This document shows positions 1-57,033 of a stretch of 57,033 nucleotides of DNA, piece by piece; the first letter of the stretch is position 1, and each line of letters opens with the position of its first letter. Both the position numbers and the translations under genes were made by a program. The notes under the pieces were generated by a model that was given only the letters and a program-made list of their open reading frames with translations, was not told the DNA's origin and searched no databases. The DNA comes from Akkermansia sp. (GTDB lineage: Bacteria; Verrucomicrobiota; Verrucomicrobiia; Verrucomicrobiales; Akkermansiaceae), in NCBI GenBank assembly GCA_030535875.1, contig JAUNRC010000010.1, positions 1-57,033 on the forward strand, in the 5' to 3' direction.

Positions 1-71
1 CGAAACAGCGGAAAGTCAATAAGAAATCCCGACATCGAAATGCGTTTGCCCTGCCTAAACTCAAAAGCAAC
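1..71. other. Left edge, unassigned
   Basis: No gene can be assigned to these bases. One forward frame is open from the edge to a TGA at 73-75 and another stays open past the promoter of the next gene, so the tail of an upstream gene is possible. Neither translation is recognisable. Confidence 0.3.
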
Positions 72-100
72 TTGACATCATCGCTTAAGCCCATTACTAT
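72..100 (+). promoter_or_regulatory. Promoter of the secreted-protein gene at 112
   Basis: TTGACA (72-77), 17-bp spacer, TACTAT (95-100). This is a strong sigma70-type match. The start codon at 112 lies 11 bases after the -10, so the mRNA leader would be only about 5 nt. Confidence 0.7.
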
Positions 101-111
101 AAGGATTGAAT

Positions 112-1161
112 ATGAAATATCCACTCTCCGCTCTGCTGATACTGATATCCTTCGCCGTGGCACAGGAGGAAATAGACTTTGACAAAATTGATCCGGGCAC
201 TCATTCGGACGTTCCGTACATCCGACAGGAAGCGCCAATGGACACGTCGCGTCTTTCGGCGTACTTGCAGGAGCGGCTTCGCATATTATCAGCCGTGCAG
301 GATTGCTCCGGCGCAGGAAAAGCAGTCGAGCAGCTACAGGCGCTCAAACCCTCATCCCTGCCCCCTGCGAGTGCTGATTGCCCTCCGGTTAATGTGTTGC
401 AGATAGGGATTGCCGCTGAGAACAACCGATTGAGAGATGCTTTTTTCTATGGTGAGCCCAAACTGGCAGTGTTACTGAATTTCAGCCCCGAAGATGCCAT
501 TCTTCCATCCCCTCTTACGGAAGAAGATGTTGCTCAGATAAAGGCGGAAATCACAAAAAACTTTGCTCTGCTCCCCGTTGAACTGAGAGCAAAAGTTGAT
601 GGAGGTCCCGGTCTGACAAAGGAGAGCGCGTGGATAATGAAAGAAACGAACTATCAGGAATGTCATCTGGCCACTAACGATATTGCCGTAAACGTTTTCG
701 ATGATTGGAAAATTTTCTCAACAAAAAATGAAATCGATGGCTCACGTCGATATTTGGTATATTCTGTCACCCTGCAGAAAGCAGACAAAACATTTCAGGT
801 GGAACAATGGTTTGATATCACAGCGTCCCGCAGAGTTTATACGTCGGAAGAACAACAGAAGGCCATGCAACAGATAGTAACCAATCTCTCTGAAATGCAA
901 AGGCTCATGATTGCTGTTGCCGACCGGAAATCCGCAGATGAAGCAGCCGTTCACATGACGAAACTCATCAAGGAAATAAGCCCCTTGCATGAAATTGCTC
1001 AAACTAAGCAGACGGAAACCCGCCTGATGAACAACCTTACCCCGTCTTTCGACTATGATGGATTCCGCAAAGCCATTCGTCGCCATCATGAGAACGATTA
1101 CTATGGTTCAGAAGCGCTGCGAAACTTTATCAAAATGTTGCACGGACCTCAGAACGAATAA
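112..1161 (+). CDS. Secreted protein of unknown function
   Basis: A 349-residue protein that I do not recognise. It begins with a clear Sec signal peptide: lysine, a hydrophobic core, and a likely cleavage after AVA near residue 18. The rest is hydrophilic with many charged residues and no membrane segment, so a periplasmic or exported location is inferred. An in-frame TTG lies 6 bases upstream, but the ATG at 112 has AAGGA at 101-105 and sits just behind a good promoter, so I chose it. It stands alone, with a weak GGAG/CTCC hairpin (1166-1177) after the stop. Confidence 0.75.
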   Translation: MKYPLSALLILISFAVAQEEIDFDKIDPGTHSDVPYIRQEAPMDTSRLSAYLQERLRILSAVQDCSGAGKAVEQLQALKPSSLPPASADCPPVNVLQIGIAAENNRLRDAFFYGEPKLAVLLNFSPEDAILPSPLTEEDVAQIKAEITKNFALLPVELRAKVDGGPGLTKESAWIMKETNYQECHLATNDIAVNVFDDWKIFSTKNEIDGSRRYLVYSVTLQKADKTFQVEQWFDITASRRVYTSEEQQKAMQQIVTNLSEMQRLMIAVADRKSADEAAVHMTKLIKEISPLHEIAQTKQTETRLMNNLTPSFDYDGFRKAIRRHHENDYYGSEALRNFIKMLHGPQNE

Positions 1162-1178
1162 CGGATGGAGCTAACTCC

Positions 1179-1207
1179 TTGCTGAATAAGTGCGGATATG
1201 CCAAAAT
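1179..1207 (+). promoter_or_regulatory. Promoter of the gcvT-like gene
   Basis: TTGCTG (1179-1184), 17-bp spacer, CAAAAT (1202-1207). The ATG at 1217 follows after 9 bases, implying a leader of 0-3 nt. The GTG at 1190 falls inside the spacer and is therefore unlikely to be the start. Confidence 0.5.
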
Positions 1208-1216
1208 GGCGAGGTT

Positions 1217-2272
1217 ATGAAAGAAACCCCGCTGACCTCTGTGCATCGCCGATTGGGAGCAGATATGGGCTCCGAAGCCGGATGGGTGTTGCCGCGACAG
1301 TACCGCAACCTCATCGATGAACATTCCGCTGCCCGCTCAGCCTGCGGCATGTTTGATATTTCTCCTCTCGGCAAGTTCCGATTACAGGGAAACGGAGCTG
1401 CCCAGAGCCTCGATTCTCTGCTCAGCAATGATATTACAGACTGTTGCGACGGACATCTGCAACAAACACTTCTGCTCCGCCCAGACGGAGTGATATTGGA
1501 TAATATTACACTTTGCCGCGAAAGTGCCGGGCGTTTCTTGCTCATAGGTTCGGCTTCTCAGGCTGACGTAACATACAACAAATTGTACAAACTTTTCCAT
1601 GGACAATCTCTTGAAGTTGTTAATCTAACGGACGATTATTGTGCTATCGCCTTTTGCGGGCCTGAGAGTGAAAAAGTATTTCAGCAGGTGCAGCAACTCC
1701 CGGATTTCCCGCATCCCGGTGAGTTCAGAATCTTTCGTCACGGAGGACAGCGCTGCTTCCTCACCCATGCAGGACTTGTGGCTGCGGACAGCTTTGAATT
1801 ATTCTGTCCCGCGTCACACGGGATTGATTGGTTTGAACAATTGATGTCCAAGGGAGCTATTCCCTGCGGGTTACGAACTCGCGAATATTTGCGAATTCAA
1901 CGTGGCCGCTACGACATTACTCGTGACAGCTTAGGCCTTACCCCTAAACATGTCGGACTTGAAAAGTTCTGTTCTGTGCGTAAAGAATACGAGGGCGCTC
2001 AAATCATGCAGCAATCAACCTCACCCGACGGTCGCCTTATTACCCTGAAATGTTCCGAGGCCTGTCCCGAAATTCGTATCGGCAGCGAAGTGCAAAATCA
2101 AGAGGGGCAAAAGGTCGGCACTATTACTGTTAGTGCTGAATCTCCAAGCGATAACAAAGGAGTGGCCCTCGCTTATGTTACTCACCCCCACACTCGTCCC
2201 GGCACTCATTTGCACATTATTTCCAATGGTCATGCTATTCCGGCCATGGTGGCGGATACGACAGAAAGCTGA
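1217..2272 (+). CDS. GcvT-family aminomethyltransferase-like protein
   Basis: A 351-residue protein of the glycine-cleavage T-protein family, folate-binding proteins that in the classical case transfer a one-carbon unit to tetrahydrofolate. The N-terminal third carries family hallmarks (SVHRRLGADMGSEAGW, then CGMFDISPLGKF). The C-terminal part (KGVALAYV and following) matches the GcvT C-terminal barrel. The middle is divergent: where GcvT usually has a conserved glycine/tyrosine-rich segment after the LR-x-E stretch, this has RGRYDITRDSLGLTPKHVGL. The YgfZ cysteine motif is absent. No gcvH or gcvP lies nearby, so its exact substrate is open. A GTG at 1190 would add 9 residues, but it falls inside the promoter. 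Confidence 0.75.
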   Translation: MKETPLTSVHRRLGADMGSEAGWVLPRQYRNLIDEHSAARSACGMFDISPLGKFRLQGNGAAQSLDSLLSNDITDCCDGHLQQTLLLRPDGVILDNITLCRESAGRFLLIGSASQADVTYNKLYKLFHGQSLEVVNLTDDYCAIAFCGPESEKVFQQVQQLPDFPHPGEFRIFRHGGQRCFLTHAGLVAADSFELFCPASHGIDWFEQLMSKGAIPCGLRTREYLRIQRGRYDITRDSLGLTPKHVGLEKFCSVRKEYEGAQIMQQSTSPDGRLITLKCSEACPEIRIGSEVQNQEGQKVGTITVSAESPSDNKGVALAYVTHPHTRPGTHLHIISNGHAIPAMVADTTES

Positions 2273-2284
2273 TACACAGGACGC

Positions 2285-2313
2285 TTGACGGCAATTCTGC
2301 AAGAAGATATAAT
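2285..2313 (+). promoter_or_regulatory. Promoter of the oppD-like gene
   Basis: TTGACG (2285-2290), 17-bp spacer, TATAAT (2308-2313). The ATG at 2332 is 18 bases downstream, so the predicted leader is about 11-12 nt. Confidence 0.65.
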
Positions 2314-2331
2314 GCCGTCTAGCTGACCGAG

Positions 2332-3318
2332 ATGAACAAGCAACCGATACTGAGTGTAAAAAATCTGAGTGTAGAGTTCCGCACGCGAGCGGGAGTGAAC
2401 TATGCTGTCAGTGATGTCAGCTTTGATTTGCACCGTGGCGAGACGCTCGGCATTGTCGGTGAAAGCGGCTCCGGCAAATCCGTAACCTGTTCTGCGCTCA
2501 TGGGGCTTTTGCCGCGTCCGCCGGCTTATATCAGTCCTTCTTCTTCGGCCCGTTTTGATGGTAAAGACCTCTTATCTATGCCTGAAAAAGAGCTTTCATC
2601 ACTGCGTGGTAACAGAATATCCATGATTTTTCAGGACCCGATGACCAGTCTGAATCCCTGCATGACCATCGGTGATCAAGTGGCAGAGCCTCTCATCATT
2701 CACCGAGGGTTAAGCAGAAAAGAAGCTCACCAACTGGCAATCGAAGAACTGACCCGTACCGGAATACCTTACGCAGAAAAACGGGCAAAATCATATCCAC
2801 ATGAGTTTTCCGGCGGTATGCGGCAGCGCGTCATGATTGCCATGGCTCTCATCACCAGACCTCAATTTCTGATTGCAGATGAGCCAACTACAGCTCTGGA
2901 TGTAACTGTGCAAAAGCAGGTCCTGGACCTGCTGAAAGAGCGACAACAGGAACTCGGAACCGCCATTATTCTCATCACGCATGACCTCGGTGTTGTTCGC
3001 CGGTACGCTCATCGCATTCAGGTTATGTATGCCGGCAGCACGGTAGAAAGTGCCCCTACGTCAGAGCTTCTTTCCCACCCCCTGCACGCCTACACACGGT
3101 CCCTCATGGCCTCCATTCCCGGCACCCATTCCAAAGGCAGCAGATTGCAATCCATCCCCGGGCTTCCGCCCACACTCAGAAGTCCGGTTAAAGGCTGTTC
3201 TTTCATGCCTCGCAACATCATCGGCAAGCCTGAATTATGCCTGACGGACAAAGTCCCGGAGATGAAAGAAGTGACCCCCGGACATTTCGTTCGTAATTGC
3301 CCGGGTTGTCTCGCCTGA
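2332..3318 (+). CDS. Oligopeptide/dipeptide ABC transporter ATPase, OppD/DppD type
   Basis: A 328-residue ABC ATPase that energises peptide uptake at the inner face of the membrane. Walker A is GESGSGKS, the Q-loop is [10 protein letters not shown], the signature is EFSGGMRQR, and Walker B is [11 protein letters not shown] followed by the H-loop ITHD. A C-terminal extension with SFMPRN and two downstream cysteines corresponds to the oligopeptide-specific OppD/F tail, although the usual PRC is PRN here. No permease or binding-protein gene is adjacent. The only opp permeases in the window are 48 kb away (52664-54544) and lack an ATPase, so they may be partners; that is inference. Confidence 0.9.
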
Positions 3319-3349
3319 GATACTCGCTCAAAAACAAAGAGAAATCATA

Positions 3350-3415
3350 CCTGCATACATGAAATTTGCTTGCAGGTAGAGGTAAAGGGTGCTACAATTC
3401 CTGCAAGCATGAAAG
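3350..3415 (+). repeat. CCTGCA repeats around the purE promoter
   Basis: A near-direct repeat of 16 bases occurs at 3350-3365 and 3400-3415 (CCTGCATACATGAAAT and CCTGCAAGCATGAAAG). A perfect 10-base inverted repeat, TGCTTGCAGG (3367-3376) and CCTGCAAGCA (3400-3409), flanks the -10. The second arm ends at the start codon. This layout suggests an operator. Confidence 0.45.
3370..3398 (+). promoter_or_regulatory. Promoter of the purE-pyrRBC cluster
   Basis: TTGCAG (3370-3375), 17-bp spacer, TACAAT (3393-3398). The ATG at 3409 is 10 bases on, leaving a leader of about 4 nt. There is therefore no room for a PyrR-type attenuator ahead of purE. Confidence 0.6.
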
Positions 3416-3816
3416 TTATCACTATTTACGGCAGCAAGAGCGACCTCCCCTTCATGGAGCCCGCACGTGAATACTTCGCGGAGAATAACGTGGAGCACGA
3501 AGAAGTCATCTATTCGGCCCATCGGGATTTACCTGCTCTTATCGAGTATCTTAAGGGACTTGAAGCCGATGGCACCAAAGCTGTATTGCTTTGCGTAGCC
3601 GGTCTTTCCGCAGCACTACCCGGCGTTGTGGTTATGAATACGGAGTTGCCTGTTATCGGTGTACCTGTTCCCTGCGGACCGCTCAACGGAGTGGATGCCC
3701 TGCTTGCTATATCTCAGCTTCCCGGTGGGGTTCCGGCCACAACAGTAGGCCTGCACAAGAAAACCCCGATAAATGCTGCCATGGCAGCTCATCGCATCAT
3801 CAAACTCGCCGACTAA
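3409..3816 (+). CDS. purE: PurE-family N5-CAIR mutase / AIR carboxylase
   Basis: A 135-residue PurE-fold protein for the carboxylation step of de novo purine synthesis. GSKSD at residues 8-12 and SAHR at 36-39, with the catalytic histidine, are the family nucleotide-binding and active-site motifs. The usual class I AAHLPG segment is AGLSAALPGV here (64-73), lacking its histidine and closer in style to the AGxSN segment of class II AIR carboxylases. Which reaction it catalyses (N5-CAIR mutase or direct AIR carboxylation) is therefore uncertain. No purK is in the window. A TTG at 3370 would add 13 residues but is the promoter -35, so the ATG at 3409 is preferred. Confidence 0.8.
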   Translation: MKVITIYGSKSDLPFMEPAREYFAENNVEHEEVIYSAHRDLPALIEYLKGLEADGTKAVLLCVAGLSAALPGVVVMNTELPVIGVPVPCGPLNGVDALLAISQLPGGVPATTVGLHKKTPINAAMAAHRIIKLAD

Positions 3817-3829
3817 TCATTTTCCTGCC

Positions 3830-4348
3830 ATGCCCACCATTACAGACAGCGAAATAGAGAGGGCATTGGATAACTGGACCCGCCACATTCTGCAGGGGCC
3901 GGCCGGGCAGAGCTGTAATAATTTGGCCATCGTGGGCATTGTCAGCCACGGTGATGTTCTTGCTCAGCGACTTGTGCAGAGATTAAAGAATGCGGGCTGT
4001 CACGCTCACTACGGAGCCATCGACATTACCCTCTATCGTGACGATTTAAGTTTGCGGGGAAATCGCCCGGCGCTCAGGTCGTCCCATCTCCCCTTCTCTA
4101 CGGATGACCTCACATTGATTCTGGTGGATGATGTGCTGAGTACAGGGCGAACCGCCCGTGCCGCGCTGGAGGTGCTGTGGGAATACGGGCGCCCCGCTCG
4201 GGTCGAGCTCCATTGCCTGGCTGACAAAGGCGGTCGTCAACTGCCCATTCAGCCGGATTATGTCGCTTTTAATCTTTCTTCGGAGTGCCCGGCTGATGTG
4301 AGGGTACATTTACTTGATATTGATGGCAAAGAAGATATCACTTACTGA
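3830..4348 (+). CDS. pyrR: PyrR: pyrimidine regulator / uracil phosphoribosyltransferase
   Basis: A 172-residue phosphoribosyltransferase-fold protein. The PRPP loop LILVDDVLSTGRTARAAL is the characteristic PyrR signature. PyrR makes UMP from uracil and PRPP, and in many bacteria also binds pyr mRNA to control attenuation. The reading frame is open further upstream, but the ATG at 3830, just after the purE stop, gives the normal PyrR length. It lies directly ahead of pyrB. I found no antiterminator/terminator pair in front of purE, pyrR or pyrB, so a regulatory role by attenuation is not supported here and it may act mainly as a salvage enzyme. Confidence 0.88.
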   Translation: MPTITDSEIERALDNWTRHILQGPAGQSCNNLAIVGIVSHGDVLAQRLVQRLKNAGCHAHYGAIDITLYRDDLSLRGNRPALRSSHLPFSTDDLTLILVDDVLSTGRTARAALEVLWEYGRPARVELHCLADKGGRQLPIQPDYVAFNLSSECPADVRVHLLDIDGKEDITY

Positions 4349-4374
4349 GTAAACACTGTCTTTCAATCTGTCCC

Positions 4375-5304
4375 ATGAATCCGCGTAAAGATTTGATTAC
4401 CATTGAAGCCTTGAGCGACGAGGATATTCACACCATTCTCGAAAGCACCTCGGCAATGAAAGACATCTTCACGAAGAGCGTGAAGAAAGTGCCGGCTCTC
4501 AAGGGAAAATCAGTTCTCACTCTCTTCTACGAACCCAGCACCCGCACTCGCTCATCCTTTGAAGTTGCCGCTCATCGACTGTCGGCCGATGTCACAACCT
4601 TCACCGTTTCAACTTCATCAGTCGTGAAAGGTGAAAGTGTGCACGACACGATTGACACTCTTATGAGCATGAAGATGGACTACATCATCGTGCGCCATAA
4701 AAACAGCGGCATACCGGCAGTTATCGCGCGCCATTGCAAGGCTGCCGTCATCAATGCCGGAGACGGCGCTCACGCTCACCCCAGTCAGGCTTTCCTCGAC
4801 GCCTTTACCATTAAGGAAAAATACGGTGATGTAGCCGGGCGGCGAGTGGTTATCATCGGTGATATCCTGCACAGTCGTGTAGCACGCTCCACCAGCACCA
4901 TCCTGCGCCGCCTCGGTGCAGAAGTTGCATACATGGGTCCCGGTCCGCTTGTCCCGCCTTCAGCACATACCGGTATTCCCCGCTTCACCAACTGGGAACA
5001 GATTTTCAATTGGCAGCCGGACGTCATCTATCTTCTTCGAGTACAGAATGAGCGAATCGATTCGCCTTTCTTCCCGGCCGCTGATTATCATCAAGCCTTC
5101 GGTGTGACGGAAGAGCGCCTTCGTCGAATAGATGACCTTGATATGAGCATCATGCATCCCGGACCGGTAAACCGAGGTGTAGAAATATGCGACGCTGCCA
5201 TGGAGTACCGCAATTGTCTGATAAACAATCAAGTCGAGAATGGCATTGCCGCACGCATGAGCATTCTTTACCACCTTACCCCTCAAACGCAGAGCAATGA
5301 CTAA
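4375..5304 (+). CDS. pyrB: Aspartate carbamoyltransferase catalytic chain
   Basis: A 309-residue protein that condenses carbamoyl phosphate with aspartate, the committed step of pyrimidine synthesis. The carbamoyl-phosphate loop STRTR is at residues 55-59, in FYEPSTRTRSSFE. HAHPSQAFLDAF and the late HPGPVNRG aspartate-binding segment are intact. Length is normal. No pyrI regulatory chain is present. The gene overlaps the next one by 8 bases, which suggests coupled translation with the PyrC homologue, the arrangement seen where a PyrC-like chain scaffolds PyrB. Confidence 0.95.
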   Translation: MNPRKDLITIEALSDEDIHTILESTSAMKDIFTKSVKKVPALKGKSVLTLFYEPSTRTRSSFEVAAHRLSADVTTFTVSTSSVVKGESVHDTIDTLMSMKMDYIIVRHKNSGIPAVIARHCKAAVINAGDGAHAHPSQAFLDAFTIKEKYGDVAGRRVVIIGDILHSRVARSTSTILRRLGAEVAYMGPGPLVPPSAHTGIPRFTNWEQIFNWQPDVIYLLRVQNERIDSPFFPAADYHQAFGVTEERLRRIDDLDMSIMHPGPVNRGVEICDAAMEYRNCLINNQVENGIAARMSILYHLTPQTQSND

Positions 5305-6595
5305 TACTTACATCACCAACGCTACTTGGGCCCTTACCGGCGAAAAGCTGGATCTGCGTATGGGGCAGAATCTTGATGAAACGCCCTCTGAGTTTCTCAA
5401 TGACATCCCTCTGCCCGGTGTAAGCGCAGTTGCTCCGGCGGGACAAATGTCTATACCTGAAGGAGCGCGCAGAATAGACGCAAGTGGCAAGCTTCTGTTA
5501 CCGGCTCTCTTCGACATGCATGCCACCATCAGTCTGGATGGTCACAGCAAGCGTGAGAGCATTTATCGAGCCGGGCAAGCCGCCAATCAGGGCGGCGTGT
5601 GGGGTATGTTGGTCATGCCGTCAAAAGGCTTCGTTTTTGACAATGCGGCCACGCTCGACAGCTTCAGCGATGCCGTCAGTCATCGTTCCTTTGCAGCCAT
5701 GGTTCCGGCAGGTTGCATCAGTGAAAATATGGAGGGTACTCATCAGGCTCCTTACAATACTTTAGCTGCCCGCGGTGTAAACATTTTGAGTGACGGCGGA
5801 AAAATGCCCTCCGACCTTCTTATGTTATACAGGGCAATGAAGTATGCTGCGGAGATTGGTCAGATTTTTGCCATTCGCGGTGATGTTCCTGCTCTGACAA
5901 ACAAAACGTACGCCCACCCCGGGACAACATCGTATCGCCTCGGACTTCACGGCACGCCGGCATGCGCCGAAGAAATCGGCATCGAAACGCTCATCCGACT
6001 CGCAAAAGATGCCGGAGCTCGTCTTCACATCCAGACCGTCAGCACAGCAGAAGGCGTAGCCATTATCCGCCGCGCCAAAGCTGAAGGAATGAGCAATCTT
6101 ACAGCAGAAGTCGCCCTGCACCACCTTCTGTATACGCATGAGGACATCGGTGATTACAATACCACCTTTAAGACAGTTCCGCCGCTGCGTGACAGGAGCG
6201 ATTGTGAGGCGTTGCTGATTGGCGTAAAAGACGGAACGATTGACTGCATCGTATCCGACCACACCCCATGCCTTCCTTTTGCTAAGAAACAGGATTTCAT
6301 CAGTGCCCCGCAAGGTATGGCTATGCTCGATACTTTCCTTCCGGTACTCTACTCCGAACTTGTGAAAACCGGTAAACTTACATGGAATGAGCTTATCCGG
6401 GCATGCTGTATAACCCCGGCTCAAATCGTAGCACCGAGAGATTCTGAAGATGACAATCCGCTCCTTGCTCCCTTACTTTTGTTCAATCCCGAGGATAAGC
6501 GCACGATAAGTAGTGAACATTTACACTGCGGCACGCTGAACAACCCATTGCTCGGACAAGTTATCAGCGGCTCGGTAACCCTTCCTATCAGTTAA
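5297..6595 (+). CDS. pyrC': Dihydroorotase-like PyrC', probably non-catalytic
   Basis: A 432-residue class I dihydroorotase homologue. The scaffold is clear: the PALFDMH strand, LSDGG, a late TAEVALHHL, VPPLR and SDHTPC. Metal ligands are missing. The first-strand HxH is HAT (residues 75-77), the usual catalytic DDG is DGG, the segment that normally reads CED is RGD, and the ST-preceding histidine is glutamine-threonine (HIQTVST). Enzymes like this (Pseudomonas PyrC') do not hydrolyse dihydroorotate but are needed for assembly of the pyrB product. The 8-base overlap with pyrB fits that role. An active pyrC should exist elsewhere in the genome. Confidence 0.85.
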   Translation: MTNTYITNATWALTGEKLDLRMGQNLDETPSEFLNDIPLPGVSAVAPAGQMSIPEGARRIDASGKLLLPALFDMHATISLDGHSKRESIYRAGQAANQGGVWGMLVMPSKGFVFDNAATLDSFSDAVSHRSFAAMVPAGCISENMEGTHQAPYNTLAARGVNILSDGGKMPSDLLMLYRAMKYAAEIGQIFAIRGDVPALTNKTYAHPGTTSYRLGLHGTPACAEEIGIETLIRLAKDAGARLHIQTVSTAEGVAIIRRAKAEGMSNLTAEVALHHLLYTHEDIGDYNTTFKTVPPLRDRSDCEALLIGVKDGTIDCIVSDHTPCLPFAKKQDFISAPQGMAMLDTFLPVLYSELVKTGKLTWNELIRACCITPAQIVAPRDSEDDNPLLAPLLLFNPEDKRTISSEHLHCGTLNNPLLGQVISGSVTLPIS

Positions 6596-6619
6596 TTATC
6601 AATATTTTTATCTCTTTTC

Positions 6620-7561
6620 ATGGTTATTTACATTGTAAGTGACGGCAAAAAAGGCCATCTCTCTCAGACACGGGGATTGGCGGAAGCTCTTTTAGCACGT
6701 GCCGCCGAAGCGCGTCCGAACATTCAGCACTCTTGCCATGAAGTAAGCATTCTCGGTAAAAGTTGGTTGAGTAAACTGTTTTATAAGGGGAAGGACTTGG
6801 ATTTACCCCGGCCGCACCTTATTCTGTGTGCAGGTCATAGCACGCACTTGGCAGCATTGAGCCTGTCGCGACATTTGCGTTGCCTCTGCATGGTCTGCAT
6901 GCGCCCCAGTTTACCCATCAGTTGTTTTGATCTTTGCATCACTCCTCGTCATGATGTTCCCGAAGGCGGAGTCCCTACTGACAACACCTTCCTCACCAAT
7001 GGTGCCATTAACTGTATTAAGCCGCACCCGGAGATTGAGAAAAAAGAAACACTTATCCTCATCGGCGGACCCAGCAAGGAATTTAAATGGGAAGCAGAGC
7101 ATGTACTCAATCAGCTTACCTCCATTGCCCGCAAGAGTACACACCCAATCGTTCTTACAACCTCACGCCGTACGCCGACGGATTTCGTTCAGGACGTTAC
7201 CGCAGCCTGTCCTAACATTCGCGTAGAACCCGTAGACCAAACCGGTCCCACATGGGTCGCGGACCATCTGGCCTCGGCCTACGAAGTTTGGGTCACGCAA
7301 GACAGCGTGTCGATGGTTTATGAAGCCCTTTCCAGCGGTGCTCCTGTGGGTATTATTGAAATGCTTCGAAAAGGCGACCCACACAAGGACAAACCCTCGC
7401 GTGTTCTCAGAGGACTCAATATGCTCGTTGCAGATGGCGGCGCATGCACCTTTACGGAATGGGCAAAGACCCTCACCTTACCGCAACCGAAATCCATTCT
7501 TGATGAAGCAGGTCGCGCGGCTGACTTCATTCTTGCCAATTATCCTGATTTATTACCCTGA
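6620..7561 (+). CDS. ELM1-family (DUF1022) protein
   Basis: A 313-residue protein of the mitochondrial-fission ELM1-like family. It opens with IVSDGKKGHLSQTRGLAEAL, the family's N-terminal signature, has LILIGGPSKEFKW mid-protein, and VTQDSVSMVYEAL with GAPVGI in the C-terminal half. That layout resembles GT-B nucleotide-sugar enzymes. Bacterial members often sit with envelope polysaccharide genes, and here two glycosyltransferases follow within 10 bases. No signal peptide is evident, so it is probably cytosolic or membrane-associated. The reaction is unknown. Confidence 0.75.
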   Translation: MVIYIVSDGKKGHLSQTRGLAEALLARAAEARPNIQHSCHEVSILGKSWLSKLFYKGKDLDLPRPHLILCAGHSTHLAALSLSRHLRCLCMVCMRPSLPISCFDLCITPRHDVPEGGVPTDNTFLTNGAINCIKPHPEIEKKETLILIGGPSKEFKWEAEHVLNQLTSIARKSTHPIVLTTSRRTPTDFVQDVTAACPNIRVEPVDQTGPTWVADHLASAYEVWVTQDSVSMVYEALSSGAPVGIIEMLRKGDPHKDKPSRVLRGLNMLVADGGACTFTEWAKTLTLPQPKSILDEAGRAADFILANYPDLLP

Positions 7562-7567
7562 TTTAGA

Positions 7568-8698
7568 ATGTCCACCCCCTCATCACCTATGAAAGTCATG
7601 CATCTACTACCTTCTCTCACATCGGGAGGAGTTGAACAGGTTGTCGTCGAATTATGTGAAGGCCTCATTAACGGCGGAGATGAAAGCATAGTCGTTTCCG
7701 GCGGTGGGCCCATGGTTGCTGATATCGAGAAGACCGGTGCCCGTCACATCACACTCCCGGTTGGCAAAAAGAGTATTCGTTCTTTATTTTTGACCGGCAA
7801 ATTAGCAAAACTTATTGAACAGGAACGACCTGATGTAATCAATCTTCATTCTCGAGTACCGGCTTGGCTGGGACATTGGGCCTGCAAGAAATTACCGGAA
7901 CACATCCGCCCGAAGGTTGTCTCCACTTTCCATGGCTACTACTCCGTCAACGGCTATTCGGCTGTTATGACCAGAGGTGAGAAGGTTGTTGCCGTCTCTA
8001 ACTTCATACGTGAGCATATTCTTGAGTGTTACCCCACCACTCCGGCAGAAAAAATTGTTGTTATCCCGAATTCTGTCGATACTACTGTACATTATCCGGA
8101 ATATCGTCCGAGTGCCGAGTGGTACGAAAAATGGCATGCAGATTTCCCCGAATTGAAAGGAAAGTACGTTATCTGCCTTCCGGCGCGAGTAACTCGCCAT
8201 AAAGGCGCTGCCCACCTTGCCCCCATTCTCGTGGAACTCAAGAAAAGAGGCATACCGGCTCATGCAGTCATTCTGGGAGAAGTTAAGAAAGACAAGATGG
8301 CATTCAAGGAAGAATTGGTGACCTTGTTCGAAAAAGAAGGGCTCAGCAAAGATGTAACGTGGACCGGTTTGCGCCGTGACGTTCGTGACATCATGGTGGC
8401 ATGCGATGTGATTGTCTCGCTTAATCTTCTGCCCGAGGCCTTCGGCAAAACCACTCTCGAAGCGCTCGCTTTGGGACGCCCCACGGCAGGTTATGAGGCC
8501 GGCGGCGTGGGAGAACAGCTTGATGATTATTTACCGGAAGGCAAAGTACCGACCGGAGATACTACTGCTATGGCTAACGTACTGGCAAATTGGTATAAGA
8601 ACCCGCCTACTCCCAAAATGCCTCTGCAAGCTCCCTACCGTCGCAAGGATATGACGGATGCCTACATTGCCCTTTACAGAGAAGTCTGTAAACGTTAA
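7568..8698 (+). CDS. GT4-type glycosyltransferase (first of a tandem pair)
   Basis: A 376-residue GT-B retaining glycosyltransferase, probably acting on an envelope glycan such as lipopolysaccharide core. The N-terminal acceptor domain starts MHLLPSLTSGGVEQVVVEL and has a family NLHSRVPAW strand. The C-terminal donor domain has LPARVTRHKGAAHLAPIL and the E-x7-E stretch PEAFGKTTLEALALGRPTAG. An internal ATG at 7589 is an alternative start. It starts 6 bases after the ELM1-like gene and 2 bases before its paralogue, so one transcript is likely. Donor and acceptor cannot be read from sequence. Confidence 0.88.
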   Translation: MSTPSSPMKVMHLLPSLTSGGVEQVVVELCEGLINGGDESIVVSGGGPMVADIEKTGARHITLPVGKKSIRSLFLTGKLAKLIEQERPDVINLHSRVPAWLGHWACKKLPEHIRPKVVSTFHGYYSVNGYSAVMTRGEKVVAVSNFIREHILECYPTTPAEKIVVIPNSVDTTVHYPEYRPSAEWYEKWHADFPELKGKYVICLPARVTRHKGAAHLAPILVELKKRGIPAHAVILGEVKKDKMAFKEELVTLFEKEGLSKDVTWTGLRRDVRDIMVACDVIVSLNLLPEAFGKTTLEALALGRPTAGYEAGGVGEQLDDYLPEGKVPTGDTTAMANVLANWYKNPPTPKMPLQAPYRRKDMTDAYIALYREVCKR

Positions 8699-8700
8699 AC

Positions 8701-9804
8701 ATGAAGATATTACATTTCAGCCCAAAGTTACGTCCCGGCAGTCCTATGGCTCTTGCCGTTGATTTGGCGTGCGCACTTCAAAGTGATGGGTATGAAAACG
8801 TAGTGGTTTCGCCGCAGAGCGAGCTGATCAGTCGTCTCAACATAGCTGGTGTTCGTCATTTATCCTGTCGCCGCTCCGGCATACTCAACCTGTGGAAGAA
8901 TATCCGCCGATTAAAAAGCCTTATTCGGAGCAATAAGCCTGACTTTGTTCAGGTATATTCAGCAGAAGCCGCATGGATAGTCGGCATGGCATGTAAGGGG
9001 TTGGACAAAACGTCTAAACCGACGATTGTCGGAGCAATTACCGGTTATCCCCGAAAAGGTCTCGCCATCAAGGGTTGGCGTCATTGCGATATTTTTACGG
9101 CGATATCCAAACATTTAAGAAATCATGTTACGGCGGAAGATTTTCCATTGAAGTGCAATCCGTGGGTTATCCCCTATGGCGTAGATGATAAACAATGTTA
9201 CCCGGCCTACGCGCCTTCACCGACATGGCTTGAGCAATGGCAACGAAATCATCCCGAGGCAAAGGACAAGTTCACCATCTGCGTACCGGGAGCCATCACT
9301 CCCTTACATGGATTGGAAGAGCTCGTCCCCATTCTCACCGGTCTGTTACGCTCAGACATTACACCTCATGTGTACATTGCGGGAGACACGCGAAAGGCTA
9401 ATTCCGCTTATCTGGATAATCTCAAAAAAACATTTAAAGAGGCTCAGCTCTCCGAGTACATCACATGGTTGGGATTGCGCTCAGACCTCCGCGATGTTCT
9501 CTGTGTATGCGATGTCAGTCTATCGCTTACAAAAGAACCGGCTACGTGGGATCGGGCCATTCTCGAAGCCTTGTCATTGGGTCGACCGGTTGTCGGGTAT
9601 GACCACGGAGTGATAGGTGAACTACTGGAGACTTTTCTGCCGGAGGGCTGTGTTGCTCCGGGTGACTCAGCCGCTGTTATCGATACGCTGACACAATGGA
9701 ATACCTACAGCCCGTCTCCCGGACAGGAAGTGCCTTTCCCTTATCGTATTACCGACACGGCTGAGACGTACAAGAACCTTTACAAAGAGATGCTCGGCAA
9801 ATGA
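8701..9804 (+). CDS. GT4-type glycosyltransferase (second of a tandem pair)
   Basis: A 367-residue paralogue of the preceding enzyme, similar throughout: MKILHFSPKLRPGSPMALAV at the start, GAITPLHGLEELVPIL and LGLRSDLRDVLCVCDVSLSL in the donor domain. The acidic motif is less canonical, with TWDRAILEALSLGRPVVGYD replacing the usual FG between the two acidic positions. Tandem duplication followed by divergence is the simplest reading, giving two successive sugar additions. The ATG lies 2 bases after the preceding stop. Confidence 0.85.
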   Translation: MKILHFSPKLRPGSPMALAVDLACALQSDGYENVVVSPQSELISRLNIAGVRHLSCRRSGILNLWKNIRRLKSLIRSNKPDFVQVYSAEAAWIVGMACKGLDKTSKPTIVGAITGYPRKGLAIKGWRHCDIFTAISKHLRNHVTAEDFPLKCNPWVIPYGVDDKQCYPAYAPSPTWLEQWQRNHPEAKDKFTICVPGAITPLHGLEELVPILTGLLRSDITPHVYIAGDTRKANSAYLDNLKKTFKEAQLSEYITWLGLRSDLRDVLCVCDVSLSLTKEPATWDRAILEALSLGRPVVGYDHGVIGELLETFLPEGCVAPGDSAAVIDTLTQWNTYSPSPGQEVPFPYRITDTAETYKNLYKEMLGK

Positions 9805-9816
9805 GCCAAAAAGGTT

Positions 9817-9852
9817 AACAGACATACAAAACATTACAATAGTGCGTCTGTT
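9817..9852. repeat. AACAGAC inverted repeat upstream of aguB
   Basis: AACAGAC (9817-9823) and GTCTGTT (9846-9852) form a perfect 7-bp inverted repeat 22 bases apart. It ends 14 bases before the -35 of the next promoter. It could be an operator or a weak hairpin after the glycosyltransferase; no T-run follows. Confidence 0.3.
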
Positions 9853-9866
9853 CATCCCTGCTCGGC

Positions 9867-9895
9867 TTGCCAAAAAGAACAAAACATGATATATT
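9867..9895 (+). promoter_or_regulatory. Promoter of the amidohydrolase gene
   Basis: TTGCCA (9867-9872), 17-bp spacer, TATATT (9890-9895). The ATG at 9901 is 5 bases after the -10, so transcription would begin at or next to the start codon. The upstream ATG at 9886 lies ahead of the -10 and can be discounted. Confidence 0.65.
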
Positions 9896-9900
9896 GCGGC

Positions 9901-10755
9901 ATGCCTAAAATCGCACTCATTCAGCAGCCGGCCGTCGCAGATCCGGCCGAGAACAAAGCCCTGCAAATGACCGCCATTCGCGAGGCAGCGGCAGGGGGCG
10001 CTCAAATTGTCTGTACGCAGGAAATGTGTACAACCCTGTATTTCTGCCGAACTCAGGACTGTGATTTATTCGATACGGCAGACCCCATTCCCGGACCATG
10101 GACTGATGAGCTGTGCGAACTTGCGCGTGAATTGGGAATCGTAATCGTTGCCGCCGGTTTTGAAAAACGCGCAACAGGTCTGTACCACAACACAGCATGG
10201 GTGATAGATGCCGACGGCTCCTTCATGGGGCAATACCGCAAAATGCACATCCCGCAAGACCCCGGCTTTGAAGAAAAGTTCTACTTTACCCCCGGTGACC
10301 TCGGCTACAAATGCTTTGATACCAAGTTCGGTCGTATTGGGGTACTGATATGCTGGGATCAATGGTACCCCGAGGCTGCACGTCTGACGGCCATGCAAGG
10401 GGCTGAAATCATCTTCTATCCCACCGCCATCGGGTGGATTCCCGGCGAAGAAGAACTGTACTCGGCTCAGCACTGTGCATGGGAAACCGTGCAACGCGGT
10501 CACGGAGTGGCCAACGGTTGCTACATCTGTGCCGTTAATCGCTGCGGAAAAGAAGGAGAAACAACATTTTGGGGACAGAGTTTCGTGAGCGATTACTGCG
10601 GACAAATTGTCGCCAAAGCCCCGGTGGAAGAGCGCACCATTCTCTATGCCGATATCGACTTGGCGGCCTTAGAAGCGCATCGCCGCATTTGGCCTTTCTT
10701 CCGTGATCGTCGAATCGATTCCTACTCGGGTATCACACAACGATGGGGTAAGTAA
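9901..10755 (+). CDS. aguB: N-carbamoylputrescine amidase-type nitrilase
   Basis: A 284-residue carbon-nitrogen hydrolase. The catalytic triad is visible: Glu41 in CTQEM, Lys114 in YRKMHIPQDPGF and Cys151 in VLICWDQWYPEAARL. The sequence around the lysine and the cysteine matches N-carbamoylputrescine amidases, which release putrescine, CO2 and ammonia in the arginine-agmatine route to polyamines. No agmatine deiminase gene is in the window. It heads a run with an oxidoreductase and hrpA that is spaced or overlapped tightly enough for one transcript. Confidence 0.85.
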   Translation: MPKIALIQQPAVADPAENKALQMTAIREAAAGGAQIVCTQEMCTTLYFCRTQDCDLFDTADPIPGPWTDELCELARELGIVIVAAGFEKRATGLYHNTAWVIDADGSFMGQYRKMHIPQDPGFEEKFYFTPGDLGYKCFDTKFGRIGVLICWDQWYPEAARLTAMQGAEIIFYPTAIGWIPGEEELYSAQHCAWETVQRGHGVANGCYICAVNRCGKEGETTFWGQSFVSDYCGQIVAKAPVEERTILYADIDLAALEAHRRIWPFFRDRRIDSYSGITQRWGK

Positions 10756-10763
10756 TTTTTAAT

Positions 10764-12071
10764 ATGGACAGCTCAGACAGCAGCATCGAAAAACCGCCGC
10801 TTCGTGTCATCGTTGTGGGCATGGGCGTGCGCTCTATGATTTATACCCGCATCGCCCTTACCAACCCGGAATTGCTGGAAATCGTCGGTGTGGTCGATAC
10901 GGATGCGAAGCGCCGCGAATATGCCAGACTTACGTTCGGCCTTGCGCCACAGAATTGCTTTTCAACTGTTGATGAGCTGGTAGCCGTACCTAAGTTTGCC
11001 GATGCCGTCATCAACGGCACGATGGATAAGTTACACGTCAGCACAAGTCTGCCCCTGCTGCGCCATGGTTATGACATGCTGCTCGAAAAGCCTTTTGCCC
11101 TGAACGAACAGGAGGCAGAAGTCCTGCTGAGCTGCGTACGAGAGACCGGCCGAATCGTCATGGTGTGCCATGTTTTGCGCTACGCGCCCTATTACCAGCG
11201 ACTTAAACGCGCCATGGACGACGGGGAAATCGGCAAGGTTATCAGCATTCGTATGAATGCTCAGGTCAATTATTTCCACGAGAGTGTTTCCTTCGTTCGA
11301 GGAAAATATGCCTCGGCTGAGATATGCGGCTCCGGCATGCTGCTGACAAAATGCAGCCACGACTTAGACCTCATGGCCTGGCTTATGGGCAATAATCATC
11401 CGCGTCGCATTGCAAGCGTGGGTAGCATGTTCCAATTCGTCCCGGAGAATGCGCCGGAAGGCGCGGGCACACGCTGTCTGACGGATTGCCCCGTCGAGAG
11501 AGATTGCCCCTACTCTGCCCGACGTCTCTATATAGATAACCCCCAACGATGGGCTGACAATGTCTGGCACGACTCCAACATGAAACGGCCCGAAACCGTT
11601 GAAGAAAAAGCAGCAGCCCTGAGCGACCCCGCCAATCCCTACGGAGCCTGCGCCTACCGTTGCAAGACCGACATTGTTGACCACCAATCCGTTCTCATCG
11701 AATATGCCGACGGAGCCACCGGCACTTTCTCCATGACCGGAGGAGCCTCCATCTCCGAGCGTAGAGTACACATCACCGGCACCAGAGGAGAAATATATGG
11801 GACCTTTGAGACAGGGCGCTTCACCATCTCAACCATTGCACCCGAGGCACCTGAAGGCCGTGTTATGCATGTTGTGGATGTGGTCGAGGCTCAGGAGGGA
11901 TGCCATCACGGCGGTGGTGACCGAGAAGTCGTGCTGGACTTTATTGCACATCTTCGCGGAGAACCGACATCTCCCGGCAAAACACTGTTGGAAGACTCTG
12001 TGACGGGGCATCGCATTGTGTTCCTCGCAGAGAAATCCCGTATGGCCAACGGCGCAATTCAGGAATGGTAA
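10764..12071 (+). CDS. Gfo/Idh/MocA-family oxidoreductase
   Basis: A 435-residue NAD(P)-dependent sugar-type dehydrogenase. The Rossmann segment is VIVVGMGVRSM followed by an acidic VVDTD that suits NAD, and the EKPFAL motif carries the family catalytic lysine. A mid-protein stretch is rich in cysteine (CLTDCPVERDCPYS and, later, CAYRC), which suggests a metal or disulfide element in the substrate domain. No signal peptide is seen. It overlaps hrpA by 7 bases. Substrate is unknown; inositol-, sugar- or amino-sugar-type compounds are typical of the family. Confidence 0.85.
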   Translation: MDSSDSSIEKPPLRVIVVGMGVRSMIYTRIALTNPELLEIVGVVDTDAKRREYARLTFGLAPQNCFSTVDELVAVPKFADAVINGTMDKLHVSTSLPLLRHGYDMLLEKPFALNEQEAEVLLSCVRETGRIVMVCHVLRYAPYYQRLKRAMDDGEIGKVISIRMNAQVNYFHESVSFVRGKYASAEICGSGMLLTKCSHDLDLMAWLMGNNHPRRIASVGSMFQFVPENAPEGAGTRCLTDCPVERDCPYSARRLYIDNPQRWADNVWHDSNMKRPETVEEKAAALSDPANPYGACAYRCKTDIVDHQSVLIEYADGATGTFSMTGGASISERRVHITGTRGEIYGTFETGRFTISTIAPEAPEGRVMHVVDVVEAQEGCHHGGGDREVVLDFIAHLRGEPTSPGKTLLEDSVTGHRIVFLAEKSRMANGAIQEW

Positions 12072-15000
12072 GCCCTGCTCCCCAGCCTGCTCGCGAGTTC
12101 CGCTACCCGGACTTGCCGATAGCTCGTCGACGCAAAGAAATTGCCGAAGCCTTACGCCGACATCAAGTTATCGTCGTAGTCGGCGAAACGGGCAGCGGCA
12201 AAACCACCCAGCTTCCGAAAATTGCACTCGAAGTTGCAGGCAACCGTCGCGGCATGCTGGGCTGTACCCAACCCCGTCGTCTTGCCGCCGTCGCCGTTGC
12301 CCGTCGTATTGCTGAAGAAGTCGACAGCGAAATCGGAGATTTTGTCGGTTATCAGGTCAGATTTGATGACAAAACGAGCAATCAGACCAAGATTAAGCTC
12401 ATGACGGACGGCATTTTGCTGGCCGAAACGCAAGATGACCGCGACCTGCGCCGTTATCATACCATTATATTGGACGAAGCCCATGAGCGCAGTCTCAACA
12501 TCGATTTCCTGCTCGGTTACATGAAATTGTTGCTGGCTCGCCGTCCGGACCTCAAGCTCATCATCTCCTCTGCTACGATGGATGCCGGAGCCTTTGCCGA
12601 CTTCTTCGGAGGAGCCCCCATCATCAATGTTGAAGGCCGCACCTACCACGTCGATTTGCATTACATGCCGCAGGCCCGACCGGATGAAGAACTTTCGGAG
12701 CATGTTGCCAGAGCGGTTAACTGGTTATCCGAATATGATGAAAAAGGCGATGTTCTGGTGTTCCTTCCCGGTGAACGTGAGATTCGGGATTGCGAAGCGG
12801 AATTGAACCGACTGGAACTCCCGCATACGGACATCCTTCCACTCTTTGCCCGCTTAGGTTTGGCGGACCAGCAGCGTATCTTCCATCCCGATAAGCGCCG
12901 CCGTCGCATTGTGCTCGCCACCAACGTGGCAGAAACCTCGCTCACCATCCCCGGCATCATCTATGTTATTGATAGCGGGCTGGCACGTATATCGCGCTAC
13001 CTGCCGGGGCGACAAATCCAACGCCTCCAGGTCGAACCTATCTCACAGGCCAGCGCCCGACAGCGCGCCGGACGTTGCGGACGCGTGACGGAAGGTGTTT
13101 GCATTCGCCTCTACGCTCAGAGCGACTTTGAGCAAAGAGAGGCCTTTACCGACCCGGAAATTAAGCGTAGCGCACTTGCCGGCGTTATCCTCCGCATGGC
13201 CGACCTTCGGCTTCCGGCATTGGGAGAATTTCCTCTTCCCGACCCACCCGGCTCGCGCCTGATTAATGAAGGCTACAAGACACTGCGTGAAATCGGCGCT
13301 ATTGACCGCCACAAGAAACTCACAGCTACCGGACGAAGCCTTGCACGACTTCCGATTGACCCGCGTCTGGGGCGTATGTTGTTGGAAGCCGAGCATGAGC
13401 ACAGTCTGCCGGAAATGCTCGTCATCGTTGCCGGATTAAGCATCATGGACCCGCGGGAGCGTCCGCAGGACTTCGCCACTCAGGCTGACCAAGCCCATGC
13501 TCAATGGAAAAATGCTGACAGCGACTACCTCTCCATGCTTTCCCTGTGGCGCAGCGCGCAGGATTTTCGCGACAAGCGCGGCATTAAACGCAATCAACTC
13601 CGCAAATGGTGCAGTAAAAATTACCTCAACTTCCTGAGAATGGTTGAATGGTTCAACCTCGTACAGGATTTAGGCGCTTCGCTGAAAGATACTTTGGGGT
13701 GGCGCATACCGGAACTTCCCGATGAAGAACATCAGGCTACGCCCGATATGATACACCGCTCTCTCTTGGCCGGAGCCCCCTTGCAATTCGGTGTATGGAA
13801 GCCGGAAGATAAGGTATATCGAGGAGCCGGAGGCCGAGACTTCTCCATCTTTCCCGGCAGCGGCCTTTTCAAGCGTAACAAGAGAGCAGAGTGGATTTTC
13901 GGCTCTGAACTTGTAGAGACAAGTCGTCTCTTCATGCGCCGATGTGCTATTCTGGACCCGACATGGCTCGAAAAAGTGGCACCGCAACTTTGTTCCTGCC
14001 ATGCATACGACGCGACATGGGATAAGGATGCCGGAGTGGTCTACGCCAAAGAGCGAGTAAGCTGCGGCGGCCTGACTGTCATTGACGGCCGCCGGATATC
14101 CTACGCACGCTATAACCTACCGGCTGCGCGTGATATCATGATTCGTGAGGGTATACTGGAAATGCAGCTTCGCGACACGCCCCCCTTTCTCAAACACTTG
14201 CAGGACATGCGGGAAGAAGTACGCTGTGTGGAGGCCAAACTGCGTCGCCGCGAGCTCATCTGGTGCCCCGAGGCCGTGTACAATTTCTTTGCCGAGCGAC
14301 TGCCGCAAGACTGTGCCTCTGCCAAAGCCCTGCGCCGCTGGCGAGACAAAGCCGAGAAGGACAATCCTCATATTCTTTACATTCCTTACGAGGAATGTAT
14401 CTACCCCGGAGAAGACAAGGCGCCGGCGGATTTGTACCCGGATGAATTGCACGTTGACGGGCAGGAATATCCCGTGTATTATGCTCACAATCCCGGTGAA
14501 GCCGATGACGGCGTAACCCTTGGTGTGCATATTGATCAACTTCCTAATTTCCCGGATTGGCTGCCGGAATGGGGAGTACAGGCCCATTTGGCAGACCGGG
14601 CAGAAATCCTGCTGCGAACCTTGCCCGGAGATTTACGGAGATTTCTCATGCCCATCGGTCAGGCGGCAGATGACTTTGCCGAGAGTTGGTACGATAAACA
14701 ACCTGACCGACCTCTTACACGCGCTCTGGCGGAGTTCGTCATGAGCCGCACGCAAAAGTTCTGCAACGCACAACAATTTGACCTCAGTCGATTGCCGGCA
14801 GATTTGGTCACAAAAGTATGGGTGTGCGACGATGATGGCAAAGAACTTGCCATGGACAGCAACATGGAGGCACTCCGCGAAAGACTGGAACAATATCGCC
14901 GTAAACGATTTGCAAAAAAAGCCTCGCGCACCTTCTCCTCTTCACCCATGACCCGCTGGGACTGCGGAGAACTTCCGCTCAATATTGATGTAGGCAACGG

Positions 15001-15781
15001 AACAGGGTTCCCGGCCCTTTATGACGACGGTGAAAAGGTTCGCATACGCGTATACCCCACTGCCGCTGAGGCCGAACGAGCTCATCGTTTCGGTGTGCGA
15101 CGTTTAGCGCTTATCCGACATTCCGATTTCATCAGCAGTATCCGCAAACGACTACCCATCAAAAATGTTGCGGCAAAACTCGCCATGAGCACTCTGGGCT
15201 CCAAACCTTCCCAGAACATAGCCGATACCATTTATGCAGCTATGGATAGTGTGCTGCGCCCCTTACCTCGGAATGCCCAAGAGTTTGATGCTGCATGCCT
15301 GCGCATGCGCGAACGATTGTACGACACAATCGCCGATACCCTCTCTGCTGTATGGGAACAACTCGCTGCAGTCGATGCACCGCTGCGGGAATATTGCCTG
15401 ACAGCCTCACGTGACCGTTACGCTGCGAGAATAGCCGAAGACCTGCAACGAGAATGGCAGTGGCTCACTCGTTCTTTCTTTCTTTCATCAGCAGAGCCCG
15501 ATTATTTGCAGGACATTTCCCGCTTTGCCCGCGGCATTCAGCAACGGCTGGACAAAATTGCCTGCCAACCGGCCATCCGTGAATTGGAACGTATCGAAAC
15601 CCTGCAATCGACCGTTCATCCCACCTTTTATACAGATTTCCCGCTGCATGCAGATTCTCCGGCATGGTTGCAATACGGTCTCATGCTGGCAGAATATCGA
15701 CTGTCTCTCTTTGCTCCCTCTCTGGCAGTCAAAGGTCGTTCTTCAGCAAAGAAACTGGCCGCAGCAGCAGAATTGCTCTGA
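12065..15781 (+). CDS. hrpA: HrpA-type DEAH RNA helicase
   Basis: A 1238-residue ATP-dependent RNA helicase acting in RNA processing and ribosome-related quality control. Walker A GETGSGKTT is at residues 40-48, DEAHERSLN at about 136, and SATMD follows. Helicase motifs V-VI (TNVAETSLTIPG, QRAGRCGR) are intact. The helicase-associated domain and the long C-terminal domain of the HrpA subfamily occupy the rest, and the full length is close to E. coli HrpA. Its ATG overlaps the stop of the oxidoreductase gene, suggesting coupled translation. A new promoter for menD begins 31 bases after its stop. Confidence 0.95.
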   Translation: MVSPAPQPAREFRYPDLPIARRRKEIAEALRRHQVIVVVGETGSGKTTQLPKIALEVAGNRRGMLGCTQPRRLAAVAVARRIAEEVDSEIGDFVGYQVRFDDKTSNQTKIKLMTDGILLAETQDDRDLRRYHTIILDEAHERSLNIDFLLGYMKLLLARRPDLKLIISSATMDAGAFADFFGGAPIINVEGRTYHVDLHYMPQARPDEELSEHVARAVNWLSEYDEKGDVLVFLPGEREIRDCEAELNRLELPHTDILPLFARLGLADQQRIFHPDKRRRRIVLATNVAETSLTIPGIIYVIDSGLARISRYLPGRQIQRLQVEPISQASARQRAGRCGRVTEGVCIRLYAQSDFEQREAFTDPEIKRSALAGVILRMADLRLPALGEFPLPDPPGSRLINEGYKTLREIGAIDRHKKLTATGRSLARLPIDPRLGRMLLEAEHEHSLPEMLVIVAGLSIMDPRERPQDFATQADQAHAQWKNADSDYLSMLSLWRSAQDFRDKRGIKRNQLRKWCSKNYLNFLRMVEWFNLVQDLGASLKDTLGWRIPELPDEEHQATPDMIHRSLLAGAPLQFGVWKPEDKVYRGAGGRDFSIFPGSGLFKRNKRAEWIFGSELVETSRLFMRRCAILDPTWLEKVAPQLCSCHAYDATWDKDAGVVYAKERVSCGGLTVIDGRRISYARYNLPAARDIMIREGILEMQLRDTPPFLKHLQDMREEVRCVEAKLRRRELIWCPEAVYNFFAERLPQDCASAKALRRWRDKAEKDNPHILYIPYEECIYPGEDKAPADLYPDELHVDGQEYPVYYAHNPGEADDGVTLGVHIDQLPNFPDWLPEWGVQAHLADRAEILLRTLPGDLRRFLMPIGQAADDFAESWYDKQPDRPLTRALAEFVMSRTQKFCNAQQFDLSRLPADLVTKVWVCDDDGKELAMDSNMEALRERLEQYRRKRFAKKASRTFSSSPMTRWDCGELPLNIDVGNGTGFPALYDDGEKVRIRVYPTAAEAERAHRFGVRRLALIRHSDFISSIRKRLPIKNVAAKLAMSTLGSKPSQNIADTIYAAMDSVLRPLPRNAQEFDAACLRMRERLYDTIADTLSAVWEQLAAVDAPLREYCLTASRDRYAARIAEDLQREWQWLTRSFFLSSAEPDYLQDISRFARGIQQRLDKIACQPAIRELERIETLQSTVHPTFYTDFPLHADSPAWLQYGLMLAEYRLSLFAPSLAVKGRSSAKKLAAAAELL

Positions 15782-15811
15782 ATAAGCCCAACAAACTGAC
15801 GCGAGCAGAGT

Positions 15812-15840
15812 TTGAACCAAAACTGAGAATATGTTACTAT
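15812..15840 (+). promoter_or_regulatory. Promoter of menD-menB-menC
   Basis: TTGAAC (15812-15817), 17-bp spacer, TACTAT (15835-15840). The menD ATG at 15850 follows 9 bases later, giving a predicted leader of 0-3 nt. Confidence 0.6.
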
Positions 15841-15849
15841 AACGATTGT

Positions 15850-17454
15850 ATGGCAGTTATCAGCAGCACCGCAGCAATTCGTGATCTGATTTCTTTAATG
15901 ATAGCTCACGGCGTGACACGCTGTGTGGCTTGTCCCGGCAGTCGCAATTCTCCGATTGTGGCAAGTCTGGCCACCTTGCCTGATTTTGAATGTCGGGGAG
16001 CTACGGATGAGCGCAGCGCGGGATTTGTTGCCTGCGGCTGGGCGGCCCGGGTTCAGGCACCTGTGGCCGTGTGCGTCACCTCAGGTTCGGCCCTGCTTAA
16101 TCTTCATCCGGCCGTGGCGGAAGCCTTTTACCGTCACCTGCCGCTGCTTATTATCTCAGCAGATCGGCCGGAAAGCTGGATTGGCCAGCAAGACGGCCAA
16201 ACCCTGCCGCAACCCGGTGTATTTGCCGGACTTTGCCGTATGAGTGTGCAACTGCCGGAGGCCGAAGATGCACAATGGCACCGCAATCGTCTCATCAATG
16301 AGGCTCTGCTCGAACTCAATCATCGGTGCGGAGGCCCCGTTCATATTAACATCCCCCTCAGCGAACCGCTTTTTGCCACTACTGATGAGCCTCTGCCCAC
16401 ACCTCGCATCATTCGCCGTACCGAATTGGCCCGAATGAATGCCGATGATGAAAATGAACTCCTTGACATAGTGGCCTCCTGTCCCCGCCGTCTCATTCTA
16501 CTCGGACAACTTGCCAATGCCGCTCAACTCCCGACATCGCTCATCTCGGAAAAATCCTTCTCCGTCATCGGTGAACACCTCTGCAACACCCCGTCGGCGC
16601 AAACCCGCCCCGACTTTATTCTCGGCCCATCCCCCGAACCGTCATTCAGCCCGGATTTGCTCATTACCTACGGTGGCTGTGTCATCTCCAAACGATTGAA
16701 AACGCTCCTTCGACAAAATCCCCCGCGCGAACACTGGCACATCAGCGAAGATGGGACGGCAGTCGATACCTTTTGCAATCTTACCCGAGTCATAGAAGGC
16801 GACCCCGCAGAACTATGGGAACTGCTTGCTGCCTTTGCCGAAGAAGGCGACGAAGAATGGGCTGCCCGCTGGTATGCTCCGACACCTGTGCCGCAATTCC
16901 CTTTCAGCGCCATGCAAATAATCGGCGACTTGCTCCAATCGCTGACATCGGACAGCGTGCTGCACTTAGCCAACAGTTCCGCCGTTCGTTTTGCCCAGCT
17001 TTTTCCCATTCCCGAGGGCGTACAAGTAGAATGTAATCGAGGAGTCAACGGCATCGAAGGCTCCCTTTCCACAGCTCTGGGCTTTGCGATGGGCGACACC
17101 CGCCCGCAATTCATCATCTGCGGAGATCTCTCTTTCTTTTATGATATGAACGCCCTGTGGTTGCAGGGCATTCCCGCTCATGTCCGCATCCTGCTCATCA
17201 ACAATGGCGGCGGCGGCATCTTTGATTTCATTCCGACCCCTGAAAACCCGCTGGTCAACGGCGCACACCAAGCAAGGGCCTGTGCCTGGGCAGCAGACTG
17301 CGGATTCAAAACATATACCGTTCACAATGAATCCGAATGGCAGACGGCTCTGACCGCGCTCATTTCTCCCGGTTCAGCCCCTGTTCTGGTCGAGGCCTTT
17401 ACCGACAGCGTGAACGATGCTCAACTCTTCAAACAATTCAACGCATTATCCTGA
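15850..17454 (+). CDS. menD: SEPHCHC synthase (MenD)
   Basis: A 534-residue thiamine-diphosphate enzyme that adds 2-oxoglutarate-derived succinic semialdehyde to isochorismate in menaquinone synthesis. The N-terminal PYR domain has CVACPGSRNSP and ATDERSAGFVACGWA with the activating glutamate. The C-terminal PP domain has the ThDP/metal segment GDLSFFYDMNALWL with NNGGGGIF. The frame is open a further 62 codons upstream inside hrpA, but the ATG at 15850 fits both the family N-terminus and the promoter. It is followed 3 bases later by menB. Confidence 0.93.
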   Translation: MAVISSTAAIRDLISLMIAHGVTRCVACPGSRNSPIVASLATLPDFECRGATDERSAGFVACGWAARVQAPVAVCVTSGSALLNLHPAVAEAFYRHLPLLIISADRPESWIGQQDGQTLPQPGVFAGLCRMSVQLPEAEDAQWHRNRLINEALLELNHRCGGPVHINIPLSEPLFATTDEPLPTPRIIRRTELARMNADDENELLDIVASCPRRLILLGQLANAAQLPTSLISEKSFSVIGEHLCNTPSAQTRPDFILGPSPEPSFSPDLLITYGGCVISKRLKTLLRQNPPREHWHISEDGTAVDTFCNLTRVIEGDPAELWELLAAFAEEGDEEWAARWYAPTPVPQFPFSAMQIIGDLLQSLTSDSVLHLANSSAVRFAQLFPIPEGVQVECNRGVNGIEGSLSTALGFAMGDTRPQFIICGDLSFFYDMNALWLQGIPAHVRILLINNGGGGIFDFIPTPENPLVNGAHQARACAWAADCGFKTYTVHNESEWQTALTALISPGSAPVLVEAFTDSVNDAQLFKQFNALS

Positions 17455-17457
17455 AAT

Positions 17458-18276
17458 ATGAAACGCGAGTGGAAAACTATCAAACAGTACGAGGAAATCC
17501 TTTTTGAGCAGTACGGCGGCATTGCCCGCATTACTATCAACCGCGAGCGCTATCGCAATGCTTTTACTCCGCTGACTACCGCCGAAATGAGCGATGCGCT
17601 TTACCTCTGCCGAGAAATGCAGGATGTTGCCGTTGTCGTACTGACCGGGGCGGGCGATGTTGCCTTTTGTTCCGGCGGTGATATGAATGTCAAAGGCTAC
17701 GGCGGCTATATGGACCGCGGCGGTGTGCCGAGACTTTCCGTTCTGGACGTACAAAAACAAATCCGCTCCCTTCCCAAGCCCGTCATTGCAGCGGTGAATG
17801 GCTTTGCCATCGGCGGCGGGCATGTTCTGCATGTCGTCTGCGATCTCAGTATTGCCTCCGAAAATGCCGTATTCGGCCAGACCGGTCCCCGCGTCGGAAG
17901 TTTCGATGCCGGCTTCGGCTCCTCCTATATGGCCCGCTGTATCGGACAGAAAAAGACGCGTGAAATCTGGTTCCTGTGCCGCAAATACAACGCTCAGGAG
18001 GCTCTCGATATGGGATTGGTCAATAAGGTTGTACCCTTGGAACAACTTGAAGATGAATATGTACAATGGGCGGAAGAGATGATGATGCACTCCCCCATCG
18101 CTTTGCGCATGATTAAGGCCGGGCTGAATGCCGAACTCGACGGCCAAGCCGGCATACAGGAACTTGCAGGCGATGCCACCATGCTCTTCTACATGTGTGA
18201 TGAGGCTCATGAAGGCTCTCGCGCCTTCCTCGAAAAGCGCCGCCCTGACTTTTCCAAATATCCCAAGATGCCTTGA
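17458..18276 (+). CDS. menB: 1,4-dihydroxy-2-naphthoyl-CoA synthase (MenB)
   Basis: A 272-residue crotonase-fold enzyme that closes the naphthoquinone ring of menaquinone. The oxyanion and active-site segments [14 protein letters not shown] and [16 protein letters not shown], and the MenB-specific [18 protein letters not shown] with its catalytic aspartate, are all present. The C-terminus ([13 protein letters not shown]) is typical. It lies 3 bases after menD and 12 before menC. Confidence 0.95.
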
Positions 18277-18288
18277 TAGCAAGGGCTC

Positions 18289-19311
18289 ATGCAGTATATT
18301 GACAAAGAGTCCATTCTGTGCTTTCCCGAGGACTTTTCCCTCCGGTGGCAACGCAAGGTGCTGCACTTTAAGCGTCCGGCCATGACATCAAGGGGAGCCT
18401 TAACAGAGCGAACAACGTTCATCATTACAGCTACAACATCAACCGGAACGGCTCAGGGAGAATGCTGCACCATGCCCGGATTGCTGCCCGAGCCCACCCC
18501 ACAAGAGCTGGATTATTGGTGTAAAAAAGTCATTGAGAACAGAGGGCTCGTCAACATTCAAGCACCTTCCCCCATTCAATTCGGTTTGGAATGCGCCTTG
18601 CTGGGAGCACTACACCCCCGTCAGCCCCGCTGGCAAACATCTTTCAGCCGAGGGGAAGCGGGCATCCCCATCCATCATCTCATTTGGATGGCAGATATCA
18701 ACACCATGCTGTCAGCCATGCAACGAGGAATAGAGGCCGGCTTTACCTGCCTTAAACTGAAAGTCGGAGCTCTGCCTTTCGCTCAGGAACTGGAACTCCT
18801 GCACCAAGCGCACCGTGCATTCCCACAAGCTGAATTAAGAGTGGATGCCAACGGAGCATTTTCCCCTCAGGATGCCCTCTCGAAACTCGAAGCTCTGTCC
18901 TCAGCAGGTGTGAGCTACATCGAACAGCCCATCCGCCCCGGCAATCATTCAGCAATGGCCGAACTTTGCCGACATAGCTCCCTGCCCATCGCCTTGGATG
19001 AAGAACTCATCGGAACCAATAATCAAGAATATCTGCTCGACACCATTCATCCCCATGCTCTCGTCATTAAACCCTCTCTGCACGGTGGCCTACTCGCTGC
19101 CGAAAAGTGGGCTGAACTTGCCGAGCAGCGAGATATCGCATGGTGGGTAAACTCCGCACTCGAAAGTCACATCGGCCTGACGGCTCTGGCTGAATGGTGC
19201 GCCTACGCCGCACCTCGACAACTACAAGGGCTGGGAACAGGCCGACTTTTCCTCGATGACGAACAAGGGCATGTCCGATTGCAAGGCTCACAGCTTATCT
19301 ATATGCCCTGA
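18289..19311 (+). CDS. menC: o-succinylbenzoate synthase (MenC)
   Basis: A 340-residue enolase-superfamily enzyme that dehydrates SHCHC to o-succinylbenzoate. The K-x-K catalytic pair is in CLKLKVG. Metal ligands are read from VDANGAF, YIEQPI and ALDEELIG, and the second catalytic lysine is in LVIKPSLHGG. Gene order is menD-menB-menC. menF, menH, menE and menA are not in the window, so the pathway must be completed elsewhere. It converges on a minus-strand membrane-protein gene 21 bases away. Confidence 0.92.
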   Translation: MQYIDKESILCFPEDFSLRWQRKVLHFKRPAMTSRGALTERTTFIITATTSTGTAQGECCTMPGLLPEPTPQELDYWCKKVIENRGLVNIQAPSPIQFGLECALLGALHPRQPRWQTSFSRGEAGIPIHHLIWMADINTMLSAMQRGIEAGFTCLKLKVGALPFAQELELLHQAHRAFPQAELRVDANGAFSPQDALSKLEALSSAGVSYIEQPIRPGNHSAMAELCRHSSLPIALDEELIGTNNQEYLLDTIHPHALVIKPSLHGGLLAAEKWAELAEQRDIAWWVNSALESHIGLTALAEWCAYAAPRQLQGLGTGRLFLDDEQGHVRLQGSQLIYMP

Positions 19312-19332
19312 ATCCGCCTAGCCTCATTGCCT

Positions 19333-20217
19333 TTACCATTCCTCCGGAGCAAAAATCAGAATTCCCAGCAGTGCGGGCAAGGCCATCATTGTCCAACCGA
19401 TTGCCGACCAAACATTTTCCGGCAGACGCTTGCGTAAACGACTCAATACATGCAGCGCGGCAAGTGCTGCTGTGATTGTTATATAAAATCCCCGTATATA
19501 AGCGGGAGATGACCCCAGCTTAATACAACATACCAAAAACAGGCTCAATAGGCATACATGCTTCATTACTGAGCGTAGCATGCTCGTATCGCCTCGCTTA
19601 TGACGCTCCGCCCCGAACAGAAAGAACATACCCACCATCACCCACAGAGGTGCGCTGAATAACATGCTGAGCGGCGTATAACTATAACTGTAGAAATATG
19701 CAGGTGCGGCACAGGCAAATACGAACCCCATCGACGAGAAAAGCAAAATAAATAGCGAACACCGCCGTAGCAAAGGAGCCGTCGACATTGCTATCGGCAA
19801 AAACGGCAACAACAGAAAATAGATAAAATATTTGCCAACGTGGAAGAAAAGTATCCATCCTGCTGCCAGAACCACCGCCAGCCCGATGGGAACCAAAGGT
19901 GCAAGGTGGCTGCGATAATATTTACTCTCGTAAGCCTGTTCTGATTTCAAAGCCCTCGACATACGGCCATACATCACAACGAACCAGATAAGAGCACACA
20001 CAACCAACAGAGGCTCAACCGTCAACATGGTAATTTTGAAATGCGCGGCTATCACGACACTCCAACAAAGTGCAGCAAACACGACATCCAATCCCCACAA
20101 GGAGAATAATTGCCAAATAGGCCGAATACAACTACGGGTAGACTCATTCACCACACCTGCATTTTCCTCTTCCTGCGAGGATTTTGCAAGCACCTTGCCT
20201 GTCATTTTCATAGCCAT
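19333..20217 (-). CDS. Multi-spanning membrane protein of unknown function
   Basis: A 294-residue protein that I do not recognise. After a hydrophilic N-terminal tail of about 28 residues there are 9-10 hydrophobic segments typical of inner-membrane helices, with charged loops (GRMSRALKSEQAYESKYYRSH, GAERHKRGD). No catalytic motif is visible. It is transcribed away from the gene at 20286 and converges on menC. A second ATG at 20211 is an alternative start. I saw no convincing promoter. Confidence 0.7.
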   Translation of the reverse strand: MAMKMTGKVLAKSSQEEENAGVVNESTRSCIRPIWQLFSLWGLDVVFAALCWSVVIAAHFKITMLTVEPLLVVCALIWFVVMYGRMSRALKSEQAYESKYYRSHLAPLVPIGLAVVLAAGWILFFHVGKYFIYFLLLPFLPIAMSTAPLLRRCSLFILLFSSMGFVFACAAPAYFYSYSYTPLSMLFSAPLWVMVGMFFLFGAERHKRGDTSMLRSVMKHVCLLSLFLVCCIKLGSSPAYIRGFYITITAALAALHVLSRLRKRLPENVWSAIGWTMMALPALLGILIFAPEEW

Positions 20218-20250
20218 TCAACAATAACATTCTAAAGACGTGTTTTATAC

Positions 20251-20279
20251 TTGCCATGATATGAGAGCATTTATATAAT
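20251..20279 (+). promoter_or_regulatory. Promoter of the gene at 20286
   Basis: TTGCCA (20251-20256), 17-bp spacer, TATAAT (20274-20279). The ATG at 20286 starts 6 bases after the -10, so the transcript should be leaderless. Confidence 0.7.
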
Positions 20280-20285
20280 GCTTGC

Positions 20286-20918
20286 ATGGAATGGAATGAT
20301 GGTTTTATGACCCTCTTTCGAGAGGCCGTTGAGCGATATCATGAGCGCCCACAAACGCCGGCAAGCGGATTTTTTCTGCCGGCAGAAGTAAAGCTGCTGA
20401 GTGAAATAGGCTACACTCCGGAAGAAATGCATGCCTACATTCAGGATTACGCCACGATGGGCGATCCATCACCGAGTTCCATACTCCTGATTGCAGCGGC
20501 GCGCCGCACCTTCTTCCTGACCGCACAGCGCGGTATATCCGGCAACGCCCGCCCGGTAAAAGCCGTGGATTTACCCTCAGCGGACGAAGATTTTCAGGGC
20601 ATTCCCTACCTGCCCCGTATCATTCGCAAAGCCGAGGCAAAACTGCACGGCACACTCGATGCCGGCCTGATGTTCTACGATGAGCAGGACCGCGCATTCC
20701 TGCGTGAGCACGGCAACATTCACCCGGCAGACTTCCTCTACTTGGCATGGACAGCCCACGGCGATAAACAAAAAATGGTAAAAGCCGTTCTCACTGCCAT
20801 GAAAGCCGGCTCACCGGATGAGGAAAATACACGCCAACCGCAAATTGCCCCCATTCCTCAACGTAGTACCGCACAACCGACGGGAGCTCCCATCCAAAGT
20901 GAACTCAAATTAGACTGA
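20286..20918 (+). CDS. DUF5069-like protein
   Basis: A 210-residue protein, probably cytosolic. The middle (IPYLPRIIRKAEAKLHGTLD, then HPADFLYLAWTAHGD) resembles DUF5069, a small family of unknown function; the assignment is by eye and tentative. The N-terminal 90 residues carry an AEVKLLSEIGYTPEEMHAYI segment, and the C-terminal 35 are low-complexity proline/glutamine-rich. The start is fixed by the promoter, whose -10 sits 6 bases upstream. The gene at 20935 follows after 16 bases. Confidence 0.6.
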   Translation: MEWNDGFMTLFREAVERYHERPQTPASGFFLPAEVKLLSEIGYTPEEMHAYIQDYATMGDPSPSSILLIAAARRTFFLTAQRGISGNARPVKAVDLPSADEDFQGIPYLPRIIRKAEAKLHGTLDAGLMFYDEQDRAFLREHGNIHPADFLYLAWTAHGDKQKMVKAVLTAMKAGSPDEENTRQPQIAPIPQRSTAQPTGAPIQSELKLD

Positions 20919-20934
20919 TATACCCACCTACTCT

Positions 20935-21444
20935 ATGAGCAACTACCGGGAAATTGATGTTCCGCACGGTGATGAAGTTACCACCGAACCTCAGCGACTC
21001 GCACTGGAAGCCATGTCGCATGACTTAGTTGTAAAGCTCAATGCCATGGTAGCTGAGCAGGAGCGCCGTGCACAGGAATTTGCCGCTCAGCAGCACTCCC
21101 TCTCCTCCATTCCCAACCTGAACATCCCTCAATTTCCGTCGGCTCCTCAACAACATCAGCCCAATCTCCCCGAAGTCCCTCAGCAGAATAACTCAACCGC
21201 CCATCAACAGGAGCAGGTTTATTCTCAGACTATCACCAACGGCCCGGCTATCCCTCGCAAAAAATACACACAAGCGACCTCATCTCAACAATGGGACGAC
21301 CCATGGAAAGAAACAAAAACCCCGAAAATGCCCACCGTTATCCGTGACACGGAAAACGAGAACAAGCAAAGCTCCATCGGCGCAGGCACCATTGCCACTA
21401 TTATCTTCGTTATCTTCATGCTCGTCATGCACGGGTGTGATTAA
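20935..21444 (+). CDS. Small tail-anchored-like protein of unknown function
   Basis: A 169-residue protein with no recognised domain. The first 65 residues look helical and charged, the middle is glutamine/proline/asparagine-rich and probably disordered, and a single hydrophobic segment (IGAGTIATIIFVIFMLVMHG) ends 2 residues from the C-terminus. This is the shape of a C-terminally anchored membrane protein with a cytoplasmic domain. It lies between the DUF5069-like gene and the RND pump genes and may share a transcript with both. Confidence 0.65.
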   Translation: MSNYREIDVPHGDEVTTEPQRLALEAMSHDLVVKLNAMVAEQERRAQEFAAQQHSLSSIPNLNIPQFPSAPQQHQPNLPEVPQQNNSTAHQQEQVYSQTITNGPAIPRKKYTQATSSQQWDDPWKETKTPKMPTVIRDTENENKQSSIGAGTIATIIFVIFMLVMHGCD

Positions 21445-21474
21445 TCCGATTTCAATAGCTCAACCATTCCTTCT

Positions 21475-24450
21475 ATGACCAAACAAACCCTCATCACGCT
21501 GGCTCTGGCCGGTTGCACTCTGGGATTGATAACCGCTTGCTCGGAAGAACAAAATACAGAGCAGAAAGCTGAAGCACCGGCTGTCAAGGTTTTCAAAATC
21601 AAAAAACAACAGGTAACGGATTACGGCGAATGGTTCGGTTACCTGCGAGGCAAGAATGATACCGACATACATCCCAGAGTATCCGGCTTCATTATTTCTC
21701 AGGAATATCAGGATGGTAAGGCTGTAAAGAAGGGAGACATCCTCTTCAAGCTCGACCCTGATTTGTACGAAGCAGAACTGGCACAGGCCGAGGCCAATCT
21801 GAAAGCCGCCGAAGCCACACTCAATGCCGCCATCGCCACACGTGACCAACTTAAACTGGATGTCGCTCGCTATGAGCAACTTCTCAAGAGCTCTGCCGCC
21901 TCCGAGAAACAGGTCAGCGATGCCCGTCATAACCTCAAGGCTGCGGAGGCCAGCGTCAAAGCAGCTCAAGCCAGCATCGAACAAAACAAGGCGGCCGTCA
22001 ATAACGCAAAAATCAATCTCGATTACACCATTATTCGAGCTCCTTACGACGGCATTGTCAGCTCCGCACTTGTTTCGCGCGGTGATCTCGTCAGTTCCGC
22101 CACAAAACTGGCAAACATCACCTCCATCGACCCCATTCGTGTGGATTTCGCCATCAATAGTGACGGTCTGGTCAACTCCTTCCGTCGCTACGGCAATGTG
22201 CAGTCAGCAAAGAAAGATGCCTCTCTCTCGTCACCGGGATTTGACCTCATCCTGGAAGATGGCAGCGTGTACCCCCACAAAGGCACCCTGCTCTCCATGG
22301 AAAGCAAGGTTGCAGCTACCGGCCTGATAGATGTTGAGGGTGAAATCGAAAACCCCGAGAGCCTGCTGCGCGGCGGCATGCCCGTGCGCGTTAAAATTCC
22401 GCTCGGAATGAAAGATGCGCTCCTTGTACCGGCTGCGGCAATTCGCCCGGTCTTACGCAACAATTTCATCATCATTACCGACAGGAATAATGTTCCGCAC
22501 ACAGTACCGGTAGTTATTGACGGCAGGTACGATATCACCGTCACTGAGGAAGACGGCTATACCTCCACACAACAACTTGTTGCCATTAAGGATTACTCTC
22601 GCCCCCTGCTCGATTATTTCCGCGAGTACGGCTATGAAAATCCTGAAGATGTTCCCGTGGTAACAGACCCCGACAATGGGGTGCGCGCCATGAATATCTC
22701 CTCTGCCAACAGCCGACTGGCTGCTGATGATACCACTCCTCGCGGCACCATAAAGCCGGAGCAATTCAGCTTCCGTCCCACGCTGACCGAGGCTGAAAAA
22801 AAAGCCATGGGGCAAGCCTCTAAACAACCGGATGCCACCGAAGCAACCGTTACCGACGTTCAGGCAACTTTGCCTCCGTTCCCGGTAAAGGTTATGAATC
22901 TTGTCCATCAGGATGTAGCCGTCGAAGACGAGTGGTTCGGCACACTGCGAGGTGAGGAAGAAACCGACATCCGTCCGCGAGTAAGCGGCTTCCTCCTGAC
23001 TCAGAACTTCCGTAACGGCACCATCGTTAAAAAAGGAGATGTGCTCTACACCATCGACCCGGCTCCTTATCAGGCTGCTCTTGACCGCGCCAATGCTAAT
23101 CTTCTTTCCGCTCAGGCCGCCGTGGAACAGGCCAAGGCCCGACTGGATATGAGCAAGGCAGACCTCGAACGTTATACTCGCTTGGTTGCCAACACCCCCG
23201 GCGCAGTCTCCGAAAAAGCTGTCACCGATGCCAAGACCGCCGTTCAGACCAACGAGGCCGCCGTGGAAAAAGCCATTGCCACGGTCGAGCAGATGGAAGC
23301 TGCTGTCAATCTCGCTACCATCAACCTCAACTACACTACCATTACAGCTCCCTTTGACGGTCGAGCCGGCATCAGCAAGCCCTCCATCGGAGCACTCGTC
23401 AGTTCAACCGACAGAGAGCCGCTTGTTACCCTCTCCTCCATCAACCCCATTCGCGTGGACTTCAGCGTGAGCGGTAAAGGAGCACTCGCCAGCATTGAGT
23501 CTCTTCAGCACCAGAGCATCACACCGGACAAGCGCCCGCAATTTGACCTTATTCTCAAGGATGGCTCGGTTTATCCGGTCAAGGGCGAAATTGTCTCCAT
23601 GGACAATGCTCTGAGCACCACCCGCGGCACTTTCGGCATGGTCGGCCGCATAGAAAATATCGACCAAGGTCTGCGCAGCGGCATGCCTGTGCGAGTACGA
23701 GCCTCCATGACCCCGATTAAGGGAGCTTTCCTTGTACCGGCTCGAGCACCGATGAACGCCAACGGGCGCGACCTGCTTCTGTTACTCGCCAAGGACAATG
23801 CCCCCACCCCCTTACCGATTACTAAGGGAGCTATGGTTGTCGTCCCGGTGAAGGAAGAAGGCGGTAAGGAAGTCACACAACCCATGTACATCGTCGATGT
23901 TGACCGCAATTCCGTGGTGCCGCTTCTATTGTCAAAAGCCGGGGCCAGCAGCCTCGATGCCATGATTCTCGGCGGAGCCGGCGTGGATAATTGGGATGCC
24001 TTAGTTCTCAAAAATGCCGGAGTCAACGATTACCGCGCTCTCGTGGAGAAATCCGCAGGCAAATCCCTCCCGGATGACCTGCCGCAGCAGGAGCACGCTG
24101 CCGATTGGAAAACGCTCGCTCTTCGTCAGGTCGGTGCTAAAAACAGCAAGGAGCTTGTACTTCGCAACGCAAACGCCAAAGATACCCTCGAACTCATTGC
24201 CCGCGGTCAGGGCTTCGGTTCTGCCATGGAAATGGTGCTCAAGGGTATGGGATTTGACGACATTAACAATGTTCCCGTAATTATCGAGGGGTCCATCATG
24301 GCAGCCAGTCAAACCATGGCAACCAATATGAAAGTCGGAGCCCGAGCTAACAAACTCACTCCCACACCCTTCCATTACGTCGCGCCCAAGACGGTTGTTG
24401 ACTCCGTCACGGCCGATGCCTCCACCTCCGTCGCTCCGCAATTCAAATAA
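21475..24450 (+). CDS. Double RND periplasmic adaptor fusion with repeat tail
   Basis: A 991-residue lipoprotein that contains two complete HlyD/AcrA-type membrane-fusion adaptors in one chain. An N-terminal signal ends in a lipobox (ITAC, Cys22; LAGC at Cys14 is an alternative). Adaptor 1 spans about residues 37-380: GKNDTDIHPRVSGFI, the coiled-coil hairpin, RAPYDGIV, then a beta-barrel with VPAAAIRPV. Adaptor 2 spans about 469-800: GEEETDIRPRVSGFL, a coiled coil, TAPFDGRAG, VPARAPM. Each half ends in a related G-[YF]-x(4)-[DN]VPV segment (about 385 and 930). Residues 822-937 carry 13-residue repeats. Typical adaptors are about 400 residues. The pump gene follows after 20 bases. No TolC-type channel gene is here. 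Confidence 0.9.
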   Translation: MTKQTLITLALAGCTLGLITACSEEQNTEQKAEAPAVKVFKIKKQQVTDYGEWFGYLRGKNDTDIHPRVSGFIISQEYQDGKAVKKGDILFKLDPDLYEAELAQAEANLKAAEATLNAAIATRDQLKLDVARYEQLLKSSAASEKQVSDARHNLKAAEASVKAAQASIEQNKAAVNNAKINLDYTIIRAPYDGIVSSALVSRGDLVSSATKLANITSIDPIRVDFAINSDGLVNSFRRYGNVQSAKKDASLSSPGFDLILEDGSVYPHKGTLLSMESKVAATGLIDVEGEIENPESLLRGGMPVRVKIPLGMKDALLVPAAAIRPVLRNNFIIITDRNNVPHTVPVVIDGRYDITVTEEDGYTSTQQLVAIKDYSRPLLDYFREYGYENPEDVPVVTDPDNGVRAMNISSANSRLAADDTTPRGTIKPEQFSFRPTLTEAEKKAMGQASKQPDATEATVTDVQATLPPFPVKVMNLVHQDVAVEDEWFGTLRGEEETDIRPRVSGFLLTQNFRNGTIVKKGDVLYTIDPAPYQAALDRANANLLSAQAAVEQAKARLDMSKADLERYTRLVANTPGAVSEKAVTDAKTAVQTNEAAVEKAIATVEQMEAAVNLATINLNYTTITAPFDGRAGISKPSIGALVSSTDREPLVTLSSINPIRVDFSVSGKGALASIESLQHQSITPDKRPQFDLILKDGSVYPVKGEIVSMDNALSTTRGTFGMVGRIENIDQGLRSGMPVRVRASMTPIKGAFLVPARAPMNANGRDLLLLLAKDNAPTPLPITKGAMVVVPVKEEGGKEVTQPMYIVDVDRNSVVPLLLSKAGASSLDAMILGGAGVDNWDALVLKNAGVNDYRALVEKSAGKSLPDDLPQQEHAADWKTLALRQVGAKNSKELVLRNANAKDTLELIARGQGFGSAMEMVLKGMGFDDINNVPVIIEGSIMAASQTMATNMKVGARANKLTPTPFHYVAPKTVVDSVTADASTSVAPQFK
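23938..24285 (+). repeat. 13-residue (39-bp) protein repeats in the adaptor tail
   Basis: Units at exact 39-base steps: AGASSLDAMILGG (23938), AGVDNWDALVLKN (23977), AGVNDYRALVEKS (24016). After a degenerate stretch they resume with VGAKNSKELVLRN (24130), ANAKDTLELIARG (24169), QGFGSAMEMVLKG (24208) and MGFDDINNVPVII (24247). The pattern is small-Gly-x-x-x-x-x-[AEM]-[LM]-[VI]-hydrophobic. DNA identity between units is low, so these are old repeats kept at the protein level. Confidence 0.7.
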
Positions 24451-24470
24451 CCCTTCATCGCTAGCATATC

Positions 24471-27400
24471 ATGTCACCGTTTTTCATTAAACACCCCATC
24501 ATTGCAGGCGTAATATCCATCGTCACGACCATGCTGGGAGTCATCAGCATGCTCTCTCTGCCCATCTCGCAGTACCCGGACATTGCCCCGCTCACCATCA
24601 TGCTGAGTGCCTCGTACCCCGGTGCAAATGCGCAGGAAGTGGCGGATGCCGTGGCTACCCCCATTGAGCTGCAGCTCTCCGGTATTCAGAAGATGGACTA
24701 CATGAACTCCACTTCGTCCAACAACGGGTCCTGCTCACTCAATGTTGTGTTCGAACCGGGCTCGGATGCCAACACCAACCAGCAGCTTACATACATGCGA
24801 TACAGTCAGGCGACATCCCAGTTGCCTTCTACCGTATCGCAAATGGGTGTGACCATTAAACAATCCTCCGGTCTGCCGCTGATGATTTACGCCATCGACT
24901 CGCCTGAAGGCTTCTTCAACCCCATCGACCTGACCGGCTATGCTTACATCAACCTCGTAGACCCGACTAAGCGCGTTAAAGGTGTAGGTGACGTGATGGT
25001 GTTCGGCGGTCGTTATGCCGTGCGAATCTGGCTCGACAGCGAAAGAATGGCCCAAAAAGGCCTTACCGTCGATCAGGTATACAATGCCGTCTACCAGCAG
25101 AACAACATCAACCCCGGCGGCTCCGTGGGTGCTGAACCCATGCCCGACGGTCAGGAGTTCACCTTCACCATCCGCAATAAAGGCCGCGTGGAGAGCATCG
25201 AAGAGTTCGGTAACATCATCGTGCTACAGGACCGCACTCAGGCCGTACGCCTGAAAGACATTGCCCGCATCGAGCTCGGCTCCCAGAGCTACTCACTTGC
25301 CGGACGTGTGAACGGTCGCCCCGCAACCTGTCTTGCTATCTATCAGGCGGCAGATGCCAATGCTCTCGAAACCGTCGCTGCCCTGCGTGAGCTCTTTGCC
25401 GAAAAGGAAAAAGTCATGCCCGAAGGTATGCGCGGCTACACGGCGCTGGATACCACCACCACCGTGAGTGACTCCATCAATGAAATCATCCACACCCTCT
25501 TCGAGGCTCTGGTACTGGTGGCTCTCGTGGTATTCCTTTTCCTGCAAGGCTGGCGTGCCACACTCATCCCGCTCATTGCCGTACCGGTATCTCTGGTAAC
25601 AACCTTCTGCTTCTTCCCCATTCTGGGCTTCTCGCTCAACACCATCTGTCTGCTCGGCATGGTGTTGGCAATCGGTCTGGTGGTGGACGATGCCATCGTC
25701 GTGGTCGAGGCTGTGGAGTCGCACATGGAGAACGGCATGACCCCCCGTCAGGCAACCTTTGCCGCCATGAAGGAAGTAAGCGGTCCGGTCATAGCCATTG
25801 CCCTTGTGCTCGCGGCAGTGTTCCTGCCCTCAGTACTTCTTCCCGGTATCACCGGCACACTCTTCCAGCAGTTTGCCGTGACGATTGCCGTCTCGATGCT
25901 CATTTCGGCATTCAACGCTCTCACCCTTTCACCGGCGCTCTCCGCGCTTATGCTTAAGAACAAAAAGGAGCACAAATCTCTGCTTACCCCTTTCTACAAC
26001 GCCTTCAATAAAGGCTATGATTGGGTAGCCGACAAGTTTGCCGCCACCTGCGGCTTTCTCTGCCGCAAACTGTGGATTTCCATGCCCCTTCTGGTGGGAC
26101 TGACCTGCCTGATTCTCCCCACCTCCAAGCAGGTACCGGGCGGATTCCTGCCCTCGGAGGACCAAGGCTTCCTGATTGCCGGAGTTATCATGAAACCCGG
26201 TGTCTCGCTGCAACGTCTGGTGGAAGAAACGGAACCGGTGGAGCAGACAATCATGAGCGACTCCTCCGTTGATCAGGTTGTTTCCATTATCGGTATGAAC
26301 CTTATCATCGGTGTGCAGACAACCAATGCCATGACCTATTTCGTTAAGCTCAAGGACTTCGCTGAACGTCCCGTCATGGAAAACGGCAAGCACCCGACAG
26401 CGGAAGATATCTACAAACGCATAAACGGCAAACTGGTTATGTGTGGTGCTGACGGTATGGTGTTCATGACAACCCCACCGGCTATTCCCGGTGTGGGTAC
26501 CGGCAATGACATCACCTTTGTGGTGGAAGACCGCGAAGGTCAGGGCGTGGCCGAGCTCTATCGCCAGATGCAACGCCTCGAAACCGCCCTCAAAGCTCAC
26601 CCGGCCATAGCCAACGCCTCGGACATGATGTTGCCGGCTGTACCGCAAAAAGGCATCGCCATCGACAAAGATAAATGTTTGGCTCAGGGCGTCGACTACG
26701 CCGGAGCCAATGCACTCCTGCAATGCTTTAACGGCTCCCGATTCGTCAATTACTACACCCAATTCGGTCAGCAATGGCAGGTCTACATGCAGGCAGCCGG
26801 CATTAACCGTACCAACACCGACCAAATTGCCAACTTCTATGTAGGCAACAACAAAGGTGAATCCGTACCGCTCAGCACACTCGTAACCATCACCGATATT
26901 GAAGATACCGAATTCGTACAGCACAACAATAACTACAACTCCGGCAAGGTCAGCGTGAAACCGGCCGACGGCTACTCCTCGGCTCAGGCCATGGCTGCCA
27001 TTGAAGAAGTCTTCGATGACGTAATGGACAAGACTAAGTTCGGCTATTCTTATGTGGACATGAGCTTCCAGGAGAAAAAAGTGCAGGACGGCCTCGGTCT
27101 GGGAGCCATCTTCACCCTCTCCGGTGTCTTTGCCTTCCTGATTATGGCAGCTCTCTATGAGAAGTGGACCCTTCCGCTCGCCATTTTCCTCTCGGTGCCG
27201 ATTGCCGTGCTCGGAGCCTTTGCCGGTCTGATGTTCTTCAAGATGACCCTCGACCTCTATGCCCAGATTGGCCTGGTGATGTTGGTGGGTCTGGCTGCGA
27301 AGAATGCCATTCTCATCGTTGAGTTTGCCGTATTGCAGATGGAGCGCGGTATGGGACTCATCGAAGCCGCCGTAACGGCTGCCCGCATGCGACTGCGCCC

Positions 27401-27662
27401 CATTCTGATGACATCTTTCGCCTTCATTCTGGGTTGCGTACCGCTGCTCACGGCAGAAGGCTCGGGAGCTCTCGCCCGCAATGCTATCGGCGTGGTCGTG
27501 GTCATCGGTATGAGCATAGCCACTGTGGTTGGTGTGTTCTTCATCCCCTGTTCCTTCGTCTTTATCATGAAGCTCTTCCGCTCCAAAGTAAAGAAAGCCC
27601 ATCATGGTGCCGACCCCGATGAGGAATATGCTTACGCTAAATTAGCTGAGAGTGAAGAGTAA
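24471..27662 (+). CDS. RND multidrug efflux pump, AcrB/MexB (HAE-1) type
   Basis: A 1063-residue proton-driven inner-membrane transporter exporting hydrophobic or amphiphilic compounds. It opens FFIKHPIIAGVISI, followed by SLPISQYPDIAP and SYPGANAQ, as in AcrB. The paired aspartates of the proton relay are in GLVVDDAIVVVEAVE (about residue 405), and the relay lysine is in LAAKNAILIVEFA (TM10). Both large periplasmic loops are present. It follows the double-adaptor gene and is closed by a strong terminator. The substrate cannot be read from sequence. Confidence 0.95.
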   Translation: MSPFFIKHPIIAGVISIVTTMLGVISMLSLPISQYPDIAPLTIMLSASYPGANAQEVADAVATPIELQLSGIQKMDYMNSTSSNNGSCSLNVVFEPGSDANTNQQLTYMRYSQATSQLPSTVSQMGVTIKQSSGLPLMIYAIDSPEGFFNPIDLTGYAYINLVDPTKRVKGVGDVMVFGGRYAVRIWLDSERMAQKGLTVDQVYNAVYQQNNINPGGSVGAEPMPDGQEFTFTIRNKGRVESIEEFGNIIVLQDRTQAVRLKDIARIELGSQSYSLAGRVNGRPATCLAIYQAADANALETVAALRELFAEKEKVMPEGMRGYTALDTTTTVSDSINEIIHTLFEALVLVALVVFLFLQGWRATLIPLIAVPVSLVTTFCFFPILGFSLNTICLLGMVLAIGLVVDDAIVVVEAVESHMENGMTPRQATFAAMKEVSGPVIAIALVLAAVFLPSVLLPGITGTLFQQFAVTIAVSMLISAFNALTLSPALSALMLKNKKEHKSLLTPFYNAFNKGYDWVADKFAATCGFLCRKLWISMPLLVGLTCLILPTSKQVPGGFLPSEDQGFLIAGVIMKPGVSLQRLVEETEPVEQTIMSDSSVDQVVSIIGMNLIIGVQTTNAMTYFVKLKDFAERPVMENGKHPTAEDIYKRINGKLVMCGADGMVFMTTPPAIPGVGTGNDITFVVEDREGQGVAELYRQMQRLETALKAHPAIANASDMMLPAVPQKGIAIDKDKCLAQGVDYAGANALLQCFNGSRFVNYYTQFGQQWQVYMQAAGINRTNTDQIANFYVGNNKGESVPLSTLVTITDIEDTEFVQHNNNYNSGKVSVKPADGYSSAQAMAAIEEVFDDVMDKTKFGYSYVDMSFQEKKVQDGLGLGAIFTLSGVFAFLIMAALYEKWTLPLAIFLSVPIAVLGAFAGLMFFKMTLDLYAQIGLVMLVGLAAKNAILIVEFAVLQMERGMGLIEAAVTAARMRLRPILMTSFAFILGCVPLLTAEGSGALARNAIGVVVVIGMSIATVVGVFFIPCSFVFIMKLFRSKVKKAHHGADPDEEYAYAKLAESEE

Positions 27663-27685
27663 ATCTCCCGGCACATATTTTCAGA

Positions 27686-27714
27686 AAAGAGCCGCATTTT
27701 GCGGCTCTTTTTTG
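27686..27714. terminator. Terminator between the RND pump and ankyrin genes
   Basis: AAGAGCCGCA (27688-27697), loop TTT, TGCGGCTCTT (27701-27710), then more Ts on the plus strand and an A-run before the stem. It is a perfect 10-bp stem and can serve both converging genes. Confidence 0.9.
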
Positions 27715-27744
27715 TATAGCAAGTAACATTTTAAGAGGAGCTTT

Positions 27745-29088
27745 TTACTCTTCCTCTTCGCGGTCGGGGTATTCCCATTGCGCACCGGCATCGAGCAAGA
27801 GCTGCCGGATAGTCTCATTCTCAGAGATTTTCAACAGCGGGTTACCATCGTAATCTGTCCCATGCACATTCGCCCCGCACTCAATCAGGTAGCGTACACA
27901 GTCAACGGAATCATTCATCACGGCTATCAGAATGGGCGTATAGCAAAACGACTCAGCCATTATGTTGACATCAGCCCCTTTTTCGACAAGAACGCGAGCC
28001 ATATCGAGCGAATTGTCACGCGCAGCAATCATTAAGGCATTGAATCCGTCATAGGCGGCACCATTCACATCCGCTCCCATAGCCAACAGCTTATCGAACA
28101 TCCGACGATTACCTTCTCCGATGGCATACATCAACGGCGTTAACCCATGATCACCGCCCGGAGATTCAAAATCAGCCCCGGCCTCCAACAACATGTACGC
28201 GATATCATCATGGCCGTTGGCAATGGCCTCGCCCAGCGCCGTATTGCCACCGAGCAAAGACGAATCCGGCCCGGCTCCCGCGGTCAAAAGTGCCTTCACG
28301 ACATCCTTATAACCGTGGCTTGCGGCATAGTACATCGGGGAGAATCCGACACGATGACAATATACCTCCGTATCCGCCCCGGCCTGAATCATCGCACAGG
28401 CTATACCCGTATAGCCCAGATAGAGAGCCTGCATCAGATAGCTTTCATCATAACCATCAAGCAGCGAAGCATTCTGTGGCGTTAACAACGACCGAACCTT
28501 CTCCTCATCGCCGCTCAGGATGGCACTTGCCAGCTCCTCATGCTCAGGCTGCACATCGGGCTTAAATCCCGCAGCAAGTAGTACGTTGATTCCCGCATGA
28601 GCTTTTTCCATCGCTGCATGTGAAAGCACATGGCGCCCGCGACCATATCCCTCGGGACAAAAGCACGACACGCCCACTTTCTGCAACACGCTCAGCACAT
28701 CCCGCTTTCCCTGAAGAGCCAATTTGTACAGGAATGTACCGCTGACACGTTGCAGATTCGCTCCTGCCGCAATCAATACGCGACATATATCTGCATGCCC
28801 CTCCACGGCAGCAAGCTCCAGCAGGCTACCATCTTTATGAGCACGGTCATCGGTACTTCCTGCTTTCAAACAATTTATCACCTGCTCAACATCGCCTTTC
28901 GATACAGCCGTATGAAAAACGAAATGACAACACTCGGGACTTAAACTCTTTAATTCTTGGACAGCAATGGGAGCTTGCTTTTTCGCACGCGATTCAGGCT
29001 CATCATTCACATGTTGATAAAGAGCAAGGCCACCAATGCTGACATTCAAAGACAAGAGAACCAAGCCGAAATAATGTTGAGATTGCAT
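27745..29088 (-). CDS. Ankyrin-repeat protein with N-terminal membrane anchor
   Basis: A 447-residue protein. An N-terminal hydrophobic segment (HYFGLVLLSLNVSIGGLALY) is a signal peptide or anchor. From about residue 60 to the end there are ten or more 33-residue ankyrin units, seen by repeats of G-x-T/N-x-L-x-x-A and LLxAGAD-type turns (LLEAGADFESPGGDHGLTPL, VLVEKGADVNIMAES). The repeats mediate protein binding; the partner is unknown. A TTG at 29103 is open upstream, but the ATG at 29088 lies 6 bases behind a TACACT -10. The gene is divergent from prfA. Confidence 0.88.
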   Translation of the reverse strand: MQSQHYFGLVLLSLNVSIGGLALYQHVNDEPESRAKKQAPIAVQELKSLSPECCHFVFHTAVSKGDVEQVINCLKAGSTDDRAHKDGSLLELAAVEGHADICRVLIAAGANLQRVSGTFLYKLALQGKRDVLSVLQKVGVSCFCPEGYGRGRHVLSHAAMEKAHAGINVLLAAGFKPDVQPEHEELASAILSGDEEKVRSLLTPQNASLLDGYDESYLMQALYLGYTGIACAMIQAGADTEVYCHRVGFSPMYYAASHGYKDVVKALLTAGAGPDSSLLGGNTALGEAIANGHDDIAYMLLEAGADFESPGGDHGLTPLMYAIGEGNRRMFDKLLAMGADVNGAAYDGFNALMIAARDNSLDMARVLVEKGADVNIMAESFCYTPILIAVMNDSVDCVRYLIECGANVHGTDYDGNPLLKISENETIRQLLLDAGAQWEYPDREEEE

Positions 29089-29094
29089 GATGCA

Positions 29095-29123
29095 AGTGTA
29101 CAAAACTCATATCGTGCTGTCAA
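29095..29123 (-). promoter_or_regulatory. Promoter of the ankyrin gene
   Basis: On the minus strand: TTGACA (29123-29118), 17-bp spacer, TACACT (29100-29095). The ATG at 29088 begins 6 bases later, which predicts a leaderless mRNA. Confidence 0.65.
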
Positions 29124-29165
29124 GATAAGGGATTATAACGAAGTGCGTGATAACACAGTTTGCGC

Positions 29166-29194
29166 TTGCGAGTGCTCCCGAAAGCGGCTAAAAT
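29166..29194 (+). promoter_or_regulatory. Promoter of prfA
   Basis: TTGCGA (29166-29171), 17-bp spacer, TAAAAT (29189-29194). The ATG at 29207 is 12 bases later, giving a leader of about 5 nt. Confidence 0.6.
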
Positions 29195-29206
29195 GAACTC
29201 CGAACA

Positions 29207-30280
29207 ATGGACTACGCACCTCTGATAGAAAAGCGCCGCACCCGACTTCAGGAACTCGAGACAGCCATTGCAGAGCCGACACTCTTCGATGACAGAACTC
29301 GAGCCGAAGAAATTATGCGAGAGCACCGCCGCACACAAGCCCTCCTGAATGACTGGGAAGAGCTGTGCAATGCGCGCCGTCAACTTGCAGAGGCCCGAGA
29401 GATGGCAAGCTCTGAGGATGAAGAACTCGCAGAGATGGCGGCTCTTGAACTGGAGGAACTTACACCCCGTATCTCTAAACTGGAAGAAGAGGTGCAGTAC
29501 AGCCTGCTGCCTCGCGACACAACGGAAGATCGCGATGCTATCGTGGAAATTCGTGCCGGAACCGGAGGTGATGAGGCCGCCCTCTTCGCCGGCAATCTGC
29601 TGGGGATGTACCAACGCTATGCAGAGAACCGAGGCTGGCGACTGGAAATCCTCGATGCCAGTCCGAATGATATCGGCGGATTTCGCGAAGTAACAGCCCG
29701 CATCAGTGGTGAAGAAGTGTTCCGATTCCTCAAGTACGAAAGCGGAGTACACCGTGTGCAGCGTGTACCGGCGACCGAAACGCAAGGGCGCATTCACACC
29801 TCAACGGCGACTGTCGCCGTCCTGCCCGAAGCCGAGGAAGTCGATGTGGAAATCCGCCCTGAGGACCTTCGCATCGAAACCTGTCGTGCGGGTGGAGCCG
29901 GCGGACAGCATGTGAACCGCACGGAGTCCGCCGTTCAGATTTTCCACCTTCCGACCGGCATCATGGTACGCTGTGAGGATGGACGTTCACAGATAAAAAA
30001 CAAAGAAACTGGACTTCGTATTCTGCGCGCCCGACTCTTTGAAATGAAACAGCGCGAAGCCCAGCAGAATTACTCCGCACAACGCCGGGCACTCATCGGC
30101 TCCGGTGGGCGTGAGGAGAAAATCCGCACCTACAATTTTCCGCAAAATCGCCTGACCGACCACCGAATCGGCTACACTGTTTACAATCTCGATATCGTTG
30201 TCAGCACCGGAGCTCTCGATGACATCATTTCCCACATGCAACATGCGGAAATGCAGGAACGAATGGAAGAATTGAAATAA
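29207..30280 (+). CDS. prfA: Peptide chain release factor 1
   Basis: A 357-residue class I release factor that reads UAA and UAG stop codons on the ribosome. The stop-recognition tripeptide is in RVQRVPATETQGR (P-A-T, the RF1 form), and the peptidyl-hydrolysis GGQ is in GAGGQHVNRTESAVQI. The coiled N-terminal domain is intact and length is normal. The prmC gene, whose product methylates the GGQ glutamine, follows 6 bases later, a conserved pairing. Confidence 0.97.
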   Translation: MDYAPLIEKRRTRLQELETAIAEPTLFDDRTRAEEIMREHRRTQALLNDWEELCNARRQLAEAREMASSEDEELAEMAALELEELTPRISKLEEEVQYSLLPRDTTEDRDAIVEIRAGTGGDEAALFAGNLLGMYQRYAENRGWRLEILDASPNDIGGFREVTARISGEEVFRFLKYESGVHRVQRVPATETQGRIHTSTATVAVLPEAEEVDVEIRPEDLRIETCRAGGAGGQHVNRTESAVQIFHLPTGIMVRCEDGRSQIKNKETGLRILRARLFEMKQREAQQNYSAQRRALIGSGGREEKIRTYNFPQNRLTDHRIGYTVYNLDIVVSTGALDDIISHMQHAEMQERMEELK

Positions 30281-30286
30281 CACGAC

Positions 30287-31213
30287 ATGAAAACCATTCA
30301 GGATATTCTCAGCACCGGCACGGCTTACCTCGAGGCCCGCGGCATCGAAGCTGCTCGCCACTCCATGCAGAGCCTGCTTGTTCATGTACTGGGTAAGAAC
30401 AAAACATGGCTCTATCTACACTATGACGACCCCTTAAATGAAGAGCAACTGGCACCCCTGCGCGAACTGCTGCGCGAGCGTGGCAAAGGGGTACCCCTGC
30501 AACATTTACTGGGTAGCTCGGAATTTTATCGTCGGGAGTTCAAGACGGACTCCCGCGCCCTCATTCCACGCCCCGAGACGGAAGAGCTGGTTGAGTTCGC
30601 GCTGAATATGGTCGAGCACAAGATTGGCATGAAGGTACTCGATATGGGCTGCGGCTCCGGCATCATCGGCATTACCCTTGCTCTTGAACTTCTCGCCCAT
30701 CGACCGGAAGTTGTCATGGCTGACATTTCGGAAGATGCTCTCTCCCTCACGCTCGAGAATGCAACATCCCTCGGAGCCAAGGTAAAGACCTATCGCAGCG
30801 ACCTCTTCTCCGCATGGCAGCAGCAGGAAGAAAATGCAGTCATCCCACCCTCCGGCTTTAACCTAGTACTGGCCAATCTTCCTTATGTGCCGGATCATGA
30901 ACAATTGGCACCGGAAGTTCTCCACGATCCCGCAACTGCACTTTACGGCGGCCCCGATGGGCTGGATGTCGTACGCCGATTCCTTGCTGAGCTTCGCCTA
31001 CATCTGGCACCGGACGGACTCGTGATGCTTGAGGTAGGACATGACCAAGGTGCTGCGACCTGCGCCATGATGCAGGAGCTCGGCTATGAGCGAGTCAGCG
31101 TTCTGACCGACATGAGCGGCAAGGCCCGTTTCCCCATTGGCTATGCCTCAGCAGCTTTTCTTTCACCCACTCAACCGGTTATTACGGAAATAACGGATTC
31201 TTCAGATGAATGA
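30287..31213 (+). CDS. prmC: Release-factor glutamine methyltransferase (PrmC)
   Basis: A 308-residue SAM-dependent enzyme that methylates the glutamine of the release-factor GGQ loop. The N-terminal helical domain (HLLGSSEFYRREF, then LIPRPETEELV) and the SAM site LDMGCGSGIIGITLA are typical of PrmC/HemK. The substrate-binding NPPY tetrad reads NLPY here (ANLPYVPD), replacing one proline. That is unusual for PrmC, so activity should be inferred from context rather than assumed. The gene sits between prfA and a membrane-protein gene that overlaps its end by 8 bases. Confidence 0.92.
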   Translation: MKTIQDILSTGTAYLEARGIEAARHSMQSLLVHVLGKNKTWLYLHYDDPLNEEQLAPLRELLRERGKGVPLQHLLGSSEFYRREFKTDSRALIPRPETEELVEFALNMVEHKIGMKVLDMGCGSGIIGITLALELLAHRPEVVMADISEDALSLTLENATSLGAKVKTYRSDLFSAWQQQEENAVIPPSGFNLVLANLPYVPDHEQLAPEVLHDPATALYGGPDGLDVVRRFLAELRLHLAPDGLVMLEVGHDQGAATCAMMQELGYERVSVLTDMSGKARFPIGYASAAFLSPTQPVITEITDSSDE

Positions 31214-31826
31214 CCAGTGGTACATCTATCCGATTGTGCGCCAATTCATCGCCGGACTGTCACGCTGTCTATGCAGCCTCATCGTCGTTTCAGCGCTCAT
31301 GGCACTGACGGAGTTTCTTCTGATGGCTGCGAGCGAAAGCTATTTACTCCCGGCACTCTTCTGCGGCAATCTTTCCGATATCCTCTTTGCTCTTATTTTG
31401 ATAGGGATGACCATAATCGCCGCTTGGTCACACCAAGTGTTGCTGGCAGGACGAGGCTTACTCCTGACAAGAATACTGTGCCATACAGCCATTATTCTCA
31501 GCATTGCTTACTTCATCTGTAGGCTCTATACAACCTTCACCGGCACAGCTCTGCTCATTCGGCAGGCCGAGGCGCCCTACATCATCTGGGGAATATTACT
31601 GTTAACAGCCATCCTCAATCTGGGTAACATGTCGGCAGCTCCCATCACCTCACGCGTGCTCTTGTTTGCCCTCCTCATCAGCACACTTGCAGTTATAATG
31701 TGCGAAGGTCCGGAATTGTGGATTTTCGGAATTGCTGCAAAAATCTTATTGCTCCTCATTTCTCTACCCATTTTCAAACGATTAGCAACTACTGCCGTCG
31801 CAGTTATTGCCATGCCGGAACCATAA
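31206..31826 (+). CDS. Integral membrane protein of unknown function
   Basis: A 206-residue protein with about six hydrophobic helices and short loops. I do not recognise it and see no catalytic motif. Its ATG overlaps the prmC stop by 8 bases, so translation is probably coupled. The next gene has its own promoter. Confidence 0.65.
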   Translation: MNDQWYIYPIVRQFIAGLSRCLCSLIVVSALMALTEFLLMAASESYLLPALFCGNLSDILFALILIGMTIIAAWSHQVLLAGRGLLLTRILCHTAIILSIAYFICRLYTTFTGTALLIRQAEAPYIIWGILLLTAILNLGNMSAAPITSRVLLFALLISTLAVIMCEGPELWIFGIAAKILLLLISLPIFKRLATTAVAVIAMPEP

Positions 31827-31863
31827 TACTCCCGACAATTATCCCCGACAAATAAAACTAAGC

Positions 31864-31892
31864 TTGCAAAATCACATATACCATGCTAATAT
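31864..31892 (+). promoter_or_regulatory. Promoter of the phosphatase-kinase pair
   Basis: TTGCAA (31864-31869), 17-bp spacer, TAATAT (31887-31892). The ATG at 31914 is 21 bases later. Just after the -10, GGTCG (31893-31897) and CGACC (31906-31910) can pair as a small hairpin, which would include a GGAG that might act as a ribosome site. Confidence 0.6.
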
Positions 31893-31913
31893 GGTCGGAG
31901 AAAAACGACCGAC

Positions 31914-34046
31914 ATGCAACGCAAGTTTCTCAGTTGGCTATTCCTACTTATATGTGCGGCTTTTGCCGTGGCGGGAGGACTGTCGTTCCTGCAATTTCAA
32001 CGACAGTCTGAGGCCAGAGCCAAAGATTTGATGAGCAGTCGTCTGCATGACCTCATGTTGTTGGAGCGTTACACTCAGGAAAGCATGCAGCATGTTGTGC
32101 AGATTAACGATGAAAGCACGTTAGAACGCACACGCGCCGTTGCAGAAATTATTCGACTCAATCCGGGCATTCTGAAAAATCAGGAAGAATTGCAGGGGTT
32201 ATGCAATGATTTAGGGGCAAAGCAATTATGCATTGCCGACGAACGGGGTGTCATTATTGCCGGTGTACCGAAGTCCATCCTCGGGTTTAACCTCTCAGAA
32301 CACGAGCAAAGCCGCCCTTTCCTGAGCTGCATCACCTCTCCGGGATATGAGCTGATTCAGCGTCCGCAAAGCAATGGCCACAGCGGTGAAATCATGCAAT
32401 ATGCCGGTGTTACGCGCCTCGATGCTCCCGGTCTGGTGCAACTTGGCTTTACAGCCCAGCACGAACAAATCGTCAGAGCCTCGGCTAACCTCGAGACTAT
32501 GGCCAAAAAGATTATGAGCGATGCCAAGGGGCACATCATCGCCTTCCGCGACGGCCAGTTGGCAAGCCGCTCAGGGTTCAACTTGCCGACTTCCACCCTG
32601 CTCTCGCTGCCCATCAACGCCGTAGGTGAAATTAAACTCGGAGGGAAAGACTATGCAACCTACGCCATTGAAGAAAACGGGCTGCGCCTTATTTCACTCA
32701 CACCTTGGAGAGAAATCACAAAAATCAGCTTCAAATCCCTTCGCGCGCTCCTGCTGAGCAACATCGGGCTCTTCCTGTTCATGTTCATCGTCGTATGGTT
32801 TCTCCTGCGGCGCTATGTGCTCAGAGGTATTCGGCTGATTAACCACTCACTGCGCCGCATAACAGAGGGCTATACGGAAGAACGGGTCAATGTAAGATTT
32901 ACTCCCGAGTTTACGAGACTTTCCACCGGCATCAATGCCATGGTAGACTCCCTCCAGGCATACGGAGAACAAAAACGCGAACGTCTGCAAAAAGAACTGC
33001 AACTTGCAGGAGCCATACAAAGCACTGTCATCCCCAACAAGTTCCCGGCATTTCCTAACCGTAAGGAGTTTGATATCTATGCAACCAGCAATCAGGCTCA
33101 GGTCGTAGGCGGGGATTTTTATGATTTCTTTATGCCTGACAGAGAGCACCTCTGTTTTATGCTCGGGGATGTAGCAGACTCCGGCATACCCGCTGCGCTC
33201 TTCATGATGAGAGCCATTTCCATCATCCGCGAACTGGCAAATACCGGAGCCACCCCTCAAAATGTGCTGACCAAAGCCAACAAAATTCTTTGTCGCGACG
33301 GCACGAACATGCGACTGTCGCTCTTCTATGGCCGCCTCAACATCACCAGCGGAGACTTCCGATTTGTGAATGCCGGTACACCGCAAGCTCTTCGACGACA
33401 GGTCGGAGGCTCGTTTGAAATGCTTTCCATGCGTTCAGGAGCTACTCTCGGCACCCACGCCGGAGCAGCCTATTCCGAGTGTCGAGTCACGCTACAACCG
33501 GGCGAGCGCCTGTTCCTGTATTCTCACGGGGTTCTTGCTGCGGCCGATTCCGAACACACGCCCTTCGGCGCGGCACGACTGCAAGACGTTCTTGCCGGCG
33601 ATGCTCTAACCATTACAGACATGCTGCGCCAAGTACGCACAGCCCTCCAACACTTCACCGGCAATATGGAACAAAACTGCGATATATCCATGCTTGCTGT
33701 TGAGTACAAAGGGATATGGAGCACTTACGCCGAAAAGACCGTACCGAACGAACGGTTCAACGAGCTGACCGAACTCCTTCAACAAAAACTCGAAGGCGAG
33801 CTGGCTGCCCCCGACAGCATAACGGAACTGCAAAAAGCGATGACCATCATTCAACAAGCTCTGCCCCCGACAACGCAGGTGACAATGCGACTGCGTTGCA
33901 ATGAACAAACAGCGCTGTTAACCATCATCTACAACCAAGCACAGTTCAATCCTCTCCTCGCGCAACCCGGTCTTGCCATCGACGATATCCGATTCTCTAC
34001 CGACAATCAACACAGCAGTACGCTCGAGCTGCGACAATCGCTGTAA
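31914..34046 (+). CDS. Membrane sensor with HAMP and SpoIIE-type PP2C phosphatase
   Basis: A 710-residue RsbU/SpoIIE-type protein phosphatase. One helix lies at about residues 8-27, a periplasmic sensor region spans about 28-280, a second helix about 282-303, HAMP about 305-355, a short coil, then the phosphatase about 370-590. Metal-binding aspartates are present in VGGDFYDFF (about 402) and GDVADSG (about 419). The family TDGV motif is SHGV (about residue 536), so one expected metal-ligand aspartate is histidine. The last 110 residues are divergent and unassigned. The gene is followed 4 bases later by a Ser/Thr kinase, so the two probably act on common targets. Confidence 0.87.
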   Translation: MQRKFLSWLFLLICAAFAVAGGLSFLQFQRQSEARAKDLMSSRLHDLMLLERYTQESMQHVVQINDESTLERTRAVAEIIRLNPGILKNQEELQGLCNDLGAKQLCIADERGVIIAGVPKSILGFNLSEHEQSRPFLSCITSPGYELIQRPQSNGHSGEIMQYAGVTRLDAPGLVQLGFTAQHEQIVRASANLETMAKKIMSDAKGHIIAFRDGQLASRSGFNLPTSTLLSLPINAVGEIKLGGKDYATYAIEENGLRLISLTPWREITKISFKSLRALLLSNIGLFLFMFIVVWFLLRRYVLRGIRLINHSLRRITEGYTEERVNVRFTPEFTRLSTGINAMVDSLQAYGEQKRERLQKELQLAGAIQSTVIPNKFPAFPNRKEFDIYATSNQAQVVGGDFYDFFMPDREHLCFMLGDVADSGIPAALFMMRAISIIRELANTGATPQNVLTKANKILCRDGTNMRLSLFYGRLNITSGDFRFVNAGTPQALRRQVGGSFEMLSMRSGATLGTHAGAAYSECRVTLQPGERLFLYSHGVLAAADSEHTPFGAARLQDVLAGDALTITDMLRQVRTALQHFTGNMEQNCDISMLAVEYKGIWSTYAEKTVPNERFNELTELLQQKLEGELAAPDSITELQKAMTIIQQALPPTTQVTMRLRCNEQTALLTIIYNQAQFNPLLAQPGLAIDDIRFSTDNQHSSTLELRQSL

Positions 34047-34050
34047 CCCC

Positions 34051-36597
34051 ATGACCCCCTCTCCCTCCATCTCCGAACCCATTTGTGCTCCGCCTCCTCC
34101 GGCGGCTCCATTCCCCTCGCAAGTTACCGAGGATGATTTCACCCCCCCTTCTGAAACCTCGCTGCGCGACCCCCTACCCACCGGAACTGTCGTGGGTGAA
34201 TATACCATCGTCTCCAAGCTCGGTCAGGGTGGCTTCGGCATCACTTACCGTGCTCGCCATACAACCCAAGGCTCCATTGTGGTCATTAAGGAACACATGC
34301 CCTCCGAACTGGCTATGCGAGTACCCGGTAGCACCTTTGTCACAAGCATTTCACCCGAAAAAGAAGAACGATTCAAAGCCACTATGGCGGAGTTCATGGA
34401 AGAAGTGGTTGTACTCATGGGGCTCGAGCACCCCGGAATTGTACCCATTATCTCCGGATTCGAGGCAAATGGCACCGCCTATTACGTCATGCCCTACGTC
34501 GAAGGCACCTCACTGAGCCTGCCGGACCCCCCCTCCTTCGACAAAAACAAGCAAGCAGTCGAGGCACGTAAACTCAAACAACTCCTGCGCTACCTGCTCT
34601 ATACACTCGAATACCTCGAACAACATAACATCGTTCATCGCGACATTAAGCCGGAAAACATCATCGTCAATGCCGAGGGGCGCCCCATTCTGCTCGACTT
34701 CGGCTCCGCCCGCCAACTTCAGGAGGGCAAGGTCTACACCAACATTTATACGCCGGACTTCTGTTCTCCCGAGCAAAGCACCGCCCGGAGCGATGCCCAG
34801 ATGAGCGCAGCCATCGGCCCCTGGACGGATATCTACGCTCTCGGTGCCACCTTCTATTACCTCATCACGCGTCTGCTCCCGCCCAAAGCAGACATGCGTA
34901 CCCTCTCCGACCCTGACCCTTACAAACCTCTGGCCGGACGAGCCAACCTTGAAGAACTCTACCCCACACATTTCCTGCAGGCAATTGACCGTGCTCTGCA
35001 ACTTCCGCTCTCCGAGCGCTGGAAACGAGCCTCCGCCTGGCGCGAAAGCATGGAGAGCGGCATGATACCTCCGCCCGCAGGACTGGCACGCCGCATGCGA
35101 CTGTTCATGACGGCCAGTATTGTCCTCTTCGTCATTCTTACCTCACTGAGCATCTGGGCTCTCAGTGAAAAGGAGCACGCCATGGAAATCTACAACAATA
35201 GCCTGAGCTTCACCGAAGGCATGCTCTATGATTTCAACGAAGAACTCTCCGACATCCCCGGTTCCACCGGTCTGCAACAACAGCTCGGCAATAACCTGAA
35301 AGATTATCTTAACTCGATGGAAAAACTCCCCATCGCTCAGGATGAAAAATTGCAGCGAGCCCTTGCCATCGCGTGGAAAAACCTCGGTTCCGTCAATACA
35401 CAACAAGGTGAACTGGCTGCGGCGACAGAGGCTTACCGCAATGCCACCAAACTTCTGCAAGCCCTCCACGATGAACACCCCGAAGATTCGAGCTATCGCT
35501 ATGAACTGGCCCGCACATGGCTGCTGAGAGCAGATGTAGGTCGTCGTCGCAATATGAACGAACAGGCTCGCACCCTCGTATCGCAGGCGCTCAACATGCT
35601 CCGACCGCTCTGCGATCAATCACCGAACAACCCGGACTACCGCTGCGAACTTGCCCGAGCCATGGATTATGCGGCTATTCTTGCCGGCAGCGCAGGCAAT
35701 CACGAAGCCCGCAGGAACGCCATCAACAACATGAGTTCCCTTTACCACGAACTCGTTAATCAATATCCTCTGCACGAGCAGGCTCGACTCGGATTAGGAC
35801 ACGCCCTGCTCCGACAGGCAGGAGTGGCTATGGAGGGCAACGACTTCAGCCGAGCTTCCCAACTGCTCAACGATGCTCGAGATATCTTCTCCGCTCTTCA
35901 GAAGAGCCGTCCCCACCGCCTCTCTTTCCGTGTAGGACTGGCTGCCGAAGCATACATGCGCGGGAACATGTACATTCTCATGAGCGCCCAATCAACGGAT
36001 GACAACCAACGCAAGGAGAACGACGACCTTGCCATGGCGGCATTTAAGACCAGCATCAGTCAGGCTCAGGAACTCGAATCTCTCGATGAGTTCAACACCG
36101 ACTACCCCTTCCAGCAATGCCGCGCCATGGCTTTCATGGCTGATATCATGCTGCGACGCGACAAAAACAATCAGGCCGAGGCCTATTGCAACACCATCAT
36201 GAGGAAAATCGACAAGCTCCTCAAAGCCGTGCCGGGCAATGCAGAGTACGCCATGATTAAAGCCGGAGCCTTCCGCGGACTCGGAATTGCTCACAGCAAG
36301 AATCCCAAGTACCTGACCCGCGCCACGAAAGATTTTGCTCAATACCGGGAAATTACGCAACACCACCTGCAAAAAACTCCGGGCAATCCCATGCTCAAAT
36401 CGCTTTATGCAGATTCTTTGATTGAATCCGCCGCTCATGCCATCCGATGCGAACAATTCAAAGACGCAAAAAAATGGCTTGAGCAAGCCATTGTTCTTCT
36501 CAACGACATCACACGCAACGACAACGAAAGTGCTACCACCATCCAGCGCCTCAACAAAGCGCGACAGCTCCTTGACGACCTGCCGAAAATGCAATAG
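34051..36597 (+). CDS. Transmembrane Ser/Thr protein kinase with helical-repeat C-terminus
   Basis: An 848-residue Hanks-type kinase. A proline-rich N-terminal tail (1-50) precedes the kinase domain (about 51-320). The glycine-rich loop is KLGQGGFGITY, the ATP lysine is Lys80 (VVIKEHMP), the catalytic loop is HRDIKPENIIVN and the metal loop is LLDFGSARQ. A single membrane helix at about 350-372 is followed by about 475 residues of helical, TPR-like repeats that would lie in the periplasm. The frame is open 26 codons upstream inside the phosphatase gene, but the ATG 4 bases after that stop is the better start. Proposed role: kinase of a kinase-phosphatase pair. Confidence 0.9.
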   Translation: MTPSPSISEPICAPPPPAAPFPSQVTEDDFTPPSETSLRDPLPTGTVVGEYTIVSKLGQGGFGITYRARHTTQGSIVVIKEHMPSELAMRVPGSTFVTSISPEKEERFKATMAEFMEEVVVLMGLEHPGIVPIISGFEANGTAYYVMPYVEGTSLSLPDPPSFDKNKQAVEARKLKQLLRYLLYTLEYLEQHNIVHRDIKPENIIVNAEGRPILLDFGSARQLQEGKVYTNIYTPDFCSPEQSTARSDAQMSAAIGPWTDIYALGATFYYLITRLLPPKADMRTLSDPDPYKPLAGRANLEELYPTHFLQAIDRALQLPLSERWKRASAWRESMESGMIPPPAGLARRMRLFMTASIVLFVILTSLSIWALSEKEHAMEIYNNSLSFTEGMLYDFNEELSDIPGSTGLQQQLGNNLKDYLNSMEKLPIAQDEKLQRALAIAWKNLGSVNTQQGELAAATEAYRNATKLLQALHDEHPEDSSYRYELARTWLLRADVGRRRNMNEQARTLVSQALNMLRPLCDQSPNNPDYRCELARAMDYAAILAGSAGNHEARRNAINNMSSLYHELVNQYPLHEQARLGLGHALLRQAGVAMEGNDFSRASQLLNDARDIFSALQKSRPHRLSFRVGLAAEAYMRGNMYILMSAQSTDDNQRKENDDLAMAAFKTSISQAQELESLDEFNTDYPFQQCRAMAFMADIMLRRDKNNQAEAYCNTIMRKIDKLLKAVPGNAEYAMIKAGAFRGLGIAHSKNPKYLTRATKDFAQYREITQHHLQKTPGNPMLKSLYADSLIESAAHAIRCEQFKDAKKWLEQAIVLLNDITRNDNESATTIQRLNKARQLLDDLPKMQ

Positions 36598-36612
36598 CCG
36601 TAACTTACGAGC

Positions 36613-36641
36613 TTGTCTTAGAAAAATAAATGTGATATACA
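36613..36641 (+). promoter_or_regulatory. Promoter of the SulP gene
   Basis: TTGTCT (36613-36618), 17-bp spacer, TATACA (36636-36641). The ATG at 36655 is 13 bases later, a leader of about 6-7 nt. Confidence 0.55.
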
Positions 36642-36654
36642 TTACAGCATCATT

Positions 36655-38511
36655 ATGGGAGCAACCGCACATCGCATCCGACTTGGCCTGAAAGGGCTTC
36701 GCAGCTACCTGGCACAAGGCATGATTGACTTCCTGCCCGCTCGGCGTGATCTCAAAGGTTACAACTTCACCAAGGCCGGCAAGGACACGAAGGCCGCGCT
36801 TGATGTCGCGCTGGTGGGATTGCCCCAAGGTATGGCCTTTGCTGCCATGGCGGGATTGGACAGCATATACGGCATCATGGCTGCAACGGTCGGCACATTC
36901 ATAGCCCCGCTCTTTACCCGTTGCAGTCTGACAGTCAGCGGCCCGAGCAATGCCACAGCCTTCATGCTGGCGAGTTTCTTCCTGGCCTCCTCTCCGGCCA
37001 TCCAAAGCCAGCCGGCAATTTTTGTTCCGCTCATTGTCTTTTTAGCCGGTTTGGTCTGCGTGATAGGAGCCTTCGTCAAGGCCACGGAAATGCTCCAGTT
37101 TGTCAGCCGAAGTGTGCTGGTAGGCTACATTACGGGTGCCGCCACCCTGATAATAGCCTCGCAATTGCGCTATGTCATGGGCATAAATGATGTGAATGCC
37201 GGCAGCTCCTTCTTTACGATGAGCGCAGCCATTCTCAACAATCTGGATAAAGTACAGTGGCAACCCATCGTTTTAGGAACCCTTTCTTTCCTGATGTTCA
37301 TCCCGCTCAAGAAACACTTTAAGTTTCTGCCCACTTTTGCGGTCATTCTGCTCACCATGAGTCTGCTCAATTGGGTGCTCTGTCAACCATGGACCGGAGC
37401 ATACTTCACCGATGTTCGCATGCTGCGCGACTTCACAATGAGCGACCTGAGCTGCACACCCCCCGCTGTCTGGGAAGTGCCGGGACATCTGGCCGAACTT
37501 TTCCCCGTCGTCATAGGCATCGCGTTCCTTTCCACCCTCGAACAAACAGTCATGAGTAAGACTATCTCCGCCAAAACGGGAGAGGCGGTCAATCTTAATC
37601 AGGACACCTTTGCCGTCGGCATGGCCAACATCGGCTCCGCTTTCACAACATCTCTCCCCTGCTCAGCCTCTCTCACCCGCTCCATGCTGAACTACACGGC
37701 AGGAGCCGCCACGCGATTTTCAGGTGTTATCTGCGGTCTGCTTTGTTTGGGAATTACCTTTATTCTGGCAAGTTTCCCCATCATCTCCTGCATTCCCCAC
37801 AGCGTATTGGCTGCGCTGGTGCTGGCGAATGCCGTCTCGCTTTACGACCGCAAGCTGCTGCGCATCTGTTTCCGCTCCACGCGAGGAGATGCCGTTGTAC
37901 TGCTCATCACCTTCATCGCGGCGCTGTTGCTGCCGCTGCACGTGGCCATCTTCGTAGGAGTCATCATTTCCGTCTCGCTCTTCCTTCGCAAAGCAGCACG
38001 CCCCGAATTGGTGGAGTACACCTTCGATAACGAAGGCACCCTCATGGAGCTCAACAACAAAGCCGAACGCTTGCCGCAAATCTCCATCGTCCACGTCGAG
38101 GGAGACCTCTTCTTCGGTGCCGCCGACCTTTTCCGCAAGCAGGTGTCGCGCATAGCGGAAGACCCCAGTCTGGCCGTTATCGTTCTGCGCATGCGCAATG
38201 CCCGCAATCTCGATGCCACCGCCGTCTGTGCCCTCGAAGAACTCATCAAATTCACCCGCGAAAAAGGCCGCCACCTCATCGTGTCGGGCGCAGGACGACC
38301 CGTTTACCGAGTACTCAAGAAAAGTGGCGTACTGCATGTGTTGCAAGAAGATTGCGACCGAAGCAAAGGCGAGAGCAACATCTTCATCTTTGAGCCGAAA
38401 AACCCCAACATCTCCACCCGCAAAGCCCTCATGCGAGCTCAAAAACTTCTCGGTACCCGCAACGCTGACATCTCCATCTACACCACGGAGCATCATACCC
38501 CGGCTGTATAA
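36655..38511 (+). CDS. SulP-family anion transporter with STAS domain
   Basis: A 618-residue inner-membrane transporter of the sulfate permease family. The first transmembrane region has DVALVGLPQGMAFAAMAGL and SGPSNATAFML, typical SulP signatures. About ten to twelve hydrophobic helices end near residue 445. A C-terminal STAS domain (about 470-580) holds ISIVHVEGDLFFGAADLF and VIVLRMRNARNLDATAVCAL. Sulfate, bicarbonate or other anions are possible substrates; sequence alone does not decide. No carbonic anhydrase or sulfur gene adjoins it. Its stop overlaps the mutY start (ATG at 38511). Confidence 0.9.
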   Translation: MGATAHRIRLGLKGLRSYLAQGMIDFLPARRDLKGYNFTKAGKDTKAALDVALVGLPQGMAFAAMAGLDSIYGIMAATVGTFIAPLFTRCSLTVSGPSNATAFMLASFFLASSPAIQSQPAIFVPLIVFLAGLVCVIGAFVKATEMLQFVSRSVLVGYITGAATLIIASQLRYVMGINDVNAGSSFFTMSAAILNNLDKVQWQPIVLGTLSFLMFIPLKKHFKFLPTFAVILLTMSLLNWVLCQPWTGAYFTDVRMLRDFTMSDLSCTPPAVWEVPGHLAELFPVVIGIAFLSTLEQTVMSKTISAKTGEAVNLNQDTFAVGMANIGSAFTTSLPCSASLTRSMLNYTAGAATRFSGVICGLLCLGITFILASFPIISCIPHSVLAALVLANAVSLYDRKLLRICFRSTRGDAVVLLITFIAALLLPLHVAIFVGVIISVSLFLRKAARPELVEYTFDNEGTLMELNNKAERLPQISIVHVEGDLFFGAADLFRKQVSRIAEDPSLAVIVLRMRNARNLDATAVCALEELIKFTREKGRHLIVSGAGRPVYRVLKKSGVLHVLQEDCDRSKGESNIFIFEPKNPNISTRKALMRAQKLLGTRNADISIYTTEHHTPAV

Positions 38512-39506
38512 TGAAAAAAGAGCACTACGCCGATTTCGCACAAGCCCTCACAGATTGGTTCTGTACTCATGGTCGGGATTATCCTTGGCGCCGCACGCGT
38601 GACCCGTGGGCCATCCTCGTGAGCGAAATCATGCTCCAACAAACAACCATCGCCACGGTACTGGGACGCTATGAGGCATGGATGACTCAATTCCCCACCC
38701 CCTCCGCTCTTGCCGAGGCCGATGAACAAACCGCTCTGCGTTCATGGGAAGGACTAGGGTACTATCGCCGAGTGAGAGCCCTGAGAGCGGCGGCAATTAC
38801 CATTTGTGAGCAACACGGAGGGATATTTCCCACCACGGAAGATGCCATCCGCGCCCTACCCGGCATCGGTGACTACACCGTAGGTGCCGTACTCAGTTTC
38901 GCCTACAACCGTCCTGCCCCATTGGTGGATGCAAATGTCAGCCGTGTGTTCGCACGCGTGTTCAACGACTCCACACCGGTAGACAGTCCCGCCGGACGCA
39001 AACGCCACCGACAACTTGCCGCGCAACTCGTTCATCCCACCAATCCTCGCGCCTACAACTCCGCGCTCATGGAGCTGGGACAAACCATCTGCACACCCGC
39101 CAGCCCCACCTGCCTGCTCTGCCCGGTGCGTTCGTTCTGCACCGCTACCGCTCCTTCCTCTCTTCCCGTAAAGCTCCCGAAAACAAAAATAACCGCTCTG
39201 GAGCACTGGGATATCTGGCACATCTCCGATAAAGGGCTGCTCATGGAAAAACAGCCCGGCGGCAAACGTCACGAAGGCATGTACCGACTCCCACGCCGCG
39301 AACAGCAGGAAATCGCTCATCTTCCCCACCTCTGCGACCAGAAATATACCGTCACGCGTTACAAAGTCACGCGCCATCTTTACCGGGCCGATATCGCCTC
39401 ACCTCTCCCCCAAGAATGTTACATTCCCATCCCTCGGCTTACTGACATCCCCATGGCAAGTCCGGACCGAAAGCTCGTCTCTCGCTTCTGCAATTCGGCG
39501 GATTAA
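38511..39506 (+). CDS. mutY: A/G-specific adenine glycosylase
   Basis: A 331-residue base-excision enzyme that removes adenine paired with 8-oxoguanine. The N-terminal PWRRTRDPWAILVSEIMLQQTT contains the catalytic acid of the family. The helix-hairpin-helix is LPGIGDYTVGAVLSFAYN with the catalytic aspartate in VDANVSRVFARVF. The iron-sulfur cysteines are C-x6-C-x2-C-x5-C (CTPASPTCLLCPVRSFC). The C-terminal NUDIX-like region is short but present. One base is shared with the SulP stop codon. Confidence 0.95.
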   Translation: MKKEHYADFAQALTDWFCTHGRDYPWRRTRDPWAILVSEIMLQQTTIATVLGRYEAWMTQFPTPSALAEADEQTALRSWEGLGYYRRVRALRAAAITICEQHGGIFPTTEDAIRALPGIGDYTVGAVLSFAYNRPAPLVDANVSRVFARVFNDSTPVDSPAGRKRHRQLAAQLVHPTNPRAYNSALMELGQTICTPASPTCLLCPVRSFCTATAPSSLPVKLPKTKITALEHWDIWHISDKGLLMEKQPGGKRHEGMYRLPRREQQEIAHLPHLCDQKYTVTRYKVTRHLYRADIASPLPQECYIPIPRLTDIPMASPDRKLVSRFCNSAD

Positions 39507-39549
39507 GCAAGCACAACTCATTTTAATTTCGTCATTGCAATTTTTAGCC

Positions 39550-39578
39550 TTGCGCATTGAAAAAATAAGGCGTATAAT
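39550..39578 (+). promoter_or_regulatory. pgk: Promoter of pgk
   Basis: TTGCGC (39550-39555), 17-bp spacer, TATAAT (39573-39578). It gives a leader of about 64 nt, which is long for this window. The leader holds a hairpin (GGAGC, GTAA, GCTCC at about 39588-39601) and then an A/C-rich unstructured stretch up to the ATG. No Shine-Dalgarno sequence is visible. Confidence 0.65.
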
Positions 39579-39648
39579 CACCGCGCGGGAGCGTAAGCTC
39601 CTGAAGGCTCTTACAATTTTAACCAACCTAAACAAATAAACAAATAAT

Positions 39649-40848
39649 ATGGCTAAACTCACAGTACGTGACCTCGACGTTGCCGGCAAGGAAGTCCTCA
39701 TGCGCGTGGACTTCAACGTTCCCATGAAAGATGGTGCCATCACGAACGATGCCCGCATCGTAGCTGCGCTGCCCACCATTAAGTACCTTCTTGAGAAGGG
39801 TGCCCGTCTGGTACTCTGCTCCCACCTGGGCCGCCCCGAGGGTACCGGCTATCAGGCTGAGTTCTCCCTGAAGGCTGCTGCTGAGTGCCTGTCCGGTCAT
39901 CTCGGCAAGCCCGTTTCCTTTGTCCCCGAGACCATCGGCGAGGCTGCTACCGCTGCTCGTGCTGCTCTTCAGGACGGCGATGTCATGCTGCTGGACAATG
40001 TTCGCTTCGACAAGAAGGAGAAGAAGAATGACCCCGAGTTCGCCAAGGCTCTGCTGGGCAATGCCACTCTGTATGTGAACGACGCTTTCGGCTCCGCCCA
40101 CCGCGCTCACGCCTCCACCGAGGGTGTGACCCACTTCGCAGAGAAGTCCGCCATGGGCTTCCTCATCGAGCACGAGCTTGAGTACCTCGAGGGCAAGCTC
40201 GAGACCCCCGAGCAGCCCTTCGTTGTCATCATGGGCGGCGCTAAGGTCTCCGACAAGATTCAGGTGCTCTCCAAGCTGATGGAGAAGAGCCAGACCTTCA
40301 TTATCGGCGGTGCTATGGCTAACACCTTCCTTGCCGCTCAGGGCAAGAGCGTGGGAGCCTCCAAGATTGAGGCCGACAAGCTTGACCTCGCCAACGAGAT
40401 TCTTGCCACGGCTGCTGCCAAGGGTGTGAAGTTCATCCTTCCCGCCGACACTCGCTACACCTTCAAGTTTGAAGAGGGTGCCGAAACCTTCTGCACGGCT
40501 CCCTGGGCTGAAGGTGGTGAGGTACCTGAGGGTGGTATGGGCATCGATATCGGCGACAAGGCCATCGAGGAAATGTGCGCCATCATCAAGGGTGCCAAGA
40601 CCGTGCTTTGGAACGGCCCGATGGGTGTGTTCGAGCTGGACTCCTTCGCTAAGGGTACTAAGGCTGTGGCCGAGTGTCTGGCTGAGAGCGACTGCATCTC
40701 CATCGTGGGTGGCGGCGACTCCGTAACAGCCGCCAAGAAGTTCAAGGTAGCTGACAAGCTCTCCTTCTGCTCCACGGGTGGTGGTGCATCTCTGGAGCTG
40801 CTTGAGGGCAAGATTCTGCCCGGCATCGGCTCTCTGAGCGAGAAGTAA
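39649..40848 (+). CDS. pgk: Phosphoglycerate kinase
   Basis: A 399-residue glycolytic enzyme that makes ATP from 1,3-bisphosphoglycerate. N-terminal substrate signatures are RVDFNVPMKDG and CSHLGRPEG, with NDAFGSAHRAHAS and GGAKVSDKI following; the nucleotide site includes GGGDSVTAAKKF. Its codon use differs from the neighbours (strong preference for GCT, GGT, AAG, GAG), as expected for a highly expressed gene. It stands alone between its own promoter and a terminator. Confidence 0.98.
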   Translation: MAKLTVRDLDVAGKEVLMRVDFNVPMKDGAITNDARIVAALPTIKYLLEKGARLVLCSHLGRPEGTGYQAEFSLKAAAECLSGHLGKPVSFVPETIGEAATAARAALQDGDVMLLDNVRFDKKEKKNDPEFAKALLGNATLYVNDAFGSAHRAHASTEGVTHFAEKSAMGFLIEHELEYLEGKLETPEQPFVVIMGGAKVSDKIQVLSKLMEKSQTFIIGGAMANTFLAAQGKSVGASKIEADKLDLANEILATAAAKGVKFILPADTRYTFKFEEGAETFCTAPWAEGGEVPEGGMGIDIGDKAIEEMCAIIKGAKTVLWNGPMGVFELDSFAKGTKAVAECLAESDCISIVGGGDSVTAAKKFKVADKLSFCSTGGGASLELLEGKILPGIGSLSEK

Positions 40849-40875
40849 GATTACAACCCTCCCGACAGGGTTCAG

Positions 40876-40909
40876 AAAGAAGGCGAAGCAATGTTGCTTC
40901 GCCTTCTTT
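40876..40909. terminator. Bidirectional terminator between pgk and the response regulator
   Basis: AAAGAAGGCGAAGCAA (40876-40891), two bases, TTGCTTCGCCTTCTTT (40894-40909): a perfect 16-bp inverted repeat between two converging genes. It has A-runs and T-runs suited to termination in both directions. Confidence 0.85.
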
Positions 40910-40944
40910 GCTTCATGCGATAATATCAAAATTAAAAAGCCACC

Positions 40945-41637
40945 TCAAAGGTCGGAGGAGGAAACAGGCTTAAAATAGTACCCTACCCCTCGCTCTGTGC
41001 AAATACAGGAGGCATAATCACCCAACTTTTGACGTAAGCGCTTAACGTGAGTATCGAGCGCGCGGGATTGTGTCGTATCGGCATAGCCGAAAAGAACGTT
41101 CTGCAACTCATAACGATCCTGCACCTTATCGGGACGCTCCATCAGGTAAACAAGCAATTTAAACTCCGCTGTCGTCAAATCCAGAGATTGACCTGCGATA
41201 TAAGCGCTGAGCTTATTCTTATCAACCACAATTGCTCCGCTCTGAACCACTAATTGAGCAGAGGCTCCGGCATTGGCCCTCGTCAGAATATTATTCACGC
41301 GCAACACAAGTTCCCGAGGGCTGAACGGCTTGGTTATATAGTCATCCGCTCCGAGTTTGAGCCCCTCGAGACGATCATCCAACTGAGCACGAGCCGTCAG
41401 AAACAGCGCGGGGATAGAAGCCGTAAGCGAACTCTCTTTCATAGCACGAAAGATGCTCATACCATCCATCCCGGGCAACATGATATCCAAAATGACAAGG
41501 TCGGGTCGCAAGGTGCGGATTTTCTCCAAACCCTCAGCCCCATTGTGCACGGCAGTTGTACGCCAACCTCGCCGCTCCAGACTCAACGCAACAAGCTCAG
41601 CGATATCTTCATCATCCTCAACTATAAGAATGTGCAT
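40945..41637 (-). CDS. OmpR-family response regulator (orphan)
   Basis: A 230-residue two-component regulator. The receiver domain (1-120) has the acidic pocket Glu7-Asp8-Asp9, phospho-acceptor Asp51 (LVILDIMLPGMDG), Thr81 and Lys103 (YITKPFS). A winged-helix DNA-binding domain follows (LTTAEFKLLVYLMERPDKVQ, SRALDTHVKRLRQKLG, CTERGVGYYF). The frame is open far upstream, but those residues read antisense to def. ATG codons lie at 41643 and 41637; the latter fits a leaderless start 6 bases behind TATAAT. No histidine kinase gene adjoins it. Confidence 0.92.
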   Translation of the reverse strand: MHILIVEDDEDIAELVALSLERRGWRTTAVHNGAEGLEKIRTLRPDLVILDIMLPGMDGMSIFRAMKESSLTASIPALFLTARAQLDDRLEGLKLGADDYITKPFSPRELVLRVNNILTRANAGASAQLVVQSGAIVVDKNKLSAYIAGQSLDLTTAEFKLLVYLMERPDKVQDRYELQNVLFGYADTTQSRALDTHVKRLRQKLGDYASCICTERGVGYYFKPVSSSDL

Positions 41638-41643
41638 GCGCAT

Positions 41644-41652
41644 ATTATAGCA
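41644..41652 (-). promoter_or_regulatory. Extended -10 promoter of the response regulator
   Basis: On the minus strand TGC-TATAAT (41652-41644) is an extended -10. No TTG-type -35 is found at 16-18 bp. Transcription would start at or near the ATG at 41637. Confidence 0.5.
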
Positions 41653-41731
41653 TGGTATTCGGATTTTTGCATTTCTTTTGTGTGAGCATTCTGTCACAAT
41701 TATCAAAACGTGACTGCATACCTGAAAATAC

Positions 41732-41760
41732 TTGACATTGAGCCTCCCTGAAGGCAGAAT
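41732..41760 (+). promoter_or_regulatory. def: Promoter of def
   Basis: TTGACA (41732-41737), 17-bp spacer, CAGAAT (41755-41760). The -10 is only moderate; AGAATA and GAATAT at 1-2 bases further are alternatives. The predicted leader is about 20 nt. Confidence 0.45.
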
Positions 41761-41788
41761 ATGCGCCGTACATTTTTTCAGACAATCC

Positions 41789-42355
41789 ATGCTTCTTTCC
41801 ATTACACAATACGGCAACCCGGTACTGCGCGCAGTGAGTGCGCCCGTTGAACATGTTGATGAGGCCATCGTAGCGCTGGCTAACAATATGATTGAAACCA
41901 TGTACGCAGCCAACGGCATCGGGCTTGCTGCTCCTCAGGTGGGCGAAAATCTCCGCATGGTAGTTATCGACATCCCCGAGGACGAAGAAGAGGAAGAAGA
42001 AAAGTCGGAGCCGGAGATGGCTACCGTCAACGGCGAGCTGCGCCCCATTCGCGAGCTCATGCCCTTGGTCTTCATCAATCCCACACTCGAGCCCTACGGC
42101 AAAGAATGCCCGTTCACGGAGGGATGTCTGAGTGTACGTAACATTCGCGCCAATGTCAGCCGCCCCGAGCGAGTAAAGGCCACTCTTCCGCAGCTTGACG
42201 GCAGCGTGCTGGAAATTGATTGCGGAGGTCTGCTTGCCCGCTGTCTTCAGCACGAGTGCGACCATCTCGATGGTTTTCTCTTCACCGACCGAGTATCGTC
42301 CGCCGGCAAAATCACCCTCGCCAAAAAGCTCAAGAAGCTCGCCCAATCATACTGA
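41789..42355 (+). CDS. def: Peptide deformylase
   Basis: A 188-residue metalloenzyme that removes the N-formyl group from nascent proteins. Motif 1 is GIGLAAPQVG, motif 2 is EGCLSV with the cysteine metal ligand, and motif 3 is QHECDHLDG with the HExxH zinc/iron site. Between motifs 1 and 2 there is an acidic insertion (PEDEEEEEEKSEPE) not usual in the family. A TTG at 41732 is in frame but is the promoter -35, so the ATG at 41789 is preferred. Its last 26 bases overlap the tail of the convergent gene at 42330. Confidence 0.95.
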   Translation: MLLSITQYGNPVLRAVSAPVEHVDEAIVALANNMIETMYAANGIGLAAPQVGENLRMVVIDIPEDEEEEEEKSEPEMATVNGELRPIRELMPLVFINPTLEPYGKECPFTEGCLSVRNIRANVSRPERVKATLPQLDGSVLEIDCGGLLARCLQHECDHLDGFLFTDRVSSAGKITLAKKLKKLAQSY

Positions 42356-43244
42356 GCCACAGAGCCTTAAACATACAGGCGTATACAGCCCTGCGCGGAA
42401 TCTTCACTTTTCCGACACCATGCCTTGCTCTGCGGAGCAAGGCTATCGTTTTCTTCCCGATAAGAGCCGGTAACATGCCGGCAAAGCGCAAACGGAAGCC
42501 CCGTAAACGACGGCAATAGTCAATGCCGTCGTTCATATAATAATCGGCTCTGTTCAACCAACGGCCGACATCAGCACCGGAAACAAGATATGAGCGCCCG
42601 CGAGCAAGGTCCTCCTCTCGGTCTCTCAAAATGTTAATCAGTTGCAGACCTCTGCCATAGCGCACACCGGCAGCCAGCATATCATCACGTCGAGCAAGCG
42701 AACAAAATCTTTCCCCCATCGCGACATAGCCCAACTCTGTCCAGAACTCACCCACACATCCGGCCACGCGGTAAGTATACTCCAGCGTCTGCTCATCATT
42801 CTCCACGCTGTTACGCTCACGGAAATATGTAAGGTCCCACAGTTGACCTTCTATAATCGTACGCAGCACCTTACGAATGCAAGCTCTCTGTTCCTCGGGA
42901 AAACTTGCCAGAGCAGACAAACAATCACCGAAACGCTTCAGTAAGGTACTCTCAGCTTCATTGGACTGAGCGTCAGCCATCTCACCCGCCAGTTGAGATT
43001 TCAATTCTGAAATTTCCTGCTCATCGGCCTCACCGGCAATGGCTCGCCCCATAGCGCGCAAAACAGCTTCCCTTCGCGCGGAGTCAGCACCGGAGGTATC
43101 CGCCACGCTATCCGTAGCACGCGCCAGCATATAACCGAGCGCCACACCGGGGCGCATGGCAGGCGGCAGCCAATAAATGGTCAGATAAAAGGAGCGCGAG
43201 ACTGCCTTCAGCAGTTCACCGGTGAGGTCTGGGCCACGCATCAT
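42330..43244 (-). CDS. Squalene/phytoene synthase-family protein
   Basis: A 304-residue isoprenoid head-to-head synthase family protein. The two aspartate-rich metal motifs are ARATDSVADT (D-x3-D) and LRDREEDLARGR (D-x2-E-D), and the N-terminal SRSFYLTIYWLP resembles the substrate-entry helix. The family condenses two prenyl diphosphates to phytoene, squalene or a related compound. No desaturase, cyclase or hopanoid gene is nearby, so the product is unknown. Start options are 43262, 43244 and 43241; the ATG at 43244 lies 6 bases behind CATAAT. Its 3' end overlaps def tail-to-tail by 26 bases. Confidence 0.82.
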   Translation of the reverse strand: MMRGPDLTGELLKAVSRSFYLTIYWLPPAMRPGVALGYMLARATDSVADTSGADSARREAVLRAMGRAIAGEADEQEISELKSQLAGEMADAQSNEAESTLLKRFGDCLSALASFPEEQRACIRKVLRTIIEGQLWDLTYFRERNSVENDEQTLEYTYRVAGCVGEFWTELGYVAMGERFCSLARRDDMLAAGVRYGRGLQLINILRDREEDLARGRSYLVSGADVGRWLNRADYYMNDGIDYCRRLRGFRLRFAGMLPALIGKKTIALLRRARHGVGKVKIPRRAVYACMFKALWLSMIGRAS

Positions 43245-43250
43245 GGCTGA

Positions 43251-43279
43251 ATTATGCACCATATTGCTCCGACTGACAA
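43251..43279 (-). promoter_or_regulatory. Promoter of the squalene/phytoene synthase-like gene
   Basis: On the minus strand: TTGTCA (43279-43274), 17-bp spacer, CATAAT (43256-43251). The ATG at 43244 comes 6 bases later, predicting a leaderless mRNA. Confidence 0.6.
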
Positions 43280-43330
43280 GGTAAATATGAGAAAAAGCCC
43301 CCGAATGATGTGCGGCGAGCCGCTTTTAGC

Positions 43331-43359
43331 TTGCCAGCAACAAAAAAATAAGATATAAG
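43331..43359 (+). promoter_or_regulatory. Promoter of the paired exported-protein genes
   Basis: TTGCCA (43331-43336), 17-bp spacer, TATAAG (43354-43359), about 32 bases before the GTG start at 43392. Confidence 0.5.
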
Positions 43360-43391
43360 GACAACGTTCTTTACCATAGCCTCCGAAAATA

Positions 43392-44156
43392 GTGACAAAA
43401 TCTTCCATTCTTCTATTACTGCTTGCAAGCTGCGGCCTGGCCGAAACCGCGCAGCAGGGTGTGGGCGTGTTGGTGCGCAGTTGCCGCACGGAGTTTCGCA
43501 CCCACAACCGCGCGAATGCTCCGGGGTTTGTCTGCACTCTGGAACTGGTACCACCGCCGGGATTCTACATGTGCGAAAGCGCGGAACTTGCCGGTCAAAT
43601 CAGAGTAAAAGATACCACAGGCAGTGTGCGATCAGCCGATTTGGGAGGAGTCACCATCAGCGCAGCTAACCGCGCCTACACTACCTTTTCTCTCCCACGG
43701 CGCCCCTCGGGTAACAAGCTTGAAATCAGCGGCGACCTGCAAGTAACCGTTGCAACCGAGCGTATTGCCTATGAGCCCCTGCCCGTCAGCGCACTGGAGG
43801 CCTCCGCCTACCAACTCAGCGACAGCATCCTCTACATCAACCCCGCGCGCAGCAACTCATCTGCCGGTAACAGAGAAGGCACGAAATTGCGTTGCGCGGA
43901 GTTTATTCTCCGCGGCGAACCCATTATCAACATCCGCCGCATCGAACGAGTGTGGCAAAGCATGACCGGCAGAGAACTGACCCAACCCGTGGAATTGGAA
44001 AATGTGGGAGATATTTCGGATGGAGTCTTCCGCATTCAGCTTTGGGATGCCAACCCTACAGAACAACTCCGCATTGTCACCGTTAAATCACCTCGTCGCG
44101 AGAAAGTCAGCTTCCGCTTCGATGTTCAACTCGGCAAGGTAACGACCAATCCCTGA
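43392..44156 (+). CDS. Exported protein of unknown function, paralogue A
   Basis: A 254-residue protein with a GTG start. The N-terminus (MTKSSILLLLLASCGLAETA) is either a short lipoprotein signal (LASC, Cys14) or a Sec signal cleaved after the alanines. The rest looks beta-rich with no recognised domain. It is distantly similar to the next gene: PPPGFYMCESAE aligns with the TPDDGYTIWPGAN region, and RRPSGNKLEISGDLQV with KRPEGGSVSFDTLIDV. The overall layout resembles the N-terminal domain of DsbD-like thiol proteins, but no CxxC is present, so I leave it unnamed. Confidence 0.65.
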   Translation: MTKSSILLLLLASCGLAETAQQGVGVLVRSCRTEFRTHNRANAPGFVCTLELVPPPGFYMCESAELAGQIRVKDTTGSVRSADLGGVTISAANRAYTTFSLPRRPSGNKLEISGDLQVTVATERIAYEPLPVSALEASAYQLSDSILYINPARSNSSAGNREGTKLRCAEFILRGEPIINIRRIERVWQSMTGRELTQPVELENVGDISDGVFRIQLWDANPTEQLRIVTVKSPRREKVSFRFDVQLGKVTTNP

Positions 44157-44172
44157 TTACGGATATTATATT

Positions 44173-44934
44173 ATGCTGAAATCTGGTAATTTTCTGAAAT
44201 TGTTTCTGGCAGCAGGGCTATTACTGGCTCCGACCGTACTTGCCGACGGCCCGGTGAAAGCCTCACCCCAAAGCATAGAGTTTTTCTACCCCGATGAGGA
44301 AGATGAATATTCCATTCTCTGCACGGTACGGCTCCATTTAACCCCCGATGACGGCTATACCATTTGGCCCGGTGCTAATGAAGACGCCGCATTCCGTGAC
44401 CTTGTCGGAACAGACGGAGCAGGCAATACCCTGCAAGGGAAGTTCCGTGAAATGGAAGTATGCTACGATGCCGACGGCGACGAAGGCTGTCTGGTGGCGG
44501 TCTACGATTTCAACAAACGCCCGGAAGGTGGTTCCGTCAGCTTCGACACCCTCATTGATGTACCGGTGACCTGCGGTACTATTCATTACGCGCCGGTGGA
44601 GTTCAGCCCGAACGAACACTGTGAAATCAGCATCGCAGAACACACCTTCCGAGTTATCCCCTCCGACGGCAATGCCACCGACCCGGACAACACCGCCTTT
44701 GAGCTCATTTACGAAAACAAGCCGGGTATAGCCGATATTTTCATAGCAGGCACCAACGGCAACCATCTTTCCGTCAACATTGTGGAAGGAGCTTACGATG
44801 AGGAGCAGAACATCCTGCATGCCAATTACGTCATTGACGACAAGCATGCTAAACTCCTCTTCTGCCTGCGCACACTCAAGCCGCAAGGCTCGGCTGAGGC
44901 GCGGGTACGCTTCAGCGCCACTATCGGTCGCTAA
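44173..44934 (+). CDS. Exported protein of unknown function, paralogue B
   Basis: A 253-residue protein with a Sec signal peptide (FLKLFLAAGLLLAPTVLADG, cleavage after VLA) and a predicted beta-rich mature part with many aspartates and glutamates. It shares spacing and short motifs with paralogue A, 16 bases upstream, suggesting an old tandem duplication. It contains single scattered cysteines but no catalytic motif I can name. The location is probably periplasmic. Confidence 0.65.
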   Translation: MLKSGNFLKLFLAAGLLLAPTVLADGPVKASPQSIEFFYPDEEDEYSILCTVRLHLTPDDGYTIWPGANEDAAFRDLVGTDGAGNTLQGKFREMEVCYDADGDEGCLVAVYDFNKRPEGGSVSFDTLIDVPVTCGTIHYAPVEFSPNEHCEISIAEHTFRVIPSDGNATDPDNTAFELIYENKPGIADIFIAGTNGNHLSVNIVEGAYDEEQNILHANYVIDDKHAKLLFCLRTLKPQGSAEARVRFSATIGR

Positions 44935-44959
44935 AAGAACAGGCTGACTCACTGTAAGC

Positions 44960-44988
44960 TTTACAAGCGAGCAGATGTGTGGTACTGT
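44960..44988 (+). promoter_or_regulatory. argF: Promoter of argF
   Basis: TTTACA (44960-44965), 17-bp spacer, TACTGT (44983-44988), 27 bases before the ATG at 45016. I saw no ARG-box palindrome by eye. Confidence 0.5.
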
Positions 44989-45015
44989 GCTGCTTTCACC
45001 AAGTCGGCATAAACC

Positions 45016-45927
45016 ATGAAAAATTTACTTTCCATCGAAGAATTGACGAGCAGCCAAATTCAGGAACTGCTCGCACTCGGTCACAAACTCAAGGCTGAAC
45101 GCGGCAATCACAACGCTCAGCCCCTGGCCGGCCAGACCTGGGCTCTGATTTTCTCCAAATCCTCCACCCGCACGCGTGTCTCATTTGAGGTGGGGATTTC
45201 CGAACTGGGCGGTCGCCCCATGTTCCTCTCGACCCGCGACATCCAGCTTGGCCGAGGTGAACCGATTAAAGATACAGCCCGCGTACTCGGTCGCATGATT
45301 CACGGTGCCGTCATTCGCACCTATGGTCAGGATGAAGTCGTCGATTTCGCGCGCTATTCCCAGCTTCCCACCATCAATGCCCTCACCGATCAGGAGCATC
45401 CCTGCCAAATTCTTGCTGACCTGCTCACGCTGGAAGAAAAGTATGGCGTAGGAGCATGGAAGGATATGAAGATTTCTTTCCTGGGCGACGTGGACAACAA
45501 CATGGGGCGCTCCTGGATGTGGGCGGCCAAACATCTCGGCTTCACGCTGGCTCTCGCCGGCCCTGAGCACGCTCTGCCCGGCAAGGAAATTCTGACTGCA
45601 CTCGACTGCCCGAACATCATTTGCACCACCGATGCGGAAGAAGCTGTGCGTAACTGCACCGTCATCAACACCGACACTTGGATTTCCATGGGGCAAGAGG
45701 CGGAAAAAGGCACCAAGGAAAAGGCATTCTTCCCCTATCAGGTCAATGCCGAGCTACTGCGCTTAGCCGCTCCCGGTCACAGCGTGTTCCACTGTCTGCC
45801 GGCCTATCGCGGTTACGAAATCACCGATGAGGTGCTCGAGGCGCACGCTCCGATTATTTTCACGGAAGCAGAGAACCGTCTGCACGCCCAAAAGGCTGTG
45901 CTCTACACTCTCGCAACCTCCTGCTGA
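45016..45927 (+). CDS. argF: Ornithine carbamoyltransferase
   Basis: A 303-residue cytosolic enzyme that makes citrulline from ornithine and carbamoyl phosphate. The carbamoyl-phosphate loop is FSKSSTRTRVSFEVG, the ornithine region has DQEHPCQILADLLTL, and the C-terminal HCLPAYRGYEIT holds the catalytic cysteine segment. Length is normal. It is a paralogue of the pyrB product at 4375-5304 but clearly the ornithine type. No other arg gene is adjacent; sufE follows after 23 bases. Confidence 0.95.
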   Translation: MKNLLSIEELTSSQIQELLALGHKLKAERGNHNAQPLAGQTWALIFSKSSTRTRVSFEVGISELGGRPMFLSTRDIQLGRGEPIKDTARVLGRMIHGAVIRTYGQDEVVDFARYSQLPTINALTDQEHPCQILADLLTLEEKYGVGAWKDMKISFLGDVDNNMGRSWMWAAKHLGFTLALAGPEHALPGKEILTALDCPNIICTTDAEEAVRNCTVINTDTWISMGQEAEKGTKEKAFFPYQVNAELLRLAAPGHSVFHCLPAYRGYEITDEVLEAHAPIIFTEAENRLHAQKAVLYTLATSC

Positions 45928-45950
45928 GCCCACCTCCCAACTTATCCGTT

Positions 45951-46358
45951 ATGAGTTACGATGATCGTATAGAGGAACTGCTTGAGGATATGTCCATCTT
46001 TGAAGATTGGACGGAAAAGTACGAGTTCATCATCTCTCTGGGCCGCAAGCTCCCACCCATGCCTGATTGTTACCGCAAACCCGGCAACCTTATCAAAGGC
46101 TGTCAGAGCCGCGTGTGGGTAGGAACTGAACTGGCAGACGGCAAGATGATTATCCACGCTGACAGCGACTCGCTCATCACAAAAGGACTGATAGCCCTTT
46201 TCATTCGACTGCTCAGCGGGCTCAGCCCTGCCGAAATCATGAAGGCTAACCTTCTTCGCCTTGATGAATGCGGACTCAAAGAACATCTCGCCTCCACACG
46301 AGCCAACGCACTTTCGACCATGGCCGCCACCATTCAGAAAGCCGCTGCTGCTCTCTGA
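45951..46358 (+). CDS. sufE: SufE-family sulfur acceptor
   Basis: A 135-residue protein that accepts persulfide sulfur from a cysteine desulfurase and passes it on for iron-sulfur cluster assembly. The active cysteine is Cys51 in IKGCQSRVWV, the family signature, and the N-terminal EDWTEKYEFIISLGRKLP is typical. No suf or isc gene is adjacent. It is located between argF and an rRNA methyltransferase gene, probably in one transcript. Confidence 0.93.
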   Translation: MSYDDRIEELLEDMSIFEDWTEKYEFIISLGRKLPPMPDCYRKPGNLIKGCQSRVWVGTELADGKMIIHADSDSLITKGLIALFIRLLSGLSPAEIMKANLLRLDECGLKEHLASTRANALSTMAATIQKAAAAL

Positions 46359-46383
46359 ACAGCCCGGCCTCGCACCTCACTAT

Positions 46384-47277
46384 ATGTCCGCCGGTCCCAA
46401 TCTGCATGAAGTCATAGAACACCGAAAGGCTCAACTGCCCCCGCAGACCAATGCCTTTCGAGCGATTGACGGTACTGTATGGCCCGGCGTTTTCATCGAT
46501 GTGCTGGCCGACAGGCTGCTCATCTCACTGCGCGACACCTCACTTCCCGATGATCTGCTCCGCCGGTTGAAAGAAGGCAAGTACCCCGCCTACCTCAAAA
46601 AACTCGACAAGGACGTGAAAGAAGCACCCGTTCCCGTCAGCGGCACGCAAGATTTGCCGTTACGCTTTGAGATTGAAGAAAACGGGGTACGCTACATCAT
46701 GGATATGGCAGCCGGTTATTCGCAAGGCATTTTCCTAGACCAGCGCGATAACCGTGCAGAAGTACGCCGCCGCTGCCGACCCGGCATGAGATTGCTCAAC
46801 ACGTTCTCCTACACCGGAGCCTTCTCCGTTTGCGCCGCCCTGGCCGGAGCCACCACTACCACGCTCGATTTGGCACAACCCTGTCTCAACTGGTGCCGCG
46901 AGAACATGGAGCTCAACGGCATCGACCCCACTCAGCACTATTTCTGTAAAGGCGATACCCTCCACTGGCTTGACCGCTTCGCCCGTCAGGGCCGAAACTT
47001 CGACGCCATTATACTTGACCCGCCCACGTTCTCTCGCGATGAAAAAGGTAAAATCTGGCGCGTAGAAAAAGATTACGGCAGTCTGGTCGCCAAGGCTATG
47101 GCCTGCCTCGCACCCGGTGGTTGGCTCCTCTGCACCACCAACTGTCGTAAGGTTTCTCACGCCCAATTCCGCAAATTAGTACTCAGCGGTGCTCCGACTG
47201 CTCATGTAGCATCTTCGCCCATGACTTTTGATTTCGACGGCGAAGATTATCTTAAAACTCTTTGGGTCAACACTTAA
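46384..47277 (+). CDS. RlmI-like class I rRNA methyltransferase
   Basis: A 297-residue SAM-dependent methyltransferase of the RlmI/RlmK-like group that modifies 23S rRNA. DMAAGYSQGIFLDQRDNR precedes the SAM-binding NTFSYTGAFSVCAALAGA. The catalytic loop is ILDPPTFSRDEKGKIWRVEKDY, followed by LLCTTNCRKVS. An N-terminal PUA domain is not evident, so the protein is shorter than E. coli RlmI. The frame is open upstream across the sufE end, but the ATG at 46384, 26 bases after the sufE stop, is the reasonable start. A terminator follows. Confidence 0.87.
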   Translation: MSAGPNLHEVIEHRKAQLPPQTNAFRAIDGTVWPGVFIDVLADRLLISLRDTSLPDDLLRRLKEGKYPAYLKKLDKDVKEAPVPVSGTQDLPLRFEIEENGVRYIMDMAAGYSQGIFLDQRDNRAEVRRRCRPGMRLLNTFSYTGAFSVCAALAGATTTTLDLAQPCLNWCRENMELNGIDPTQHYFCKGDTLHWLDRFARQGRNFDAIILDPPTFSRDEKGKIWRVEKDYGSLVAKAMACLAPGGWLLCTTNCRKVSHAQFRKLVLSGAPTAHVASSPMTFDFDGEDYLKTLWVNT

Positions 47278-47282
47278 TAAGA

Positions 47283-47513
47283 TTCTCCACAGCCATTTAT
47301 ACCCCTATCCCGATGCACTGTGCCACAAGCCTTCCGTGCATCTTTTTTTTACATCTTACACCACTACCACATCTTGTAGCATTTTTCGCGTCATCTTTTC
47401 AATCGACAGCATATATTGAGTTTTTGTCAATAACTCTCCCGACCCTGTTATCAAGCCCTTTGTAAGTCATTATCCACCGCATCTTTTTAGAATGTTTCCA
47501 TTTTTGTGAATAA
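47283..47513. promoter_or_regulatory. DnaA-box-like sites upstream of nrdD
   Basis: Three matches to the DnaA box TTWTNCACA: TTCTCCACA at 47283-47291 (one mismatch), TTATCCACC at 47470-47478 (one mismatch), and TTATTCACA on the minus strand at 47513-47505 (perfect). DnaA controls nrd genes in some bacteria; binding here is inferred only. Confidence 0.35.
47312..47350 (+). terminator. Terminator after the rRNA methyltransferase gene
   Basis: GATGCAC (47312-47318), 17-base loop, GTGCATC (47336-47342), then eight Ts (47343-47350). Confidence 0.75.
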
Positions 47514-47599
47514 GTCAAACATACAATATGTAGTAGCACAAGAGATAAAACACAACTATATTTTGTAAATAAAAAGTCGAAGCGAAGTGAAATTTCTAC
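47351..47599. other. AT-rich control region upstream of nrdD
   Basis: No gene. The stretch is AT-rich and contains the NrdR-like and DnaA-like sites listed separately, plus scattered copies of CATCTT (47352, 47370, 47392, 47480) of unknown meaning. Confidence 0.6.
47521..47568 (+). promoter_or_regulatory. Tandem NrdR boxes
   Basis: Box 1 ATACAATATGTAGTAG (47521-47536) and box 2 CAACTATATTTTGTAA (47553-47568) each match the core of the NrdR consensus acACwAtATaTwGTgt at nearly every core position. The boxes start 32 bp apart with a 16-bp linker, the helical phasing known for NrdR sites. They lie just upstream of the nrdD -35. No nrdR gene is in the window. Confidence 0.65.
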
Positions 47600-47628
47600 T
47601 TGAAAAGCAAAATAAAATATGCTAAATT
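47600..47628 (+). promoter_or_regulatory. Promoter of the nrd operon
   Basis: TTGAAA (47600-47605), 17-bp spacer, TAAATT (47623-47628). The predicted start is near 47635. Confidence 0.55.
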
Positions 47629-47634
47629 GTGCGG

Positions 47635-47768
47635 CGTTCACCGGAACAGCACACGGCAGGTAGCAACGCCATTCGCGCGCACTCGGGCAAAAGCCACGGG
47701 GAGCCGCAGATGATAACGGAGAGACCGAGCTGCGGACGGACCCAGGTGCCGGCGCGACGGAGGACGCA
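47635..47768 (+). promoter_or_regulatory. GC-rich structured leader of nrdD (candidate RNA element)
   Basis: About 134 nt between the predicted transcription start and the nrdD ATG, sharply GC-rich against the AT-rich DNA before it. Possible helices: GGCGTT (47633-47638) with AACGCC (47665-47670); GGC-AAAA-GCC near 47686-47695; CCGCAG (47704-47709) with CTGCGG (47730-47735), enclosing CGG-AGAGA-CCG; and CGCGC (47674-47678) with GCGCG (47752-47756). The last lies just ahead of the strong GGAGG site (47759-47763). I do not recognise a known riboswitch. Confidence 0.5.
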
Positions 47769-49913
47769 ATGCAAACATTACAGAAAAAGACTCTCACCAT
47801 GATTATCAAGCGCAACGGAAAACGCGAACGCTTCGAAGCCTACAAAGTACAGCAGGCCATCGAAAAGGCCTACCATGCCTCACAAGAGGAGTACAATCCC
47901 CTTGTCTACGCTAACGTATTGGACGCACTCAAGAAGGAAGAATACCTGCCGGTTGAAAAAGTACAGGACACCATTGAGCGCGAGCTCATGCGCGCCGGAG
48001 CATTCGAGACAGCCCGCAACTTCATCAAGTACCGTTTCCTGCACAAGCTGCAGCGCGAGCAGATTGCCGGTGTGTACCAAGGCAACACTTGGGTGGACTG
48101 TAAGCAGACCATTGAGGAATATATCGGCAACACCGACTGGCGCATCAAAGCAAACTCCAACACCACATACTCCAACGCCGGTCTGGTGAACAACACAGCC
48201 GGTAAGGTCATCGCCAACTACTGGCTCGATCAGGTTTACACCCCCGAAGAAGGAGCAGCCCACCGTAACGGCGACTACCACATTCACGACTTGGACTGCC
48301 TGACCGGTTACTGCGCCGGCTGGAGCCTGCGCAACCTGCTCAACGAAGGCTTCAACGGTGTACGCAGCCGCGTGAACAGCCGCCCGCCCCGCCACTTCCG
48401 CGAGGCCCTCAACCAGATGGCAAACTTCCTGGGAATCCTTCAGTCCGAGTGGGCCGGTGCTCAGGCATTCAGCTCCTTCGACACTTACCTCTCCCCCTAT
48501 CTCTTCCGCGACAAGCTCCCGTACAAGGCCGTTAAAAAAGCCCTGCGCAACTTCGTCTACAACCTTAACGTACCGTCCCGCTGGGGTCAGAGCCCCTTCA
48601 CCAACGTCACCATCGACTGGACGGTACCCCGCGACCTTCGGGAGCAGTCCCCCTTCTCCGGCGGTGCTCACATCTTTGAAGGCGTACAGGACGAAGAACT
48701 GTTGGCCATTGCCCGCGAACGCGGTGTAGAAAGCCTGACCGGCCTGACTTACAAGCACTTCCAGCCGGAAATGAATGTTATTCAGCGAGCTTTCTACGAA
48801 GTACTTACCGAGGGCGACAGCACCGGCCAACCCTTCACCTTCCCCATCCCCACCGTCAATATTACGGAAGACTTCGACTGGGACGGTGAAAATGTACCCT
48901 TGCTCTTCGAGAACGCCGCTAAGATTGGCTCCTCCTACTTCCAGAACTTCATCGGTTCTCAGTATAAGTTCGACGAGAACGGCAACCGCGTAATTGACGA
49001 AGATGCCTACAAACCTGATGCCGTGCGCTCCATGTGCTGCCGACTGCAGCTTGACCTGCGCGAACTGCTCAAGCGCGGCGGCGGTCTGTTCGGCTCGGCC
49101 GAAATGACCGGTTCCATCGGCGTAGTCACCATCAACATGGCACGTCTCGGCTACCTGTACAAAGGCAACAAGAACCTCATGTACAGCAAGCTCGGTGAAC
49201 TGATGGATCTTGCAAAGGACACTCTGGAAAAGAAGCGCGTGTTCATCAACACCCTCTACCAGCGCGGCCTCTATCCCTACACCAAGCGCTACCTGCCGCA
49301 CCTGCGCAACCACTTCTCCACCATCGGCCTCAACGGCATCAACGAAATGCTGCGCAACTTCTCCGGCGACACCATGAACACCGCCAATCCCGAGGGCATA
49401 GCCTTCGCAGAAGAAGTGCTGCACTTCATGCGTGAGCGCATTCGCGGCTATCAGGAGCAAACCGGCAACCTGTACAACCTCGAGGCAACCCCCGCAGAAG
49501 GCACCACCCACCGCTTCGCTCGCGAAGACCTCAAGCGCTACCCGGACATCATCCAGTCCGGTACCCCCGGCCACCGCTACTACACCAACAGCTCCCAGTT
49601 GCCGGCCGGCTATACGCACGACCTCTTCAAAGCCCTCAAGATGCAGGACAAGTTGCAGTGCTGCTACACGGGCGGCACGGTATTCCACATGTACATGAAC
49701 GAGGCCATCTCCTCCCCCGAGGCATGCCGCGACATCGTACGCAAGGTACTGACCAACTTCAAGATGCCCTACATTACCGTCACGCCGCTCTTCTCGGTGT
49801 GCGACAAGCATGGCTACCTGAAGGGTCGCCACGACTACTGCCCGCTCTGCGACGAAGAACTCATCGCCAAGGCACGAGCCGAAGAGCAGCCTGAACTTCC
49901 CCTCTTCTCCTAA
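47769..49913 (+). CDS. nrdD: Anaerobic ribonucleotide reductase catalytic chain lacking the glycyl-radical segment
   Basis: A 714-residue class III reductase chain that makes dNTPs without oxygen. An ATP-cone (about 11-100) has IIKRNGKRERFEAYKVQQAI. The barrel has TGYCAGWSLRNLL (about 180), SMCCRLQLDLRELL (about 421), GGGLFGSAEMTGSIGVVTIN and EATPAEGTTHRFA. A zinc-type motif ends it (CDKHGYLKGRHDYCPLC, about 678-695). The chain then stops after a short acidic tail. The expected C-terminal RVxGY glycyl-radical loop is absent and is encoded in the next gene. Strong GGAGG 5 bases before the ATG fixes the start. Codon use resembles highly expressed genes. Confidence 0.93.
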   Translation: MQTLQKKTLTMIIKRNGKRERFEAYKVQQAIEKAYHASQEEYNPLVYANVLDALKKEEYLPVEKVQDTIERELMRAGAFETARNFIKYRFLHKLQREQIAGVYQGNTWVDCKQTIEEYIGNTDWRIKANSNTTYSNAGLVNNTAGKVIANYWLDQVYTPEEGAAHRNGDYHIHDLDCLTGYCAGWSLRNLLNEGFNGVRSRVNSRPPRHFREALNQMANFLGILQSEWAGAQAFSSFDTYLSPYLFRDKLPYKAVKKALRNFVYNLNVPSRWGQSPFTNVTIDWTVPRDLREQSPFSGGAHIFEGVQDEELLAIARERGVESLTGLTYKHFQPEMNVIQRAFYEVLTEGDSTGQPFTFPIPTVNITEDFDWDGENVPLLFENAAKIGSSYFQNFIGSQYKFDENGNRVIDEDAYKPDAVRSMCCRLQLDLRELLKRGGGLFGSAEMTGSIGVVTINMARLGYLYKGNKNLMYSKLGELMDLAKDTLEKKRVFINTLYQRGLYPYTKRYLPHLRNHFSTIGLNGINEMLRNFSGDTMNTANPEGIAFAEEVLHFMRERIRGYQEQTGNLYNLEATPAEGTTHRFAREDLKRYPDIIQSGTPGHRYYTNSSQLPAGYTHDLFKALKMQDKLQCCYTGGTVFHMYMNEAISSPEACRDIVRKVLTNFKMPYITVTPLFSVCDKHGYLKGRHDYCPLCDEELIAKARAEEQPELPLFS

Positions 49914-49960
49914 TCTGATTGAACGACCTAACCATTAACCACTCACACTATTACACCACC

Positions 49961-50173
49961 ATGGAACACGAAGTAAAGCCGGTCGTCAAGACCGATGAGC
50001 AGATTCTGGCCGAGCACGAGTCTGAGCGCACCAAGTGCACTGTTTACACTCGCGTAATGGGTTATCACCGCCCGGTAGAAACCTTCAATGCCGGCAAGCA
50101 AGGCGAGTTCGAGGAACGCGCCCACTTCCAGGAACCCGGTTGCGGCTGCGGCTGCGACGCTATTCTTAAATAA
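49961..50173 (+). CDS. Stand-alone glycyl-radical subunit of the anaerobic ribonucleotide reductase
   Basis: A 70-residue protein. TVYTRVMGYHRPVETFNAGK is the C-terminal glycyl-radical loop normally fused to NrdD, with Gly34 as the expected radical site, followed by GEFEERAHFQE. About 25 residues of new helical sequence precede it, and the C-terminus is CGCGCDAILK. It is in a different frame from nrdD, with a 47-base gap and its own ATG; an upstream in-frame TTG at 49919 is less likely. It would be activated by the product of nrdG, then dock into the truncated NrdD to complete the active site, in the way the YfiD/GrcA spare part serves pyruvate formate-lyase. That mechanism is inference. There is no clear Shine-Dalgarno site. 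Confidence 0.85.
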   Translation: MEHEVKPVVKTDEQILAEHESERTKCTVYTRVMGYHRPVETFNAGKQGEFEERAHFQEPGCGCGCDAILK

Positions 50174-50196
50174 TCGACTTAAAAGATTATATTTAT

Positions 50197-50268
50197 CAGT
50201 ACCGGCCCTGTAACGCTCAGAGCTAGAAAGCACCAGCTCCGAAACTGAGCCGTTGCAGGGTCGTACTG
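50197..50268 (+). other. Long intergenic RNA hairpin before nrdG
   Basis: CAGTAC (50197-50202) pairs with GTACTG (50263-50268). CCCTGTAACG (50206-50215) pairs with CGTTGCAGGG (50251-50260), 10 bp with one G-U. CTCAG (50216-50220) pairs with CTGAG (50245-50249). AGCT (50221-50224) pairs with AGCT (50235-50238) around a 10-nt loop. No T-run follows, so it is not a normal terminator. It may control or stabilise the mRNA between the glycyl-radical gene and nrdG. Confidence 0.7.
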
Positions 50269-50287
50269 ACTCTCCATACAGGCTGTC

Positions 50288-50992
50288 ATGAAACACCGTC
50301 ACCCGGTAGACATCACACCTCTGACCTTCCTGGACTACCCCAAGAAGGCGGCCTGTATTATGTGGTTCAACGGTTGCAATCTGCGCTGTCCCTACTGCTA
50401 CAACCCCGAACTGGTAACGGAAAAAAGCACAACTCAGGTAGATGAAATGGAGTTCCTGCGCGAGCGCGAGGGATTCCTCGATGCCGTCGTCCTCTCCGGC
50501 GGAGAAATCACCCTGCAACCCGGCTTGCCTGAGCTTTGTCGTACAATCAAATCCATGGGATATCTGGTAAAAATCGACACCAACGGCAGCAATCCTGACG
50601 TTCTGTCGCATCTCTTACAGGAAAAACTCATCGACTATGTAGCCATGGATAACAAGATGCCCTCCACCCGCAGTTGGCAACTACCGGGCGGCGAGGTTCT
50701 GTACAATCGTTTTTCCCGCAGCCTGCAACTACTGGAAGGCTCAGGTTTGCCGTACGAAATCCGCACCACGGTACACCCGGATTTGCTGGACGAAGCCGAC
50801 ATCCTGCAAATGATACGAGAAGCAGCCTCGCATGGCTACAAAGGAACATATTACCTGCAATATTTCTTCACCGGTGTGCCGACCATCGGCAACATGCAAC
50901 CACCTACCCGCCGTTATGACCGAGTGCTGCTCGACAAACATTCGCCCCTCCCCATAGGCTACCGCAACTTCCCGGAGGACCGAGGGCGTTGA
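50288..50992 (+). CDS. nrdG: Anaerobic ribonucleotide reductase activase
   Basis: A 234-residue radical-SAM enzyme that uses S-adenosylmethionine and a [4Fe-4S] cluster to put the radical on the reductase glycine. The cluster cysteines are C30-x3-C34-x2-C37 in GCNLRCPYCYNPEL. A GGE segment (LSGGEITLQP) and KIDTNGSN follow, typical of the activase fold. Its substrate here would be the separate 70-residue glycyl-radical protein. It is third in nrdD - radical subunit - nrdG, separated by the hairpin. Confidence 0.93.
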   Translation: MKHRHPVDITPLTFLDYPKKAACIMWFNGCNLRCPYCYNPELVTEKSTTQVDEMEFLREREGFLDAVVLSGGEITLQPGLPELCRTIKSMGYLVKIDTNGSNPDVLSHLLQEKLIDYVAMDNKMPSTRSWQLPGGEVLYNRFSRSLQLLEGSGLPYEIRTTVHPDLLDEADILQMIREAASHGYKGTYYLQYFFTGVPTIGNMQPPTRRYDRVLLDKHSPLPIGYRNFPEDRGR

Positions 50993-51044
50993 GTGTGCGT
51001 CACCCTGCTTGCAGATACGGAAAAAATATGATAAACTGGCCGAC

Positions 51045-52667
51045 GTGAACGTGAAACATGCCATCATTGCTGCCGTTTGTTGTTTGCTGGCAGCCTGCGG
51101 TGACAGACAAAGCTCGGCCGAAAAATTTGCAGCAGAAGGCATTCTGGTTCTGGGCAACAACTCCGAACCTCAAAGCCAGGACCCACACAAGGCTACAGCC
51201 GTTGCAGACGGCAAAATCATCAGCACCTTATTGGAAGGCCTGGTTCGCCCCTCACCGCACGCTGATGGCGAAGTTCTACCCGGAGCAGCAACACGCTGGG
51301 AACATAATGAGGCCGCTGATATCTGGACATTTCACCTCAACCCCACAGCCGTTTGGAGCGATGGACACCCGGTCACAGCCCATGACTTTGTCTATGCCTA
51401 CCAACGCTTGCTGCACCCTCAATTTGCCGGTAAATATGCCGAAATGCTTTACCCGCTGAAAAAAGCGGAAGAATACAATAAAGGCGAATGTTCATGGGAG
51501 GAAGTAGGAGTCAGTGCCCTTGATGAGCATACGCTGCGACTCACGCTCAACGGACCTACCCCACACCTGCCGCGTCTGCTTTTGCACTTCACATGGTTTC
51601 CCATACCGGCGCACCGAGTCGAGGCAAGCGGAGGCATGCTCGATCGCCGCAGCCTGTGGGCACAGGCTCAAAATTGGGTCGGCAACGGAGCCTATGTCAT
51701 TGACAGACATCACTTCAATGACTACTTGAGCGTGATACCCAACCCCCGCTACACTCGAGCCGGAGAACTCAAGAATAAGGGCATACGCTTTCTCCCCATC
51801 GTCAACGGATATACCGAGACCCGCATGTACCTCGGCGGCAAGCTCCATATCAGCAACAACGTTCCGCCGGAAATGCTCGCCTACGCTCGCAGCACCTCTC
51901 CGAATGATTACTGCCAAGACCCCTACTACTGTACCATTTTCTACCGGCTCAACACTTCCCGTCCGCCACTGACCGACCTCCGTGTACGGCGCGCACTCCA
52001 TCTGGCCATCGACCGCGCAGCACTTGTCGAAAAAGTTGTTCGCGGCGCGGGTAGCCCTACCTCTACCTTTACCCCACCCGGAGCAGGCTATGCCGCCACT
52101 GCCCCTGACGAACCGGCCACTCAAGCAGAGCGTGAGGAACTGGCCCGTAAATTACTGGCCGAGGCCGGATTCAAAGACGGCAAGGGATTTCCCATCCTGG
52201 AGCTCATGACCAGCTCACGGGATGTACAGCGAATCATGGCTGAGACGATTCAGGCGATGTGGCAAAAGGTGCTGGGCATTCACATCGACATCCGCTCCTG
52301 CGAGTGGACCGCCTACAAGGCTGCTCAGCAAAACATGGAATATGACATTTCCTCCTCCTCATGGAGTGGTGATTACCTTGACCCGGCAACATTTGTCGAA
52401 CTCTGGCGCAGCGGCGGCGGCAACAACTGCACCGGCTGGGGCTCCCCGGATTGCGATGCGCACCTCGCGGCAGCCCGTAATTGCGGACAGGCAGATGAAC
52501 GCCGCGACCATCTGCGCAAAGCCGAGGAAATTATGCTACGCGCTCAACCCATTCTTCCTCTTTACCACAGCGAGCGTACCTACCTGCGCTCCTCCCGCCA
52601 CATCAGCGGCTGGCAACCCCGACTGCTCGATAATTTCCCGCTCGATGCCGTTGAAGTACACCCATGA
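51045..52667 (+). CDS. oppA: Oligopeptide ABC transporter substrate-binding lipoprotein
   Basis: A 540-residue SBP family 5 protein that captures peptides in the periplasm. It has a short lipoprotein signal (HAIIAAVCCLLAACGDR, lipobox LAAC). The mature protein starts NNSEPQSQDPHKA and has the family segments AATRWEHNEAADIWTFHL, VTAHDFVYAYQRLL and RRALHLAIDR. The start is uncertain: TTG at 51009, GTG at 51045 or GTG at 51051. TATGAT at 51027-51032 would be a -10 for the GTG at 51045, but no -35 is clear. It overlaps oppB by 4 bases. Confidence 0.9.
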   Translation: MNVKHAIIAAVCCLLAACGDRQSSAEKFAAEGILVLGNNSEPQSQDPHKATAVADGKIISTLLEGLVRPSPHADGEVLPGAATRWEHNEAADIWTFHLNPTAVWSDGHPVTAHDFVYAYQRLLHPQFAGKYAEMLYPLKKAEEYNKGECSWEEVGVSALDEHTLRLTLNGPTPHLPRLLLHFTWFPIPAHRVEASGGMLDRRSLWAQAQNWVGNGAYVIDRHHFNDYLSVIPNPRYTRAGELKNKGIRFLPIVNGYTETRMYLGGKLHISNNVPPEMLAYARSTSPNDYCQDPYYCTIFYRLNTSRPPLTDLRVRRALHLAIDRAALVEKVVRGAGSPTSTFTPPGAGYAATAPDEPATQAEREELARKLLAEAGFKDGKGFPILELMTSSRDVQRIMAETIQAMWQKVLGIHIDIRSCEWTAYKAAQQNMEYDISSSSWSGDYLDPATFVELWRSGGGNNCTGWGSPDCDAHLAAARNCGQADERRDHLRKAEEIMLRAQPILPLYHSERTYLRSSRHISGWQPRLLDNFPLDAVEVHP

Positions 52668-53593
52668 TTAAACTCCTTTTCAAACGTCTGGCTCAGGGAG
52701 CACTCGTGGTTTTCGTCCTCGAAACCATCACCTTTTTTCTCGTCAGGCTCCTGCCCGGCAACCCTTTCCTCGGTGAGCGCCGTCTGCCCCAACATATCAT
52801 GGAGCAGCTCAATGCCCTTTACGGTCTTGATCGCAGCGCCATCGCTCAATATTTTCAATACTGGAAAAACATCATCACCGCAGGTGACTTCGGGCCTTCT
52901 CTCGTGCGGGAAGGTTTACAGGTAAGCGATATTATAGCGGCAGCCTTCCCCGTATCGCTCACTCTGGGTGTGCTGGGGATGCTGATTGCCATTGTCGTCG
53001 GTATACCTGCCGGCATGCTGGCGGCGTGGTACAAAAATCGCTGGCCGGATGCACTGCTCATGTTAGCCGCCATGCTGGGCATTTGTGTGCCGGCCTTTGT
53101 CATCGCCCCGCTCTTCGGCAAGACACTCGGCATGAATGTACCGGGACTGAGTGTAGCCGGGTGGGATAATCCGCTCTGTGTCGTTCTGCCGGCCCTCACA
53201 CTCGGACTCATCAATGCCGCCTATCTGGCACGACTGACCCGTGGCGGCATGTTGGAGGTTCTCTCGCAGGACTTCATGCGCACAGCCCGAGCCAAGGGAG
53301 CAAGCCCGGTACGCCAGCTCTTCATTCATGCTCTGCGCAGCGGCTTATTGCCCGCAGTCTCGTACCTCGGCCCGGCCTTTGCCGCACTTATCACCGGCTC
53401 CTTTGTTGTGGAGACATGCTTTCAGGTACCGGGTATGGGGCTTCATTTCGTCAACGCCACCACCGACCGCGACTACTTTCTCATTCAGGGACTTGTTCTC
53501 TGTTATGGAGTACTGATTGTCGGAGCCAACTTAATTGTCGATTTAGTGCTGGTAGCCCTCAATCCGCGACTGCGTACACAAGGTGCAGCATAA
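52664..53593 (+). CDS. oppB: Oligopeptide ABC transporter permease, OppB type
   Basis: A 309-residue inner-membrane permease with six hydrophobic helices. The N-terminus KRLAQGALVVFVLETITFFLV and the LLPGNPFLGE segment are typical of OppB/DppB, and the ATPase-contact EAA-type loop is FMRTARAKGASPVRQLFIHA. It passes peptides delivered by OppA. It overlaps oppA and lies 12 bases before oppC. Confidence 0.92.
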   Translation: MIKLLFKRLAQGALVVFVLETITFFLVRLLPGNPFLGERRLPQHIMEQLNALYGLDRSAIAQYFQYWKNIITAGDFGPSLVREGLQVSDIIAAAFPVSLTLGVLGMLIAIVVGIPAGMLAAWYKNRWPDALLMLAAMLGICVPAFVIAPLFGKTLGMNVPGLSVAGWDNPLCVVLPALTLGLINAAYLARLTRGGMLEVLSQDFMRTARAKGASPVRQLFIHALRSGLLPAVSYLGPAFAALITGSFVVETCFQVPGMGLHFVNATTDRDYFLIQGLVLCYGVLIVGANLIVDLVLVALNPRLRTQGAA

Positions 53594-53605
53594 CCCCTAT
53601 TCTCC

Positions 53606-54544
53606 ATGACAACTTACGAAAAAGGCAATTCTCTGTGGCAAGATGCCCTCCGCCGTCTCAGCCGCAATCGAGCGGCCATGCTCTCGTTGATTTTTCTTCT
53701 TTTCATGGCACTGGCCTGCTTTGTGCTGCCACTCTTCCCCTGCATCGCCAACCCAAACACCACCGACCTCAACAACATCGCCGGCCCCTGCTGTGCCGAG
53801 CACCTCTTCGGTACCGACCAACTCGGGCGTGACTTACTGGCCCGCGTGCTCTACGGAGGTCGCATTTCTCTGTTGGTCGGTCTGGTGGCCACGGTTGTGG
53901 CCTTGGTCATCGGTCTGATATACGGATTGATTTCCGGTTATGTCGGCGGACGGACGGATGCTCTCATGATGAGAACGGTCGATGTTCTCTTTGCCTTGCC
54001 CTTTATTGTGCTGGTCATTGTGTTCTCTCTCAGCATCGAAGAACCCAGCCGCCAACTGACCGCGACCATTATCGACATCACCGGCTGGCGACGCGAAGCC
54101 GTCGCACCCATTCTCGGACTGGTACCGCTCTTCATTGCCATCGGAGCACTCGGCTGGCTGACCCTCGCCCGCATCGTCCGCACGCAAACTCTTGAGATTA
54201 AATCGCAGGAGTACATCATGGCCGCGCAGTCCCTCGGACTGGGGCACCTCAATATCCTCTTCCGCCACATTGCTCCCAACCTCCTCGGAACAGTCGTTGT
54301 CTATACCACTCTGGCCGTACCCGGCATTATGCTGACGGAATCAACCCTCTCTTTCATAGGGTTAGGAGTCAAAGCCCCTAACTCCTCATGGGGAACCCTC
54401 ATCAAGGAAGGGGCGGACCGCATGGAAGTCAGTCCCGAATTGCTCTTCTTCCCGGCAGCATTCTTCTGTCTGACCCTCCTTGCTCTTAATTTCCTGGGCG
54501 ACGGACTACGCGATGCCATCGACCCGAAATCAGCAAAAGACTGA
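53606..54544 (+). CDS. oppC: Oligopeptide ABC transporter permease, OppC type
   Basis: A 312-residue permease that pairs with OppB. The N-terminal cytoplasmic segment and first helix precede HLFGTDQLGRDLLARVLYGGR, a characteristic OppC/DppC motif. The EAA-type loop is YIMAAQSLGLGHLNILFRHI. The operon ends here at a terminator, with no ATPase gene; an OppD-type ATPase is encoded at 2332-3318. Confidence 0.93.
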   Translation: MTTYEKGNSLWQDALRRLSRNRAAMLSLIFLLFMALACFVLPLFPCIANPNTTDLNNIAGPCCAEHLFGTDQLGRDLLARVLYGGRISLLVGLVATVVALVIGLIYGLISGYVGGRTDALMMRTVDVLFALPFIVLVIVFSLSIEEPSRQLTATIIDITGWRREAVAPILGLVPLFIAIGALGWLTLARIVRTQTLEIKSQEYIMAAQSLGLGHLNILFRHIAPNLLGTVVVYTTLAVPGIMLTESTLSFIGLGVKAPNSSWGTLIKEGADRMEVSPELLFFPAAFFCLTLLALNFLGDGLRDAIDPKSAKD

Positions 54545-54566
54545 TTATATCGCAACACTTGATGTA

Positions 54567-54602
54567 CAAAGCGGGTGCCTGTCCGTACAGACACCCGCTT
54601 TG
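54567..54602. terminator. Bidirectional terminator between oppC and proS
   Basis: CAAAGCGGGTG (54567-54577) and CACCCGCTTTG (54592-54602) form an 11-bp stem with an inner CTGT/ACAG extension, between two converging genes. Confidence 0.85.
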
Positions 54603-54624
54603 ACTGTATACTTTTCTCAGCGAA

Positions 54625-56145
54625 TTAATAGCTGCGAGCCCAAAGAACACGACGAGTCGTCGGACGCCCCGTCAGAATGCAGGGAGCCTCGGGACCTGTG
54701 CCCATCTCGCCATGAGGAATGCAACGAATGGAAATGCGCAGGCTCTTGCCCAGCTCTTCCTCCTCCTCGGGAGAACCATCCCAGGGGCAAAGCAGCCAGT
54801 CAGCATCCGTTCCGGCGCTGAAGTTTGCCTTGAGCTCCTCGAGATTATCGCAGGGACGAATGTGGCTGTCGCGGAAGGTCAACTGGCGCTCCAGCAAGCT
54901 GTTCTGAACATCCTCCAAAATGTTGACTGCGGTGGCAACAAACTCATCTTCGGAAATGAAGCTCTTGTCATTGCTGGCCTTATCGCGACGGGAAATGCAA
55001 ACGGAGCCCTTCTCCAAATCGCGGGGGCCGATTTCTACGCGCACCGGCACACCCTTCTTCACCCACTCCCACTTCTTCGTGCCGCCATTGAGGTCACGAT
55101 CATCAACCTGCACACGTACAGGCAAACCATGGAAACTCATCGCTCCTAGCTTGCCGGCCAGAGCATAACAGTGGTCAAGAATGGCCTGCTTAGTCTCAGC
55201 CTTGGGGGTAACGGGAATGATAACAATCTGCTTAGGCGCAACGCGGGGCGGACACACCAGACCGTCATCATCCGAATGAGCCATAATAAGGGTGCCAATC
55301 ATGCGGGTGGACACACCCCACGAGGTCGTCCAGGCATACTGGCGCTCATTGGTACGCCCGGCAAAGGAGATGTTCTGAGCCTTGGCGAAGTTCTGACCAA
55401 GGAAATGGGAAGTGCCGGCCTGAATGGCTTTGCGGTCCTGCACCATAGCCTCGACCGTGTAGGTACGAACTGCACCGGGGAAACGCTCGTGTGCCGTCTT
55501 TTCACCGGGGATAGAGGGTACAGCCAGCACATCGCGCTGGAAATCTTCATAGACCTTGTGCATGACGGCAGTCTCCTCTTCGGCCTCAGCCTGCGTCTCG
55601 TGAGCGGTATGCCCCTCTTGCCACAGGAACTCTGCCGTACGCAGGAAAATACGCGGACGCATCTCCCAACGCATAACATTACACCACTGATTAACCTTGA
55701 AAGGCAGGTCACGATAACTCTCCAACCAACGGGAGAAAGCTGCACCGATTACAGTCTCGGACGTGGGACGAATCACATACTTGTCCGTCAATTCGCCGCT
55801 GGGAATCATCTTTGTCTTGCCGGTCTCGGGGTCTTTTACAGCCTCCAAACGATGGTGAGTCACCACGGCACATTCCGTCGCGAAGCCTTCAGCATGCTCA
55901 GCCTCTTTCTCAAGATAAGAAACGGGAATAAGCATGGGGAAATAGGCATTGGTGTGGCCGGTACGCTTGAACTCTGCATCCATCTGCTGCTGAATAAGCT
56001 CCCAGATGGCATAGCCCCAGGGCTTAATGACCATACAACCGCGCACCTCGGAGTTCTCGGCGAGGTCGGCTGCTTTAATTACCTGCTGGTACCACTCGGG
56101 GAAATCCTCCGCGCGCGTGGGTGAGATTGCATTCTGTTGTGCCAT
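54625..56145 (-). CDS. proS: Prolyl-tRNA synthetase, archaeal/eukaryotic-type
   Basis: A 506-residue class II synthetase that charges tRNA-Pro. It opens with DFPEWYQQVIKAADLAENS and has GCMVIKPWGYAIWE, LTDKYVIRPTSETVIGAAF (motif 2 region) and RIFLRTAEFLWQEGHTAH. That layout and length belong to the eukaryote/archaea-like ProRS group, without the bacterial insertion (INS) domain. The C-terminal part has a few cysteines and ends in RRVLWARSY. It has its own promoter and converges on oppC. Confidence 0.95.
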   Translation of the reverse strand: MAQQNAISPTRAEDFPEWYQQVIKAADLAENSEVRGCMVIKPWGYAIWELIQQQMDAEFKRTGHTNAYFPMLIPVSYLEKEAEHAEGFATECAVVTHHRLEAVKDPETGKTKMIPSGELTDKYVIRPTSETVIGAAFSRWLESYRDLPFKVNQWCNVMRWEMRPRIFLRTAEFLWQEGHTAHETQAEAEEETAVMHKVYEDFQRDVLAVPSIPGEKTAHERFPGAVRTYTVEAMVQDRKAIQAGTSHFLGQNFAKAQNISFAGRTNERQYAWTTSWGVSTRMIGTLIMAHSDDDGLVCPPRVAPKQIVIIPVTPKAETKQAILDHCYALAGKLGAMSFHGLPVRVQVDDRDLNGGTKKWEWVKKGVPVRVEIGPRDLEKGSVCISRRDKASNDKSFISEDEFVATAVNILEDVQNSLLERQLTFRDSHIRPCDNLEELKANFSAGTDADWLLCPWDGSPEEEEELGKSLRISIRCIPHGEMGTGPEAPCILTGRPTTRRVLWARSY

Positions 56146-56153
56146 ACGGATTG

Positions 56154-56182
56154 ATTATGATAGGTTGAATGAAAAAAGTCAA
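56154..56182 (-). promoter_or_regulatory. proS: Promoter of proS
   Basis: On the minus strand: TTGACT (56182-56177), 17-bp spacer, CATAAT (56159-56154). The ATG at 56145 comes 8 bases later, a leader of 0-2 nt. Confidence 0.6.
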
Positions 56183-56192
56183 TGGAAATTTC

Positions 56193-56888
56193 TCAGTTAC
56201 CGTTCTGTAAGCAACGGTAATTAAATACAGCCAAGCTCCCCATGATGAATACCATCCACCAAGAGCCCAGAGCCAAAAAGAAAAAGGCCAGCACACAGGC
56301 AAAGGTCAGACTGATGCGGTGCATGCTCTGCTCCGAGCGCATCAAGCCATGCATAATCTGCCCCCCATCAAGCGGAAACACCGGCAAGAGATTCAACAAA
56401 CTCCACCACACACATATCTGCACAAGGTACAGCCCCAGCAGAACTGCCAGCGGAGGATAATTCTCCATCAGGGACATCGGCACATGCCCCACGGTGAACC
56501 CAAGCGTCACCATCACCCCATCCGACAAGCTGCCCATCGCCACACTTAGCGCCGGCAAAACAATTAACAAAACCGGCAACAATGAAGCAAGCGGCCCTGC
56601 TGCCGTCATCATCACACCCTTCATGCGTGTGAGGCGAGCCGTCTCGTTACAACAATCTCCGCCCAACCAAGCCAGAAAAATCTCCGGTGCTCCGCCACCC
56701 AGCCACCGTCCGACCAATGCATGCCCCATCTCATGGGTCAGCAGACATGTGAACAAAGCCAGTGCAAAAAGCGCCACACCTGCCACACCGGCGGATAATC
56801 CGGTAAAAAGACAACTGAGCAGAACCAGCATAATCCATAACGAAGGATGAATGCTGATAGGTACTCTGAATAGTGCGAAGCGTATCAT
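56193..56888 (-). CDS. M50-family (site-2-type) membrane metalloprotease
   Basis: A 231-residue integral membrane protein. HEMGH at residues 52-56 supplies zinc ligands, and LLPVFPLDGGQ (about residue 165) supplies the third aspartate ligand, the two hallmarks of site-2-type proteases. There are about five or six hydrophobic helices, and no PDZ or CBS domain is present. Such proteases cut transmembrane substrates inside the membrane; the target is unknown. It is transcribed towards proS, 47 bases away, from its own promoter. Confidence 0.87.
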   Translation of the reverse strand: MIRFALFRVPISIHPSLWIMLVLLSCLFTGLSAGVAGVALFALALFTCLLTHEMGHALVGRWLGGGAPEIFLAWLGGDCCNETARLTRMKGVMMTAAGPLASLLPVLLIVLPALSVAMGSLSDGVMVTLGFTVGHVPMSLMENYPPLAVLLGLYLVQICVWWSLLNLLPVFPLDGGQIMHGLMRSEQSMHRISLTFACVLAFFFLALGSWWMVFIMGSLAVFNYRCLQNGN

Positions 56889-56899
56889 TTCTTTCCGTT

Positions 56900-56928
56900 A
56901 TTTTATGCTGCCGCAAGCTCTCAGACAA
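56900..56928 (-). promoter_or_regulatory. Promoter of the M50 protease gene
   Basis: On the minus strand: TTGTCT (56928-56923), 17-bp spacer, TAAAAT (56905-56900). The ATG at 56888 is 11 bases later; GGAAAG sits between. Confidence 0.55.
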
Positions 56929-56961
56929 GCCGGACCCACGGCATAATATCAAACATGTCAG

Positions 56962-56988
56962 AAAAAACACGATATCCGACAATCGTGT
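56962..56988 (-). terminator. Minus-strand terminator next to the intron end
   Basis: ACACGAT (56967-56973), 8-base loop, ATCGTGT (56982-56988). Read on the minus strand the stem is followed by six Ts (56967-56962). It would end a gene lying beyond the right edge. Confidence 0.55.
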
Positions 56989-57033
56989 AGGGGGCTTTCG
57001 CCCCCTCACACACCACCGTACGTGCCATTTATG
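56987..57033 (-). mobile_element. 3' end of a group II intron (partial)
   Basis: Read on the minus strand from the edge: GGCACGTACGGTGGTGTG matches the 3' strand of intron domain V (the ACGTACGGT core). It is followed by GAGGGGGC-GAAA-GCCCCCTAC, a domain VI-like stem (56990-57005) ending in AC at about 56987. The 5' strand of domain V, the reverse transcriptase and the rest lie outside the window. Confidence 0.55.

Follow-up and report, generated by a model that had tools for sequence, protein, structure and literature searches.

One polypeptide of an Akkermansia genome, here called FusA, was found to contain two RND-type periplasmic adaptors joined end to end, and its gene was found to lie immediately before that of an AcrB-type RND permease. 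We consider it quite probable that FusA is a natural covalent adaptor dimer for this permease, three chains of which would give a pump of 3:3:3 composition. The channel used by FusA, its transport function and its substrate we infer as part of this best explanation. The analysis covered a window of 57,033 nucleotides, the whole stretch of DNA under study, together with the remainder of the same genome and the genomes of relatives; the features are collected in Table 1.

The fusA open reading frame begins with ATG and runs for 991 codons without an internal stop, exactly at the coordinates given for it by the original prediction, which had described a single lipoprotein holding two complete, diverged RND adaptors. 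This description was borne out: the RND periplasmic adaptor profile TIGR01730 matched FusA in two stretches (bit score 353.7, the curated cut-off being 94.9), the two halves share 42.6% identity over 345 aligned residues, and the lipobox cysteine, Cys22, was kept in 10 of 10 aligned homologues. The lipobox appears from the alignment to be the single lipid anchor for the whole double adaptor, and neither a second signal peptide nor a second lipid anchor for half 2 was seen in the FusA alignment or in the predicted structure. The aligned homologues are 38-79% identical, with linker insertions and deletions in multiples of three; the linker is variable and stays in frame in all relatives.

Table 1. 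Features of the FusA locus (positions in the window) and the second double adaptor of the same genome
Feature	Location	Strand	Basis
210-aa protein, no family assigned	20286..20918	+	locus reading
169-aa protein, no family assigned, hydrophobic C-terminal segment	20935..21444	+	ORF, locus reading
FusA, double RND adaptor, 991 aa	21475..24450	+	ORF, profile match, alignment, predicted structure
FusA signal peptide and lipobox, ITAC ending at Cys22	21475..21540	+	alignment
Half 1 adaptor core, residues 37-348 (TIGR01730)	21583..22518	+	profile match
Half 1 alpha-helical hairpin, residues 95-183	21757..22023	+	alignment, predicted structure
Inter-half linker, residues 436-466	22780..22872	+	alignment, predicted structure, selection analysis
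Half 2 adaptor core, residues 467-787 (TIGR01730; start approximate)	22873..23835	+	profile match, alignment
Half 2 alpha-helical hairpin, residues 529-619	23059..23331	+	alignment, predicted structure
Half 2 insert, membrane-proximal region, residues 811-924, 13-residue helical repeats	23905..24246	+	sequence, predicted structure
AcrB/HAE1-type RND permease, 1063 aa	24471..27662	+	profile match
Second double adaptor, 722 aa	own genome contig C32, L031:8837-11005		profile match

The permease gene starts 20 bp downstream of fusA and encodes the proton-relay motifs DD (406-407), KNAI (944) and RMRLRPI (972). An RND permease also directly follows the double adaptor in the relatives' loci that were read; the association with a trimeric pump assumed in the original prediction is supported by this AcrB-like gene. 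In two genomes (G523 and G525) the last 107 or so bases of the double adaptor gene also lie within the called permease frame (L190:5906-9229 and L192:8428-11751), probably owing to an over-long choice of start. Upstream, the gene for the 169-aa protein ends 30 bp before fusA and keeps this adjacency in most carriers. The gene for the 210-aa protein also lies upstream of fusA in most carriers; among the 76 Akkermansia genomes 75 carry it, those without the fusion having it at other sites, and this weakened its candidacy as a dedicated pump accessory. Directly after the permease, on the opposite strand, lies a gene for a 452-aa ankyrin-repeat protein (27745-29103). No channel gene adjoins the FusA operon. 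Matches to outer-membrane channels (OEP) were located elsewhere in the same genome, on contigs C6, C58 and C69, and on C6, at approximately 20.6-26.7 kb (L029:8581-13291 and after), a related single adaptor, a permease and a TolC-type channel are encoded in a row. The channel of this complete tripartite operon could serve the double adaptor.

A second double adaptor is encoded in the same genome. It likewise contains two TIGR01730 stretches (445.5 bits), its halves are 36.2% identical, and it is followed by a 1098-aa RND permease (L031:8837-14314), which carries approximately 50 extra residues near its middle relative to the permease of FusA. Relatives were surveyed for the same fusion, as the original prediction had advised, using 76 Akkermansia genomes, one per species: the FusA type was present in 53 and the second double adaptor in 58, with both in 52 genomes, at least one in 59 and neither in 17. 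In non-carriers the corresponding gene encodes a single adaptor beside the same kind of permease. On a PrfA tree of 70 genomes the 54 carriers were separated from the other 16 by one change, on a branch with an SH-aLRT value of 100. The carriers form one clade on this tree, and the double adaptor gene is ancient in its Akkermansia lineage. A survey of 383 genomes from 191 genera of the phylum gave neither double adaptor outside Akkermansia, and a plasmid search returned no record in which one place covered 80% of FusA. In a tree of adaptors the two double adaptors fell into groups split by a branch with support 100/99, and at least two fusion events are therefore required.

How each fusion arose was examined on the same tree. 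In the best tree the halves of FusA are sisters (support 81/66), as are those of the second double adaptor (94/69), an arrangement which, if real, implies duplication within one gene. However, approximately unbiased (AU) tests did not reject the placement of either FusA half 1 or FusA half 2 with a single-adaptor clade (p = 0.31 and 0.34, respectively). The tree data may fit either internal duplication or the joining of two close paralogues; joining of two pre-existing paralogous adaptor genes, which is compatible with the proposed covalent dimer, is given somewhat less than an even chance in view of the sister halves of both systems.

Monomer models were calculated with AlphaFold from shallow alignments made in this analysis, giving a mean pLDDT of 72.5 for FusA and 82.4 for the second double adaptor, and two complete adaptors were predicted in each protein. 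Each FusA half is modelled with lipoyl, beta-barrel and membrane-proximal domains and a coiled-coil hairpin. The closest solved structures were AcrA, MexA, MexC and MacA, with AcrA and MexA appearing in the list of fold matches chiefly for half 2, and by sequence and predicted fold FusA belongs to the RND adaptor family. Outer-membrane channel protomers are tandem duplications with two hairpins each. FusA residues 94-616 superposed on TOprJ1 (Z 15.0, 3.0 Å, 177 residues), and the second double adaptor superposed on CusC (Z 16.5, 2.1 Å, 155 residues). Since both hairpins of a chain superpose on one channel protomer, the hairpins would stand side by side in the manner of such a protomer. This placing is suggestive only, as the relative placing of the halves in models from shallow alignments is weak (pTM 0.43 and 0.66) and layers of long helices easily give chance matches to channels.

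The two hairpin tips of FusA are not alike. The motif R-x3-L-x6-S at the tip, which we take to be the channel-docking motif, occurs in AcrA and most of the single adaptors read, and half 1 of FusA carries it in canonical form (R132-x3-L136-x6-S143). In half 2 of FusA the tip loop is two residues longer and contains Pro-Gly (R566-x3-L-x8-S579). Across 25 FusA-type sequences the first tip is R-x3-L-x6-S in most and the second is mostly R-x3-L-x8-S/A with Pro-Gly; the x6 spacing is present at both tips in each of the 8 sequences of the second double adaptor. The two-residue Pro-Gly insertion is derived, and the FusA halves are consistently unlike. Half 2 additionally contains the insert listed in Table 1, whose repeat period of 13 residues was reached by none of 2000 shuffles (0/2000) and which AlphaFold predicts as a row of short helices. 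It is present in most carriers read, is missing from variants of 903-936 aa, and gave no Pfam or NCBIfam match for its 13-residue repeat.

The changed tip and large insert of half 2, along with the observation that the linker and the second tip are the most variable parts, would suit a protein in which only one half is a working adaptor, the other having lost its docking to channel or pump and acting as a structural spacer or a regulator. Selection on the two halves was compared using FusA and four relatives whose proteins are 70-79% identical to it. The pN/pS ratios, which are rough because synonymous sites are near saturation, were 0.14-0.25 for the core of half 1 and 0.16-0.29 for that of half 2; for the linker, which remains in frame, the similarly rough values were 0.40-0.75, indicating a freer sequence than that of the cores. 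Both cores are under strong purifying selection of similar strength. This similarity, the retention by half 2 of the tip arginine and of most of the leucine and serine positions, and the canonical form of both tips in the second double adaptor make a single working half unlikely, and two working halves in a covalent dimer are preferred.

It was also considered that the chain might be cut after export into two free adaptors, which would then assemble in the ordinary 3:6:3 or in a TriAB-like manner. In favour of such processing, the linker of approximately 30-40 residues has a variable sequence and is modelled as partly disordered. However, half 2 would be released without an anchor or signal of its own, and the linker alignment contains no conspicuous conserved cleavage-like motif; we regard cleavage as distinctly improbable and retain the uncut covalent dimer.

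The original prediction had named two separate genes joined by assembly error as the finding that would overturn it, and no split pair of adaptor genes was seen in the loci examined of the carrier clade. Six matches that looked split proved on direct reading to be single ORFs of 903-1064 aa, and copies at contig ends were noted in two genomes (G400 and G532, the latter within the 53). Over-long genome-search frames (of, for example, 1844, 2069 and 1467) were distrusted because they apparently continue past a stop codon into the following gene, and direct ORF calls were used in their place. The named carriers are Akkermansia metagenome-assembled genomes; roe deer and dairy cattle rectum are the sources of two. 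Although the carriers found are draft genomes and complete single-contig genomes of the genus (e.g. G119, G038, G028, G063 and G142) are without the fusion, the joining of two neighbouring adaptor genes by assembly or sequencing error is refuted to near certainty by the relatives, since the genomes with single adaptors are a different clade and the same open frame recurs in 53 separately assembled genomes of the 76, so that the fusion is due neither to chance nor to misassembly.

That no standard family has such a layout, as had been supposed, did not hold, as a natural fused adaptor (DSY0927), an engineered tandem AcrA and the chain of PDB entry 6vej are precedents. DSY0927 of Desulfitobacterium hafniense is a natural fused dimeric adaptor (PMC4446572, PMC4338810), made of an N-terminal half without a coiled coil and an RND-type half, and is treated under Gram-positive transporters (PMC4338810). 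It resembles FusA in carrying two adaptors in one polypeptide; in FusA, however, both halves are of RND type with hairpins, the host is an outer-membrane bacterium, and an RND permease is encoded alongside. According to Xu et al. (2011), as cited in PMC4446572, an engineered tandem AcrA-AcrA is functional. It too is a covalent adaptor dimer, but man-made, whereas FusA is natural, has diverged halves and is conserved over many species. In PDB entry 6vej, a TriABC entry, a 695-residue chain is named as two membrane fusion proteins; we take it to be an engineered TriA-TriB fusion, and, when aligned to it, the profile of the second double adaptor spans the junction. In TriABC-OpmH of Pseudomonas aeruginosa, TriA and TriB are 36% identical, share one permease and are both needed (PMC4338810), and they have unlike roles on the one pump (PMC13328181). 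The FusA system similarly pairs two different adaptors with one permease, but TriA and TriB are separate chains and FusA is a single ORF in the carriers read. Its halves match AcrA, MexA and MexC in sequence and fold and its permease is of AcrB type, although AcrAB-TolC and MexAB-OprM use single adaptors, six chains per pump. A literature search, covering part of the literature, returned no report of adaptor fusions in Akkermansia. What is new is that a Gram-negative lineage has RND double adaptors, that these arose twice and that the asymmetry of the tips is conserved.

A pump of 3:6:3 composition results from trimeric RND permeases, trimeric channels and adaptors that work as dimers (PMC4446572, PMC4338810), with the adaptor dimer as the functional unit (PMC4338810, PMC4446572, PMC13328181). 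By analogy, one lipid-anchored FusA chain would fill two neighbouring adaptor positions, and three such chains around the trimeric permease would present six hairpins to a trimeric channel of TolC type. The pump would become 3:3:3 instead of the usual 3:6:3, with the adaptor types strictly alternating; this stoichiometry and fixed alternation are the most economical and most likely reading, one in keeping with TriABC and the engineered tandem adaptors, and FusA would then be comparable to TriA and TriB linked into a single chain. The halves would be specialised, half 1 with the ancestral tip and half 2 with the longer Pro-Gly tip and, usually, the helical-repeat insert, each probably serving one non-equivalent channel groove and one non-equivalent pump site. 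The unlike tips of FusA suggest a division of labour such as that of TriA and TriB. The broader proposal, that this Akkermansia clade has twice made six-adaptor pumps all-trimer (3:3:3) by fusing adaptor pairs and that in one system the halves became groove-specialised, is put forward at even odds. If it is true, the adaptor would have come to share the kind of internal duplication that the permease and the outer-membrane channel have long possessed.

So far, cross-links, engineered fusions and TriABC have supplied the arguments on whether the adaptor ring is a trimer of dimers and whether its two positions differ in task. Two independent natural covalent dimers, conserved across dozens of species, support on evolutionary grounds the view that the dimer is the unit. 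In these Akkermansia gut bacteria the double-length adaptor, taking the place of two separate copies in a multidrug-type efflux pump, should make pump assembly simpler, and the position-specific tips of one of the systems would offer a ready system in which each position may be mutated separately without mixing.
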